From the NCBI GenBank assembly GCA_030524225.1, contig JAUNGV010000016.1, positions 1-50,947 of the forward strand: a stretch of 50,947 nucleotides of DNA, given 5' to 3'. Position numbers and translations under genes: made by a program. The notes beneath the pieces are model-generated. The model worked only from the letters and a program-made list of their open reading frames with translations. It made no database searches and had not been told where the DNA came from. Source of the stretch: Eubacteriales bacterium. GTDB taxonomy: Bacteria > Bacillota > Clostridia > Lachnospirales > Lachnospiraceae. The first letter of the stretch is position 1; every line of letters starts with the position of its first letter. Below, piece after piece: positions 1 through 50,947 of the stretch.

Positions 1-1
1 T

Positions 2-598
2 CAAGTAATAAATTTTTTGCCGTATATTACGACTCCAGTAGCGATAGGTTTTGTGTTTTCATATATTTTTGACTGGAACAGCGGGATTTTAAATTTATTT
101 TTAACTAATATAGGATTGTTTAAAGAGAATTACTTTTGGCTACAACATACATGGTCAGCACGGGGAATCGTAGCAATAATGATTATATGGAGAAATTTTG
201 GTTATTGTATGATGATATATCTTGCAGGCATGACCTCCATAACCCCAGATGTATATGATGCTGCAGCTATTGATGGCGCAAATAAAGTAAAAACTTTTTT
301 ATATGTAACAATACCATTGCTAAAAAATATTACATCATTTCTGCTTTTGACGGCACTAATCGGAGCATTTCAAATGTTTGATGAACCAGTTCAATTGTAT
401 TCTGGATGGTCAGCATCCTCTAAAAATATTGGTGGTCCTAATTATTCTGTTCTTACTATTATTTGGAAATTCTATGATGAAGCCTTTGGAAGCAGCACGA
501 GGCTTGGATATGGAGCTGCAATAGCATATACACTTTTTCTACTGATTGGAATATGTAGTTTGATCAGTTTCTGGTTTATTAATAGGAAAGAGAGATAA
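2..598 (+). CDS. Sugar ABC transporter permease, MalF/UgpA type, 5'-truncated by window edge
   Basis: This is an inner-membrane permease of a CUT1 binding-protein-dependent sugar importer. The reading frame is open to base 2 without a stop, and the first readable residues (QVINFLPYITTPVA) already belong to the membrane core. The true start therefore lies upstream; the TTG at 17 is not a credible start. Hydrophobic segments alternate with the cytoplasmic EAA loop, seen here as DAAAIDGANKVKTF followed by VTIPLL, which docks the ATPase in this family. It ends in WFINRKER. The next permease begins at the base after its stop codon, so the two are translationally linked. No ATPase gene follows, as is usual for importers that share an MsmX-type ATPase. 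The DNA is strikingly AT-rich. The substrate is probably a product of the downstream GH30 enzyme, by inference only. Confidence 0.9.
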   Translation, partial: QVINFLPYITTPVAIGFVFSYIFDWNSGILNLFLTNIGLFKENYFWLQHTWSARGIVAIMIIWRNFGYCMMIYLAGMTSITPDVYDAAAIDGANKVKTFLYVTIPLLKNITSFLLLTALIGAFQMFDEPVQLYSGWSASSKNIGGPNYSVLTIIWKFYDEAFGSSTRLGYGAAIAYTLFLLIGICSLISFWFINRKER

Positions 599-1414
599 AT
601 GATGAGGAAGCGAATTACTATCTCAAACATATTTGTGGTAATTGTTACGATAATTTCCTTTTTTCCCTTCTATATGATGTTAGTAATGGGGACATATTAT
701 AGTGCAGATCTTTTTACAGGAATGCCCATTTGGTTTAGTGATTATTTTTTGGGAAATTTGAGGACTATACTGCAAAGTGATTTCTTATCAACTTATAGGA
801 ATAGTGTTATTGTATCATTTTGCTCTGTTTTTTTTAGTGTTTTTACAAGTGTTACAATAGGATATTCTATAGCTAAATTTAAGTTCCGATTAAAGAAAAT
901 TTTTCTTGCTATCATTTTATTAGGGATGATGATGCCGACACAAATATCAATTATTGGATATGTTATAGAGATGAGAGTGTTTCATTGGAGCAATACGTTA
1001 ATGGCTGTCATCTGTGTTTGGATAGCTAATCCGTTTAGCGCTTTTTTTATGGCACAGTTTATAAAGGATTCAGTCCCGGATGAATTGCTGGAAAGCGCAA
1101 GAATGGATGGATGTAGTGAGCCGGGGATTTTGGCAAGAATAGTTTTTCCGTGTATACGTTCGGGAGTTATGACGATTGCAACATTAGTTTTTTTGTGGTC
1201 ATGGAATAATTATTTACTTCCGCTAATAATTTTGAATAAAGATTCGGTTTATACATTACCGCTGATGATTTCGAATATAGGTGCTGCTTATCAACATGAT
1301 TATGGAGCACAAATGTTGGCACTTTCATTGTCTACATTTCCAGTACTGATTATTTTTTCTTTTGGATCTAAATATTTTATTAAAGGAATCACGGCGGGAG
1401 CAATAAAAGCATAG
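599..1414 (+). CDS. Sugar ABC transporter permease, MalG/UgpE type
   Basis: This is the second membrane subunit of the CUT1 importer, 271 residues, the usual MalG length. An N-terminal membrane anchor (ISNIFVVIVTIISFFPFYMML) is followed by five further hydrophobic segments. The EAA loop reads ESARMDGCSEPGILARIVFP and the protein ends with the family-typical FIKGITAGAIKA. Two ATGs stand in tandem at 599 and 602; the first abuts the stop of the preceding permease. The binding protein of this system must lie upstream of the window. A 31-base gap leads to the GH30 gene, so the three genes look like one operon. Base composition is as AT-rich as its neighbours on both sides. Confidence 0.93.
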   Translation: MMRKRITISNIFVVIVTIISFFPFYMMLVMGTYYSADLFTGMPIWFSDYFLGNLRTILQSDFLSTYRNSVIVSFCSVFFSVFTSVTIGYSIAKFKFRLKKIFLAIILLGMMMPTQISIIGYVIEMRVFHWSNTLMAVICVWIANPFSAFFMAQFIKDSVPDELLESARMDGCSEPGILARIVFPCIRSGVMTIATLVFLWSWNNYLLPLIILNKDSVYTLPLMISNIGAAYQHDYGAQMLALSLSTFPVLIIFSFGSKYFIKGITAGAIKA

Positions 1415-1445
1415 TTTTGATTGATTAAGTGAAAGAAGGAAGGAT

Positions 1446-2801
1446 ATGAAAAAAATACAATGTGTAGTTACTGCAAAGGATACCGGATATAGGCTTTCGT
1501 ATTTAGATAACATAATTGATCAGAGTGAAAATGATAAGAATTCAAACAACGTTAATCTTATCATAAATCCAAAAGAAAAAAAGCAGAAAGTAATTGGATT
1601 CGGCGGGGCGTTTACGGAGGCTTCTGCTGTGGCGTTAGCTGGTGTCGATAATTCTCTAAAGAGTCAGGCAATAAAAGCGTATTTTGATCCAAAGGAAGGA
1701 ATTGCATATAATTTGTGCAGGACGCCTATAGGAGCTAGTGACTTTTCACAGCATATATACTCCTATGATGATACGGAAAATGATATAGAACTTATAGATT
1801 TTTCTGTTAGAGATGATAGTGACACAATCATTCCAATGATTCATAGGGCAATGCAGTTACAGAATAATCTCTTCATTTATGCAACACCATGGAGCCCACC
1901 TGCATGGATGAAAACAAATAGGATGATGACGAATGGTGGAAAATTAAGAGAAGAATTTCGATCTGTTTATGCTAAATATTTAGTTAGGTTTATAGATGAG
2001 TATAAGAAGAATGGGATTGATTTGTGGGGACTTTCTATACAAAATGAACCTGTAGAAATACAGGAATGGCCATCCTGCTGCTATTCAGCAAAAGAAGAAG
2101 CGGATTTTATAAAGAATTATCTCATTCCGGAATTGGAAAAATACAAAAGACGAGATCTTAAGATTTTGTTATGGGATTGCAATAAAGATATTTTGTATAA
2201 TAGAATTCAAGAAGAAATGTCGATCTTACAAGATAATAAAAGTATATTTTCCGTAGCTTTTCATTGGTACTCTGGCGATTATTTTGAGGAATTAGATGCT
2301 TTACATGAGGAGTATCCAAAATTAGAATTAATTTCTACAGAAAGTTGTGTTCCTTTTTGTTTAGATATAAAAAAGTGGGATGTGGCAGAGAAATATGCGC
2401 ACGAAATAATAGGTGATTTTAATCATTGGACAAATGGATATATTGATTGGAACCTTTTTTTAGATGAGAAAGGTGGTCCTAATCTGGCAAACAATTATTG
2501 CCTATCACCAATTATTTTAGATAGAGATCATAATGAATTGATTTATCTTCCAGCTTATTTTTATATTGGACATTTTAGTAAATTCATTGAAAGAGATGCA
2601 GTTGTATTGGGACGTCGCATTGTGGGAGATATAGAAAGCTGTGCATTTATACAATCGAATGGAGAGATTGTTGTAGTGATTATGAATAAATATCAATGTG
2701 AAAATGTTATTTCTTTTCATATTGATGGTGAAAAAGAATTTTATAAGATTCGATTGTTGCCGCATAGTATAGTGACGTTGCTTATTAATAAAGAGTTTTA
2801 A
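1446..2801 (+). CDS. Glycoside hydrolase family 30 (beta-glycosidase, glucosylceramidase-like)
   Basis: This is a retaining beta-glycosidase with a GH30 (beta/alpha)8 barrel and a C-terminal beta domain. The N-terminal motif GFGGAFTEAS (about residues 51-60) is the GH30 signature. The acid/base lies in SIQNEP (E201) and the nucleophile in ISTES (E299). ATPWSPPAWMKTN is also typical. At 451 residues with no signal peptide it is full length and probably cytoplasmic, acting on oligosaccharides imported by the two preceding permeases. GH30 includes beta-glucosidases, beta-1,6-glucanases and beta-xylosidases, and I cannot tell the exact specificity. The start at 1446 follows an AAGGAAGG ribosome site. 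It is very AT-rich, unlike the GC-rich GH127 gene that converges on it. Confidence 0.93.
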   Translation: MKKIQCVVTAKDTGYRLSYLDNIIDQSENDKNSNNVNLIINPKEKKQKVIGFGGAFTEASAVALAGVDNSLKSQAIKAYFDPKEGIAYNLCRTPIGASDFSQHIYSYDDTENDIELIDFSVRDDSDTIIPMIHRAMQLQNNLFIYATPWSPPAWMKTNRMMTNGGKLREEFRSVYAKYLVRFIDEYKKNGIDLWGLSIQNEPVEIQEWPSCCYSAKEEADFIKNYLIPELEKYKRRDLKILLWDCNKDILYNRIQEEMSILQDNKSIFSVAFHWYSGDYFEELDALHEEYPKLELISTESCVPFCLDIKKWDVAEKYAHEIIGDFNHWTNGYIDWNLFLDEKGGPNLANNYCLSPIILDRDHNELIYLPAYFYIGHFSKFIERDAVVLGRRIVGDIESCAFIQSNGEIVVVIMNKYQCENVISFHIDGEKEFYKIRLLPHSIVTLLINKEF

Positions 2802-2803
2802 AA

Positions 2804-2835
2804 AATTCCTCCGGTTTTTTGCAATCGGAGGAATT
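2804..2835. terminator. Bidirectional terminator-like hairpin between convergent genes
   Basis: A perfect 10-base stem (AATTCCTCCG, 2804-2813, with CGGAGGAATT, 2826-2835) continues inward with three more weak pairs around a T-rich loop. A runs flank it on the left and TTTAAAA on the right. It lies 2 bases after the GH30 stop and 17 bases before the end of the convergent GH127 gene, so it can serve both strands. Confidence 0.75.
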
Positions 2836-2852
2836 CTTTAAAATATATAGTT

Positions 2853-4580
2853 TTATTCCTGATGCAGTTTCGTCGCGTGTGCCGTCGTGTCGTGGTAGAG
2901 GAAGTAGCGCTCGTTTTCCTGTACTTCATAGAACGGACGGAATGAAATATCGCTTCGTCCTTCGACGCTGTAGTGCAGCGGCGCTCCGGGAACGGGGCGC
3001 ATTTTTTTCGTCAGGGCCTGCACATCCATCCAGTCGTTGGGTGTCTGCAAGCCGGTGTACTCTGCAGCAAGCACGATGGGGCCGTGCAGGAAGGCGTTAG
3101 GGCCGCCCTTTACAGGATCGAAGGAGTGCATCCAGACAGAGGAGGGGAGTGTGATGACGAGCTTATCTGCATCCTGCCAGGTGCGGCGCACGGTGAGCCA
3201 TCCTTTCTTATCCACGGTCGTTTCCAGCGGTTCTCCGTTGCAGGAGAGAGTCATCGGGCCGGACAGCCAGCGCGGCATCCGCAGATGCAGAGTAAACTCT
3301 GCGGGAGCATCCATGGACAGGGAGAGCAGCACCGTCTCCGATTCAGGGAAGGCCGTGGACTGCCTGACGGCGATTGTATCGCCGTTGCGGCGCCATGTCA
3401 GGGACGAGGGCGTATACTGGCTGAGGAAGAGATCGCCGTTCTCTTCAAAGTAAATCAGCCTCTGCATCTCCGCTACGAGGAGCGGCCGTGTTCCCGTGCA
3501 GCAGGTCCAGCCGTCCTGGCGGTTTATTTTGCGCGCGCCGTACATATTGTAGTCGGAGTAGTAAATCACCTTGCCGTCCTCTGTCATGGGGATGGTAGCG
3601 GCGGTGGCGTTGTAGAGGAGGGATTCCGTCCAGTGGCCGAACTGCGCCTCCCCGGTAAAGCAGGTCAGATATTTGGAGAGACGGTAGGCGGCGTAGGAGT
3701 CACACTGCGTCTCAAAGCTGTCGTGACCGGTGCGCAGCGCGTCGATGATGCGGTACTTCGGCATGAGATGCTCGTAGTTGGGGCCGTATCCGCCGGTCGC
3801 CATGACCTCTTCCCGCTGCATAAACTCATAAAAGGTGCGCAGCGCCTTGAGATAGTAAGGATCGCGGCTGTGGGCATAGGAGGCTGCGCAGCTGGAGAAG
3901 GAGTTGACATGGCTGTAGGCGTGGCAGTACTCGGAGTAGAGTCCCGCCACCGGCCGTTTGGAAAACGGATCGGCGTCCTGATAAAACAGATCCCAGAACT
4001 CCCGGTATTCGTAGCGCTTGGCGAGAGGAAGCGCTTCCTCAATCCCCAGAATATGATAGGCATCCAGGAAGGACTCGCTCAGCGTATACCACTCGGTGGA
4101 GTTGTCGCCAAAGAGATTGTCGCGGGTCAGTTCACGGTCGGCGAATTCCACGAGATACGCGGCGCGTTCCCTGGCCTTTTCATATCCGCAGTATAAAAAG
4201 AGGTCGCAGTGCGCCCGCAGCAGCTTATCAAGATCATAGTGAGAGCGATTGGTGAGAAGGGGCGCCTTCTCCAGAGCGCCTTCCTGGCAGCGCCAGAACT
4301 CCTCAGCGAGATAGAGCGCCTTGTCCCGGAAGGCCTCGTTGCCGGAGATGGCGTACATACGGGAAAAAGCCGAGAGCCATTGACCGATCAGGAAAATACC
4401 ACGGGAATTCACATACCATCCGCTGTAGTGGATGCCGGGCGCAGGCAGGCCTGCGCTTTCTCTCATGTATTTCATGATATTGTCGTTGGGAATGTTCAGA
4501 TAGAATGACATCGTCTCGTTGAGAACTGATTTCAGCATACCGGGTTCGAGTGTCACGTCTTTGAAGTCAAAGCTTTGCAT
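2853..4580 (-). CDS. GH127-type beta-L-arabinofuranosidase (DUF1680 family)
   Basis: This protein is predicted to remove beta-L-arabinofuranosyl residues. It belongs to the DUF1680/GH127 group of (alpha/alpha)6 barrels with a zinc-bound cysteine nucleophile. Support comes from the double cysteine in DGWTCCTGTRP (C360-C361), the upstream acidic/cysteine site SFETQC (E290, C293), and TGGYGPNYE and MTEDGKVIYYSDYN. In the characterised enzyme HypBA1 the first site is spaced E-x-C; here it is E-x-x-C, so this belongs to a divergent subgroup whose specificity may differ. The 575 residues have no signal peptide. An AGGAGG site lies 7 bases before the ATG. It is the last gene of a three-gene leftward operon after the epimerase (42-base gap). 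The sequence is more GC-rich than the genes before it. Confidence 0.88.
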   Translation of the reverse strand: MQSFDFKDVTLEPGMLKSVLNETMSFYLNIPNDNIMKYMRESAGLPAPGIHYSGWYVNSRGIFLIGQWLSAFSRMYAISGNEAFRDKALYLAEEFWRCQEGALEKAPLLTNRSHYDLDKLLRAHCDLFLYCGYEKARERAAYLVEFADRELTRDNLFGDNSTEWYTLSESFLDAYHILGIEEALPLAKRYEYREFWDLFYQDADPFSKRPVAGLYSEYCHAYSHVNSFSSCAASYAHSRDPYYLKALRTFYEFMQREEVMATGGYGPNYEHLMPKYRIIDALRTGHDSFETQCDSYAAYRLSKYLTCFTGEAQFGHWTESLLYNATAATIPMTEDGKVIYYSDYNMYGARKINRQDGWTCCTGTRPLLVAEMQRLIYFEENGDLFLSQYTPSSLTWRRNGDTIAVRQSTAFPESETVLLSLSMDAPAEFTLHLRMPRWLSGPMTLSCNGEPLETTVDKKGWLTVRRTWQDADKLVITLPSSVWMHSFDPVKGGPNAFLHGPIVLAAEYTGLQTPNDWMDVQALTKKMRPVPGAPLHYSVEGRSDISFRPFYEVQENERYFLYHDTTAHATKLHQE

Positions 4581-4622
4581 AGGATACCTCCTTGAATATA
4601 TGAGTTTATATACGTGTTACAG

Positions 4623-5660
4623 TTATAAAGGTTCAGGAAACTCGCGCTTCAGCTCTTTTGCCACGTTGCCGAGAACATCGATCAGACGATCGCACCAACT
4701 GTCAAACACGGGGTCTGCTATCTGAAGCGCGGGATCAGCTAGAAGATGTTCCAGCGCCGGTTTGATGCCGGTTCGGAACGAGGTTTTGGCATGAAAACCG
4801 GGAACCAGCTTTTTCAGTTTATCGTTACAAAGTACAGCGCTTTGAACTCTTTCCCCAATCAGACAACTTTGAAAATCGTATGGTCCCGCCTGGTGAAGAA
4901 ACAGAGAAGAGACATAAAAAGGGCGGAATGGAACATCCAGTAGTTCCGCAATTGTGTGATAAATTTGATTCCAGCTCAGAATCTCGTCAGAACTGATCTG
5001 TACGATTTCTCCAACTGCGGCTGGATTTCCAGCAATCCCCAAGAATGCCGCGGCAAAATCGCTGTTGTGCGTTACTGTCCAGAGGGAGGTGCCGTCACCG
5101 GGAATTATCGTTGCCCTTCCTTCCAACATTCTCTGAATTACGGCATATCCGCCGCGATATCCGGTAATGCAAAGAGGGAGCCAGGTGTCGTCGTAGGTAT
5201 GTCCGGGCCGAATAATGGTGAAAGGGAAGGAATGCAGATTCGCTATTTTCTGCAGTTTTTCCTCACAGGCCAACTTATTTTGCGCATAATTCCAGTAGGG
5301 ATTACCGACGGGAGAATCCTCTGTAAGTATGTAATGGGGGAGCGGTCTCTTGTATACACAGGCGGAACTGATGAAAATGTACTGCTTTGTTTTGTTATGG
5401 AACAGATCGTAGTCACGTTCAATTTGATCAGGCGTTTGTACTGTAAAATCGGCAATACAGTCAAAATATTCGTTTTTGATTGCCGTAGAGATAAAATCAG
5501 AATCCGTTTGGATATCTGCGTGTATCACATGGGCGCCGGAGGGAATGGTATGAAGAGCCAGACCTCTTGTGATGAGCCAGAGTTCGTGGTTCCTGTGAAG
5601 CGCCAAATCGGAGACGGCAGAGCTGATGATGCCGGTCCCGCCGATTAGTAAAAGTTTCAT
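4623..5660 (-). CDS. NAD-dependent sugar epimerase/dehydratase (extended SDR)
   Basis: This is a cytoplasmic nucleotide-sugar or sugar epimerase-type enzyme of the extended short-chain dehydrogenase family. The N-terminal dinucleotide-binding motif is LLLIGGTGIISSAV (residues 3-16). The catalytic pair is in YWNYAQNKLACEE (Tyr-x3-Lys), followed by the IIRPGHTY segment typical of UDP-sugar epimerases. At 345 residues it has the normal family length. The start at 5660 has GGAGG 11 bases upstream. It sits between two glycoside hydrolases in a leftward operon, suggesting it converts a released sugar or a derivative. I cannot assign the substrate; the sequence also resembles CSP41-like SDR proteins of unknown reaction. 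Confidence 0.85.
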   Translation of the reverse strand: MKLLLIGGTGIISSAVSDLALHRNHELWLITRGLALHTIPSGAHVIHADIQTDSDFISTAIKNEYFDCIADFTVQTPDQIERDYDLFHNKTKQYIFISSACVYKRPLPHYILTEDSPVGNPYWNYAQNKLACEEKLQKIANLHSFPFTIIRPGHTYDDTWLPLCITGYRGGYAVIQRMLEGRATIIPGDGTSLWTVTHNSDFAAAFLGIAGNPAAVGEIVQISSDEILSWNQIYHTIAELLDVPFRPFYVSSLFLHQAGPYDFQSCLIGERVQSAVLCNDKLKKLVPGFHAKTSFRTGIKPALEHLLADPALQIADPVFDSWCDRLIDVLGNVAKELKREFPEPL

Positions 5661-5723
5661 AAAATAGAAAACCTCCTTTTCCTTCGTTCAGGCCAGAGAA
5701 AATGACCGTAAAATTTCCGGGTT

Positions 5724-7367
5724 TTATTTTTCGGAATGTTTGTAGGGATAGTCGAAAGAGATTCTTTGAATTTCAATAAAAGACGTCTCTGTCGGGCAAA
5801 GTACCTGATTGGGAAAAACAGTACCGTTGCAGTCTTGCGTTTCCGTCTGCAAACGGAGAGGAACAGAGGACTCCTCAATCCCTGTGACAGATAGGGGCTT
5901 CCCGTTTAAGTCGGTACGAATTTGGACGCCGCAGGAGCATGTGAAAAGTTTTTGCTGATCCATAAAAGCGGTCATTTCTGTTCCGTTCTGCTCTAAACGA
6001 TAGTCATGTCCGTGCATTGTCTGTACATAACTGCTGGAGGGCCATCCAAGAACGGCAGACCAGCGTATTTCGTCAAAGGCAATGTTAATTCCGCACAGGA
6101 GGGAAATATATTCCAGGGCTGCCAGGATAGTGGGGCCGTAACCTTCCGGTCCCAGCGTTGTTACAGACGCATAACGTTCAGTTTCCTCGCCCTGTGGAGC
6201 CAGACCTTCAGAACGGGTCACACAGGGCGCTCCTGTAAAGGGATCATATTGCTGTACCAGTTTTTTCTGATCACGCAGGAGAAAAAGCCATTTTTTACCA
6301 AGCATCCGGATTTCTGCTTCATGACCGTATTGTTCTAACGCCTGAATCGCTCTTTGATAAGTCAGCCCTTGTACCTGACCGCCCCAGTTGTTGAAATTGA
6401 TATTGGAGAAGCAGGGATCGTTTGCCGCGATGGAAGGAAGTGGAATCGGTGTCCAGAATTCCTCCGGATTGAACAGGTGATGTCGGATAAAACGGTCAGC
6501 CATTTCCTGATCAAAGGAGCCATAATACATACAGCGCAGATTGTTGTGAGTGAGAACATCCATAAACAGGTTGTCACAGTCTCTGTCATAACAGGCGTTC
6601 TTATCCTCGCGCCACAGGTAGTCTTTTATTTTTTTTCGCACCTGATTCGCCTTATCACGCCATATTTTGGATTCTTCCAGTTTTTCTGACAGAGTGCAGA
6701 TAGTCGCGAGTACATCTCTGCACTGGCAGGAGTAAGACATAACATCCATGGACTCATAGGGGAGGCGACCGTGTCCGATAGGAGCGTCTTCACCACCAAA
6801 GCCACCGTCTTTTACGCCGTATCGTGTAAATCGAAGAGAGTTGTCTTCACCGGTGTCCCAGGTACACCAGCTTTCCAGGCATCCGTCATTGTCACTGTCA
6901 CGGTACGTCCAGAGATAATGATCGTAAGCGACAAGAGTTTCATATAATTTCTGAAGATAGGAGGCATCCCTTCCGATCATATAGTACATTTTCAGGGCAT
7001 GGACAGGAAAACAGAATCCCTGCAGCCAGTCATAGGAGACCTGAAGCAGAAATGGTTCCTGAAACTTGATCATGCCCGGGAGACGACCACTTTTTCGCTG
7101 GTTTTCTATGAAAATCAGTTGATTATTAAGGGCGGCTTCCATGTCGCGCTTGGCATACATTTCTCCTCCCATGGGCTGTGTTTCCAACCATACGCCGTCA
7201 TAATCGGAGCCCTCGCGCAGAACCTTTTTGTCGGTAAAGATCGCTGTGTTCTGTTTGCAAAAATATTCGCAGCGATCATGAAGCTCCTGCAGCCATTTCG
7301 CGTCGCTGGTAAAGGAAACAGCGGTAGGTTGCCAATGATAATCGGTGGCTTTATATCCCGTTGCCAT
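5724..7367 (-). CDS. MGH1-like / trehalase-fold glycoside hydrolase
   Basis: This is an (alpha/alpha)6-barrel hydrolase related to the mannosylglycerate hydrolase (MGH1), GH63 and trehalase group. Recognisable segments are GRLPGMIKF, the substrate-site stretch DNDGCLESWCTWDTGEDNS and NFNNWGGQVQGLTYQRAIQAL, which carry the acid/aromatic pattern of that clan. The start is placed at the ATG at 7367 because GGAGG (7376-7380) sits 8 bases before it; a longer frame to 7397 has no ribosome site. This gives 547 residues and no signal peptide. It is the first gene of the leftward operon that continues into the epimerase after 63 bases. The substrate is unknown; an alpha-linked gluco- or manno-oligosaccharide is likely from the family. 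Confidence 0.82.
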   Translation of the reverse strand: MATGYKATDYHWQPTAVSFTSDAKWLQELHDRCEYFCKQNTAIFTDKKVLREGSDYDGVWLETQPMGGEMYAKRDMEAALNNQLIFIENQRKSGRLPGMIKFQEPFLLQVSYDWLQGFCFPVHALKMYYMIGRDASYLQKLYETLVAYDHYLWTYRDSDNDGCLESWCTWDTGEDNSLRFTRYGVKDGGFGGEDAPIGHGRLPYESMDVMSYSCQCRDVLATICTLSEKLEESKIWRDKANQVRKKIKDYLWREDKNACYDRDCDNLFMDVLTHNNLRCMYYGSFDQEMADRFIRHHLFNPEEFWTPIPLPSIAANDPCFSNINFNNWGGQVQGLTYQRAIQALEQYGHEAEIRMLGKKWLFLLRDQKKLVQQYDPFTGAPCVTRSEGLAPQGEETERYASVTTLGPEGYGPTILAALEYISLLCGINIAFDEIRWSAVLGWPSSSYVQTMHGHDYRLEQNGTEMTAFMDQQKLFTCSCGVQIRTDLNGKPLSVTGIEESSVPLRLQTETQDCNGTVFPNQVLCPTETSFIEIQRISFDYPYKHSEK

Positions 7368-7414
7368 AAAAATCCCCTCCTTATTCCGATAGTTCACGTT
7401 ATAACAATATGAGC

Positions 7415-7442
7415 AGTCTATAGTGGTTCAGTTTTATATCAA
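7415..7442 (-). promoter_or_regulatory. Possible sigma-A promoter for the 7367-2853 operon
   Basis: Reading the minus strand, TTGATA (7442-7437) is followed after 16 bases by TAGACT (7420-7415). The start codon lies about 48 bases downstream. The match is only moderate, and other AT-rich hexamers exist nearby. Confidence 0.35.
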
Positions 7443-7584
7443 CTAGAAAACGCTCCGATACCGTAACTATTTTGTATGAAACATATTGGCAGAAGAACAT
7501 GTTGGAATTATAACAGCTGATAAAAACGGGCGTCTATAGGAAAGCAGGAAGAAGAAAATATAGTCCTATCGAGTAAAAAAAAGT

Positions 7585-9483
7585 CTACCTCTCCTCAAAA
7601 ATGGACTGAACATCAGCGGGAATAGCGGGTAGCAAAATGTGAACTTTTGTTCCGACTTGTTCCTTACTTTCCACAGAAAGACCATAGGATTCACCGTATT
7701 GCAACTGGAGGCGCCGATGAATATTGAGTAGACCATAATGACTTCCGTTTGAAGTGGCGGTCGATCCTTCAGAGTTTTCTTTCAGCAATGTCCCGAGTTT
7801 ATCTGGGGAAATCCCGACTCCGTCGTCTTCAACAGTCAGGTATAGCGTTTCTTTTTGGTAATGACCATAAATTCGAATGTTTCCCTTTGGGGATTCTTTT
7901 TCCAAAATTCCATGAAACAATGCGTTCTCTACCAGAGGCTGTAAGGTGATTTTGGGAATGGAGAAGGAGAGAAGTTCAGGATCGATCTTTGTGAAAAAGG
8001 TGATATCCTCTCCGAAACGAAATTCCTGTATTTTCATGTAGTATTTTACATGCTCCAGTTCATTTTGAATGGAGACAATATATTTTCCCTTTGAAAGAGA
8101 GAGCTTATAAAAACTGGCAAGAGAGCAGACTGTTTCATTGATCTGCGCCGCTTTGTTCTGATAAGAGAACCAGCGGATCATATCAAGAGTATTATAGAGA
8201 AAATGAGGATTGATCTGCGACTGCAGTGCTTTATATTCGGCATCTTTCAGATCAATACCCATTTGGTAATTTTCTTTCAGCAGCGACTGAATGCGTGCGA
8301 TCATAAAATTGTAGTTGGCAGTCAGGAGACCGATTTCATCTTTATAGATACTTCCGGGAATCGGGTGCAAAACGCCGCTCTGTACATCTTTCATATACAG
8401 ATGCAGGATGTCAATTCGGTTGGAAATAGAATACGCAATTGGTTTGCTTAAAAGCCAAGCGAGAAGCAGTACAACAGTAGAAACACACAGCAATGTATTG
8501 ATCAGAGAAGTTGTGGCCATGGTAAATGTATTGTAAGGAACCAAAGTAGTCATTCGCCAGTCGGTACCGGAGAGAGGGGCCGACAGTATGAGGTAGGAGG
8601 TCCCATTCAGTTGAATCCGGCAGGGAGTGCCACTGGGGCAATCCGGAAGAGAAAATTCTTCTTCAGAGAAGGCAGCAGAAGAACTATCGGAAATAGAGGA
8701 CGAGACAATTACTGCTCCGGATAGATCGGTGAGCAGTGTGAAACTGTCGCTGGAGTAGTTGGCAGAGTTCAGGATTGGCATAATAGAGGTCAGCGGGATA
8801 TCGAGGCGGAGAATAAAAGAGAGGCTGGAGTAGTCATTTTGCCGGTACATGGCGCGAAACAGGGAGATACAGGGCAAATCAGGATAAGGAAGATCTTCGA
8901 GCTGAGCGCTTCCTACAAATAAACAGATTCCTTTTCGGGCAAAAAGGGCAGGATACCAGGCAGAAGATTCCGCCTGAGAAAACGGGCGAATATACTCGTT
9001 GTTATCGGAATAAGATAACGTATCCGGAACGTAGAGACATGCTCGGGCAATGTCTCTGTTCTCCTGCATGTTTTTGAGTAGGTGCAAAAGAGACCGAGAG
9101 TCAGCAGTTTGTTCAATAATGGAATAGGAATCCCTTTTTTTGTTCAGAATTTCGTTTAGTGACACATTATAGATCAGCATGTCGCTGGCGGAGCAAATAC
9201 TGTCTATTTTATAAGCCAGATAGGAATTGGCCTGATTATAGTTCTGGGAAAAACTGAAAATATTCTGTCTGTAAATAGAACGCGAAGTAAAGGTATAAAT
9301 TATAGTTGATAAAATACCGACAAAGAGAAGAACAAAGAAAAAATAAGTAATCACAATTTTGCTGTGCAGATTCAGGTTGTTAAAATAGTGTATAGCAAAA
9401 CAAATCAGACGATTTCGTTTAAAATGTTCTGAAACAGTGATAAAAAAGCTTTTTTTATGAGAAGTTTTTTGTTCTGTATTCAT
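7585..9483 (-). CDS. YesM-family sensor histidine kinase
   Basis: This is a membrane sensor kinase of the LytS/YesM type. From the start chosen here (632 residues) it has TM1 at about 43-64, an extracellular sensing domain at about 65-320, TM2 at about 324-345, a HAMP linker, and a His-kinase core. The phospho-accepting H427 lies in SQINPHFLYNTLD, the N box is LQPLVENALFHG, and the G boxes are VEDDGVGIS and HYGLLNIHRRL. The reading frame continues to 9558, but that codon is TTG with no ribosome site. The ATG at 9483 has GGAG 13 bases upstream, and ATGs at 9495 or 9510 remain possible. The regulator gene stops about 84 bases upstream on the same strand, so the two form one operon. It probably senses the sugar carried by the divergent importer at 11357-14856. 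Confidence 0.92.
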   Translation of the reverse strand: MNTEQKTSHKKSFFITVSEHFKRNRLICFAIHYFNNLNLHSKIVITYFFFVLLFVGILSTIIYTFTSRSIYRQNIFSFSQNYNQANSYLAYKIDSICSASDMLIYNVSLNEILNKKRDSYSIIEQTADSRSLLHLLKNMQENRDIARACLYVPDTLSYSDNNEYIRPFSQAESSAWYPALFARKGICLFVGSAQLEDLPYPDLPCISLFRAMYRQNDYSSLSFILRLDIPLTSIMPILNSANYSSDSFTLLTDLSGAVIVSSSISDSSSAAFSEEEFSLPDCPSGTPCRIQLNGTSYLILSAPLSGTDWRMTTLVPYNTFTMATTSLINTLLCVSTVVLLLAWLLSKPIAYSISNRIDILHLYMKDVQSGVLHPIPGSIYKDEIGLLTANYNFMIARIQSLLKENYQMGIDLKDAEYKALQSQINPHFLYNTLDMIRWFSYQNKAAQINETVCSLASFYKLSLSKGKYIVSIQNELEHVKYYMKIQEFRFGEDITFFTKIDPELLSFSIPKITLQPLVENALFHGILEKESPKGNIRIYGHYQKETLYLTVEDDGVGISPDKLGTLLKENSEGSTATSNGSHYGLLNIHRRLQLQYGESYGLSVESKEQVGTKVHILLPAIPADVQSIFEER

Positions 9484-9567
9484 TTTATAATTCATTCTCC
9501 ACTCGATCATACTGCCATAAAATACAAGGCGTGTTTTTAATATGAAAATAGTAAACAAAGAGTCATT

Positions 9568-11154
9568 TTACATTAAATTTCTAAAGTCTGCGGGGGTTTG
9601 TCCAACGTTTTTTTTGAATATACGAATAAAATAATTACAGTCCCTGTAGCCGATAAGGGAGGCGATTTCCTTGATTTTCTTATTGGTTTCAAGAAGATAT
9701 TCCTTTGCTTTTGCAATGCGAAGATCAATCAGGTATTGATTGATCGTGGTGTCAAAAGCTTTTTTATACAGTATGCAAAGATAAGACTCACTTACCGAGA
9801 AAGTCTCTGATATTTCCTGAAGAGATAGACCTTCTTTTTCGTAGTTTTCTTCTAAGAACAAACGGATTTGGTAGGCGAGAGCATTTTGTGAAAAAGAAGA
9901 ATCAGTAGAGAGAAAAAAGGTTGTCAATCTCTTCTCCAGTTCTGCTTCTATTTCGTTGAGGAATGTAATTTTCCAAAAAGAATCGCGAATGGTTTCCGGT
10001 GTTTCATCAGGAAGAAAAGCACGTCCCTTACAAAGACGATCGGTGTCATATAAAAAGAGCATCGCCTGAATAAAAAAATGTTTGACGGTACTCGGCAGTG
10101 TGCCGTCAAATTGCCGCAATTTCTCAATAAGATCGTGAATATAAGAAAAAGCGGCGGTCTCATCCTGATGCCTGACTGCCTTTTCGAATGGAAGAAGGGT
10201 ATCAGGAGAAAACTGATAGCTTCTAGATCCCGAATCTTCCCAGGAAAAAAGAGAAGAGTTTTCTGCACGAAAAAATCCACGTTCCAGACATATGGCGGCG
10301 CTTTGGTAGGAGAGAAAAAGCTGGAGAATACTTTGGACAGGATTTCCGGCAGCAATCAGAAAAGGGCAGGATGCTGTTAATGTATCCTGAAGTATCTGAC
10401 ACAGAGATACAATTTGATCTCTCAGAGCAGAAATATCTACAAGACTTCCAAGTCTGATTTGTACGACTGACAGAGAATCGTTTTTCCATCCGATTAAAAA
10501 TTCAGAGAAAGAATTTGTTTGCAGTGCATTTGTGAGAAGACTCCGCAAAGCATCCTGTCGGGATACGGTAATAGATGCGGAAGTGATAAAGCGGATCAGG
10601 ATGGATACCCATGCCCCGGATGTTTCAAGATCAGGTGAAGCGACGGATAGAATTTCCTGTATATGCCGGGATGCTAAGGACGGCGGTACAGTTAGAGAAA
10701 GAGCCGCTTTATTTTGAAGCTCTGGAAGGCTCATGTCGAGTTGACGGCTTATTTCATCGGCAGAATGGGCAAGAGCCTGTTTTTCCCGGCATTTTTGGAC
10801 GGCAATTCGAAGAGTAGAAATCAGTTCTTCCGGAGCAAAAGGTTTTTCAATGTAGTTGACAGCAGATAAACGGATTGCAGATTTAAGATATTCTTTATCC
10901 GCATAACCACTCATGAAAATAATACTGCAGTCAGGAAAATTTTTTCGGAGCTCAAAAGACATGGAAACTCCGTCCATCTGTGGCATTTTCACATCGGTCA
11001 GAATGATATCTGGGGAGAAAGAAAGCACTTTGGATAGACCGTCTTTTCCGTTTTTGGCAGTTATGACTTGATCAATTCCCAATTCTTCCAACGGGATAAT
11101 AGAAAGAATTCCCTCTCTGGTAACAGTTTCGTCATCGACTAATAAAAGATTCAT
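9568..11154 (-). CDS. YesN-family response regulator, receiver plus AraC DNA-binding domain
   Basis: This is a transcription activator paired with the adjacent YesM kinase. The receiver domain (about 1-120) begins MNLLLVDDE, with phosphorylated D54 in ILTDVKMPQMDG and the conserved lysine in NYIEKP. A long central region of unknown function, typical of full-length YesN, is followed by an AraC-type double helix-turn-helix (about 430-528: ISETFSVSESYLCILYKK and ASLIGYRDCNYFIRIFKK). The start is ATG 11154 with GGAGG 5 bases upstream. A minus-strand promoter at 11207-11234 excludes the longer frame that begins at 11208. It faces the LplB-type importer operon across a 200-base divergent region, its most likely target. 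Confidence 0.93.
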   Translation of the reverse strand: MNLLLVDDETVTREGILSIIPLEELGIDQVITAKNGKDGLSKVLSFSPDIILTDVKMPQMDGVSMSFELRKNFPDCSIIFMSGYADKEYLKSAIRLSAVNYIEKPFAPEELISTLRIAVQKCREKQALAHSADEISRQLDMSLPELQNKAALSLTVPPSLASRHIQEILSVASPDLETSGAWVSILIRFITSASITVSRQDALRSLLTNALQTNSFSEFLIGWKNDSLSVVQIRLGSLVDISALRDQIVSLCQILQDTLTASCPFLIAAGNPVQSILQLFLSYQSAAICLERGFFRAENSSLFSWEDSGSRSYQFSPDTLLPFEKAVRHQDETAAFSYIHDLIEKLRQFDGTLPSTVKHFFIQAMLFLYDTDRLCKGRAFLPDETPETIRDSFWKITFLNEIEAELEKRLTTFFLSTDSSFSQNALAYQIRLFLEENYEKEGLSLQEISETFSVSESYLCILYKKAFDTTINQYLIDLRIAKAKEYLLETNKKIKEIASLIGYRDCNYFIRIFKKNVGQTPADFRNLM

Positions 11155-11206
11155 ATCTTCCTCCACTTGTTCTAGGATAGAGCGGATCGACGGCAGCGCT
11201 ACAGCC

Positions 11207-11234
11207 ATTATAACATTAAAATAGGAGGCTGCAA
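11207..11234 (-). promoter_or_regulatory. Sigma-A promoter for the regulator-kinase operon
   Basis: On the minus strand TTGCAG (11234-11229) is separated by 16 bases from a consensus TATAAT (11212-11207). Transcription would start near 11200, leaving a leader of about 45 bases before the regulator ATG at 11154. Confidence 0.65.
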
Positions 11235-11307
11235 GAGAGTGCAGCGGCGCAGTAAAAGAATGTGCTATTCATTCAAAAAAACTCTGATTTTATTATGAAA
11301 ATAGCTT

Positions 11308-11316
11308 TGCTACGAT
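11308..11316 (+). promoter_or_regulatory. Extended -10 promoter candidate for the first LplB-type importer
   Basis: TGC-TACGAT (11308-11316) resembles an extended -10 element. The -35 position (TTTTAT, 11288-11293) is poor, as expected of an activator-dependent promoter. A GTAAAAG half-site at 11252-11258 lies further upstream. The ATG is about 40 bases downstream. Confidence 0.45.
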
Positions 11317-11356
11317 AAAGATACAGCAACCAGTGCAGCAGGGAGGTACAGCAAAA

Positions 11357-12292
11357 ATGACGAAAAGTAAAAGACAGGAATTTGTAAGAGAAGTAAAAAA
11401 AAGCAAAACGCTTTTGCTGATGATCCTTCCGGCAGTTTTGATTATATTCGTATTCGCTTATTTACCGATGGGTGGTATGATTCTGGCATTTAAACAATTT
11501 AATTACAGAGATGGAATATTAGGAAGTCCCTGGACAGAAGGCATTTTTGACAACTTTAAATTTTTCTTTATGTCGGGAAAAGCATTCGGAGTTACACTGA
11601 ATACTTTTTTGTATAATTTGAGTTTTATTGCGGTGAATACCGTGTTAGCTGTTTCTTTCGCTGTGGTACTGAGTGAAGCAACAGGAAAAAGGTTTAAGAA
11701 GTTAACACAATCTGCTATTTTTCTTCCTTATTTTGTCTCATGGGTTATCGTGGGAACGATTGCGTATAATCTGCTAAATTACGAAAACGGCGTGGTAAAC
11801 GGCGTTCTGATGCAGCTCGGAATGGAGCCGGTTAACGTCTATGCAGACGGGCCGATTTGGAGAGTGCTGATTGTGCTGTTTAATGCGTGGAAAGGTGTCG
11901 GTTACAGCATGGTGGTGTATCTGGCGGCGGTGACAGGGATTGACATGCAGCTGCACGAGGCGGCGAAGATCGATGGCGCCAATATTTTCCAGCGAGTCAG
12001 GCATGTGACGTTTCCGGCAGTGGTGCCGACGATTGTAACGATGGTGTTGTTGGATGTAAGTAAAATTTTTCGAGGAAATTTGGATCTGTTTTATCAGCTG
12101 ATTGGCAAAAACGGTGCGCTGTATGAGGCGACGGATGTCATTGATACATTTGTATTCCGTTCACTTTTGGAGACTTCGGATATTGGAATGGCTGCCGCTG
12201 CAGGATTTTATCAGTCTGTTTTGTGTTTTGTTACGATCATGGTGGTAAATGGCATTGTCAAAAAAGCACAGAGTGAATACGCATTGTTCTAA
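11357..12292 (+). CDS. LplB-family sugar ABC transporter permease
   Basis: This is the first permease of a CUT1 importer of the LplB type (311 residues). Membrane segments begin at TLLLMILPAVLIIFVFAYLP. The family signature MGGMILAFKQFNY follows, and the EAA loop is HEAAKIDGANIFQRVRHVTFP. The ATG at 11357 is preferred over the GTG at 11333 because GGGAGG (11341-11346) stands 10 bases before it. The second permease follows after 14 bases, then the lipoprotein receptor. A close paralog lies at 31063. Such systems typically import complex plant or host oligosaccharides and borrow a shared ATPase, and none is encoded here. It is probably activated by the divergent YesN regulator. Confidence 0.95.
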   Translation: MTKSKRQEFVREVKKSKTLLLMILPAVLIIFVFAYLPMGGMILAFKQFNYRDGILGSPWTEGIFDNFKFFFMSGKAFGVTLNTFLYNLSFIAVNTVLAVSFAVVLSEATGKRFKKLTQSAIFLPYFVSWVIVGTIAYNLLNYENGVVNGVLMQLGMEPVNVYADGPIWRVLIVLFNAWKGVGYSMVVYLAAVTGIDMQLHEAAKIDGANIFQRVRHVTFPAVVPTIVTMVLLDVSKIFRGNLDLFYQLIGKNGALYEATDVIDTFVFRSLLETSDIGMAAAAGFYQSVLCFVTIMVVNGIVKKAQSEYALF

Positions 12293-12306
12293 TGGGGGGA
12301 ATATAG

Positions 12307-13206
12307 ATGCAAAAAAGGAATCACGGAAAAATAGGTGCGGATACGTTTTGTTTTAAGATAGTCGGTTATTCTATATTGTGCCTTTTTGCACTGCTTTGTC
12401 TTTTGCCTTTTTTTCTGATCATAGCGTCCTCGTTTACCAGTGAGAATTATATTATCAGAAATGGCTACGTGCTCTGGCCTAAAGAATTTACCGTATCGGC
12501 CTATCAGCTTGTGTTTCAGAATCCAGTTCGTATTTTGAGAGCCTATGCAGTCACTGTGTTTGTGACGGTGGTAGGAACAGCGTTGAGTGTATTTATTAAC
12601 ACTATGACAGGATATGTGCTGCAGAGGAAAGATTTTAAGTGGAGAAATATTTTCTCGTTTTATTTTTTCTTTACGACGCTGTTTTCCGGTGGTCTGGTGC
12701 CCTGGTATATTCTGTGCGTCAAAACGCTTCATTTGAAGAATACGATTTGGGCGTTGATTGTTCCGACATTGGTATCTGTCTGGTATATCATTCTGGTGAA
12801 AGGGTTCATGCGCAGTGTTCCAGAGGAGATTACGGAATCGGCAAAGATTGACGGAGCGGGAGATTTCCAGATTTTTATCAAATTAATTCTTCCGTTGTCC
12901 AAACCGGTTGTTGCCACTATTGCACTGTTTTCGGCGCTGACCTATTGGAATGACTGGTATCTGTGTATGCTATTTATAGACAAGAAAGAACTGATGGATC
13001 TGCAGTATCTGCTGTATCAGTTGATGGGAAGTATTAAGGCCCTGCGTGAAATTGCAAGTCAGACCACAGTTTCAGTCAGTTCTATGCCAATTGAATCTAC
13101 GAAGATGGCGTTAACGGTGGTGGCAACGGGACCGATTATTCTGGTTTATCCTTTTGTGCAGAAATATTTTGTCAGAGGGCTGACGCTTGGGGCGGTAAAA
13201 GGATAG
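12307..13206 (+). CDS. YtcP-family carbohydrate ABC transporter permease
   Basis: This is the second membrane subunit of the importer, 299 residues. The six-segment core begins at GYSILCLFALLCLLPFFLII, with the family features ITESAKIDGAGDFQIFIKLILP (EAA loop) and a C-terminal FVRGLTLGAVKG. The ATG at 12307 follows a GGGGGGAA ribosome site. It sits between the LplB-type permease and the lipoprotein gene, which starts 46 bases after its stop. Its equivalent in the second locus, at 32096, is highly similar across the whole length, so the two importers arose by duplication or from related donors. Confidence 0.95.
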   Translation: MQKRNHGKIGADTFCFKIVGYSILCLFALLCLLPFFLIIASSFTSENYIIRNGYVLWPKEFTVSAYQLVFQNPVRILRAYAVTVFVTVVGTALSVFINTMTGYVLQRKDFKWRNIFSFYFFFTTLFSGGLVPWYILCVKTLHLKNTIWALIVPTLVSVWYIILVKGFMRSVPEEITESAKIDGAGDFQIFIKLILPLSKPVVATIALFSALTYWNDWYLCMLFIDKKELMDLQYLLYQLMGSIKALREIASQTTVSVSSMPIESTKMALTVVATGPIILVYPFVQKYFVRGLTLGAVKG

Positions 13207-13251
13207 GTAGCAATGGATGTGAAATTCATTCAAAATAAGAGGAGGAAGACA

Positions 13252-14856
13252 ATGAGAAAGAGAACAGTCAGTTTATTGCTTGGAATGTTGCTGATGGGCA
13301 GCAGTATTCTGTCAGGATGCGGAGGAAACAGTGAGCAAAATGCAGCGGATCCCAGTGAGACAGTAGAAGTGTCGGAATCTGCAGATGAGCCAGAAATCGC
13401 AGCGGCGCTGGAGTATTATGGCAATGATGTGTCGCAGGAGAAGGAATTGGTTGTCTATGTCATCGGAGATGAACCGGTAGCGGCGGATTCTGTGGAGGAA
13501 GCACTGAACGAGCGTCTGAAAGAAGTGCTCAATACCACGGTGGATGTCAATTACATTTCGCTCAGTGACTACGCGCAGAAGTACTCGTTGCTGCTAGCAA
13601 GCGGAGAAAGTATTGATCTGATTTACACTTCTACATGGGCTTTTTATAACGAGGAGGCGACTAAGGGGGCATTTATAGAAATCACGGATGAACTGCGTGA
13701 GCAGTATATGCCTCAGACATATGAGGAGCAGGATGCCATGGCGTTTGAACAAGCCAAGATACAGGGGAAATGCTACATGGTGCCCAAGAACAGCCCGTAT
13801 GTCAATAATGCAATGCCAGTGTTAATTCGCGGAGATCTGAGAGAGAAGTACGGGATGGATCCAATTGACAGCGTGGAGGATCTGCAGGCATATTTTGAAG
13901 CGGTTGTAGAGAATGAAGAGGGGATATACCCTTATGCAGCTTCTGCAGACGGTGTGGAAATGTCTATGAATCTGTTTCAGAGCCGGAACAATCTCGTTCC
14001 GATGAGCTGCGGCAGTGGAAAATATTTTGGGTATTTTTATGAGGGAGAAAACCCGACGGCAGAGGATGTCGTTTGGCAGTATGGAACGCAGGAATATCTG
14101 GAATTCTGCACGATGATGAAGGAATGGGCGGATAAGGGGTTCTGGTCAAAAAATGCGGTTTCCAATACGACTTCTCCTATGGATGCGTTTCAGAATGGGA
14201 CAAGTGCGGCACTGTTCTGGAATCTGGATACCTGTGAATCGGCAAAAAATGTAGTGGATACTGAACATCCTGAGTGGAAGGCGGAACTGGTTAATGTTAC
14301 GCCGGGTGTTGTCCATGTAAAGGGAGTGTATACAGGAGATGGATTTGCTGTTCCTGCCGTGTCCGAAAATCAGGAGAGGGCACTGGTGTTACTCGATATT
14401 CTCAAATTCGACAAGGAAAGCTATGATATCTGTCGCTATGGAATAGAGGGAGCGACCTATAACGCAACGAGCGATACTACGTACACGTTGGGGGCGGATC
14501 AGGCGAACTATACGGTTGGAAATGCGCCGTTGTCATGGGGGTTAAAGAACGATCAGCTGGAGAGAATTCAGGGAGAGGCGGGAACGACGCAAAGTGCAAT
14601 TCGTTCGGAACTGATGGATGATGCAATCAGCGAGGTGACGAGTGGATTTATTTTTGATGACTCTTCTGTAAAGAGTGAACTGGCGGCAATGAGCGAGGTG
14701 TGTTCGCAGTATGTACCGCTCTTAGAGCTGGGACTCGTGGACGATGTACAGGGAACACTGGATGAATTAAATGCAAAATGCGATACGGCGGGACGTGCTG
14801 TAGTGGAGGAAGAATTTCTGCGCCAGTACACGGAATATTTGGAAAACTTAAAATAA
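13252..14856 (+). CDS. Extracellular sugar-binding lipoprotein of the LplB/YtcP importer
   Basis: This is the surface receptor that delivers a sugar to the two permeases. It has a lipoprotein signal peptide, with MRKRTVSLLL as the basic start, a hydrophobic core, and lipobox ILSGC at about residues 19-23. A short acidic linker leads into a solute-binding fold of about 500 residues (534 in total), the large size typical of LplA/YtcQ receptors. The ATG at 13252 has GAGGAGGAAG just upstream, while the in-frame ATG at 13213 lacks one. Motifs shared with the paralog at 33188 include LSDY, IDLIYTSTWAFY, a KGAF-containing segment and IRGDLREKYG. A terminator follows at 14891, ending the operon. The ligand is unknown. 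Confidence 0.94.
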   Translation: MRKRTVSLLLGMLLMGSSILSGCGGNSEQNAADPSETVEVSESADEPEIAAALEYYGNDVSQEKELVVYVIGDEPVAADSVEEALNERLKEVLNTTVDVNYISLSDYAQKYSLLLASGESIDLIYTSTWAFYNEEATKGAFIEITDELREQYMPQTYEEQDAMAFEQAKIQGKCYMVPKNSPYVNNAMPVLIRGDLREKYGMDPIDSVEDLQAYFEAVVENEEGIYPYAASADGVEMSMNLFQSRNNLVPMSCGSGKYFGYFYEGENPTAEDVVWQYGTQEYLEFCTMMKEWADKGFWSKNAVSNTTSPMDAFQNGTSAALFWNLDTCESAKNVVDTEHPEWKAELVNVTPGVVHVKGVYTGDGFAVPAVSENQERALVLLDILKFDKESYDICRYGIEGATYNATSDTTYTLGADQANYTVGNAPLSWGLKNDQLERIQGEAGTTQSAIRSELMDDAISEVTSGFIFDDSSVKSELAAMSEVCSQYVPLLELGLVDDVQGTLDELNAKCDTAGRAVVEEEFLRQYTEYLENLK

Positions 14857-14890
14857 TAAGCAATAAGCAGGCGAATTCTATGAGGTGAAA

Positions 14891-14930
14891 CGGCAGTCCG
14901 ATGATGAGCGGTCATTGGTCTGCCGTTTTC
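14891..14930 (+). terminator. Rho-independent terminator after the first importer operon
   Basis: A long hairpin pairs CGGCAGtCCgATGAT (14891-14905) with GTCATTGGtCTGCCG (14911-14925), with one T-T mismatch and some G-T pairs. The tail is TTTTCCC. It lies 35 bases after the lipoprotein stop. Confidence 0.85.
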
Positions 14931-14993
14931 CCTGTATTGATTTTGGAGGCGTGGCAGTGTCTCGAAATACAAGTCCATAGCCCTCGCGGAAGA

Positions 14994-15079
14994 GCCGTAA
15001 AATTTGCATAGGATATGTGAAATCTACATAGGGAATGTGTATTTTTTCCATGCCGTAAAATTCTCACTTTTACTACAAT
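14994..15079 (+). promoter_or_regulatory. Control region of the GH operon: direct repeats, inverted repeat and -10 box
   Basis: Three signals stack up before the GH2-like gene. GCCGTAAAATT occurs twice (14994-15004 and 15052-15062). CATAGGATATGTG (15007-15019) and CATAGGGAATGTG (15027-15039) are direct repeats with a 20-base period, two helical turns. GTAAAA-N7-TTTTAC (15055-15073) is an inverted repeat directly abutting a TACAAT -10 box (15074-15079). No good -35 is visible, as expected of an activated promoter. A similar inverted repeat occurs at 30883. AraC-type YesN regulators commonly bind direct repeats, so the 20-base pair is a fair activator site by inference. Confidence 0.5.
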
Positions 15080-15112
15080 GGCAACTATAGAGCGAAACAG
15101 GAGTGATTCAGA

Positions 15113-17989
15113 ATGGAGGCGGGCATGCGGGAGCAGCTTCAGATAGAGATACGCGAGGGACAGAACGGCGGAATCGTTCTGGCTGTGCGCGGGAACGGGA
15201 CAGATGGAATCAGTGGAGTGACAGATGGAGTCAATGAAATCAAAGAATGCGGGCAGATGCGGCTGACAGCGAGCCGGGATCAGGAGGAGGAGTTCTTTGC
15301 CGTCACGGGAATGCCGGGGGAGATAGAGGGAGAGATTCTTTTCCCTCTGCCGGAGTCGGTGCGTCTCTGGAATCCGGAGAATCCCTGCCTGTACGATACA
15401 GAAATCCGGGGAATCGGAGATGGAGGGGAAGAGAAGCTTTTCTTTGCGGGAAGGATCGGATTCCGCACTCTGCGCCGGGAGGGAAGACGGCTGTACTGGA
15501 ACGGAACGCCGGTAAGGCTCCGGGGCGTCTGCTACCGGGAGCGTCAGAATGACTGGGAAGGGACGAGGCGGGATCTGGAGCTGTTTGCTGCGGCCAACGT
15601 CAATTTCCTGCGCAGTATATACGGTCCGTTCAGCGACCGGCTGCTCTCGCTGTGTGACGAGATGGGCTTCCTCGTTGAGGAGACGGCTCCTTTCTATGAG
15701 GTGGGGACGGAGCGGCTTGCAACGCAGGATCTGCCGCACTGCAGAGAAGAGTATCTGCTCGCGGTGCAGGAGATGTATGCGCAGGGCGCTTCCCATGTCT
15801 GCGTCCTTCTGTGGTCTCTGGGGCATGACTGCGCCTGGGGCGCGAATTTCTCGGCGGCGGCGGACTGGCTGCGCGCGGCGGACTCTGTCAGGCCGCTGAC
15901 CTTCCACCTGCCGATGTCGATTCCGGAGCAGGAGCGGCAGATGGATGTCTGGCCGGTGCAGTACGTCGACTGGAGGCTTCCCTTTGATGTCTGCTACGAT
16001 CAGATGGTGATTTTCCACACACCGGGTGAGGAGAATGAGATCGGTTACGAGACGGCGCAGGCGGAGTATGAGGTCCCGGTGCTGCATGAAGTCTGGGCGC
16101 CTGTGGCCTGCCATGACCGCGAGGAGATCGACAGGGATCCCTCGATCCGCCGGTTCTGGGGAGAGAGTATTCGCCGGTTTGTGCAGAAAGCGTATCGGAC
16201 GGACGGCTGTCTGGGCGGCGCGGTTCTGGCCGGTGTGGACGAAGACGGCAGTTTTGAGGGGATGGGAGAGTACCGCTGGGGGATTCTGGACCGCGATCAT
16301 CAGCCGAAGCCGGAGTATGACGCTCTGCGGGAGGCCTATGCACCGGCAGTGCTTCACGGCTGCCGGAGAGAGGCAGACGGAAGTCTGTCCGTGGAACTGG
16401 AGAGCAGGCTGATCTTCACTGGCCTGGAGGAGTGTGAGCTGGTATGTGGGGATTCCGTCTATGAGGCGCAGTGGACGCGGCAGTGCCGGAACCTGTATCT
16501 GGGAAAACTCCGGCAGAAGCAGGGAATGGAGGCGACAGCAGAACAGGACGCTGCGTCAGAAGAGTCCCGGCAGTCGGCTGGGAAATGCAGCGGCGGTGCG
16601 GCAGATGAGGCGCGACCGTCGGTCGGGAAATGCAGCGGCGGTGCAGGCGCAGGAGAGGAACGCGAGCAGAAGGACAGCTGGACGCTTCGTCTTCCGACGG
16701 GGCGGAGCTTTCCGATTCCGTGGGAGAGACAGGAGACGGTGGAATTTGAGGGAAGTTCTGACAGAGAATGCGGGGTGCAGAGAATACGGAATGGATATTC
16801 TGCGGATCAGGAAGAGGAGGAAGGGCGACAGTCCGGCTGCGGCGAAGCGTCCTCGGATGGTCTGGCCGCTGTTCAGTCTGATCAATGGCAGATCACGGAA
16901 ACGCCGGAAATGCTGGACATTCGCAATGACAGCTTCTGCTACCGGTTCTCTCAGACGACATGCATGCTGACGTCGGCCTTTGCAGGCGGCGGGCAGGTGC
17001 TGGCGGGCGGCCCGTCGCTGAGCGCGGCAGGGCTGCTGCTCGGGACATGGGAGGGCCGGAGCCTTGCGTGGAGCAGGCAGAACGGGGCGGTGCTGGTGGA
17101 TATTCGCGGCGCATACCGCGATACGCTCGAGATTCGGTTTCTGCTGCGTCTTCTGCCGGACGGACAGCTGGATGCGGCGTATGAGGTGGAAAAGCTCTTC
17201 TGTCATATGCCCCACACGGTCAAGGCCGGGATCGGCGTATCCCCCGGAGGATTGTCAGAGAAAGGAATTTCCTTCCTGCTCTCCGGTGATGTGAAGGAGG
17301 CTAAGGGGGCGCGCTTTCATGTCTGCGGCGCACATGTGACGGTATCGGGCGGAGCCGGAATCGGGATTTTGGCCGGGCCGGAGCCGATCGCGCAGCTCCG
17401 CATAGAGGAAGCGCCGGAGCTGTGTCCGGAGGCTGTGGTGGATGACCGGGATGCGCGGATGGTTTATACCGGGAGCTGGCAGCGGATGGACGACGACTGC
17501 GGCAATCTCTGCGGAACAGAGACTGTGAGCAGACAGGCGGGGGATACGATGTGTCTGTCCTTCTGCGGAAGCGGTATCCGTCTCTACGGAGCGACGGATC
17601 TGATTTACGGAAGAGCGCAGATTCTGATAGACGGAGAACAGTGCGCACAGATCAGCCAGTATCCGGACAAGGTGGATTTCCCCGGCATGAGCCGGGGCTA
17701 TGAGAAGCGTTACAGAACGCTCCTATTCGAAGCACACGGACTGGAAGAAGGGGAACATCTTCTGGAGGTGCGGGTGCTGGGAGAGGCGGATCCGGGAGCG
17801 CAGAATACCTACACGGCGATTGACTACGCAGTACTGGAGGGGGCGTCCTATCCGAAGGGAAGCCGCCTGATGATCCATCAGGATTACAACTATCCCAGAC
17901 TGGTGCGGGGTAACTATATGAGGCCGAAGGTGACGCTGACCGGGGGAGAGAGACAGAGCGTGCGGCTGCGGCTCACGACCCCGCAGTAA
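15113..17989 (+). CDS. GH2-like protein lacking the usual catalytic glutamates
   Basis: This is a 958-residue relative of the GH2 enzyme encoded next. It lacks the N-terminal jelly-roll and starts near the GH2 immunoglobulin-like domain (about 70-138: WNPENPCLYDTE, LYWNGTPVRLRGV). It then has a TIM barrel (about 139-350), a central beta region and a C-terminal domain (about 770-958) matching that of its neighbour. The acid/base motif, WSLCNE in the neighbour, is here WSLGHD (H238-D239). The nucleophile segment VLHDEY is VLHEVW (E326-V327). It may therefore be a pseudoenzyme, a binding protein, or use another mechanism. No signal peptide is present. AGGAG lies 9 bases before the ATG. A 45-base duplication inserts a repeated GKCSGGA linker at about residues 490-515. 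It is the first gene of the 15.5-kb unit. Confidence 0.85.
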   Translation: MEAGMREQLQIEIREGQNGGIVLAVRGNGTDGISGVTDGVNEIKECGQMRLTASRDQEEEFFAVTGMPGEIEGEILFPLPESVRLWNPENPCLYDTEIRGIGDGGEEKLFFAGRIGFRTLRREGRRLYWNGTPVRLRGVCYRERQNDWEGTRRDLELFAAANVNFLRSIYGPFSDRLLSLCDEMGFLVEETAPFYEVGTERLATQDLPHCREEYLLAVQEMYAQGASHVCVLLWSLGHDCAWGANFSAAADWLRAADSVRPLTFHLPMSIPEQERQMDVWPVQYVDWRLPFDVCYDQMVIFHTPGEENEIGYETAQAEYEVPVLHEVWAPVACHDREEIDRDPSIRRFWGESIRRFVQKAYRTDGCLGGAVLAGVDEDGSFEGMGEYRWGILDRDHQPKPEYDALREAYAPAVLHGCRREADGSLSVELESRLIFTGLEECELVCGDSVYEAQWTRQCRNLYLGKLRQKQGMEATAEQDAASEESRQSAGKCSGGAADEARPSVGKCSGGAGAGEEREQKDSWTLRLPTGRSFPIPWERQETVEFEGSSDRECGVQRIRNGYSADQEEEEGRQSGCGEASSDGLAAVQSDQWQITETPEMLDIRNDSFCYRFSQTTCMLTSAFAGGGQVLAGGPSLSAAGLLLGTWEGRSLAWSRQNGAVLVDIRGAYRDTLEIRFLLRLLPDGQLDAAYEVEKLFCHMPHTVKAGIGVSPGGLSEKGISFLLSGDVKEAKGARFHVCGAHVTVSGGAGIGILAGPEPIAQLRIEEAPELCPEAVVDDRDARMVYTGSWQRMDDDCGNLCGTETVSRQAGDTMCLSFCGSGIRLYGATDLIYGRAQILIDGEQCAQISQYPDKVDFPGMSRGYEKRYRTLLFEAHGLEEGEHLLEVRVLGEADPGAQNTYTAIDYAVLEGASYPKGSRLMIHQDYNYPRLVRGNYMRPKVTLTGGERQSVRLRLTTPQ
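16580..16644 (+). repeat. In-frame 45-base duplication in a linker
   Basis: The 20-base string GGGAAATGCAGCGGCGGTGC occurs at 16580-16599 and again at 16625-16644, a period of 45 bases or 15 codons. It encodes a repeated GKCSGGA in a polar, low-complexity linker of the GH2-like protein. Confidence 0.9.
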
Positions 17990-18037
17990 GAGGCAGGGAG
18001 AGCACGGAAAAGCACGCAGGAAGAAAAGAGAGAACTC

Positions 18038-21000
18038 ATGAGAACATGTGACAGTACAGAATGGAAAAAATGGATGGATACGCCGGTTCCCCGTCTGGCC
18101 CCGGCGCCGGTCTGGTGCGTCGGGACGAGAAAGGCGGTCTGCTCCCTGAGCGGCGAGTGGCAGATCACGGACCGGAAGGACGGGAAACGCCTGTCGGTGC
18201 AGGTGCCGCATGACACGGAGATTCTGCGCAGAACAGAGGGGCTGTCCAGACATTATGAATACCGCAGAGAAATTCTGCTGCCGGAGCAGGCAGCGGGGAT
18301 GCGCCTCCTGCTGCGCTTTGACAGTGTGAACGGCTTTGCGAAGGTTTCCATAGACGGGGAACCTGTGGGAGAGCATCAGAACGGCTTTCTGGCGTGGAAT
18401 ATTGATATTACCGACTGCGTCAGAGGGAAAAGCCGGTTTGTGCTGACAGTGGCGATGGATGAAGAATCCGACGAGGTGAGCGCTTACAGCCACGGCGGGA
18501 TTCTGAGGGATGTCTGGCTCTATCTGCTGCCGCAGACGTACGTCAGCGCGCTCTACCTCTCTCCGCTGTTTGACGAAGACAGGGAGAGGTGCACGCTGCG
18601 CGTGGATCTTGATTTGTCCGTGCCGGGAAGGAGACCGGGATGCGGCGCGGTTCCGGAGAGAGAGACTGACGTGGCGGCGGATCATGATGGAGTATCGGCG
18701 GCAGGTGCAGCGGCGGATCATGATAGAATCTCAGCGGTGGAAGCCTCTGCGCCGCAGGCCCTTTTTCTCCTGCGTGCGCCGGACGGAAATGTGGTCTGCC
18801 GGAAGAGAGTGTGTCTGGACAACCGGATCGACGGCTATTATACGGTGATGCTTCCGGTGGAGGATGCGGTTTTATGGGATGCGGAACATCCGTTTCTGTA
18901 TGAAGCGGAGATCACGCTCTATGACGGGGAAGAGAAGCAGGAAGTGGTGAGGAAGAAAATCGGCCTGCGTCAGCTGGAGCGGAAGGGCAACCGTGTTTTT
19001 GTCAACGGACAGGAGATCAAACTGCGGGGCGTCTGCCGTCATGAGATTGCGCCGCACAGGGGACGGTCGCTGACACGGGAGTGGATTGAGAAGGATGTCG
19101 CCCTGTTCAAAGAGGCCAACTGTAACTATATCAGAACGTCCCACTATCCGCCGAGCGAATATTTTCTGGAGCTGTGCGACGAGAAGGGAATCTATGTCGA
19201 GGACGAACTGGCGCTGGCCTTTATCGCCAGATCTCTGCCGTATACGCAGAGGGATCCGGAGCAGGCGCAGCGCTATCTCTCCCATTTTACGGAAATTCTG
19301 GCGAGGGATTACAATCATCCGAGCGTGATTATCTGGTCGCTGTGCAATGAATCCTTCGGCGGATATAATTTCGATCTGCTGAACCGCTATGCGCACAGAA
19401 AGGATCCGACGCGGATGACGAAATTCAGTTATCCGATGACGATCCGCGAGGAGCACGAGATGCCGGATGTGTGGAGCATCCACTACTCGGAGTACGACAC
19501 GGATCTGGGGAAAAAGAGGGATAACGTCAGCGTCGGCCACGCGCCCGGGCGGGACATGCCGGTGCTGCACGATGAGTATATCCATGTGGCGTGCTATAAC
19601 CGGGAGGAACTGCGCAGAGATCCGTCTCTTCGCAGTTTCTGGGGCGAGAGCGCGCGGATCTTCTGGGATCGGATCTGGCATACGGAGGGAGCGTTTGGCG
19701 GGGCGATCTGGGCGGGTATTGATGAGACGGATCTCTATGACGGCGGCAATACGCGGCTGGAGTGGGGCATCATCGACGTCTGGCGGAGAAAGAAGCCGGA
19801 GTTCTATCTGACACGGAAGGCGTATTCCCCGGTAAAACTTCTGCACAGCGAGTGGATCGGTGCGGAGAACAAGGTGATTCTGGTGCTGGAGAACCGCTTC
19901 TGCCACACGGATCTCTCCGAGGTTCGTCTGGACTGGCGGATCGGAGAGAGGCAGGGAAGCGCTTTCCTTCCTTCGGCCCGTCCGAAGGAGCCGGTCAGAG
20001 CGGTGATTGAGCTGCCGCAGGAGGCGATGGGTGCGGGAGAATCCTTCTTTGCCACTCTCTGGGATGCCTGCGGCAAGTGCGTGGATGAGTGGGAACTGCG
20101 GGAACGCGGGGAGCAACTTCCCTCTCTGATGGAGGCAGGCGCGGAACAGATAAAGAGCGCGCCGTCCTCGCTGCGCACAAACAGCACGGCGAGAGAACTG
20201 GAAATTAGCGGAAGTGAGTTTTCTGTTGTTTTTTCCAAGAAAACGGGTCTGCTCACGGAACTGCGGGCGGGCCGAAAGCTCCTTGTCACAGGAGGACCGT
20301 TCCTGAATGCGCCGTATCTGAAGCTGGGAGAGTGGGAGAGCCGCTCGTTCGGCTGGGACAGAGAGGGCGAGGATATTGTCGTCGAGAGTGCCGGATCCTA
20401 TGGAAAAGAGGTGGCGCTGACGTGGCGGTTTGTGATCCGCCCGGATGGGAGCATGGACGTTTCGTACCGGATTGACCGCATGGACAAGGCGCTGCCCAAG
20501 CAGATCAAGCTCCGGGTCGGCGTGGACTGCGGCGGTCTGGATGAACTGGGAATTGCGTTTGTGACGATTCCGGAGATGGATCGGTTTACCTTCCGCAGAG
20601 TGGTGAACCCGGACAGGGAAGGGTGGGTTTCATGGTATCCGGAAGATCATATTTCCCGGAATCAGGGAACGGCGCTGCGCTATGGAGTCACGCGCGCATG
20701 GGGCGAGGAACCCCGGAATCCATGGGGAACGGACGCGGGAAGCGATATTCTGAACGGGCGCTACGATCCTGTATACACGGGCACGCCGGATTTCTGCAGC
20801 ACCAAGGAGGACGTGGCCGAGGGCATACTCTGGCAGGAGGGGGAGCAGGGGCGTCTTGCGGTGCTCGCGGTACCGGAGAATCCCTCCCATGTGCGGCTGG
20901 AGGCGGTCGATCCGAAGGAGAGCAAGATTCCGGAGAGCGACCCGCGTATCAGGTATACAGGGACGTGGTATTCGGTCAGGGACGTTAAGGAGAGCGATCA

Positions 21001-21487
21001 CGGCACGGAACACTGGAGCCGGGAAGCGGGGGCCAGCGCGGAGTGTACCTTCACCGGAACGGGCATCGTCTGGTACGGGCCGCAGGATACGACCTTCGGA
21101 ATGGCGAACGTCTATCTGGACGGGAAGAAGGTGGCGGAGAGGATCAGCCAGCGTGTTGCGGGCGTTGATTTCTCGTGCTCTTCGGTGGGATACGACAAGA
21201 AATACCATCTTCCGATCTTCTCCGCACAGAATCTTCCGTTTGGAGAGCATACGATCCGGATCGAGGTCTGCGGAGAGAAGGCACAGGACGCCTCGGACTG
21301 CTATATTGTCCTCGATTACCTGAGAGTGCTGGGAGAAAAGGAGGACGCTCCGGTCAGAATCAACATCAACCAGGCGTATGCGTTCCCGCATATTTCTTGG
21401 GGAAATTACCGGAAACCGCCGATCCTGCTCCGGGAGGGAGATACAGGCAAGGTCCGGCTGCAGGCGCTGTCCGGCAGAAATGAATAA
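18038..21487 (+). CDS. Glycoside hydrolase family 2 enzyme (beta-galactosidase/glucuronidase-like)
   Basis: This is a cytoplasmic retaining beta-glycosidase of 1149 residues. Domains in order are an N-terminal sugar-binding jelly-roll (about 30-165, ending SHGGILRDVWLYL), an immunoglobulin-like domain (about 165-325), a TIM barrel (about 326-630) with acid/base E438 in WSLCNES and nucleophile E513 in VLHDEY, a central beta domain, and a C-terminal carbohydrate-binding-like domain (about 960-1140) shared with the preceding protein. A 36-base duplication gives the AADHD repeat near residues 212-230. It starts 48 bases after the GH2-like gene, and the GH43-like gene follows after 31 bases. GH2 covers galactosidases, glucuronidases, mannosidases and arabinosidases, so specificity is not assigned. 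Confidence 0.92.
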   Translation: MRTCDSTEWKKWMDTPVPRLAPAPVWCVGTRKAVCSLSGEWQITDRKDGKRLSVQVPHDTEILRRTEGLSRHYEYRREILLPEQAAGMRLLLRFDSVNGFAKVSIDGEPVGEHQNGFLAWNIDITDCVRGKSRFVLTVAMDEESDEVSAYSHGGILRDVWLYLLPQTYVSALYLSPLFDEDRERCTLRVDLDLSVPGRRPGCGAVPERETDVAADHDGVSAAGAAADHDRISAVEASAPQALFLLRAPDGNVVCRKRVCLDNRIDGYYTVMLPVEDAVLWDAEHPFLYEAEITLYDGEEKQEVVRKKIGLRQLERKGNRVFVNGQEIKLRGVCRHEIAPHRGRSLTREWIEKDVALFKEANCNYIRTSHYPPSEYFLELCDEKGIYVEDELALAFIARSLPYTQRDPEQAQRYLSHFTEILARDYNHPSVIIWSLCNESFGGYNFDLLNRYAHRKDPTRMTKFSYPMTIREEHEMPDVWSIHYSEYDTDLGKKRDNVSVGHAPGRDMPVLHDEYIHVACYNREELRRDPSLRSFWGESARIFWDRIWHTEGAFGGAIWAGIDETDLYDGGNTRLEWGIIDVWRRKKPEFYLTRKAYSPVKLLHSEWIGAENKVILVLENRFCHTDLSEVRLDWRIGERQGSAFLPSARPKEPVRAVIELPQEAMGAGESFFATLWDACGKCVDEWELRERGEQLPSLMEAGAEQIKSAPSSLRTNSTARELEISGSEFSVVFSKKTGLLTELRAGRKLLVTGGPFLNAPYLKLGEWESRSFGWDREGEDIVVESAGSYGKEVALTWRFVIRPDGSMDVSYRIDRMDKALPKQIKLRVGVDCGGLDELGIAFVTIPEMDRFTFRRVVNPDREGWVSWYPEDHISRNQGTALRYGVTRAWGEEPRNPWGTDAGSDILNGRYDPVYTGTPDFCSTKEDVAEGILWQEGEQGRLAVLAVPENPSHVRLEAVDPKESKIPESDPRIRYTGTWYSVRDVKESDHGTEHWSREAGASAECTFTGTGIVWYGPQDTTFGMANVYLDGKKVAERISQRVAGVDFSCSSVGYDKKYHLPIFSAQNLPFGEHTIRIEVCGEKAQDASDCYIVLDYLRVLGEKEDAPVRININQAYAFPHISWGNYRKPPILLREGDTGKVRLQALSGRNE
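18675..18724 (+). repeat. In-frame 36-base duplication in GH2 linker
   Basis: CGGCGGATCATGAT occurs at 18675-18688 and 18711-18724, a period of 36 bases or 12 codons. It encodes the repeated AADHD in a variable insertion of the immunoglobulin-like domain. Confidence 0.85.
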
Positions 21488-21518
21488 AAACGGCATCGCA
21501 GAAACTTGGAGGAAGTTT

Positions 21519-22559
21519 ATGATCGAGAATCACGACAGCAGAATTCAGAAATATTTGACGCCTTACCGCTATCCGCAGCCGGTGCTGCATGGCTCCGGGA
21601 TGCCGGGGGCGTTTGACGAGAAGGCGGTGGATATTCCGTTTGTGTTCTGGCACAACGGGAAGTTCCATATGCTTTACACAGGGTTTGACGGGACGGGGTA
21701 TCAGTCGGCGCTGGCGGTCAGCGATGACCTGCTCCACTGGACTCACAAGGGAGTGATCCTGCGGCGGCAGCTGGAGACGGAGCGCTGGGACAGGATCGGA
21801 GGCGCTGCGACATGGATGCTCAAGGAGAGCAGCGAGCTGTGGGAGATGCCGCGGCTGCGCAAGGTGGACGGCAAATACTGGCTGGTATATCACTCCTATC
21901 CCGGAACAGGGTATGAGAGCGGCCCGGCGGAGATCGGCTTTGCATGGACGCAGGACGAGGAACTGCTGGACTGGCATTTCCCCGATCAACCGGCTTTTTC
22001 GTGGAAAGACGGAGAGGAATGGGAGGCGGGAGGGCTATACAAGGCCTGCTTCTTCTTCCATGAAGGGCGTTACTGGCTGTTTTATAACGCGAAGAACCGG
22101 GAGGAACGCTGGACGGAGCAGACAGGCATCGCATGGTCAGTGGATCTGGAGCACTGGACGCGATGCCCGCAGAATCCGGTGCTGCGCGTGGGACGCGGGA
22201 TGTGGGACGAGCGGTTTGTCTCCGACCCGTATATCGTGCGGGACGGCGCGAGATGGCTGAACTTCTATTTTGGTTATGGAAAGATGTATGAGGACGGACA
22301 TACTCATGCACAGGAGGGACTGGCGCTTTCCGACGATCTTGTGACATGGGAGAAGGTCAGGGAGCCGATCCTGTGCGCGGGAGAGGCGGGCGCGTATGAC
22401 TGCGGCCACGCGCACAAGGCTTCGATCGTTTATTATAATGGCGTGCTGTACCATTTTTACTGCGGGACGAGGCCATGGCAGGAAGGGGATGCGACGAATG
22501 CGTACGGGGAGTACCGGACGATCTGCGTCGCGGCGAGCCGTCCCGTGTGGGAGAAATAA
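21519..22559 (+). CDS. GH43-like five-bladed beta-propeller glycosidase
   Basis: This is an intracellular glycosidase with the GH43/GH32/GH130 propeller pattern, with repeated blades of the form WYLVYH or GIAWSVDLEHW and acidic residues at blade starts. Visible blade motifs are DIPFVFWHNGKFHMLYTGFD, SDDLLHW, GKYWLVYHSY, SDPYIVRDG and GHAHKASIVYYNG. It has 346 residues from the ATG at 21519, chosen because GGAGG (21508-21512) sits 6 bases before it. The earlier in-frame ATG at 21480 overlaps the GH2 stop and lacks a site. There is no signal peptide. Co-transcription with GH2 and GH42 suggests it trims arabinosyl, xylosyl or galactosyl branches. The exact family number is uncertain. Confidence 0.8.
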   Translation: MIENHDSRIQKYLTPYRYPQPVLHGSGMPGAFDEKAVDIPFVFWHNGKFHMLYTGFDGTGYQSALAVSDDLLHWTHKGVILRRQLETERWDRIGGAATWMLKESSELWEMPRLRKVDGKYWLVYHSYPGTGYESGPAEIGFAWTQDEELLDWHFPDQPAFSWKDGEEWEAGGLYKACFFFHEGRYWLFYNAKNREERWTEQTGIAWSVDLEHWTRCPQNPVLRVGRGMWDERFVSDPYIVRDGARWLNFYFGYGKMYEDGHTHAQEGLALSDDLVTWEKVREPILCAGEAGAYDCGHAHKASIVYYNGVLYHFYCGTRPWQEGDATNAYGEYRTICVAASRPVWEK

Positions 22560-22588
22560 GAAGAGGAAAATCGGGAGCAGCGCGTACA

Positions 22589-22773
22589 GAGGCGTGTAGG
22601 AGCAGATCCGGACAATGACAGGTTTAGAGACATACGGGGTCGATCAGGAGCTGACGAGTGCAGAGGCGTATAGAAACAGCTTCAGACGATGACGGATACA
22701 GAGATAGAGACGTACAGGAACAGCCCCGGACGGTGACTGGGACAGAGGCATACAGAGACAGGCAGAGGCGCGG
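22589..22773 (+). repeat. Degenerate tandem repeat, about 38-base period, five units
   Basis: The 244-base gap between the GH43-like and GH106-like genes is filled by imperfect units starting at 22589, 22627, 22663, 22701 and 22745. The consensus is roughly GAGRCGTAYAGRARCAG followed by a purine-rich half containing CGGACRRTGAC. Unit lengths are 38, 36, 38 and 44 bases, the last containing a 6-base addition. Lengths not divisible by three argue against coding. Confidence 0.7.
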
Positions 22774-22803
22774 GCGGAAGAGGCTGCCGCACAGGAGGGA
22801 AAC

Positions 22804-25575
22804 GTGCAGACAAAGAAAGAGGAAACAAGTCATATTCTCCCCTTTTTGTGGATGAAGGGAGAGGACAATGAGACGATCGGGAGAGAACTCGATCAGATTG
22901 AATCGTGCGGAATCCGGGAGATCTGCCTGGAGTCAAGGCCGCATCCGGATTTCTGCGGGCCGGGCTGGTGGCAGAATCTCGATTTTATCATGGAGGAGGC
23001 AAAGCGGCGCGGGATGCGCGTCTGGATTCTGGACGACGACAAGTTCCCGACAGGACACGCCAACGGCGGTTTCGTCCGGCATCCGGAGAAAAAGAAGCGG
23101 TATCTGGCAGAGCGTCACATGGATATCATGGGACCGTGCCGCAGTAATGCGGTGCTGGTTGAGAATTTCATGCAGCCGGACGGGCAGCTGCTCGGTATTC
23201 TGGCCGCACCGAAGCCGGACGGGGAGACGCTGGCGATTTCCGCGGAAGGGATTCTGGATCTGACGGATTGCTATGACGCCGAAAACGGATTTGTGTACTT
23301 TGACCTTCCGGAGGGAGCGTACCGACTTTTTATTCTGTTTACGACGCAGAAGGGCGGCGGACGCGACGACTACATGAATCTGATCGACAGCGATTCGGTG
23401 CGCGTTCTGATCGACGAGGTGTATGAGAAGCACTGGGAGAGGTATCAGGAGTATTTCGGAACCACGATCGCGGGCTTTTTCTCCGATGAACCGGAGCTGG
23501 GCAATGTGCCGGGGTATCCGTTTGACGATACGCTGGGCAGGAAGGATCAGCGCCTGCCGTGGAGCGCACAGCTGGAGGAGCGTCTGCGCGCTCTCTGGGG
23601 CGTGGACTTTCTGACGAATCTTCCGGCGCTGTGGTACGAGCGGGGCGGGCAGACGCCCGGTATCCGCAGCGACTATATGGAAGAGATGACGCAGCTCGTG
23701 CATACCTGTTTCTCCGGACAGCTGGGGGACTGGTGCGCAGAGCGCGGCGTGGAATACATCGGCCATATCATTGAGGACGACAATGCGCATACGAGAATGG
23801 GATGCAGCATCGGACATTACTTCCGTGAGATGGAAGGTCAGAGGATGGCAGGGATCGACGTGGTTCATCACGAGATCGTGCCGGGCTTCACAGAGCCGGT
23901 GCATCAGTGGATCGCCGGGGACCGGGACGGAGAATTCTTCCATTTCGGACTGGCTAAGCTCGCCAGCTCCGCGGCCCACATTCAGGAGAATAAAAAGGGC
24001 CGGGCGCTCTGTGAAATATTCGGGAATTACGGATGGGCGGAGGGCGTCTCGCTGATGAAATGGCTGACGAATCACATGCTCGTCCGGGGCATCAATGAGT
24101 TTACGCCCCACGCTTTTTCCATGAAATATCCCGATCCGGACTGCCCGCCGCACTTCTATGCCCAGGGACACAATCCGGGCTTCGGAGCGTTTCGTATCCT
24201 GATGAGGTATATGAACCGGAGCGCGGCGTTCCTTTCGGGTGGCCGGACGATTCTGGACGCGGCGGTGCTCTACCATGCAGAGGCGGAGTGGAGCGGAGGC
24301 CGGACGATGTATTTCCAGAAGCCGGGACGCAGGCTGATGGAGAGTCAGCTTGACTATGACGTGATCCCCGCCGATGCGCTGCGGCAGGAGGAAACGCGGG
24401 TGGAGGACGGCGTGCTGTGCGTGGGCGCATACCGCTATCCCTGCCTGATTCTGCCGTACGCACAGCGGCTGGATCCAGATGCCGCTCTCTTTGCGGGGCA
24501 GGCGGCGCGGGACGGTCTGCCGGTGTATGTGATCGATGCGCTTCCGGAGAGCGATACGCAGGGAAATCCGCTGCCGGAGAACTGGGCGGAGAAGATCGTG
24601 GTCGTGCCGCTGGAGGAGATCGCGCAGCAGGTGGCGCAGCTGAGAGAGCAGCAGACAGAGCAGCAGAAGGAGAAGCAGACCGGACAATCGGAGGAGCATC
24701 GGACTGCGGTGCAGGCATGGGACGGCTTGTCGGGCGGAATCGGCGTGCAGAGGCCGTGGACGCTGCAGGGAGGTATTTCCGGCCTGCGGGTAATGACCGT
24801 GGAGAAGGACAACGGCCTGCGGCTTATGTTCTTTAACGAGAGCGTTTCGCAGGAGGTAAACGGTATCCTGACGCTGGCCGGAAAGCCGGAGACGGTCACG
24901 GTGTACGATCCGTGGACGGGTGAGATGCAGACGTATCTGACGGAGCTGGGATCGGTGCCGGTGCGGCTTGCGCCGGGCGAGAGTCTGTTCCTGCAGTGGA
25001 ATGTTCTGCAGGAGACGACAGGAGAACTGGCACAGAGTCAGGAGGACGGCCCCGCGCCGGAATCGGAACAGAACCGGAACGGAGACAGCGCGTTGGAATC
25101 TGCCGCATCCACGGCACAGTCGTGGCCCCGCACAGAGGCTTGTGTTCCGGTGGACTCGGACTGGAGCGTTTCGCTGTGTGAAGAGGGAGAGGAGCAGTGG
25201 CGGGAAGGCTGTGTGCTTCCGGCTGCGGAGGAACTGCCGAACCTGAACGGGCCGGAATTCTGGCCGGGGTTTGCGGGAACGTACCGCTATGAAGGCGATC
25301 TGTCCCTTGAGAAAAAGGAGGGCAGCCGTTATCTGCTGCATCTGCCGGAGGTCTCTGACGCAGTGCATCTGTGGGTGAACGGAACGGACTGCGGCTATGC
25401 GGCGGGATCGCCGCTGGCGATGGAGGTGACGGATGCGCTGGAGAGCGGAGAGAACCGTCTGCGCATTGAGGTGGCGACGACGATGGTCTGGAAGCGCAAG
25501 GACGGGGCGTCGACCCATCTGCAGATTCCGGCCAGCGGCATGACGCGGCAGCCTTATCTGGAAGTATTGGTATAG
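22804..25575 (+). CDS. Large uncharacterised glycoside hydrolase, GH106-like (alpha-L-rhamnosidase-type)
   Basis: This is a 923-residue cytoplasmic protein of a Firmicute family related to GH106-type hydrolases. The N-terminal barrel shows ILPFLWMKGED, CLESRPHPDFCGPGWW, MRVWILDDDKFPTGHANGGF (about 71-90) and a carboxylate motif FFSDEPELG (E229). A second conserved region is GVEYIGHIIEDDNAHTRMG. The C-terminal 130 residues form a GH2-type sugar-binding jelly-roll (FAGTYRYEGD, LWVNGTDCGYAAGSPL). A Gln/Glu linker near residues 615-630 carries a 12-base tandem repeat. The start is GTG 22804 with AGGAGG 4 bases upstream, and the protein matches the family from that point. By family it may remove alpha-L-rhamnose or a related deoxy sugar; this is not certain. 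Confidence 0.78.
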   Translation: MQTKKEETSHILPFLWMKGEDNETIGRELDQIESCGIREICLESRPHPDFCGPGWWQNLDFIMEEAKRRGMRVWILDDDKFPTGHANGGFVRHPEKKKRYLAERHMDIMGPCRSNAVLVENFMQPDGQLLGILAAPKPDGETLAISAEGILDLTDCYDAENGFVYFDLPEGAYRLFILFTTQKGGGRDDYMNLIDSDSVRVLIDEVYEKHWERYQEYFGTTIAGFFSDEPELGNVPGYPFDDTLGRKDQRLPWSAQLEERLRALWGVDFLTNLPALWYERGGQTPGIRSDYMEEMTQLVHTCFSGQLGDWCAERGVEYIGHIIEDDNAHTRMGCSIGHYFREMEGQRMAGIDVVHHEIVPGFTEPVHQWIAGDRDGEFFHFGLAKLASSAAHIQENKKGRALCEIFGNYGWAEGVSLMKWLTNHMLVRGINEFTPHAFSMKYPDPDCPPHFYAQGHNPGFGAFRILMRYMNRSAAFLSGGRTILDAAVLYHAEAEWSGGRTMYFQKPGRRLMESQLDYDVIPADALRQEETRVEDGVLCVGAYRYPCLILPYAQRLDPDAALFAGQAARDGLPVYVIDALPESDTQGNPLPENWAEKIVVVPLEEIAQQVAQLREQQTEQQKEKQTGQSEEHRTAVQAWDGLSGGIGVQRPWTLQGGISGLRVMTVEKDNGLRLMFFNESVSQEVNGILTLAGKPETVTVYDPWTGEMQTYLTELGSVPVRLAPGESLFLQWNVLQETTGELAQSQEDGPAPESEQNRNGDSALESAASTAQSWPRTEACVPVDSDWSVSLCEEGEEQWREGCVLPAAEELPNLNGPEFWPGFAGTYRYEGDLSLEKKEGSRYLLHLPEVSDAVHLWVNGTDCGYAAGSPLAMEVTDALESGENRLRIEVATTMVWKRKDGASTHLQIPASGMTRQPYLEVLV
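24646..24681 (+). repeat. 12-base tandem repeat, three copies, in GH106-like linker
   Basis: GAGCAGCAGACA, GAGCAGCAGAAG and GAGAAGCAGACC stand in tandem, encoding EQQT-EQQK-EKQT. This is an in-frame expansion of a hydrophilic linker. Confidence 0.85.
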
Positions 25576-25627
25576 CAGAAACCGCGAGGGCGGATTTCTG
25601 CTCGCAGAGCCGCAGCAAAGCTGCGGC
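25575..25627 (+). promoter_or_regulatory. Two intercistronic hairpins before the GH42 gene
   Basis: The first hairpin pairs GCAGAAA (25575-25581) with TTTCTGC (25595-25601), plus an inner CCG/CGG. The second is a perfect 8-base stem GCCGCAGC-AAA-GCTGCGGC (25609-25627) ending 2 bases before the AGGAGG of GH42. Neither has a T run, so they more likely stabilise mRNA ends or modulate translation than terminate. Confidence 0.55.
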
Positions 25628-25640
25628 ATAGGAGGTGAAG

Positions 25641-27680
25641 ATGGAAAAAGCAGCTTTATTTCCGCAGGCAGGAGGTTTCCTGCACGGCGGCGATTATAAC
25701 CCGGAACAGTGGCTGGATCGTCCGGATATTCTGGACGAGGACATCCGTATGATGAAAAAGGCGCACGTCAACACGGCGACGCTCGGCGTGTTTTCCTGGT
25801 CGGTTTACGAGCCGGAGGAGGGGAGTTTTCATTTTGACTGGCTCGAAGAGATGATGGATCGTCTCTATGAAAACGGGATTTATACGGTGCTGGCCACTCC
25901 TTCCGGCGCCCGGCCGGCATGGCTGGACGCGGCGTATCCGGAGGCGATGCGGGTGGGAAAGGACGGGCGGCGCGCGCATCACGGCGTCCGCCACAATCAC
26001 TGTATGACCTCTCCGGCGTACCGGGAGAAGGTTCGGATCATTGACAGAAAGCTGGCGGAGCGCTTCGGCCGTCATCCCGGACTGCTCCTTTGGCACGTCT
26101 CGAACGAGCTGGGCGGGGAGTGTTACTGCCCGCTCTGCGTACAGAAATTTCAGGAGTATCTGGCGGAGAAGTTCCATCACAATATCGAGGAACTGAACCA
26201 GGCGTGGTGGACGACGTTCTGGAGTCACCGGTATCAGGATTTTACGCAGATTGAGCCTCCCTTTTCAAACGGAGAGGGGAGTATTATGGGGCTGAATCTG
26301 GAATGGCGGCGGTTTACGACGTGGAACATGACGGATTTCATGAAGGAAGAGATTCGTGTCCTGAAGGAAGTGACGCCGGATCTGCCGGTGACGGCGAACT
26401 TCATGCAGCTCTATCCGGGACTGGATTACCGGAAGATGGCGGAGAGTCTCGATGTGATTTCGTGGGACAGCTACCCGCGCCTTGGCAATGACTATGAGAC
26501 GCTGCAGGAGACGATGGCGGAGACTTCGTTTCATCACGCGGTGATGCGTTCCATGAAGCCGGAGAAGCCGTTCATGCTGATGGAGAGCACGCCGGGACTG
26601 GTGAACTGGCATCCGTTCAATAAGGTCAAACGTCCGGGGATTCACAGACTGGCGAGTCTGCAGGCGGCGGCCTGCGGATCAGACACGGTGCAGTATTTCC
26701 AGTGGCGCAAGGGTCGGGGATCCTTCGAACAGTACCACGGGGCGATCGTCGATCATCTGGGACGGGATGACACGAGGATTTTCCGTGAGGTGGAACAGAT
26801 CGGAGCGGATCTGGAAAAAATGGCCCGCGTCACCGGAACGACGGTTCATGCACAGACGGCGCTGCTCTTTGACTGGGACAACAGATGGGCGATTCAGGAT
26901 GTCAAGGCGCTGAGCGAACAGACGAAGCAGTATGAGGCCACCTGTATGGATATTTACAAGGCCTTTCTGCGTATGGGCGTTGAGATGGACGTCGTTCCAT
27001 CGACGGCGGATCTTACGCCGTACCGCGTCGTGATCGCTCCGATGCTCTATCTGCTGCAGAAAGAAACGGCGCGTAATCTGACCTCTTATGTCAAACAGGG
27101 CGGTCAGCTGCTGGCGACGTATTTTACCGGATACGTGGATGAGAATACGCTCTGCTATCTGGGCGGGTTCCCGGGGGATGGTCTCTCGGAACTCTTCGGG
27201 GTCATCAGCGAGGAGATCGACACGCTCTATCCCTCCGACCGGAATGCGGTCCGGTTTGCGGACGGCACGAGATGGGAGGTGCGGGATTACGCGGAGACCC
27301 TGCGGGTGCAGGACGCCGAGGTGCTTGCCTCCTATGAGGAGGATTTCTATGCCGGAACGGCAGCGGTGACGCGGAAGATCTGCGGTGACGGCGCGGCGTA
27401 TTACGTGGCGGCCAGAGTCAGCGCACAGGAGATGAGCAGTCTGTTCCGGACGATGCTCGCACAGGCTGGAATAAAGACGAAGGATCTGCCGGAAGGCGTG
27501 GAATATCATGTGCGCAGCGGGGAGCAGGGCAGTTACTCATTTTACCTGAACTGCGGAACGCAGCGTGCGGTGATTGACAGCGTGAGCGGAACGGATCTGC
27601 TGCGCTCGAAAGCGGTGGATGGAGCGCTGACGCTGGAGCCGGGGAATGTGGCGATAATTGAGACGGCGCAGCAGGTGTGA
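25641..27680 (+). CDS. Glycoside hydrolase family 42 beta-galactosidase
   Basis: This is a retaining enzyme cleaving beta-galactosides, and some members act on alpha-L-arabinopyranosides. The (beta/alpha)8 domain opens with GGDYNPEQW. Acid/base E156 is in WHVSNELGG and nucleophile E315 is in MLMESTPG. The four-cysteine zinc site of many GH42 enzymes is complete (C121, C161, C163, C166). Trimerisation and small C-terminal beta domains follow, for 679 residues in all and no signal peptide. ATG 25641 is chosen because AGGAGG ends 5 bases upstream; a GTG at 25635 lies within that site. The gene sits inside the GH operon and probably removes galactose exposed by its neighbours. Confidence 0.96.
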   Translation: MEKAALFPQAGGFLHGGDYNPEQWLDRPDILDEDIRMMKKAHVNTATLGVFSWSVYEPEEGSFHFDWLEEMMDRLYENGIYTVLATPSGARPAWLDAAYPEAMRVGKDGRRAHHGVRHNHCMTSPAYREKVRIIDRKLAERFGRHPGLLLWHVSNELGGECYCPLCVQKFQEYLAEKFHHNIEELNQAWWTTFWSHRYQDFTQIEPPFSNGEGSIMGLNLEWRRFTTWNMTDFMKEEIRVLKEVTPDLPVTANFMQLYPGLDYRKMAESLDVISWDSYPRLGNDYETLQETMAETSFHHAVMRSMKPEKPFMLMESTPGLVNWHPFNKVKRPGIHRLASLQAAACGSDTVQYFQWRKGRGSFEQYHGAIVDHLGRDDTRIFREVEQIGADLEKMARVTGTTVHAQTALLFDWDNRWAIQDVKALSEQTKQYEATCMDIYKAFLRMGVEMDVVPSTADLTPYRVVIAPMLYLLQKETARNLTSYVKQGGQLLATYFTGYVDENTLCYLGGFPGDGLSELFGVISEEIDTLYPSDRNAVRFADGTRWEVRDYAETLRVQDAEVLASYEEDFYAGTAAVTRKICGDGAAYYVAARVSAQEMSSLFRTMLAQAGIKTKDLPEGVEYHVRSGEQGSYSFYLNCGTQRAVIDSVSGTDLLRSKAVDGALTLEPGNVAIIETAQQV

Positions 27681-27835
27681 CAGAGCGGCAGGACGGCGGT
27701 GACAGGGACGGTGAGGCAGACATAGCAGAAGACCGGAAGCGTGCGGGAACAGCAGGAATCTGTCCGGCGCGCTTCTGCCGCGTTCTGCGTTGCACATCAG
27801 AAGAGGCTGCCGGTTTTGAAACAGGGGGGATACGG

Positions 27836-28636
27836 ATGAAGGTATTGATGGTAGAGGATGAGGAACTGACGCGGGAGGGGATGCGGCAGAGTATTCCGTG
27901 GGAGGAGCTGGGGGTCACCGCGGTCTATACGGCGGAGGATGGAGAAGAGGGGCTTTCCACAGCCCTGCGGGAAAAACCGGATATCGTGATGGCGGATGTG
28001 CGGATGCCGCGGATGGACGGGATTTCCATGGCTTTTGCCATCCGGAAGGAGCTGGCACACTGCCGTTTTATTTTCGTCAGCGCGTACTGCGACAAGGAAT
28101 ATCTGAAATCCGCGATCCAGCTCTCGGCAATCAACTATATTGAGAAGCCGGTGGACATTCCGGAGGTGGTGGAAACGCTGCAGAAGTCGATCTCCCAGAT
28201 TCAGGAGGAACGCCGCCGTCAGGCGATGGAAGAGGAGTACCGCGCGCATTTCCATGGCGTGCTGGAGGAGATTCCGGAGGAAGATCTGGTTCCGACTTCG
28301 TGGAAATCATCGGAGCAGTTGGCGGAGCGGATCGAGAGCTTCATCCGCGCCAATCTCTCCGATTATAACCTGTCCCTGACGATGCTGGCGGATCAGTTCG
28401 ACCTGACGAAGCAGTATCTGTGCTGGGTCTTCAAGAAAGAGCGGTCGGAGACGATCAACCAGTGCATCGTGCGGACGCGCCTGCTCTGGGCCAAGGATTA
28501 TATGCGCCGCAATCCGTCGGTGAAAATTCGGGAGGCGGCGGAGCGGTCGGGGTTTACGGACAGCAGCTATTTTATCAAGCTGTATAAAAAACAGGAGAAT
28601 ATGACACCGGCGGATTATCTGAAATCCCTGCAGTAA
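27836..28636 (+). CDS. Short YesN-type response regulator (receiver plus AraC domain)
   Basis: This DNA-binding response regulator has 266 residues, about half the size of the paralog at 9568 because the central region is missing. The receiver (about 1-120) has MKVLMVEDE, phosphorylated D54 in VMADVRMPRMDG, and NYIEKP. A coiled linker of about 50 residues (IQEERRRQAMEEEYR) leads to the two AraC helix-turn-helix motifs (LADQFDLTKQYLCWVFKK, AERSGFTDSSYFIKLYKK). Both regulators share DKEYLKSAI in the receiver. A GGGGGGA site precedes the ATG; an open frame back to 27677 has no ribosome site. The kinase gene follows about 190 bases later. Likely targets are the operon at 15113 and the importer at 31063. 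Confidence 0.92.
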   Translation: MKVLMVEDEELTREGMRQSIPWEELGVTAVYTAEDGEEGLSTALREKPDIVMADVRMPRMDGISMAFAIRKELAHCRFIFVSAYCDKEYLKSAIQLSAINYIEKPVDIPEVVETLQKSISQIQEERRRQAMEEEYRAHFHGVLEEIPEEDLVPTSWKSSEQLAERIESFIRANLSDYNLSLTMLADQFDLTKQYLCWVFKKERSETINQCIVRTRLLWAKDYMRRNPSVKIREAAERSGFTDSSYFIKLYKKQENMTPADYLKSLQ

Positions 28637-28711
28637 GGAGAAGCCATTGCTATGCACAGTCGGCTCGCAGGAAATAAGAAAGACCGGCTGGAAGGGACAG
28701 AAGAGACAGGT

Positions 28712-28807
28712 ACAGAAGAAGGCAGGCACAGAGCGCAGAGCGTGCAGAAGAAAGCAGGAACAAAGTGCAGGATGCGCAGAAGAAGGCAGGCACAGAGCGC
28801 AGAATGC
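28712..28807 (+). repeat. 32-base tandem repeat, three copies, between regulator and kinase
   Basis: Units at 28712, 28744 and 28776 share CAGAAGAARGCAGG followed by CACAGAGCGCAG, with an exact 32-base period. Copies one and three are nearly identical. Because 32 is not a multiple of three, the block changes frame from unit to unit, so it is non-coding leader rather than part of the kinase. Confidence 0.85.
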
Positions 28808-28827
28808 GCGGGAGAGAGGCGGGCAGC

Positions 28828-30654
28828 GTGTGGGATACATGGAAGCGTAAATTTAAAAATATGAGTCTGAAACAGAAGATGTTTACCTTTTACGGTATTC
28901 TGTTTCTGGTGCCTCTTGTGCTGATCAGCGTGGTGATTTACCGGGAGGTCTCGCGGGCCATGGAGGAAAAGATCCGCTACTCCGCCGTGCAGGGATACGA
29001 GCAGGCCTGCTCCTATCTGGAATACAAGATCGAACAGCTGATTCAGAGGACGGACGTCGTGGTGACGAGCCGGTCACTCCGGGAGACGATCGGGGAGCGC
29101 GAGAGCCGGACGCCGGACGCGCAGATTCAGATGCGTCTGCGGGAGACGCTGCTGCAGATCCTGCAGGGGGCGGAGAGCACCGCGCAGGGAATCCACATGA
29201 AGCTCTATGTCGACGACCGGTACACGCTGCTGAGCGACGGCTTCTATCTCCATGTGATCTCAGAGGCGGACAGCTCGCTGTGGTATGGGAAGAAAGGGGA
29301 TTACAAGGTCTATTTCGTGCCGTCCGATTATCTGGAGGAGGCGCAGCGGGGAGCGTATGTGGCACTGGTGCGCGATATCGCGAGCACGGACGACTACAGG
29401 CGCAGAATCGCCGTGCTGCGGATGGATATTGAGCGGGAATTGCTGGAAGAGATTCTGCAGAATGCCACGCCGACACAGAATGCGGTCACGTATCTGGTGA
29501 ACCGCGACAACACGGTTGTGCTGGTTTCCGATACAGACAAGCTGGAAGCGCTGGGACTGGACGGGGAGCTGCCGGAGGCGTTTTCCTATCAGAACAGAAA
29601 CAGGGGAGAGGAATCCCTGCAAAGGCAGATGCTGGGAACGTCTGCCGTCTACTGTATGCGCCAGCAAATCCGCAATACGGACTGGGAGATGATCACTGTG
29701 ATCCCGCAGGGAGATATGACGGAGGGAATTGCGCGGGTGCAGTGGATGGTCGCCCTGTTGCTGCTTCTGTTTGGGATGCTGACCGTGACCGGCGGCGCGG
29801 CGATTATTTCATGGATTGTCCGGCGGATCTCGCGGATGAACGAGAGTTTTCAGCAGGTAAAGGATGGGAATCTGGAAGTCTCTCTCCCGAATGATACGAG
29901 GGACGAGATCGGTGTGCTCTACGACAACTATAATGACATGATCGCGCACACGAGAGGACTGGTGAGGGAAAAATACGAACTGGGACTTTCCTTAAAAAGT
30001 GCGGAACTCAAGGCGCTGCAGTCCCAGATCAATCCGCATTTCCTCTACAATACCCTGGATATGGTCAACTGGCTGGCCTACGGCGGGAGGACCGAGGATA
30101 TTCACCGGGCGGTGGTCTCGCTCTCGAAGTATTACAGGCTCGTGCTCAACCGCGGCGAGGATACACTGACGCTGGGGGAAGAGCTGGCGCATGTGCGTTA
30201 TTATATCAATATCCAGAAGATTCGTTTCCCGGACAAAATTGTGTACGAGGAGACCGTGGAGGAGAGCGTGAAGGAGTGCGTGGTTCCCAAGATCATCCTC
30301 CAGCCGCTCGTGGAGAATGGGATTCTGCACGGCATCCGGGAGAAGAAGGACAAGAGTGGGAAAATCAGAATCACCGGAGGTCTGCAGGGCGGCGACGTCT
30401 GCCTGCAGGTGATTGACGACGGCGTCGGTATGAGCGAAGAAGAGCTGGCGCATGTGATGGACGGCAGCCATTCCGAGAGTGGAAGCGGCTATGGCGTGCG
30501 GAACGTGCACGCAAGACTCCGGCTGATGTTCGGAGAGGCGTACGGACTGACGTATGAGAGTGCCGCCGGGGAGGGAACCTGCGTGACGGTAAGGATTCCG
30601 TTCGGGAAGGAAAGCGCGGGAAACATACATGAGGGAAACAGACAGAAGACATAA
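28828..30654 (+). CDS. YesM-family sensor histidine kinase (second copy)
   Basis: This is a membrane sensor kinase of 608 residues. A short basic N terminus (WKRKFKNMSLKQK) precedes TM1 at about 20-38. An extracellular sensor (about 39-300), TM2 at about 306-328, a HAMP linker and the kinase core follow. H404 is in SQINPHFLYNTLD, the N box is LQPLVENGILHG, and GYGVRNVHARL is a glycine box. The start is set at GTG 28828 because GGAGAGAGG (28811-28819) lies 8 bases upstream. Upstream ATGs at 28765 and 28804 fall in the tandem repeat, and the ATG at 28861 lacks a site. It partners the short YesN encoded just before it, and a strong terminator follows at 30687. Confidence 0.92.
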   Translation: MWDTWKRKFKNMSLKQKMFTFYGILFLVPLVLISVVIYREVSRAMEEKIRYSAVQGYEQACSYLEYKIEQLIQRTDVVVTSRSLRETIGERESRTPDAQIQMRLRETLLQILQGAESTAQGIHMKLYVDDRYTLLSDGFYLHVISEADSSLWYGKKGDYKVYFVPSDYLEEAQRGAYVALVRDIASTDDYRRRIAVLRMDIERELLEEILQNATPTQNAVTYLVNRDNTVVLVSDTDKLEALGLDGELPEAFSYQNRNRGEESLQRQMLGTSAVYCMRQQIRNTDWEMITVIPQGDMTEGIARVQWMVALLLLLFGMLTVTGGAAIISWIVRRISRMNESFQQVKDGNLEVSLPNDTRDEIGVLYDNYNDMIAHTRGLVREKYELGLSLKSAELKALQSQINPHFLYNTLDMVNWLAYGGRTEDIHRAVVSLSKYYRLVLNRGEDTLTLGEELAHVRYYINIQKIRFPDKIVYEETVEESVKECVVPKIILQPLVENGILHGIREKKDKSGKIRITGGLQGGDVCLQVIDDGVGMSEEELAHVMDGSHSESGSGYGVRNVHARLRLMFGEAYGLTYESAAGEGTCVTVRIPFGKESAGNIHEGNRQKT

Positions 30655-30686
30655 CAGGATAGGGAAATTCATCAGGAAAACAGGAG

Positions 30687-30718
30687 AAATCTGCTGCGTC
30701 TGCGGCAGATTTTTGTTT
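30687..30718 (+). terminator. Rho-independent terminator ending the GH-regulator unit
   Basis: An 11-base stem AAATCTGCTGC (30687-30697) pairs with GCGGCAGATTT (30702-30712) around a 4-base loop, with one G-T pair. It is followed by TTTGTTT and lies 32 bases after the kinase stop. Confidence 0.9.
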
Positions 30719-30882
30719 AATAGGGAATCGCGATTTTTATGGGAAGTACATCCTACGATATAAAATGTTCTGCGAGGAGCGCGCTGAGATGAAAGGGAGT
30801 CGCCAATGCGGCTCATCGGATGAAAGGATTCCTGCGGTAAAGGATTCTTTTCGCATATAGCGGTGAAAAAGCACATAAAACG

Positions 30883-30949
30883 GTAAAATCTTAAAATTTT
30901 ACTGTGCAATATGAATACTCTTTGATTTTCTCCGCAAAGATCCTACGTT
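30883..30949 (+). promoter_or_regulatory. Promoter and upstream inverted repeat of the second importer operon
   Basis: GTAAAA-N8-TTTTAC (30883-30902) is an inverted repeat 19 bases upstream of a -35-like TTGATT (30922-30927). After 16 bases comes TACGTT (30944-30949). The 408-base gap from the kinase stop to the permease start otherwise holds the terminator at 30687 and a stretch (30720-30880) in which I see nothing firm. A similar inverted repeat stands before the GH operon at 15055. Confidence 0.5.
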
Positions 30950-31062
30950 AAAATGGAATCAACAAAGAGAAGAACGCAGGAACCTGAGGCGGGGCGCTGC
31001 AGAGCGCGCCGGACAGGGAAAGCGGGGACAGTTCTTCGGTGATCTGAGAGAGGGGGATGCGG

Positions 31063-31998
31063 ATGAAAACAAAGAAAAAAGACCGGGAGAGCTTCGGACA
31101 TATGCTGTACCGGTACAGAACACTGCTGCTGATGCTGCTGCCTTCGGCGGTACTGCTTATCATTTTTTGCTATCTGCCCATCGGCGGGCTGGTCATGGCA
31201 TTTAAGCGGTTTAACTACACGGACGGGATCTTCGGAAGCCCGTGGGTGGGACTCGATAATTTCAGCTTCTTTTTCACTTCGGGAAAGGCGCTGAGCGTGA
31301 CGAGGAACACGGCGCTCTATAATCTGGCGTTTATCGCGATCAACACAGTGCTGGAAATCGCGTTTGCTATTATTCTGAGCGAGATAGGAGGGAAGTGGTT
31401 TAAGAAGATCACACAGTCCATTATTTTCCTCCCCTACTTTATCTCGTGGGTTATCGTCGGTTCCATTGCGTACAGTCTGCTCTCCTATGAGACGGGAACA
31501 CTCAACGGCGCGCTGCAGGCGATCGGAATCGATCCGATCAATTTCTACGGAGAGGACGGATGGTGGCCGCTGATCATCGTTGCATTCTCCGCGTGGAAGG
31601 GCGTCGGCTACGGTATGGTCGTGTATCTGGCGGCAATTCTGGGCGTGGACGGCTCGCTTCACGAAGCGGCAGCCATCGACGGCGCGAATATTTTCCAGAG
31701 GATCCGCTACATCACGCTGCCGAGCATCCTGCCCACGATGATCACGCTGACGCTGCTGGCGCTCGGCAAGATCTTCCGCGGCAATCTGGATCTGTTCTAT
31801 CAGCTGGTGGGACAGAACGGCGCGCTGTTTGACAAGACGGACGTGATCGATACGTATGTGTTCCGGATGACGATCGCCTCAACGGATGTGGGACAGACGG
31901 TGGCGATCGGATTCTACCAGTCGGTGCTCTGCTTTATCACGATCATTATCGCCAACTGGCTGGTGAAGAGAAAGGAATCGAGCTATTCCCTGTTCTAA
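31063..31998 (+). CDS. LplB-family sugar ABC transporter permease (second importer)
   Basis: This is a membrane subunit of a CUT1 importer with 311 residues. Features are LLLMLLPSAVLLIIFCYLP, GGLVMAFKRFNY, and EAA loop HEAAAIDGANIFQRIRYITLP. It is a clear paralog of the permease at 11357 throughout. The ATG at 31063 is preferred: the GAGGGGG ribosome site ends directly against the earlier ATG at 31057, leaving no spacing for it. It opens the three-gene importer operon that follows the GH-YesN-YesM unit, so it probably brings in the substrate of those GH enzymes. No ATPase is encoded in the operon. Confidence 0.95.
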   Translation: MKTKKKDRESFGHMLYRYRTLLLMLLPSAVLLIIFCYLPIGGLVMAFKRFNYTDGIFGSPWVGLDNFSFFFTSGKALSVTRNTALYNLAFIAINTVLEIAFAIILSEIGGKWFKKITQSIIFLPYFISWVIVGSIAYSLLSYETGTLNGALQAIGIDPINFYGEDGWWPLIIVAFSAWKGVGYGMVVYLAAILGVDGSLHEAAAIDGANIFQRIRYITLPSILPTMITLTLLALGKIFRGNLDLFYQLVGQNGALFDKTDVIDTYVFRMTIASTDVGQTVAIGFYQSVLCFITIIIANWLVKRKESSYSLF

Positions 31999-31999
31999 A

Positions 32000-32024
32000 G
32001 AAACGCTGCGTAACGCATCGTTTC
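32000..32024 (+). promoter_or_regulatory. Intercistronic hairpin between the two permease genes
   Basis: GAAACG (32000-32005) pairs with CGTTTC (32019-32024), with an inner TGCG-TAA-CGCA stem, starting 2 bases after the first permease stop. It has no T run, so processing or 3' protection is more likely than termination. Confidence 0.5.
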
Positions 32025-32095
32025 CACAGAACCTCCGGTGGGTGTGCGCGGCGCGCCCGCTGTGAGAACAGGATGATGAAAGAGAGGATAAGACC

Positions 32096-32983
32096 GTGAG
32101 AAAATCAATGTCAAAAGACGTGCTTCTGTTTAAAGTGATCGGGTATCCCCTGCTGCTCCTCTTTGCGGCGATCTGCCTGATTCCGTTTCTGATCGTGATC
32201 GGCTCCTCCTTTACTTCGGAGAGCTACATCATTCAGCACGGCTACAGCATCTGGCCGAAGGAGTGGTCGCTGGAGAGTTACCGGACTATTTTCAAGAGTC
32301 CGATGGCGATTATCCGGGCGTACGGCGTCACTATTTTCGTGACGGTGGTCGGTACCTCGCTGAGCGTATTTCTCAACACGATGGCGGGCTATGTGCTGCA
32401 GAGAAAGGATTTCGCCTGGCGGAACAAACTGTCGTTTTTTTACTTCTTTACCACGCTGTTCAGCGGCGGCCTGATGCCGTGGTACATCCTGTGCGTGCGG
32501 TATCTGCACTTAAAAGACAGTATCTGGGCTATGATTCTGCCGGGAATTGTCTCGGTGTGGAACATCCTTCTGGTCAAGGGCTTTACGGCGAGTATTCCGT
32601 TTGAGATGACGGAGTCCGCCAAGATCGACGGGGCGGGGGATTTCACGATTTTCTGCAAGCTGATCTGGCCGCTTTCCAAGCCGGTGATCGCGACCATCGC
32701 TCTTTTCACCGCGCTGACGTACTGGAACGACTGGTACAATTCGATGCTCTTTATCAACAACAGCGATCTCTACAGTCTGCAGTACCAGTTGTACAAGCTG
32801 ATTAACGACGCGAAGGAACTGCGCAAGATCGCCTCAGAATCCGGGATGGTGGTTGATACGGTGCCGATTGAGTCCATGAAGATGGCGCTGACCGTCGTCG
32901 TGACGGGACCGATCGTCCTGCTGTATCCCTTCGTGCAGAGGTACTTTGTCAAGGGACTGACACTCGGCGCGGTGAAGGGCTGA
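32096..32983 (+). CDS. YtcP-family carbohydrate ABC transporter permease (second importer)
   Basis: This is the second membrane subunit, 295 residues, a near full-length match to the protein at 12307. It shows LLLFAAICLIPFLIVIGSSF, NTMAGYVLQRKDF, EAA loop TESAKIDGAGDFTIFCKLIWP, and C-terminal FVKGLTLGAVKG. The start is GTG 32096, because GAGAGG (32082-32087) is 8 bases upstream; the next ATG (32108) would be 20 bases away. The gap to the preceding permease is 97 bases and contains a hairpin. The lipoprotein receptor follows after 204 bases. Confidence 0.94.
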   Translation: MRKSMSKDVLLFKVIGYPLLLLFAAICLIPFLIVIGSSFTSESYIIQHGYSIWPKEWSLESYRTIFKSPMAIIRAYGVTIFVTVVGTSLSVFLNTMAGYVLQRKDFAWRNKLSFFYFFTTLFSGGLMPWYILCVRYLHLKDSIWAMILPGIVSVWNILLVKGFTASIPFEMTESAKIDGAGDFTIFCKLIWPLSKPVIATIALFTALTYWNDWYNSMLFINNSDLYSLQYQLYKLINDAKELRKIASESGMVVDTVPIESMKMALTVVVTGPIVLLYPFVQRYFVKGLTLGAVKG

Positions 32984-33120
32984 CGGGGAGCATGGCTGGA
33001 TCCGGCGGCAGGTTGATTCACAGAGAGCGCTTCTTCCTGCGATAGGAGCGGAAACGGAAATGAGTTGTCCGGAAGACCGGAGGGGTTGACTGGAATAGAG
33101 AATCAGAGCGATCGATCAAA

Positions 33121-33172
33121 TAGTGAGTATCAAAATTAGTAAGTATCCAAATAAAATAGCAAGCATTAAAAC
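33121..33172 (+). repeat. Three AT-rich 16-base direct repeats before the lipoprotein gene
   Basis: TAGTGAGTATCAAAAT (33121), TAGTAAGTATCCAAAT (33137) and TAGCAAGCATTAAAAC (33157) are imperfect direct repeats ending 15 bases before the lipoprotein ATG. They form an AT-rich island in otherwise GC-rich sequence. They could be an unstructured translation enhancer or a binding site. Confidence 0.6.
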
Positions 33173-33187
33173 AAAAGGAGAGGGACA

Positions 33188-34756
33188 ATGAGAAAAGCAA
33201 AGAAATGGCTGGCGGTGATGATGGCCGCCGCAATGACGATGGGAACGCTGGCAGGCTGCGGCGGGCAGAGCACATCTTCGACCGCGCAGACGGATTCGAC
33301 CTCTGCGCAGCAGACAGAGGGCATGACGTACAACGGGCAGGACGTCTCGGAGCCGGTGGAGCTGGTGATGTATTATCTCGGGGATCAGACGCAGGACGAG
33401 GATCTCGTGCTGGCTGAGATTAACAAGATTCTCCAGGAGAAGATCAATGCGACACTGGTGCTCAAGAATATGTCCCTCAGCGATTACAGCACCAAGTATG
33501 CGCTTACAATTGCGGGCGGCGAGACGATCGATATGATCTATACCTCGACATGGGCGTTCTATCAGACGGAAGCGAGCAAGGGTGCGTTTGCCGAGGTGAC
33601 GGACGAGGTCATTGATCAGTACATGCCGCTGCACAAAGAGGGACAGGCAGAAGCGTCCTGGGGACAGGCCAGGATCGGAGACAAGGTTTACTTCGTTCCC
33701 TGCAACATGGCGAACGTCAATGCGAACGCAGTGCTGATCCGCGGGGACCTCAGGGAGAAATACGGACTTGATCCGCTGGAGAGCGTGGCGGATCTGGAGG
33801 AGTACTATGCGGCTGTGGCGGCAGATCCGGAGTCTGGCGTGACCTTTGCGTACGATGCGTCCCAGAACAATGATACGGCGAAAGCGATCGAACTTTACGA
33901 TGTGAACGGCTGGGTCAGACTTGAGGGCGCACTGCTGAACTATTTGTCCTATGAGTATTCAGACGACGTATCTGCAGACGATCTGTTCTGGATGTATGGC
34001 ACGGACGAGTACAAGGCGTACGCGGAGCAGATGAAGAGCTGGGCGGATCAGGGATTCTGGTCCAAGAGCGCGATTGCAAATGCGACGGATGTCAAAGAAG
34101 CGTTCATCAACGGAACGAGCGCGTCGTTCGTGCAGAATCTGGGAACGGTCGGGGCGGCGGCCAGCCATCCGGAGTGGAAGCCGGAGGTCTATGACTTGAA
34201 TCCCGACGCGAACCGTTATTTTGCAGCCTATACCGGAGACGGTCTTGCGGTGCTTGCCAACTCCCAGAATCAGGAGCGTGCGTTCATGGCGATCGATCTG
34301 ATGAAATTCGACGAGGATCTGTACAACCTGATCCGTCACGGCATTCTGGACAAGCACTACACTGTGACCGAGGACAATCTGTGGATGCCGGCGGATGAGA
34401 TGGCGAACTATCCGTATGGAACAGGCTTCTCATGGGGCTTTAAGAACTCCGTCTACGATATGGAGAGAGCGGACACCTTCGAGGATCAGCTGGAGATCGG
34501 AAATCTGTGGAAGGAAAAAGCGATGGAGGGACCGACCGCGGCATTCTCCTTCGATGATACGAATGTGAAAAACGAACTGGCGAACCTGCAGAGCGTTTAC
34601 ACGCAGTACGCTCCTCTTCTGGATCTGGGTCTGGTCGACGATGTGGAAGCGACGCTGGCGGAATTCAACGCACAGGCGGAGGCAGCGGGCCTGCAGAAGA
34701 TCATGGACGAGGCCAAGACCCAGCTGGCGGCGTACCTGGAGGAAGTGGGAGAGTAA
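33188..34756 (+). CDS. Extracellular sugar-binding lipoprotein (second importer)
   Basis: This is the membrane-anchored receptor of the second importer, 522 residues. The signal peptide starts MRKAKKWLAV, with lipobox LAGC at about 20-23, followed by a Ser/Thr-rich tether and the large solute-binding fold. Motifs shared with the protein at 13252 include LSDYSTKYAL, IDMIYTSTWAFY, IRGDLREKYG and PLLDLGLVDDVEATL. GGAGAGGGA lies just before the ATG at 33188. It completes the LplB-YtcP-receptor operon, and a terminator follows at 34880. Separate spacing, hairpins and AT-rich repeats upstream may let the receptor be made in excess over the permeases. Confidence 0.95.
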   Translation: MRKAKKWLAVMMAAAMTMGTLAGCGGQSTSSTAQTDSTSAQQTEGMTYNGQDVSEPVELVMYYLGDQTQDEDLVLAEINKILQEKINATLVLKNMSLSDYSTKYALTIAGGETIDMIYTSTWAFYQTEASKGAFAEVTDEVIDQYMPLHKEGQAEASWGQARIGDKVYFVPCNMANVNANAVLIRGDLREKYGLDPLESVADLEEYYAAVAADPESGVTFAYDASQNNDTAKAIELYDVNGWVRLEGALLNYLSYEYSDDVSADDLFWMYGTDEYKAYAEQMKSWADQGFWSKSAIANATDVKEAFINGTSASFVQNLGTVGAAASHPEWKPEVYDLNPDANRYFAAYTGDGLAVLANSQNQERAFMAIDLMKFDEDLYNLIRHGILDKHYTVTEDNLWMPADEMANYPYGTGFSWGFKNSVYDMERADTFEDQLEIGNLWKEKAMEGPTAAFSFDDTNVKNELANLQSVYTQYAPLLDLGLVDDVEATLAEFNAQAEAAGLQKIMDEAKTQLAAYLEEVGE

Positions 34757-34847
34757 CAGAAGGAAAAGAGTCCCGCGCTGTGTCCATTGTCTGCGCGTGT
34801 ATGAATTACATATATGCCGGGTGGACAGGAGGCATCACTCAATCGGC

Positions 34848-34882
34848 AGAAAAAAGTAAGCAATCATAAGAAAAAAGTAAGC
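34848..34882 (+). repeat. 14-base direct repeat, 21-base period
   Basis: AGAAAAAAGTAAGC occurs at 34848-34861 and again at 34869-34882, the second copy running into the terminator stem. Exactly two helical turns separate them. Function is unknown. Confidence 0.6.
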
Positions 34883-34914
34883 GGCAGTCTGACGAAAGAG
34901 CAGGCTGTCGCTTT
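34880..34914 (+). terminator. Rho-independent terminator after the second importer operon
   Basis: AGCGGCAGTCTG (34880-34891) pairs with CAGGCTGTCGCT (34901-34912) through two G-T pairs, followed by a short T run (TTTGG). It is similar in design to the terminator at 14891. Confidence 0.75.
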
Positions 34915-34947
34915 GGTGCAAAACAAAGAACGCGTCAGAATGGAGAA

Positions 34948-35071
34948 GATTGAAAAATAAGCTCGATAGCTTATTTTTCAATCCCGAGATTTGTGCCGGA
35001 GCGTCACAAATCTCGATTATGGCAGACGCAAATCGGATATTTGCGTCGCCCCGTCGCGAGAATCGCTCCGG
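34948..35071 (+). promoter_or_regulatory. Cluster of three perfect palindromes in the leader of the GH140-like gene
   Basis: Hairpin 1 is a perfect 16-base stem with a 4-base loop (34948-34963 with 34968-34983). Hairpin 2 is CGAGATTTGTG (34985-34995) with CACAAATCTCG (35005-35015). Hairpin 3 is GACGCAAAT (35025-35033) with ATTTGCGTC (35039-35047). The loop of hairpin 2 contains CCGGAGCG (34996-35003), the exact complement of CGCTCCGG (35064-35071), allowing a pseudoknot. The block ends 14 bases before the start codon. It is either a structured regulatory RNA or a mobile palindromic repeat element. Confidence 0.7.
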
Positions 35072-35085
35072 AATGGAGATTAAAA

Positions 35086-36315
35086 ATGGCAGAGTACAGC
35101 AAAACAGAGGAAAGCAGACAGGAGCAGAACAGGCAGGAGTGGGAGAGACCGTGGGAGAGCGGTCCGCTGCGGGTCAGTGAGAACGGACGGTATTTCCAGT
35201 GCGGAGAGACGCCGTTTTTCTGGATGGCGGATACGGCGTGGCTCCTCTTCCACAAGCTGACACTGGAAGAGAGCCGGCAGTATTTAAGGAACCGAAGAGA
35301 ATTGGGCTACAACGTTATTCTGGCGGATTGTATGCACGGGCCGGGTCAGACAAACCGAGACGGAGAGGCGGCGCTGCCGGGCGGGAGCTTCCGGGAGATC
35401 CCGTCGGAGGCGGGGTTCTGGAAGCATGTGGATCAGGTACTCGATATGGCGAAGGAGCTGGGGCTCTATGTCGGACTTCTGCCGATCTGGGGCAGCAGCT
35501 TCGTGCCGCAGGGCCTCGTGAGCGGGGCGGAGATGGACGATTATCTGGATTTCCTGCTGGAGCGATACGCGTCGTATCCGAATCTGATCTGGATCGTGGG
35601 CGGAGATGTGCGCGGGGACGCGGACCGGGCGCTCTTTGTGAGGATGGGAAGGAAATTGAAGGAGGCGATGCCACAGACGCTGGTGGGGTACCATCCCTTT
35701 GGACGTACATCCTCTTCCCTGTGGTTTCAGGAAGAGGGATGGCTGGACTTCCATCTGTTTCAGTCCGGACACCGGCGCTACGATCAGGTGAGCCTGCAGG
35801 CGTGGGACGACGGCAGAGAAGAAGAGTTTCAGTTCGGAGAGGACAACTGGCGCTACGTCGCTCACGACAGGACGCTCCTGCCTGCCCGCCCCGTTCTGGA
35901 CGGAGAACCCTCCTATGAGGAGATCGTGCAGGGGCTTCACGATACGGCGCAGCCATACTGGATGGCGGCGGATGTGCGGCGCTACGCCTACTGGAGCGTG
36001 CTCTCGGGAGCCGCGGGCCATACATACGGACACAACGCCGTGATGCAGTTCTACGGGGACAAAAGTGTTTCGGGGGCATTCGGCGTCCGTTCTCTCTGGA
36101 GCGAAGCTGTTCACCATCCGGGGGCGGCGCAGATGATCTTCCTGAAAAGAGTTATGGAATCCTGCCGCTATCAGGAGGGGGCTGCGGCACAGGAACTTCT
36201 GACAGAAGAGCAGGGGGGAGCGGTACGAGTATATTCCGGTCTTTGCCGCGCCGGACTGTGTGCTGGCCTATACCTATACCGGACGGACGATCTGTCTGGA
36301 TCTGGGAGCGTATGA
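35086..36315 (+). CDS. GH140-like (DUF4038) hydrolase, frameshifted near the C terminus
   Basis: This is a TIM-barrel hydrolase of the DUF4038/GH140 group, which includes apiosidases acting on rhamnogalacturonan II. Key parts are FFWMADTAWLLFHKL (about 44-58), a catalytic-type aspartate in IVGGDVRGD (D174), and a glutamate in LDGEPSYE (E274). AGHTYGHNAV is also family-typical. ATG 35086 is chosen for the GGAG before it. At the six-G run 36213-36218 the frame shifts: residues after about 377 (AVRVYSGLCRAG) are unrelated to the family. The expected C-terminal domain continues in another frame (36218-36472). With five Gs the product would be 461 residues. The barrel is intact, so activity may persist, but the beta domain is lost in this reading. 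Confidence 0.85.
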   Translation: MAEYSKTEESRQEQNRQEWERPWESGPLRVSENGRYFQCGETPFFWMADTAWLLFHKLTLEESRQYLRNRRELGYNVILADCMHGPGQTNRDGEAALPGGSFREIPSEAGFWKHVDQVLDMAKELGLYVGLLPIWGSSFVPQGLVSGAEMDDYLDFLLERYASYPNLIWIVGGDVRGDADRALFVRMGRKLKEAMPQTLVGYHPFGRTSSSLWFQEEGWLDFHLFQSGHRRYDQVSLQAWDDGREEEFQFGEDNWRYVAHDRTLLPARPVLDGEPSYEEIVQGLHDTAQPYWMAADVRRYAYWSVLSGAAGHTYGHNAVMQFYGDKSVSGAFGVRSLWSEAVHHPGAAQMIFLKRVMESCRYQEGAAAQELLTEEQGGAVRVYSGLCRAGLCAGLYLYRTDDLSGSGSV

Positions 36316-36472
36316 GGGGAAGACGCTGGACGCCTACTGGATGGATCCGGCGACGGGGGCGATGAGCTTTATCCGGGAGGTGACCGGGGAGCGGGAGGTC
36401 TCATTCACACCGCCGCCCCGGGAGGACGGACCGGACAGCCTGTTGGTGGTGAGATGCCGGGAGAGAGAATGA
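36218..36472 (+). pseudogene. Out-of-frame C-terminal domain of the GH140-like protein
   Basis: From 36218 this frame reads ERYEYIPVFAAPDCVLAYTY and later DAYWMDPATGAMSFI, ending ...VVRCRERE at 36472. This is the beta domain (collagen-binding-like, PF12904 style) that normally closes DUF4038 enzymes. It has no start codon at its beginning; an internal in-frame start at 36260 has no convincing ribosome site. It is separated from its barrel by one extra G in the run at 36213-36218. The cause could be sequencing error, true inactivation or slippage-based switching. Confidence 0.85.
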
Positions 36473-36609
36473 TTCTTTTCAATGTGATGAACCACCGGGA
36501 GTACTGCTGCAGCGGCAGTATTATTATCAATAATAAGTTGGCATGAGCGATTCTTTGTGCGGAATTCAGGTGAATTCTTTTGAATTAAGAATATTTTTTT
36601 ATCAGAGAG

Positions 36610-36650
36610 ACAGGCAGGAGACAGCTGATATACAGCAGTCTCCTGCCTGT
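36610..36650 (+). terminator. Strong hairpin, terminator-like
   Basis: A perfect 13-base stem ACAGGCAGGAGAC (36610-36622) pairs with GTCTCCTGCCTGT (36638-36650) over an inner GCTG-ATATA-CAGC hairpin. No T run follows on the plus strand, so terminator activity is uncertain. It lies in the 449-base gap after the GH140-like gene, which also holds two promoters and a gene fragment. Confidence 0.6.
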
Positions 36651-36723
36651 GCTTATTATCCCCTGCGATTGTGTTTTATGTGAAATAGATCGAGAAAGAC
36701 GTGTAAAGAAACGTGCAAAAAAG

Positions 36724-36751
36724 TTGCGAAATAGAAAAAATGCGCTAGAAT
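36724..36751 (+). promoter_or_regulatory. Sigma-A promoter upstream of the ROK fragment
   Basis: TTGCGA (36724-36729), 16 bases, then TAGAAT (36746-36751). The downstream sequence is the 53-base ROK fragment, so this may be the former promoter of the kinase gene. Confidence 0.65.
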
Positions 36752-36769
36752 GAGTATGAAATTTTCCGG

Positions 36770-36822
36770 AGCGCTCTGGTGGCCTTTGACGGCTATGAGA
36801 CGCCGATTCTGACGACGGTGAA
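36770..36822 (+). pseudogene. 53-base duplicated fragment of the ROK kinase gene
   Basis: Bases 36770-36822 match 37375-37427, inside the ROK gene (codons about 33-50), at 52 of 53 positions; the one difference is T36777 against C37382. The fragment has no start codon in the kinase frame and is followed by unrelated sequence. The two copies are 605 bases apart in direct orientation with the toxin-antitoxin remnant between them. This is a rearrangement scar. Confidence 0.95.
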
Positions 36823-36863
36823 GACAAGGCAAGAGGAAAATGGCTTCCGGAGATGTAAAATCA

Positions 36864-36891
36864 TTGTGAAATGATAAGATTATGATAGAAT
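36864..36891 (+). promoter_or_regulatory. Sigma-A promoter of the antitoxin-ROK unit
   Basis: TTGTGA (36864-36869), 16 bases, then TAGAAT (36886-36891), about 30 bases before the antitoxin ATG. It has the same layout as the promoter at 36724. Confidence 0.7.
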
Positions 36892-36921
36892 TAAGATAAA
36901 AAGAATAGGAGGGTGCTATCT

Positions 36922-37182
36922 ATGATACAAATCAGGCCTGTTTCAGATCTCAGAAATAAATTTCCGGAAATTGAAACTATTGTGAACAGTGGAAATCCCG
37001 TTTATCTCACCAAAAACGGCTATGGCGCTATGGTGGTATTGAGTTTAGAGGAATATGCCAATCTAACGGAGGGGACAGAAGCAAAATTGGATGAAGCTGA
37101 CCGGCAGGCAGAAAACGTAGAGGAAAGAGTTTCCCATGAGATGGTTTTCGCTCATGCGAGAGGAGCAATTCATGGAAAATAA
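36922..37182 (+). CDS. Phd/YefM-family antitoxin
   Basis: This is the antitoxin of a type II toxin-antitoxin module, 86 residues. The N-terminal DNA-binding part reads MIQIRPVSDLRNKFPEIETI, then VYLTKNGYGAMVVLSLEEY, the Phd/YefM signature. The C-terminal tail should neutralise a ParE/RelE toxin. ATG 36922 follows AGGAGGG at 8 bases. Its last 11 bases overlap the toxin start, the normal arrangement, but the toxin is truncated. As an orphan it would still be able to bind its own promoter and so could influence transcription of the ROK gene just downstream. The sequence is more AT-rich than the neighbours, consistent with arrival as a mobile module. Confidence 0.92.
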   Translation: MIQIRPVSDLRNKFPEIETIVNSGNPVYLTKNGYGAMVVLSLEEYANLTEGTEAKLDEADRQAENVEERVSHEMVFAHARGAIHGK

Positions 37183-37282
37183 ATCCTATCGGTTGCGGTA
37201 TTTGCCTATATTTGAGCAGGATTTAAGTAGTACAGCAATTTATATTGCGCACAGAGAGCACTCCGGCAGGGAGGCGGCATGA
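37172..37282 (+). pseudogene. Truncated ParE/RelE-family toxin
   Basis: The frame starts at ATG 37172, overlapping the antitoxin, and encodes MENKSYRLRYLPIFEQDLSS and then TAIYIAH, the N-terminal helix region of ParE/RelE toxins. After about residue 28 it runs into the ROK leader (REHSGREAA) and stops at 37282 with 36 residues; family members have about 100. The stop overlaps the ROK start codon (ATGA). All catalytic residues are missing, so it must be inactive. Confidence 0.88.
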
Positions 37283-38241
37283 ACAGCGAAAGAATCTATC
37301 TGGGAATTGACATCGGCGGAACCGCCGTGAAGATGGGCATGATGACGGAAACGGGAGAACTGCTGGAGACGGCCAGCGCTCCGGTGGCCTTTGACGGCTA
37401 TGAGACGCCGATTCTGACGACGGTGAAAGCGGAGGCGAAGCGGTTTGCGGATCGCTTTGCGCAGGAGTACCCGGAGCGGGCGGCGCGCCTTGCGGCGATC
37501 GGCGTCTCGGCGACGGGACAGATTGATATGGATCGGGGAATCGTGACGGGCGCGGCAGGCCATATTCAGAATTGGGTCGGCGCGCGGATCAGGGACGAGC
37601 TGGAGGAGACACTGCATCTTCCTGTACGGGTGGCGAACGATGCGAACTGCGCGGCGCTGGGGGAGTACTGGATCGGAGCGGCGCGCGGTGTGCAGGATGT
37701 GATTGTGCTGACTGTCGGCACGGGTGTGGGCGGCGGCGTGATCACAGGCGGGAAGCTCCTGCGCGGTGCACGGGGCATTGCCGGAGAGCTGGGGCATATC
37801 GTGATCAACGGGGACGGAGAGCCCTGCAGCTGTGGAAACCGGGGGTGTCTGGAGCACTATGCCTCCACGGGGGCGCTGGTCCGGATGGTCAGGGAGGGAA
37901 TCGAATGCGGAGAGATTCCGGCGTTTGCCGGAGAGGTGAACGGACGGACGATTTTCGAGGCGCTGGACAGAGCGGATCATACGGCGCTGGCCGCCTGTGT
38001 GAATCGCTGGATCGGTTATCTGGCGGACGGTATGGTGGGGCTGATTCATATTTTCAATCCCAGCCTGATCCTGATCGGAGGCGGCGTCAGCGCACAGGAG
38101 GAGCTCTTTGTCCGGTCGCTGCGGGAGACTGTCATGGCGCGGATTATGCCGTCCTACCGGGAGGGGCTGCGGATCGAGAGAGCTGCTCTGGGAAACAACG
38201 CGGGACTTGCGGGCGCGGTGTGTCTGTGGGTATCGGAATGA
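37279..38241 (+). CDS. ROK-family sugar kinase (ManNAc/glucose kinase type)
   Basis: This is a cytoplasmic ATP-dependent sugar kinase, 320 residues. The phosphate-binding motif is LGIDIGGTAVKMG (8-20), the catalytic aspartate is in VANDANCAALGE (D121), and the ROK zinc site is complete (H173 in GELGH, then C183, C185 and C190 in CSCGNRGCLEHY). No N-terminal helix-turn-helix is present, so it is an enzyme, not a ROK repressor. GGGAGG precedes the ATG. Given the NanE and GH20 genes downstream, N-acetylmannosamine or another hexosamine is a reasonable substrate, but glucose cannot be excluded. The coding start overlaps the truncated toxin, so its transcription now seems to come from the toxin-antitoxin promoter. 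Bases 37375-37427 are duplicated upstream. Confidence 0.93.
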   Translation: MNSERIYLGIDIGGTAVKMGMMTETGELLETASAPVAFDGYETPILTTVKAEAKRFADRFAQEYPERAARLAAIGVSATGQIDMDRGIVTGAAGHIQNWVGARIRDELEETLHLPVRVANDANCAALGEYWIGAARGVQDVIVLTVGTGVGGGVITGGKLLRGARGIAGELGHIVINGDGEPCSCGNRGCLEHYASTGALVRMVREGIECGEIPAFAGEVNGRTIFEALDRADHTALAACVNRWIGYLADGMVGLIHIFNPSLILIGGGVSAQEELFVRSLRETVMARIMPSYREGLRIERAALGNNAGLAGAVCLWVSE

Positions 38242-38386
38242 AGCGAGGCGCGTTCTTGCCATAAAATGCAGCGCGGACCAGGAGTGCTGTGTCGGGAGAA
38301 ACTCCAATACAGAGAGCAATGAAGGCGGCCGCAACCGGAGAAGCTGCCGTGCCTTCCGTGTGGCGTGTTTCGAAATGGAGACAGAT

Positions 38387-39214
38387 ATGGATCAGGTCAG
38401 GGAAAATATTCTGCGGGTGTATGAGAGTATGACGCCTGTAGAGCGCAGTATCGCGGATTTTTTCGGGAACAATGAAAAGGCGATGGACTTTTCCTCCCGC
38501 AATATAGCGAAGCTCCTTTATATTTCTGAGGCGACGCTGTCGCGGTTTGCCAAGAAGTGTGGGTATAAGGGATACCGGGAATTCATCTACGATTATGAGA
38601 AGGAGCTGCAGGAGCGTCTGCGGGAGCGCAATATCAGCGTGCTCTCGCGCCGGGTCAGGAATACGTACGCGCGGCTTCTGGAGGAAGCGTTCCGGCAGTT
38701 GGATGAGGAGAGCGTGAAGAAGGTGGCGGCTATGCTGAACCGGCACGACCGCGTCTTTGTCTGCGGAATGGGAAGCTCCGGGTACGCGGCCAGAGAGTTC
38801 TATCTGCGGTTTATGCGGCTGGGGCTGGAGGTGCAGGCTCTGACGGATCCGCAGGTGATTTCCATGACGATGGCGGTCGCGGGGCGGGACTGCGCGGTGA
38901 TCGGCATCACGCTGAGCGGGCGGACGAAGGAGATTCTCGGAGCGCTGCGTGCGGCCAGGGAGAGGGGCGCGGAGACGGTCATCATCACGGCGAACCGGGA
39001 CTATGCGGGAAACGGGTTCTGCGATGCGGCGCTGCTGGCGGCCGCCGATCAGGATCTGGACGGAGGCACGGCGATCTCGCCCCAGTTTCCGGTGCTGGTG
39101 CTGATCGATGTGCTGTACACATATTATATCAAGAACGATGCAAAGGGGAAAATTGCGCGCTGGAACGAGACGCTGCGCGCCCTGCGGGAGCCGCTGGAGA
39201 GTATACCATCATAA
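38387..39214 (+). CDS. RpiR/MurR-family transcriptional regulator
   Basis: This is a sugar-phosphate-responsive regulator, 275 residues. The N-terminal helix-turn-helix region (about 1-80: LTPVERSIADFF-type start, IAKLLYISEATLSRFAKKCGYKGYREF) is followed by a SIS sugar-isomerase domain (about 105-250: VFVCGMGSSGYAAREF, GITLSGRTKEILGAL). ATG 38387 has GGAG 6 bases upstream; longer frames overlapping the ROK gene are unlikely. Relatives include MurR and NanR-like regulators that respond to amino-sugar phosphates. It lies between the ROK kinase and the GH20/NanE operon, so ManNAc-6-P or GlcNAc-6-P is a plausible effector. Confidence 0.93.
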   Translation: MDQVRENILRVYESMTPVERSIADFFGNNEKAMDFSSRNIAKLLYISEATLSRFAKKCGYKGYREFIYDYEKELQERLRERNISVLSRRVRNTYARLLEEAFRQLDEESVKKVAAMLNRHDRVFVCGMGSSGYAAREFYLRFMRLGLEVQALTDPQVISMTMAVAGRDCAVIGITLSGRTKEILGALRAARERGAETVIITANRDYAGNGFCDAALLAAADQDLDGGTAISPQFPVLVLIDVLYTYYIKNDAKGKIARWNETLRALREPLESIPS

Positions 39215-39336
39215 TTGCAAGAGGGCAGAAAGCAGCAGTGCGTCTGGAGCCGGAAGCGCCGCAGCGATTCGGACAGAATCAGGCATTGCATCGCTGAGGG
39301 CATCACTGAAAGTATTTTCAGAATCCCATAAACCTC

Positions 39337-39365
39337 TTGTCAGTAGGACAGCAAACTGCTATAAT
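39337..39365 (+). promoter_or_regulatory. Near-consensus sigma-A promoter in a gene-free stretch
   Basis: TTGTCA (39337-39342), exactly 17 bases, then TATAAT (39360-39365). It is the best-matched plus-strand promoter in the window and lies about 460 bases before the next gene. Between it and the terminator at 39553-39605 there is no credible coding frame. Confidence 0.8.
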
Positions 39366-39371
39366 GCGAAA

Positions 39372-39605
39372 CCGAACAGGCACAGCGCCTGTTCCTTATG
39401 GACTGCAGAGAGTCTGAAAACGCTTGCTGGCATGAACATAAGAGCGTGCTGCGGCAGTGCAGAATAGAGTTGACAGAGCTTACATCGCAGCCGCAGAGAA
39501 ACAAAGCAACTGCGGGACTGCATACAAACCACCCAGAATCAACGACGGCAAAGGGGCCGAATCGGAAACCACTTTCACAAAAGGGTTCCGGTCGGCTCCT
39601 TTTTT
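39372..39605 (+). ncRNA. Candidate small RNA, about 230 nt, with own promoter and terminator
   Basis: Transcription from the promoter at 39337 would begin near 39372 and stop at the T run 39600-39605. The interval has no ribosome-site-led frame. It contains a 5' hairpin (GAACAGGC 39374-39381 with GCCTGTTC 39387-39394), a middle region with short complementary segments such as CCGCAG/CTGCGG (near 39490-39515), and the terminator hairpin. I do not recognise it: it lacks T-box, SRP, RNase P or tmRNA signatures. It lies between the RpiR regulator and the GH20 operon, so it could be an independent trans-acting RNA. With no homology visible, the call rests on promoter plus structure plus terminator. 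Confidence 0.5.
39553..39605 (+). terminator. Strong Rho-independent terminator
   Basis: GGGGCCGA (39553-39560) pairs with TCGGCTCC (39592-39599), continued by an inner stem (39562-39570 with 39584-39591), and is followed directly by six Ts. It closes the candidate small RNA and any read-through from the RpiR gene. Confidence 0.9.
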
Positions 39606-39645
39606 CATGGAATTGCGATAGTACTTTCTAAAAGGGCCGAATTGC

Positions 39646-39674
39646 TTGCGTGTGGAAAAAAGGATGATTATAAT
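39646..39674 (+). promoter_or_regulatory. Sigma-A promoter for the GH20-NanE operon
   Basis: TTGCGT (39646-39651), 17 bases, then TATAAT (39669-39674). The GH20 ATG at 39821 is about 140 bases downstream, a leader long enough for an operator or RNA element. No clear palindrome was seen in it. Confidence 0.75.
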
Positions 39675-39820
39675 CCGGGTTAAATACAAAGCCTGTACAA
39701 GTTTTCCTGAGTAAAGTAGAATCGGAAGGTGACAAGTGAACAAGTTGCTGTGAGAAGAGTTCCAAAACGGGAGAGAACAGCGCAGATTCGACAAGAAAGG
39801 GAGAGGCTAGGAGAGAGCAT

Positions 39821-41677
39821 ATGAAAGTAATTTGCACAGTGCGAAGCGAAAACTACAGAGAACTGCTCGGAGAGATCGAGGCGGTTCTGGAGAGAGGGGC
39901 CGAGGCGGGATCCTACGAGTTGTATGTGAAAGAACGGCAGGAGAGCGGATACCGCTATGAGAAGGAGGACGGCGCGCTGCGGATCAGCTGTGCGGGACGT
40001 GTTTCTTTGTGCCGGGCGCTTCTGGCGGCAGCACAGAGTACGGAACGTACCGGTGGCGAGGATGGCGCGTTTGCGGAGCTGGGATATATGGCCGACTGCT
40101 CGCGCAATGCGGCAGCTAATGTGCCGACGCTCAAGCGTCTCGTCAGAACACTGGCGCTGATGGGCTATTCCTTCCTCGGGCTCTATATTGAGGACACGAT
40201 CCGGGTGGAGGGAGAGCCTTACGTCGGGTATATGCGCGGCGCGTATTCCAGAGAGGAAATCCGCGAGGTGATCCGCTATGCCGACCTGTTCGGCATGGAG
40301 ATCCGCCCGTATGTGCAGACACTGGCGCACCTGAACCAGCTCACACGCTATGCGCACTATCAGAAGTTTGTGGATACCGACGATATCCTGCTGGCGGACG
40401 ATGAGCGGACATACGAATTTCTGGATCACTATCTCGGCGCGGTGGCGGACGCCTTTACGACGAGGACGGTCAATATCGGTATGGACGAGGCTCATATGGT
40501 GGGTCTGGGGAAATACCTCGACGCGCACGGCTATCAGAACCGGGTGGATATTATTCTGAAACATCTGAATCACGTGATGGAGCTGTGCCGTAAATACGGT
40601 CTGCACCCGCAGATGTGGAGCGATATGTTTTTCCGTCTGGCGTTCGGCGGCGAGTACTATGTGGCGGATAAAGAACTGGCGGCGAATGTGCAGATTCCGG
40701 AAGGGCTGGAACTGGTGTACTGGGATTATTATCACACCGATGAGACGCACTATGACCAGATGCTGAGCCGGCATCAGAAGCTGACACAGAGCGTTTCCTT
40801 TGCGGGGGGCGCGTGGAAATGGACGGGGTTTGCCCCGCATAACCGTTACAGCATTACGATTGGCAGAGCGGCGCTTGCAGCATGCCGCAAAAACGGTGTT
40901 CGTTCCGTCGTGATCACAGGATGGGGAGACAACGGTGCGGAGGCCAGCCAGTTCTCGACGCTTCCCGCGCTCTTTGCGGATGCGAACGAAGCGTATGAGA
41001 GAGGACTCGGAGAAGAGGCCTTTCGCGCACTGACGGGGATTTCCTTTGCGGATTATCTGCTTGTGGAGACGAGCAACCCGTATGCGGAGCGGGAGGAAAC
41101 CCACAGCAATGCGGGTAAATATCTGCTCTACAATGATCCGCTGATCGGCACCTTTGATTCTGCGGCGGCTGCGATCGAAAGGGAGCTTCCCGGATATTAT
41201 GAAAAAGCGGCGCGGCGTCTGGAAGAAGCGGCGCTGGCAAATGAAGCGAGTGAGTTTGCCTATGTGCTGCGCACGCAGGCGGCGCTCTGCCGGATCCTGC
41301 GGCGCAAGGCAACGCTGGGACTGCGGCTGCGGGAGGCGTACCGGAGCGGTGATCGTGAGACGCTGCGGGCGATTGCGGAGGCGGAAATTCCGGAATCGGC
41401 GGTGCAGCTCGACGCGTTTTACCGGATTTTCCGCGATCAGTGGTACCGGGAGAATAAGACCTTCGGATTCGAGGTGCAGGGGATCCGGATCGGTGGCCTG
41501 CGGATGCGGCTGATTGAGACGGGAACTCTGCTGCGGGATTATCTGGAGGGAACCAGAGAGAAAATCGAGGAGCTGGAGGAGGCGTACCTGCCGTTTGCGT
41601 ATTTCGAGGACGACGCACCGGAATCCCTGGACTATAATCTCTGGCACGATATTGCCAGCCCGGCTGTGATGGGCTGA
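39821..41677 (+). CDS. Glycoside hydrolase family 20 beta-N-acetylhexosaminidase
   Basis: This enzyme releases terminal beta-GlcNAc or GalNAc by substrate-assisted catalysis. The barrel starts near residue 85 (LGYMADCSRNAAANVPTLKR), and the catalytic Asp-Glu pair is in VNIGMDEAH (D222-E223). SFLGLYIEDT, the aromatic subsite VYWDYYH and VITGWGDNG are further barrel features. It has 618 residues with a C-terminal helical region and no signal peptide, so it acts on imported saccharides. GGAGAGAG precedes the ATG. It is the first gene of a roughly 10-kb unit with a transporter, DUF4127 protein, NanE, esterase and amidohydrolase. Its relatives with an extended C-terminal helical part include enzymes acting on host glycans. 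Confidence 0.9.
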   Translation: MKVICTVRSENYRELLGEIEAVLERGAEAGSYELYVKERQESGYRYEKEDGALRISCAGRVSLCRALLAAAQSTERTGGEDGAFAELGYMADCSRNAAANVPTLKRLVRTLALMGYSFLGLYIEDTIRVEGEPYVGYMRGAYSREEIREVIRYADLFGMEIRPYVQTLAHLNQLTRYAHYQKFVDTDDILLADDERTYEFLDHYLGAVADAFTTRTVNIGMDEAHMVGLGKYLDAHGYQNRVDIILKHLNHVMELCRKYGLHPQMWSDMFFRLAFGGEYYVADKELAANVQIPEGLELVYWDYYHTDETHYDQMLSRHQKLTQSVSFAGGAWKWTGFAPHNRYSITIGRAALAACRKNGVRSVVITGWGDNGAEASQFSTLPALFADANEAYERGLGEEAFRALTGISFADYLLVETSNPYAEREETHSNAGKYLLYNDPLIGTFDSAAAAIERELPGYYEKAARRLEEAALANEASEFAYVLRTQAALCRILRRKATLGLRLREAYRSGDRETLRAIAEAEIPESAVQLDAFYRIFRDQWYRENKTFGFEVQGIRIGGLRMRLIETGTLLRDYLEGTREKIEELEEAYLPFAYFEDDAPESLDYNLWHDIASPAVMG

Positions 41678-41904
41678 CGGAGAACCGGGTGCAGGCACAG
41701 CGCGCGGCAGATCAGACCTCCGTTTCCGGCTTTGGCGGAAATAGACAGAAGGGATAGAGGGACAATGCGGGACATTGCTTCGGCAAAGGCCGGAGTCTGG
41801 CCCGTTTGTCGGAAGCGTGTTCCGGATCAGAGTCCGGAGAGGCACTTCCCCCGCCCGCACAATTCCGTGCGGACGGATATACATTTTTCAAAGGAGGATG
41901 CAAT

Positions 41905-43266
41905 ATGAAAAAGATGAAACTGTTAAGCGCAGTGCTTGCCACTGTCATGGCGTCCAGCATGGCGCTGGTCGGATGCGGAAGTTCTTCTTCCGCTACGGCT
42001 GACGCGACCGCGGATGCCGCGGCGACGGAGCAGGCGGATACGGAAGCGGCTGCCGGCGAGGAGACGGCGGAAGCTGAGGCGGAGGCGACGGAAACCGCAG
42101 ACAGCGGGGACAAGACGCAGATTGAGTTCTGGACGATCTCCCTGCAGCCGACCTTTACCGACTTCTTCAACGGTCTGATTGCAAAGTATGAGGAGGAGAA
42201 TCCGAACATCACGGTCAAATGGGTGGATCTTCCGTATGATTCCATTCAGGAGAAGCTGGTCACCTCGGTAGCGGGCGGTTCCTCTCCGGACGTTGTGAAC
42301 CTGAATACCCAGTTCGCGCTGACGCTGGCGGGCAAGGGCGCTCTGGTGGATCTGAACAAGGAGGCGACGGAAGAGCAGCGTTCCATTTATATCCCGAGCC
42401 TGTATGAGTCCACCGAGATCGGCGATGCGGCATATGCGTTCCCGTGGTATGCGTCCCCGAACATCATGTTCTACAACAAGGAACTGTTCGAGCAGGCAGG
42501 AATTACTGAAATCCCGACGACGTACGAAGAGGCCAATGCGCTGGCAAAACAGATGAAGGATGCGACGGGCGCTTATCTGTACAACCCGACCGAGTTCTTC
42601 AACCTGCTGTTTGAAGAGGATATTCCGGTTCTGAACGAGGACAACACGGCGGCGGCTTTCAATACCGATCAGACGGCGGATCTCTTAAACAGCTACAAGG
42701 AGCTGACGGATCAGGATATTCTGCCGAAGGCAAACTGGGGCGTATGGGACGAGGAGCTCAAACTCTTTGAGACCGAGAAACTGGCGATCGTCAGCTCTTC
42801 CGGATCTTCCCTGTCCAGAATCAAGGACGAGGCGCCGGATGTCTATGAGAAGATCGCGGTAGCGGCTCCGCTGACCGGTTCCGTAGGACTTTCCAGAAAC
42901 GCACTGATGAACGTGGTGGTTCCGGAGGCAAGCAAGAATCACGAAGAGGCGATCAAGTTCGCGGCATGGATCACGAACGATGAGAACCAGCTCGCATTCT
43001 GCAAGGAAGTCGCAATCTTCCCGTCCACGACGGCGGCAGCGGCAGATCCGTACTTCACGGAGGATACCGAGACGCTGGAGGGACAGGCGAGAGCAATGTC
43101 CGCATCCCTTTCCGACAGCTCCAAGGATTACTCTCTCGGCGTAGAGGGACAGAGTGAGATCCAGGAGGACGTCAACAAGGCGTACCAGGAGACCATCATC
43201 AACGGCGGCGACGCAAAACAGGCGCTCGACGCAGCTGCAGAGGAAGTCAATTCTGATCTGAACTAG
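41905..43266 (+). CDS. Extracellular sugar-binding lipoprotein, family 1
   Basis: This is the receptor of the third importer, 453 residues. The signal peptide is MKKMKLLSAVLATVMA with lipobox LVGC at about 21-24. A long Ala/Glu/Thr tether (about 25-70) precedes the family 1 solute-binding fold (IEFWTISLQP, VKWVDLPYDSIQEKL, AGGSSPDVVNLN). ATG 41905 follows AAAGGAGG (41890-41897) and is preferred to earlier in-frame starts. The 227-base gap after GH20 holds a small CCGCAC-AATTCC-GTGCGG hairpin near the start. It belongs to a different subfamily from the two LplB-linked receptors. Context suggests an amino-sugar oligosaccharide ligand. Confidence 0.95.
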   Translation: MKKMKLLSAVLATVMASSMALVGCGSSSSATADATADAAATEQADTEAAAGEETAEAEAEATETADSGDKTQIEFWTISLQPTFTDFFNGLIAKYEEENPNITVKWVDLPYDSIQEKLVTSVAGGSSPDVVNLNTQFALTLAGKGALVDLNKEATEEQRSIYIPSLYESTEIGDAAYAFPWYASPNIMFYNKELFEQAGITEIPTTYEEANALAKQMKDATGAYLYNPTEFFNLLFEEDIPVLNEDNTAAAFNTDQTADLLNSYKELTDQDILPKANWGVWDEELKLFETEKLAIVSSSGSSLSRIKDEAPDVYEKIAVAAPLTGSVGLSRNALMNVVVPEASKNHEEAIKFAAWITNDENQLAFCKEVAIFPSTTAAAADPYFTEDTETLEGQARAMSASLSDSSKDYSLGVEGQSEIQEDVNKAYQETIINGGDAKQALDAAAEEVNSDLN

Positions 43267-43298
43267 GCACCGGAGGCAGCAAGAGGTAAGGAGCGCAG

Positions 43299-43330
43299 GA
43301 TCGTCCGGCGTCCCACGACGCCGGGCGGTT
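43299..43330 (+). terminator. Intra-operon attenuator-like hairpin
   Basis: CGTCCGGCGTC (43302-43312) pairs with GACGCCGGGCG (43317-43327) around CCAC, extended outward by weak pairs, and followed by GTTCTGT. It lies between the receptor and permease genes, where partial termination or 3' protection commonly keeps receptor levels above permease levels. Confidence 0.65.
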
Positions 43331-43358
43331 CTGTATCTGTTTAAAGGAGGTTCGTTCC

Positions 43359-44243
43359 ATGAAAATCAAGACAAGACAAACCTTGAAGGCCTATCTGTTT
43401 ATGGCTCCGGCCCTGATTTTACTCATTCTGTTCGTGTTTGTTCCTATATTCGGCAGTTTGCCTTTGATGTTTTTTGATTATTCCGTACTCGGTAAGACCA
43501 AATTTGTCGGATTTGACAATTTCATTGAACTTTTTGGAGATCGAGAATTCCGTATTGCACTGCTGAATTCGATCCTGTTTGTCGTGGTTGTTCCCGTCAT
43601 TCAGATTCTGTCGATTCTGCTGGCATTACTTGTCAATAGAAAGATGCACGGCATGACGCTGTTCCGCACGCTCTTTTATATCCCGGTGGTCACCTCGATG
43701 GTGGCGGTGTCCATTATCTGGGGATTTCTGTTCGATGCGAACGGTGTCATCAATACAGCGCTCATGGATCTGGGGCTGATCAAAATGCCGCTGGGATTCC
43801 TCAACGACGGCAAAACAGCGATGCTCTGCGTGATGTTTATCACAGTCTGGCAGGGACTTGGCTACTATATGATGCTTTACCTCGCAGGTCTGCAGTCCGT
43901 GCCGCAGGAGCTGGAGGAAGCGGCGTGGGTGGACGGGGCGAACCGTCTGCAGTCCCTTATTAAAATTAAAATTCCAATGCTCAAGCCATACATCTGGTTC
44001 TGCTCGCTGAACTCCGTGATCTCGGCGATCAGCGTGTTCGACGTGGTCTATGTCCTGACGCAGGGCGGGCCCAACAACGCGACGGTCGTGATCAACTACT
44101 ATTCCTATGTGAAGGCCTTTAAGGATTTTGAATTCGGATACGCGGCGGCAGTCGGCGCGGTACAGGCGGTAATCACCACCATTATGAGTATCATCGTATT
44201 CGTATATGGCAAGCAGGGAGGAGGCATGACGTACAGTGAATAA
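43359..44243 (+). CDS. Sugar ABC transporter permease, MalF/UgpA type
   Basis: This is the first membrane subunit of the third importer, 294 residues. It opens with LKAYLFMAPALILLILFVFVP, has the EAA loop EEAAWVDGANRLQSLIKIKIP, and QGGPNNATVVINYYSYVKAF typical of UgpA-like permeases. An AAAGGAGG site precedes the ATG at 43359. The last 8 bases overlap the next permease gene, a sign of coupled translation. It is distinct from the LplB-type proteins and closer in type to the partial permease at the window start. Confidence 0.95.
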   Translation: MKIKTRQTLKAYLFMAPALILLILFVFVPIFGSLPLMFFDYSVLGKTKFVGFDNFIELFGDREFRIALLNSILFVVVVPVIQILSILLALLVNRKMHGMTLFRTLFYIPVVTSMVAVSIIWGFLFDANGVINTALMDLGLIKMPLGFLNDGKTAMLCVMFITVWQGLGYYMMLYLAGLQSVPQELEEAAWVDGANRLQSLIKIKIPMLKPYIWFCSLNSVISAISVFDVVYVLTQGGPNNATVVINYYSYVKAFKDFEFGYAAAVGAVQAVITTIMSIIVFVYGKQGGGMTYSE

Positions 44244-45084
44244 CAGAAACAGAATGCGGGCGGCCAGAAAGAGAAGAGCCCTCGTCAATAAGATCCTTGT
44301 ATACTGCGCGCTGATCCTGATCGCCATCGTCTGCGCGGGGCCGTTCCTGTGGATGCTCGCCACCTCTTTTAAATCGGGACAGAACATTTATGATCTCACA
44401 CTGATTCCGACGAATCCGACGCTCTCCAACTATACGGGCGTGATTGAGTTCATGAATATTCCGAAATATATTCTGAACACGGTGATCATCACCTTTTCCT
44501 CGATCCTGCTCGATGTGGTGTGCTCAGCGCTCTGCGCATACGCGCTGGCCTGCATGGATTTCAAGGGAAAGAATTTCATCACTGCGGCGCTGCTGATGGC
44601 GATGATCGTTCCGGCAGCTGCGGGCATGATTATCAATTATCTGATCATCATCAACGTACATCTGCTCAATACGTATGCCGGCGCGGTGCTTCCGGGAGCG
44701 GTCAAGGTATTCTCCATCATCCTGCTGCGGCAGGCGTACATGGCGATTCCGAAGGATCTGATCGAGGCGGCCAAAATCGACGGTGCTTCCGATCTGCGGA
44801 TCTGGGGCAAAATTATGATGCCGAGTATCATGCCAACGATTTCTACAGTGATTATTTTCGACTTTATCTCCAAGTGGAACGAGTTCCTGTGGCCGATCAT
44901 TGTACTGCAGGATCCTGCCAAGTATCCGCTGGCGACAGCGCTGCAGTATCTGAATGGTTCGTTCAACTATAAGTTTGGCTATATCGCGGCGGGGACGATT
45001 ATCTCGATTGTTCCGGTTATTCTGGTCTTTGTGATCTGTCAGAAGAATTACGTCGAGGCGGTGAGTGGAGCGGTCAAAGGATAA
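44236..45084 (+). CDS. Sugar ABC transporter permease, MalG/UgpE type
   Basis: This is the second membrane subunit, 282 residues. After a basic N terminus (RMRAARKRRALVNK) come six hydrophobic segments beginning ILVYCALILIAIVCAGPFLWM. The EAA loop is EAAKIDGASDLRIWGKIMMP, and the end FVEAVSGAVKG-like motif reads YVEAVSGAVKG. The start is GTG 44236, inside the preceding gene, with GGGAGGAGG a few bases upstream. No ATPase gene follows; DUF4127 starts after 35 bases. Confidence 0.95.
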   Translation: MNNRNRMRAARKRRALVNKILVYCALILIAIVCAGPFLWMLATSFKSGQNIYDLTLIPTNPTLSNYTGVIEFMNIPKYILNTVIITFSSILLDVVCSALCAYALACMDFKGKNFITAALLMAMIVPAAAGMIINYLIIINVHLLNTYAGAVLPGAVKVFSIILLRQAYMAIPKDLIEAAKIDGASDLRIWGKIMMPSIMPTISTVIIFDFISKWNEFLWPIIVLQDPAKYPLATALQYLNGSFNYKFGYIAAGTIISIVPVILVFVICQKNYVEAVSGAVKG

Positions 45085-45119
45085 GGAAAGCAGCGGCAGA
45101 AATGGGAATGAGGGTTAGG

Positions 45120-46631
45120 ATGAGACGTAAAATAGTATTGCTTCCGCTCGATGAGCGGCCCTGCAACGCGGAATTCCCCGCGGCGCTGTTCGGGCACGGG
45201 GAACTGGAAATTGTGAGGCCGCAGAGCCTCGGTGATAAGAAAAAGAGAGCGGATGAGAAGACGATTGAGGCGTATCTGCGGAGGGAATGCGCGGATGCGG
45301 ACGGACTGGTGCTGTCCGTGGATATGCTTCTGTACGGCGGTCTCGTGCCGTCACGGATACACCATGACACGCTGGAGCAGCTGCAGAGAGCGGCCGATGT
45401 GATCCGGGATCTGAAGAAGGAAAATCCGGCGCTGCTGGTCTTCGCCTTTCAGGTGATCATGCGCTGCCCGGACTATTCGAGCGATGACGAGGAGCCGGAG
45501 TACTATGAGATCTGTGGGGAGGCAATTCACAGAACCGGGGAAATTGTCCATAAGGGCAGGCTTGGCCTGAACGGAGACGGAGGAATGAACGGCATTCTGC
45601 CGGAAATTGATCCGGATTATCTGAACGATTATGTGGGGCGCCGTGAGCTGAACCGGGAGATGAACGCGTATATGCTGCGTTTCCTGGAAGAGGGAAGCAT
45701 TGACTTTATGGTGATTCCGCAGGACGACGCGGCGCGGTACGGTTATGCCGCGATGGATCAGGAGGCGGTGCGGAGCCGTATCATAGAGAAGAACCTGAGC
45801 GACCGGATTCTGATTTATCCGGGGGCGGACGAGGTGGGACTGACACTGATCGGGCGCATGATTAACAAATTATCCGGGAAAAAACCAAAGGTCTATATCA
45901 AATATCTCTGCGAACAGGCCAAGACGATTATTCCGCTGTACGAGGGGAATACGCTCTCGGGGACGATCAAATATCATCTGCTGGCGGCGGGGTGCTGCAC
46001 GACGGAGAGCTATGAACAGGCGGATATGATTCTCGTCGTCACCGCTCCGGCGGGACAGATGAAGGAGGCGGTGGTGCAGCCCTGCCCGCTGCCGGAGTAC
46101 CGGACAGAGCGCAATTATCCGGAGATGCTGGATTTTATCACGGACAGAATGGCGGAGGGGAAAATCGTCACGATCGCGGACAACGCCTATGCCAACGGCG
46201 GAGATCTGGAGCTGATCCGTCTGCTCGATCACGCGGGTCTGCTGCTGGCGGTGGATGGATATGCCGGATGGAATACGTCGGCGAATACGCTCGGCACGGC
46301 GATTGCGGAGGGGATCGATGCGTATTATTCCGGGCGCAGCAGCTCCCACACTGCGTTTCTTCTGCAGCGCTATCTGGAGGATGCCGGGTACTGCTCTGTG
46401 GTGCGTCAGCAGGTGACGCAGGAGCTGGAGGCCGAGGGAGAGGGCCTTGGATATTTTGATGTGAGGGAGGAACGCGGCGAGGCCGCGCACCGCGTCGCCC
46501 GGGGACTCGCCGCATTTGCCGGGGACTATCTCTCCTCGATCGCGGATGATATTATCATTGAGGATGTGCATATGCCGTGGCGGCGTATGTTCGAGGTGGG
46601 CTTCCGGGCGCGGCTGCGGGACGCGCAGTAG
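45120..46631 (+). CDS. DUF4127 family protein
   Basis: This is a soluble protein of 503 residues belonging to DUF4127, whose reaction is unknown to me. Conserved features are KIVLLPLDERPCN at the very N terminus, DGLVLSVDMLLYGGLVPSR (about 60-80), VIPQDDAARYG, YPGADEVGLTLIGRM and a late IADNAYANGGD. The many conserved Asp, Glu, Arg and Asn residues look like an active site rather than a structural protein. There is no signal peptide or membrane segment. ATG 45120 has GAGGG 5 bases upstream; ATG 45102 is possible. Placed between the permeases and nanE, it is probably a catalytic step on the imported amino sugar, which makes it the key unknown of this operon. Confidence 0.85.
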   Translation: MRRKIVLLPLDERPCNAEFPAALFGHGELEIVRPQSLGDKKKRADEKTIEAYLRRECADADGLVLSVDMLLYGGLVPSRIHHDTLEQLQRAADVIRDLKKENPALLVFAFQVIMRCPDYSSDDEEPEYYEICGEAIHRTGEIVHKGRLGLNGDGGMNGILPEIDPDYLNDYVGRRELNREMNAYMLRFLEEGSIDFMVIPQDDAARYGYAAMDQEAVRSRIIEKNLSDRILIYPGADEVGLTLIGRMINKLSGKKPKVYIKYLCEQAKTIIPLYEGNTLSGTIKYHLLAAGCCTTESYEQADMILVVTAPAGQMKEAVVQPCPLPEYRTERNYPEMLDFITDRMAEGKIVTIADNAYANGGDLELIRLLDHAGLLLAVDGYAGWNTSANTLGTAIAEGIDAYYSGRSSSHTAFLLQRYLEDAGYCSVVRQQVTQELEAEGEGLGYFDVREERGEAAHRVARGLAAFAGDYLSSIADDIIIEDVHMPWRRMFEVGFRARLRDAQ

Positions 46632-46708
46632 CAGAGGCCGAACGGGACAGCAGCAGCGTTGCCTGCGGCGGAAACGGTGATCAGAAAGCAGAAAGGGCAG
46701 ATGGGAAA

Positions 46709-47410
46709 ATGACAAAGGAAGCATTGTTTGATCAGATACGGGGCGGCCTGATCGTATCGTGTCAGGCGCTGGCGAGCGAACCGCTTTACGGTTCGGAGTA
46801 TATGGCGAAAATGGCGGTGGCCGCCGCAGAGGGCGGCGCGGCCGGTATCCGTGCGAATACGCCGGAGGATATCAAGGCAATCCGTGCGGCGGTGGATTTG
46901 CCGGTGATCGGGCTGTACAAGGCAGAGTATCCGGATTCGGAGGTCTATATCACGCCAACGATGAAGGAGGTGGACGCGCTGATGGAGGTGCGTCCTGATA
47001 TGATCGCAATGGACGCGACGGACAGGGTGCGTCCGGCGGGCATGACGCTGGAGGAATTCTTCCCGCTGGTCAGGGCAAAGTATCCGGATATGCTCTTCAT
47101 GGCGGACTGCTCCTCGTTTGAGGATGCGGCGCGGGCGCAGGAGCTGGGCTTCGACGTGGCAGGCACGACGATGCGGGGCTATACGGCTGCGACGAAGGGC
47201 ATCGCGATCCCGGATTATGATATGCTGCATGAGATGACGATGAAGCTCTCCATTCCGGTGATTGCGGAGGGCGGCGTCTGGGAGAGAGAGCAGCTGCAGC
47301 GGGTGTATCAGGAAGGAATTCTCTCGGCCGTCATCGGAACGGCGATCACGAGACCGCGGGATATTACGCGCCGTTTCGTGGAGGCGATCCGCGGGGAGGA
47401 AAAAGCATGA
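46709..47410 (+). CDS. nanE: N-acetylmannosamine-6-phosphate 2-epimerase
   Basis: This enzyme interconverts ManNAc-6-P and GlcNAc-6-P in the cytoplasm. The 233-residue TIM barrel has LIVSCQALASEPLYG at the start, GIRANTPEDI, the active-site lysine region PVIGLYKAEY, DATDRVRP, FMADCSSFEDA, VAGTTMRGYT and IPVIAEGGVW, all typical of NanE. ATG 46709 is preceded by GGG-rich AGATGGGAAA, a modest site; a longer frame to 46577 overlaps DUF4127 and is unlikely. The stop overlaps the esterase start by four bases (ATGA). No nanA lyase or nanH sialidase is seen in the window, so ManNAc-6-P must come from elsewhere, plausibly from the ROK kinase. Confidence 0.96.
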   Translation: MTKEALFDQIRGGLIVSCQALASEPLYGSEYMAKMAVAAAEGGAAGIRANTPEDIKAIRAAVDLPVIGLYKAEYPDSEVYITPTMKEVDALMEVRPDMIAMDATDRVRPAGMTLEEFFPLVRAKYPDMLFMADCSSFEDAARAQELGFDVAGTTMRGYTAATKGIAIPDYDMLHEMTMKLSIPVIAEGGVWEREQLQRVYQEGILSAVIGTAITRPRDITRRFVEAIRGEEKA

Positions 47411-48495
47411 GTGGGGGGAAGAGATGGCTTCCTCTGCGCAGTACGGTGAAGGTGATGGGCCGGACGCTCTGGAATAAAGAGCGGACGGCCCGTTATCTGT
47501 GCTATTCAGCCTCCTGCGTGGAGTTTTATTTTACCGGGCGTTCTCTGGCCTGTGAGATGGCGTCGGATTTTGATCCGGTGCGGGATGTGGGATACGAGTG
47601 CTTTATGGGCCTGTTCGTGGAGGGCAGGCTGGTGCGCCGTTTCACGCTGCGGGGCGGCAGACACCGCTATGCTCTGCTGGAAAATGGGAACTGGGTCCGT
47701 GCGCGTGTGCGGCTGATGAAGCTGACCGAGGAGCAGTACGCTTCTGCAGGTCTTTGCGCTCTTGTGACGGAAGAGGAGGCGGTAATTTCCCCGGTTCCGG
47801 ATGCGCAGAGGCGGATTGTCTTTATCGGAGACTCTATTACCTGTGGCTACGGCGTGCTGGGTGCGGATGGCGAACCGTTTACGACGCAGACGCAGGACGC
47901 TTCGCAGGCGTATGCGGCGCTCTGTGCGGAGCGGCTGGGCGCGGATTATGAACTCGTCTCCTACAGTGGGATCGGTGTGATTTCGCGCTATGTGGAGCCG
48001 GATGCCGGGGAGCCGCTGACCGATGTGCTGATGCCGCGGATTTATCCGTATACGGATGCGGGGCTGTGTGAGAGGAACGGATGGGAGATGGTGCGCTGGG
48101 ATTTTACCGGATTCCGGCCACAGATCATCGTGGTGAATCTCGGGACGAATGACGCCAGCTATACGAGGGGGATGCCGGAGCGGGAGGCCCGGTTTGCGGA
48201 GGCGTACCGCGCCTTCCTGCGAAGTGTGGCGCAGCGCTCCCCCGGGGCGGCGGTTGTCGTCAGCTACGGAGTGATGGAACAGAGTTTGCTGTCTTGTGAG
48301 CGGGAGATCTGCCGCGAGCTGGACGAGGAGGCACGAGAGGCACAGGGAGCGCTGGGAACGCGCTTCTTTTTCCACGAGGAGGAGCCGATGCGACCGGAGG
48401 ACGGAGCGGGCTGCGTCGGCCATCCTTCCCTGAGGACGCAACGAAAACTGGCGGAGGATCTGGCGCATTTTTTACAGAAAACCACTGGAGTGTGA
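47407..48495 (+). CDS. SGNH/GDSL-family carbohydrate esterase (CE2-like)
   Basis: This is a probable O-acetyl or other O-acyl esterase, 362 residues. An N-terminal beta domain (about 1-130) precedes an SGNH hydrolase domain. The nucleophile S143 is in VFIGDSITCGYG, N248 is in LGTND, and the Asp/His pair is near D332 and H339 in the GHPS motif. The two-domain order matches the CE2 family of acetyl esterases. There is no signal peptide, so it acts on an imported sugar. Translation is coupled to nanE by the ATGA overlap, which ties it to amino-sugar use. Removing O-acetyl groups from sialic acid-type or GlcNAc-type sugars would fit, by inference. Confidence 0.88.
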   Translation: MSGGKRWLPLRSTVKVMGRTLWNKERTARYLCYSASCVEFYFTGRSLACEMASDFDPVRDVGYECFMGLFVEGRLVRRFTLRGGRHRYALLENGNWVRARVRLMKLTEEQYASAGLCALVTEEEAVISPVPDAQRRIVFIGDSITCGYGVLGADGEPFTTQTQDASQAYAALCAERLGADYELVSYSGIGVISRYVEPDAGEPLTDVLMPRIYPYTDAGLCERNGWEMVRWDFTGFRPQIIVVNLGTNDASYTRGMPEREARFAEAYRAFLRSVAQRSPGAAVVVSYGVMEQSLLSCEREICRELDEEAREAQGALGTRFFFHEEEPMRPEDGAGCVGHPSLRTQRKLAEDLAHFLQKTTGV

Positions 48496-48617
48496 CGGGC
48501 GGACTGTGATATACTGGCAGAGATTTCGAGTGAAACCGGGATGTATGCGGAGAGAGCCGGATGAGGACAGGACCGATTCTCTGGCAGTCCCGGATTCTGA
48601 TAGCAGGAGGGTGCAGG

Positions 48618-50255
48618 ATGAGTGCGGATATCTGCCTGACGAGCCGGTTCGTCTTTACCGGAAGAGGAGAGGGAACAGAGCCTCTCAGCGTTCTGATTCA
48701 GGGGGAGAGAATTCTGGCGGTCGTTCCCCGGGGAGAGGAAGGGCCGTATCTGGATGCGCACACGCAGATCATGGATCTGGGAGACCGGATGGTGATGCCG
48801 GGCTTCGTCGATGCGCATACGCATTTCTTTCTCGGGGCGGCGGCCTCGTGTGAACAGGTCTGCTCTGATCCGCTCTACGCGACGTCGGAGCAGGAATGCG
48901 TGCAGATGATGCTGCGCTATGCCGGAAAGCACCCTGAGGCGAAGCGCCTGCGCGGACGCGGTTGGCAGGCGGCGCGCTGGACAGGTGGGCAGCTGCCGAC
49001 GAAGGATAGTCTCGACGCGTTTTTTCCGGATATTCCTGTCTATATGCAGTCGGATGATGTGCACTGCTACTGGCTCAATTCCAGAGCGCTGGAAGAGTGC
49101 GGGATCACGAAAGAGGACACGGTGGAGACCGGTTATATCGGCAAGGATGACAGCGGAGAGCTGAACGGGATTCTCATGGAGATAGAGGCCAGTGTACCGG
49201 CGGATCGGATTTACCATTCTTTTACGAGAGCAGAAGAAGAGAAGATGTACCGGGATCTGTTGGCAGAGGCGGCACGCTGCGGGGTCACTTCTCTCAGTGA
49301 GATGACGTCGTCGGAGTACGATGAGTGCCACAGGGCGCGTTACCGGATCGTGAAAGAGATGGAGCAAAAGGGGGAGCTGACGGCGCGGCTTCATATTTTC
49401 ACAAAGCTGTTTGACTGTGAGAATTACGGCGCGGCACTGGCGCTGCAGAGGGAGCTGGATTCCCCGTACCTGCGAATCAGCGGTTTGAAGGGGTTTGTGG
49501 ACGGGGTAGTGGAGACGTACACGGGACTGCTGCTGGAACCCTACAGCGACCGCCCGGATACCTGCGGGATCGGCGTTCCGATGTGTACGCAGGAGGAGCT
49601 GAACGCGTGGATTACCGAGGCAAACCGGGAGGGACTTCCGGTCCGGCTGCACTGTATTGCGGATGGTTCGGTGCGCATGGCGCTCAACGCCTTTGAGGCC
49701 TCAGTGAAGGCAAACGGCAAAAAGGGACTGCCCAACGCGATCGAACATATTGAAATCCTGCATCCGGACGATATTGCCCGTTTCAGGGAGCTGGAGGTGA
49801 TTCCGTCCATGCAGCCCATGCATCTGCTGCTGGATGAGGATGGAGAAATCGAGCGGGTCGGGGCGCACAGAGTGCAGTACGAGTGGGTCATGCGGACTCT
49901 TTTGGAGGAGACGGGACGGCTCGCGATCGGAACGGATTATCCGGTGGTTTCGCTCTCGCCGTTTGATACGATTTATGCGGCGGTGACGCGCAGACATTTT
50001 GACGGGAGAGAGGCGAGCCGCAATCCGCAGGAGGCGCTTACAATGGCGCAGACACTGCGCGCCTATACATATGGTGCGGCGCAGGTGTACAGCCGTCAGG
50101 ATGAGATCGGTTCGCTCGAGGCAGGAAAGTATGCGGATCTTGTGGTGATTGACAGGGATCTGTTCTCTGTGCCGTATGAACAGATCCGGGACTGCCGCGT
50201 TGCAATGACGATGGTGGGCGGCAGAGTGGTGTATGAGAGCGGCATAGTAAAGTGA
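48618..50255 (+). CDS. YtcJ-type metal-dependent amidohydrolase
   Basis: This enzyme of the amidohydrolase superfamily (Amidohydro_3/YtcJ group) has 545 residues. A small beta-sandwich is formed by both ends (LTSRFVFTGRGEG; YADLVVIDRDLFSVP). The metal-binding barrel has HxH in MPGFVDAHTHFFLG, LKGFVDGVVETYTG, a histidine in VRLHCIADGS, another in NAIEHIEIL, and an aspartate in AIGTDYPV. AGGAGG lies 8 bases before ATG 48618. The 122-base gap after the esterase has no promoter that I can see, so it is probably the last gene of the operon. It could deacylate or deamidate a product of the pathway. Unlike NagA it lacks that family's typical motifs, so it is not a simple GlcNAc-6-P deacetylase. Confidence 0.88.
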   Translation: MSADICLTSRFVFTGRGEGTEPLSVLIQGERILAVVPRGEEGPYLDAHTQIMDLGDRMVMPGFVDAHTHFFLGAAASCEQVCSDPLYATSEQECVQMMLRYAGKHPEAKRLRGRGWQAARWTGGQLPTKDSLDAFFPDIPVYMQSDDVHCYWLNSRALEECGITKEDTVETGYIGKDDSGELNGILMEIEASVPADRIYHSFTRAEEEKMYRDLLAEAARCGVTSLSEMTSSEYDECHRARYRIVKEMEQKGELTARLHIFTKLFDCENYGAALALQRELDSPYLRISGLKGFVDGVVETYTGLLLEPYSDRPDTCGIGVPMCTQEELNAWITEANREGLPVRLHCIADGSVRMALNAFEASVKANGKKGLPNAIEHIEILHPDDIARFRELEVIPSMQPMHLLLDEDGEIERVGAHRVQYEWVMRTLLEETGRLAIGTDYPVVSLSPFDTIYAAVTRRHFDGREASRNPQEALTMAQTLRAYTYGAAQVYSRQDEIGSLEAGKYADLVVIDRDLFSVPYEQIRDCRVAMTMVGGRVVYESGIVK

Positions 50256-50286
50256 GGCAAACAAACGCGCATACCGGAGACGGGAA

Positions 50287-50775
50287 TCAGAAACCTGCGG
50301 GGCGCACCGTGACGCGGCGGCACAGCAGCGTTTCCCTCGTGGAGCAGATCTTGTCCGCGAGGCAGACGAGCAGCGCTTCTCTGGAATGCGGCCAGTGCAG
50401 GAACGTGAGGGGCCACATATGACTGCGGATGATGTCTCGCTCCTTTGCATTGAGAGGATAGAGACGTTCCGCGTTTGCCAGCGCAATGGCGGGATGGCGG
50501 AAGCCGTGCCAGCGGCCGGCCCTCTGCGTGCAGTCATGCCAGTCGTAGAGATAGAAATCGTGAAGGAACGCGCCGCGCACCATGCTCTCCTCATCCGCAC
50601 CGAGAGCAAAACGGCGGTTTAAAAGAAAACTCATCCGCGCCACGCAGACGCAGTGATCATAGGTGCTGATCTGACCGTGCTGAAGGAAGCTCTTCATTTG
50701 AAGAGCTTCTTTTGTGTCTGCCCATCCCCGGAGAATGGTTTCAAACTGAGTGCGCTCGTCGAGTGTCCAATCCAT
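50287..50775 (-). CDS. HD-domain protein (predicted phosphohydrolase)
   Basis: This small cytoplasmic protein has 162 residues with HD-superfamily metal ligands: a histidine in STYDHCVCVARMS, the His-Asp pair in GAFLHDFYLYDWH, and later H and D residues (HGFRHPAIALANAE; LADKICS). Such proteins hydrolyse phosphate esters or nucleotides, and the substrate is unknown. ATG 50775 has AGGAG 5 bases upstream. The minus-strand promoter at 50835-50863 would start transcription near 50828, so a longer frame beginning at 50844 cannot be used. It converges on the amidohydrolase gene with only 31 bases between stops and is not part of that operon. Confidence 0.9.
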   Translation of the reverse strand: MDWTLDERTQFETILRGWADTKEALQMKSFLQHGQISTYDHCVCVARMSFLLNRRFALGADEESMVRGAFLHDFYLYDWHDCTQRAGRWHGFRHPAIALANAERLYPLNAKERDIIRSHMWPLTFLHWPHSREALLVCLADKICSTRETLLCRRVTVRPAGF

Positions 50776-50793
50776 AGCGGCTCCTTTCGGAAA

Positions 50794-50817
50794 GCGGGCG
50801 GCCCTCAGGGCGTCCGC
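50794..50817. promoter_or_regulatory. Hairpin in the HD gene leader, terminator-like on the plus strand
   Basis: GCGGGCG (50794-50800) pairs with CGTCCGC (50811-50817), with an inner CCC-TCA-GGG and one bulge. On the plus strand it is followed by CTTTTCTG, so it could stop read-through from the amidohydrolase operon. On the minus strand it lies in the short HD leader. Confidence 0.45.
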
Positions 50818-50834
50818 CTTTTCTGCTGCCATTA

Positions 50835-50863
50835 CTTGTATCACTTGAGAGGGAATTTGTCAA
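50835..50863 (-). promoter_or_regulatory. Near-consensus sigma-A promoter for the HD-domain gene
   Basis: On the minus strand a perfect TTGACA (50863-50858) is separated by 17 bases from TACAAG (50840-50835). The start codon at 50775 is about 50 bases downstream of the predicted transcription start. Confidence 0.8.
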
Positions 50864-50947
50864 TGATCAGCCTTTCCTCACTGCGGCTGTAACGTTACTA
50901 TTCACGGCCGAATTTTAGGTGTGCCGAATAGAGCAGGGCGTGGACAC

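Follow-up and report, generated by a model that had tools for sequence, protein, structure and literature searches.

Gene content and layout of the locus

The stretch of DNA analysed here, which we call the window, is an entire contig of 50,947 nucleotides. Its right-hand part carries a series of genes that all lie on the + strand, and whose families were assigned with profile models (Table 1). These models confirm the gene names given in an earlier, sequence-only reading, which had placed a ROK kinase just upstream of the series; the coupling which that reading proposed between nanE and the esterase gene is also found, as an overlap of 4 nt. Its description of the receptor-permease set as complete holds for a receptor and two permeases, but the operon contains no ATP-binding gene for this ABC transporter.

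Table 1. Genes and candidate control elements of the operon, with the evidence for each
Feature	Position	Strand	Evidence
ROK-family sugar kinase	37279..38241	+	PF00480, 223.6 bits
RpiR/MurR-type regulator (HTH_6 + SIS)	38387..39214	+	PF01418, PF01380, above cut-off
Sigma-70-like promoter (candidate) before GH20C gene	39337..39365	+	TTGTCA-17-TATAAT, 11/12 consensus, TG before second hexamer
GH20C exo-beta-N-acetylhexosaminidase	39821..41677	+	PF18088, 185 bits
ABC sugar-binding lipoprotein (receptor)	41902..43266	+	PF01547, 140 bits
18-pair hairpin between receptor and permease A genes	43295..43334	+	
ABC permease A	43359..44243	+	PF00528
ABC permease B	44236..45084	+	PF00528
DUF4127 protein	45108..46631	+	PF13552, 512.6 bits (cut-off 27)
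NanE, ManNAc-6-P 2-epimerase	46706..47410	+	PF04131, 202.6 bits (cut-off 27)
CE2-type SGNH acetylesterase	47407..48495	+	PF17996 + PF13472, above cut-off
Amidohydro_3 (YtcJ-like) metal hydrolase	48618 (or 48561)..50255	+	PF07969, 332 bits

The intergenic distances are 606 nt between the RpiR and GH20C genes, 224 nt from GH20C to the receptor, 92 nt from the receptor to permease A, –8 nt between the permeases, 23 nt from permease B to DUF4127, 74 nt from DUF4127 to NanE, and 122 nt from the esterase to the amidohydrolase. The promoter-like site in the first of these gaps suggests that the genes from GH20C to the amidohydrolase form one transcription unit and that RpiR belongs to a separate one. 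Given that the promoter scan returned 13 sites against 7.3 in shuffled sequence, we treat this site as a consensus match only. The candidate regulatory repeats found in the 606-nt gap were just a single direct pair of 13 nt and a single inverted pair of 10 nt, and Rfam gave no match on the window. The hairpin upstream of permease A may be an mRNA stabiliser or an attenuator. The next open reading frame to the right (50287–50844) lies on the opposite strand, and the operon therefore appears to finish within the window.

The ROK protein reaches no NCBIfam equivalog at cut-off and comes closest to the ROK glucokinase subfamily, with 220 bits where 260 are required; we infer that it is an amino-sugar kinase. 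The GH20C protein has the GH20 domain, the Glyco_H_20C_C domain and the Asp-Glu motif (residues 222–223) that place it in the subfamily, with no signal peptide as judged by eye. Residues 33–614 of its 618 match PDB 5a6b (E 4e-133), and the N-acetyl-beta-D-glucosaminidases of this group (5a69, 2epk) are counterparts of just one step of the operon. The esterase carries GDSI, GTND and HPS motifs, and CE2-type solved structures are among its relatives. For the amidohydrolase, the start at 48618 was picked from a ribosome-binding-site-like stretch upstream; the motifs HTH, K, H, H and D are all present in the protein.

NanE without NanA

The window gene is NanE, a predicted ManNAc-6-P epimerase with the known active-site residues kept. 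It scores 287.9 bits against NCBIfam PRK01130 (cut-off 189), and its Q20, R49, K72, D134, E188 and R216 match, in motif and spacing, the Gln, Arg, Lys, Asp, Glu and Arg described for the SaNanE active site (PMC8482478). The spacings are 29, 23, 62, 54 and 28 residues versus 29, 23, 61, 56 and 28 in SaNanE, with the Asp placed by eye.

The sequence-only reading also held that NanA and sialidase were absent, and would have been undermined by a nanA/nanH set just beyond the window in the same regulon. In the host genome, which is 81% complete, no NanA reaches the curated score (best match 116.3 bits, cut-off 382), and a Pfam scan of 30 proteins of the window showed no sialidase or sialic-acid transporter family. 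A single-sequence DHDPS/NAL model matched in none of the 80 DUF4127 loci discussed below (the best 80 of at least 536). NagA (302 bits) and NagB are encoded together on another contig of the same genome. It also has a TagA/WecG-family transferase (204 bits), with a PS_pyruv_trans gene (79 bits) about 6 kb off; since TagA occurs in 7 of 14 control genomes and the pyruvyltransferase family in 8, these two genes are weak evidence for the envelope-related reading given below. Salvage of MurNAc via MurQ was considered and rejected: the best match in the genome was the RpiR gene itself, at 26 bits, and the MurQ etherase was not found.

Linkage of DUF4127 to NanE across genomes

DUF4127 loci were confirmed at least 536 times. 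All locus counts below refer to the best 80 of these, so the sample favours close relatives; many of the 80 are truncated where a contig stops, so that counts come out low and some losses may be only apparent. The sequence-only reading depended on its genes being linked in other genomes, and for DUF4127 and NanE the linkage is widely conserved. Of the best 80 loci, 36 have NanE in the same-strand gene run as DUF4127 and 40 have it somewhere in the locus, leaving 40 from which it is absent. It is the commonest named same-strand neighbour (30 slots, with 29 more unnamed). The linkage shows at least 15 changes on a quick DUF4127 tree of 77 rows (76 loci and the window), built with neither bootstraps nor a shuffle baseline. 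Loci L032, L043, L061 and L100 were left out of this tree; in these four the DUF4127 frame was forced by tblastn coordinates, because the ORF caller had picked the antisense frame.

DUF4127 and NanE also co-occur at the level of genomes. Of 398 genomes sampled from the phylum, 62 have DUF4127 above cut-off, and NanE is found in 27 of these 62 versus 17 of the 336 without DUF4127 (Fisher p 6e-14, relatedness ignored). Because 35 of the 62 genomes have no clear NanE, as is also the case for half of the best 80 loci, DUF4127 cannot be solely ManNAc-releasing. Two control genomes carry DUF4127, and in just one, Deinobacterium chartae, is NanE above cut-off. In an order-level set of 146 genomes, NanE accompanies short-type DUF4127 in six of six genomes versus 17 of the 140 others, though in one of the six (G145) it adjoins a NanA-like gene and not DUF4127. 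Long-type DUF4127 accounts for 6 of the 12 genomes above cut-off in this set, and the six stretches read gave no match to NanE, ROK or ABC-sugar models. The 146 genomes hold 26 clear NanE genes: 12 within 10 kb of a NanA-like match (at least 178 bits, among the matches listed), five within 7 kb of DUF4127, nine near neither and none near both. A weaker NanA-like match near the NanE genes of genome G035 is possible. The 146- and 398-genome counts cover NanE matches of at least 95 bits, and each set contains the genome from which the window comes.

Other neighbours of DUF4127

ROK genes occur in 46 and RpiR genes in 37 of the best 80 loci, GH20C in 18, GH84 in 4, GH31 in 7, NAGPA phosphodiester glycosidase in 9, NagB in 9, NagA in 6 and GNAT in 6, the GNAT protein being two-domain in some relatives. 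GHL10 genes are found in up to 16, a figure that adds two models (10 and 6) which may overlap. DigH is presumably a GHL10 protein. It is described as cutting peptide-free peptidoglycan (PMC12288456), and Cwp19, reported as a GHL10 protein (PMC5765458), is described as a lytic transglycosylase (PMC6016235). A literature search for glucosaminide N-acetyltransferase gave, among the matches listed, just heparan-glucosaminide and unrelated work, and one for NamZ/Rossmann gave no match.

The last two genes of the window operon fare differently from NanE. The sequence-only reading had esterase and amidohydrolase both removing substituents. CE2 esterase, although present in the window, is found in a minority of the loci (8 of the best 80), and the amidohydrolase is in none of the 80 same-strand runs and on the other strand in two. 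A core role for the amidohydrolase is thus unsupported; it is a lineage-specific addition outside the conserved unit. An FAD oxidoreductase in 27 of the 80 loci has no place in the scheme proposed below; it has no full-length match in the window's own genome, and one representative gave no solved relative.

In two plasmid operons the unit is pared down to NanE, an HAD phosphatase and DUF4127 together with PTS genes of the lactose/cellobiose type, which take the place of the ABC and ROK genes. Their orders are NanE-HAD-DUF4127-EIIC-RpiR in Carnobacterium pCAR50 and EIIA-NanE-HAD-DUF4127-EIIC, with RpiR opposite, in Enterococcus faecalis. Models for ROK, ABC and hexosaminidase matched nothing in either stretch. 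The annotation of the Carnobacterium stretch lists no glycosidase, and none was recognised in that of E. faecalis, where Pfam covered just four open reading frames besides DUF4127 and NanE, so that one may be present there. Some loci point away from a ManNAc scheme: a Priestia operon has GH38 and ManA, L074 has a GH18 chitinase with CBM5/12, Deinococcus has FAD oxidoreductase-DUF4127 with no NanE within 10 kb, and in L023, L056 and L058 housekeeping genes adjoin DUF4127.

Sequence and predicted structure of the DUF4127 protein

The protein matches PF13552, a family with no assigned function, over its full length (profile positions 1–488 of 489), and no literature searched mentions DUF4127 by name. 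An alignment of 58 sequences has 13 invariant columns, among them R17, R83 and R119, and by eye some homologues have signal-peptide-like N-termini. Its profile matched no solved chain up to E 10. The AlphaFold model (pLDDT 95.8) is a confident prediction without a clear structural relative: Foldseek gave E ≤0.001 for 16 xylose/glucose isomerase chains only, with TM-scores of about 0.2–0.26, and GH18 chitinases followed at E 0.005–0.012. Residues 1–325 weakly matched folds including sugar-binding proteins and SGNH hydrolases. In both searches the matches come out near the level described by the tool as common. Since no TIM-barrel glycosidase was recognised among the 50 matches listed for residues 1–325, we gave up an initial proposal of a GH84-like Asp-Asp pair. 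In profile-profile comparison of DUF4127 with 24 neighbour clusters none exceeded 1% probability; one of these (c29) is merely the antisense frame of DUF4127.

A proposed pathway and its alternatives

Our preferred reading, to which we give a probability of roughly 0.4, is that the operon serves to break down short oligosaccharides containing ManNAc independently of NanA, and that DUF4127 frees ManNAc or ManNAc-6-P. Fragments of bacterial envelope polymers are the most likely substrate, for example the beta-ManNAc-GlcNAc units found in secondary cell-wall polymers or in the linkage units of wall teichoic acid; the recurrence of GHL10, GH20C, NAGPA, NagB, NagA and GNAT in DUF4127 loci supports this envelope theme. 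The oligosaccharide would be imported by the ABC receptor and permeases, relieved of O-acetyl groups by the CE2 esterase and of terminal beta-GlcNAc or GalNAc by cytoplasmic GH20C, and DUF4127 would then cut the ManNAc glycosidic bond. ManNAc would be phosphorylated by the ROK kinase, and NanE would convert ManNAc-6-P to GlcNAc-6-P for NagA and NagB, encoded elsewhere. In the PTS variant the sugar would be phosphorylated on entry and DUF4127 would release ManNAc-6-P. RpiR may sense a phospho-amino-sugar. What survives of the amino-sugar pathway first suggested is that NanE is reached without NanA and that DUF4127 takes an uncharacterised step.

It is possible, if rather doubtful, that DUF4127 belongs to this same pathway as an isomerase, a lyase or an enzyme that takes off a substituent (an acidic one, for example, such as a pyruvate ketal or lactyl ether), with the glycosidic bonds left to GH20C, GH84 or GHL10. 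The alpha/beta model has no glycosidase-like match in its leading rows, which are all sugar isomerases, the weak matches of residues 1–325 are in keeping with such a role, the invariant arginines fit an acidic substrate, and other hexosaminidases lie alongside. However, the two PTS operons have a disaccharide-type EIIC, yet no other glycosidase is recognised in them, and the fold matches, with GH18 chitinases close behind, are not clear of common arrangements. We think it unlikely that the loci serve general scavenging of hexosamines from chitin, mucin or N-glycan fragments, with flux through GH20C, ROK and NagA/NagB, NanE doing no more than rescue stray ManNAc, and DUF4127 acting on a bond of another kind, for instance in a mannoside. 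The Priestia, L074 and GH31-containing loci and the many DUF4127 genomes lacking a clear NanE speak for such scavenging; against it, NanE heads the named neighbours, its linkage recurs on the tree, and it is retained in both PTS operons. That DUF4127 is a non-homologous Neu5Ac lyase replacing NanA in a sialic-acid pathway seems very improbable. The arginines could hold a carboxylate, and none of the 26 clear NanE genes lies near both DUF4127 and a NanA-like match of 178 bits or more, but sialidase and sialic-acid transporter families are missing from the proteins scanned, GH20C and a PTS of the lactose/cellobiose type do not belong to sialic-acid pathways, and signal-peptide-like N-termini would be needless for a lyase feeding the cytoplasm.

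Comparison with known systems

Cell-wall amino-sugar rescue clusters of Clostridium and Bacillus combine ABC or PTS uptake, an RpiR-type regulator, a kinase and an exo-hexosaminidase; the window has the same kinds of gene and adds NanE and DUF4127, without MurQ. With the nan operon (NanA-NanK-NanE) it shares NanE and a ROK-type kinase leading toward GlcNAc-6-P, but has DUF4127, GH20C and CE2 instead, with no NanA reaching the curated score. An earlier case of NanE without NanA is the lmo2795-nanE operon of Listeria monocytogenes (RpiR-ROK-PTS-HAD-oxidoreductase-NanE), which, NanE included, is reported to be required for growth on ManNAc in a bacterium that did not grow on Neu5Ac (PMC10667646). 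The notion that NanE is normally fed by NanA and NanK is thereby weakened to something short of a rule. That operon shares RpiR, ROK and NanE with the window and differs in having a PTS for the ABC genes, an HAD hydrolase and an oxidoreductase; its description in the source makes no mention of DUF4127, GH20C or an esterase (PMC10667646). HAD and PTS parts occur in both plasmid operons (Carnobacterium and E. faecalis) and are absent from the window operon, which has no HAD gene and whose uptake genes are ABC.

Gene neighbourhoods give DUF4127 a concrete position that can be tested, namely the step leading to NanE that is otherwise taken by NanA, and DUF4127-NanE loci caution against annotating each NanE as sialic-acid metabolism. 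The spelling N-acetylmannosaminidase does not occur in the literature searched. Should DUF4127 free ManNAc from wall polymers, the salvage of this sugar from bacterial envelopes would gain a first step. A bolder speculation, to which we attach little weight, is that DUF4127 founds a glycosidase family of its own, whose alpha/beta scaffold differs from the folds usual in such enzymes, and is the first found to release ManNAc (or its 6-phosphate) from envelope glycans; if so, there would be a widespread route by which wall polymers, rather than sialic acid, feed NanE.

Layout of the operon

The genes named in the sequence-only reading are all present where that reading placed them. Beyond the RpiR regulator gene and a 606-nt gap, the forward strand carries in order a GH20C gene, an ABC receptor, two permeases, DUF4127 (PF13552), NanE, a CE2-type esterase and an Amidohydro_3 protein. 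The gaps between these genes are 224, 92, −8, 23, 74, −4 and 122 nt, so that the block from GH20C to Amidohydro_3 reads, from its sequence, as a single transcription unit. The set of ABC transporter genes lacks an ATPase gene. Rfam gave no match for the 606-nt gap, nor did the gap hold a clear operator repeat. The next open reading frame to the right lies on the opposite strand, and the operon thus appears to end inside the contig, which the window spans completely.

Positions of features flanking or punctuating the operon, and of the separate left-hand region
Feature	Position	Strand	Remark
Plant-polysaccharide-like region, enzymes	1-36315		GH30, GH127, two GH2, GH42 beta-galactosidase, apiosidase-like protein
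Plant-polysaccharide-like region, other genes	1-36315		two histidine kinase/AraC-type response regulator pairs; DUF3502 receptors with permeases
ROK kinase	37279-38241	+	
RpiR regulator	38387-39214	+	
RpiR-GH20C gap	39215-39820		606 nt, between + strand genes
Sigma-70-like promoter site	39337-39365		good/strong match, inside the gap
Hairpin, 18 pairs	43295-43334		between receptor and permease genes
ORF, 185 aa	50287-50844	-	contig end; HD-like letters by eye; no Pfam match

Assignment of the enzymes

NanE of the window is a good match to curated models, and its Q20, R49, K72, D134, E188 and R216 correspond to Gln11, Arg40, Lys63, Asp124, Glu180 and Arg208 of Staphylococcus aureus NanE (PMC8482478). 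The GH20C protein aligns to solved GH20C enzymes over almost its entire length, and the Amidohydro_3 protein retains its HTH, K, H, H and D motifs. By eye, no signal peptide was seen in the GH20C, DUF4127, esterase or amidohydrolase proteins. No equivalog model reached its cut-off with the ROK kinase, and for that reason its substrate is not assignable.

In the organism's own genome, which is 81% complete, the best match to NanA scores 116 bits against the curated 382, and MurQ was not found. NagA (302 bits) adjoins NagB on a different contig; GlcNAc-6-P should therefore be usable.

Neighbourhoods of DUF4127

A DUF4127 alignment was scanned against a collection of genomes from 84,980 species, one per species, giving at least 536 confirmed relatives, of which the best 80 loci were analysed by calling and clustering open reading frames, naming the clusters by Pfam and searching in six frames with cluster HMMs. 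Anywhere in these 80 loci, we find permeases in 52, solute-binding proteins in 48, ROK in 46, NanE in 40, RpiR in 37, a PF12831 FAD oxidoreductase in 27, GH20C in 18, GHL10 in up to 16 (two models, giving 10 and 6), Gfo/Idh/MocA in 12, NagB in 9, CE2 in 8, GH31 in 7, NagA and GNAT in 6 each, GH84 in 4 and Amidohydro_3 in 2. Within the same-strand run that holds DUF4127, the counts are 36/80 for NanE, 32/80 for ROK, 27/80 for the FAD oxidoreductase, 24/80 for RpiR, 15/80 for GH20C and 8/80 for CE2. A single-sequence model for DHDPS/NanA-type genes gave no match in the best 80 loci.

The pairing of DUF4127 with NanE occurs in varied gene orders; it ranges from Lachnospiraceae to Paenibacillus and relatives of Acholeplasma. 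On a 77-row DUF4127 tree, the presence of NanE in the run changes at least 15 times, from which we conclude that the pairing has been gained or lost many times; the FAD oxidoreductase state changes at least 13 times. Several loci place DUF4127 amid housekeeping genes (L023, L056, L058). The FAD oxidoreductase accompanies DUF4127 in L058, L062, L084, L086, L151 and others, and in L062, L084 and L086 it has ABC genes and DUF4127 as neighbours but no NanE; no solved relative was found for one representative. One locus (L047:4740-9327) has three tandem DUF4127 genes flanked by GHL10-type genes, with a GH84 gene near.

Our conclusion is that the operon observed in the sequence-only reading stands, beyond chance. 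The interpretation attached to it holds in its main line, an amino-sugar pathway with NanE and no NanA, but not in giving the amidohydrolase a core step; Amidohydro_3 occurs in none of the 80 same-strand runs.

Surveys of genomes

DUF4127 scores over its cut-off in 62 of 398 genomes of the phylum and clear NanE (at least 95 bits) is found in 44, with 27 holding both. NanE is thus present in 27/62 genomes with DUF4127 against 17/336 without (Fisher p 6e-14, uncorrected for relatedness), and DUF4127 is found within 10 kb of 11 of the 52 clear NanE genes. Among 14 control genomes DUF4127 occurs in two, one of which (Deinobacterium chartae) also has NanE over its cut-off.

In the 146-genome order-level set, NanE is found in all six genomes with the short (∼510 aa) DUF4127 against 17/140 others, and in 1/6 with the long (∼620 aa) type. 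The long type occurs in six genomes of the order (L136-L141), where no NanE, ROK or ABC-sugar matches were found near it; in L007 its N-terminus, judged by eye, resembles a signal peptide. Of the 26 clear NanE genes in this set, 12 have a NanA-like gene (178-443 bits, two above the NanA curated cut-off) no more than 10 kb away, five have DUF4127 within 7 kb, nine have neither nearby and none has both; by our own arithmetic, the chance of such zero overlap is ∼0.03. One genome with the short type (G145) has NanE beside a NanA-like gene on another contig.

The reaction of DUF4127

No paper using the name DUF4127 was found in a literature search, and no PDB chain matched the DUF4127 profile. The AlphaFold model is confident, with a pLDDT of 95.8 and a pTM of 0.94; for residues 1-325 alone the pLDDT is 93.3. 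The invariant or near-invariant residues D15, R17, D72, R119, D206, D207, D241, D358, W388 and N389 sit shortly after strands 7-12, 66-70, 110-114, 200-205, 234-238, 353-357 and 384-386, a predicted placement like that in alpha/beta enzymes whose active site lies where the strands end. VIA returned cobalamin-enzyme domains, sugar-binding proteins, SGNH hydrolases and pyridoxal kinases, and Foldseek, at E of 0.001 or less, 16 xylose/glucose isomerase chains (TM-scores 0.20-0.26), followed by mixed rows with GH18 chitinases among them. These matches are around the level that the tool calls common. Judged by the neighbourhoods, and not by the fold, a glycosidase would be the most economical reading.

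Two plasmid operons bear on this. Carnobacterium pCAR50 carries NanE, a Cof-type HAD, DUF4127, a lactose/cellobiose-family EIIC and RpiR, while an Enterococcus faecalis plasmid carries a lactose/cellobiose EIIA, NanE, HAD, DUF4127 and EIIC with RpiR divergent; PTS parts replace the ABC genes and ROK kinase in both. This type of PTS usually carries disaccharides. No glycosidase was recognised in either operon, most other E. faecalis open reading frames having been searched with cluster HMMs alone, and DUF4127 is thus the obvious candidate for making NanE's substrate in operons of this kind.

Other variants differ in content. A genome of the same family (G085) and Lachnoclostridium phytofermentans share the order SGNH, GH20C, solute-binding protein, permeases, FAD oxidoreductase, DUF4127, NanE, RpiR, GHL10. 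In two same-genus genomes, NanE and ROK adjoin a beta-lactamase-family protein; on Priestia plasmids, GH38, ManA and a glucose-type EIIBC are also present; and on a Deinococcus plasmid, ABC genes, the FAD oxidoreductase and DUF4127 occur in a stretch from which NanE is absent.

Possible substrates

Wall teichoic acid linkage units contain ManNAc, and the GHL10 family includes DigH. NAGPA-type phosphodiester glycosidase genes lie near DUF4127 in 9/80 loci (L098:7444-8916 and eight further), and such an enzyme would suit a sugar-1-phosphate wall linkage. PMC6030368 describes the Paenibacillus alvei secondary cell-wall polymer as a repeat of beta-GlcNAc and pyruvylated beta-ManNAc. DigH cleaves peptide-free peptidoglycan (PMC12288456), and Cwp19, a GHL10 protein (PMC5765458), is termed a lytic transglycosylase in the title of PMC6016235. 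The organism's own genome has a TagA/WecG-type transferase ∼6 kb from a pyruvyltransferase-family gene. These genes and the GHL10 neighbours fit envelope glycans, without specificity. Given the GH38 of Priestia and chitinase neighbours in some loci, the substrates of the DUF4127 family may range beyond envelope glycans.

Listeria already offers a case of NanE without NanA (PMC10667646), so the novelty lies in the partner: DUF4127 is a recurrent, uncharacterised companion of NanE, in the place of NanA.
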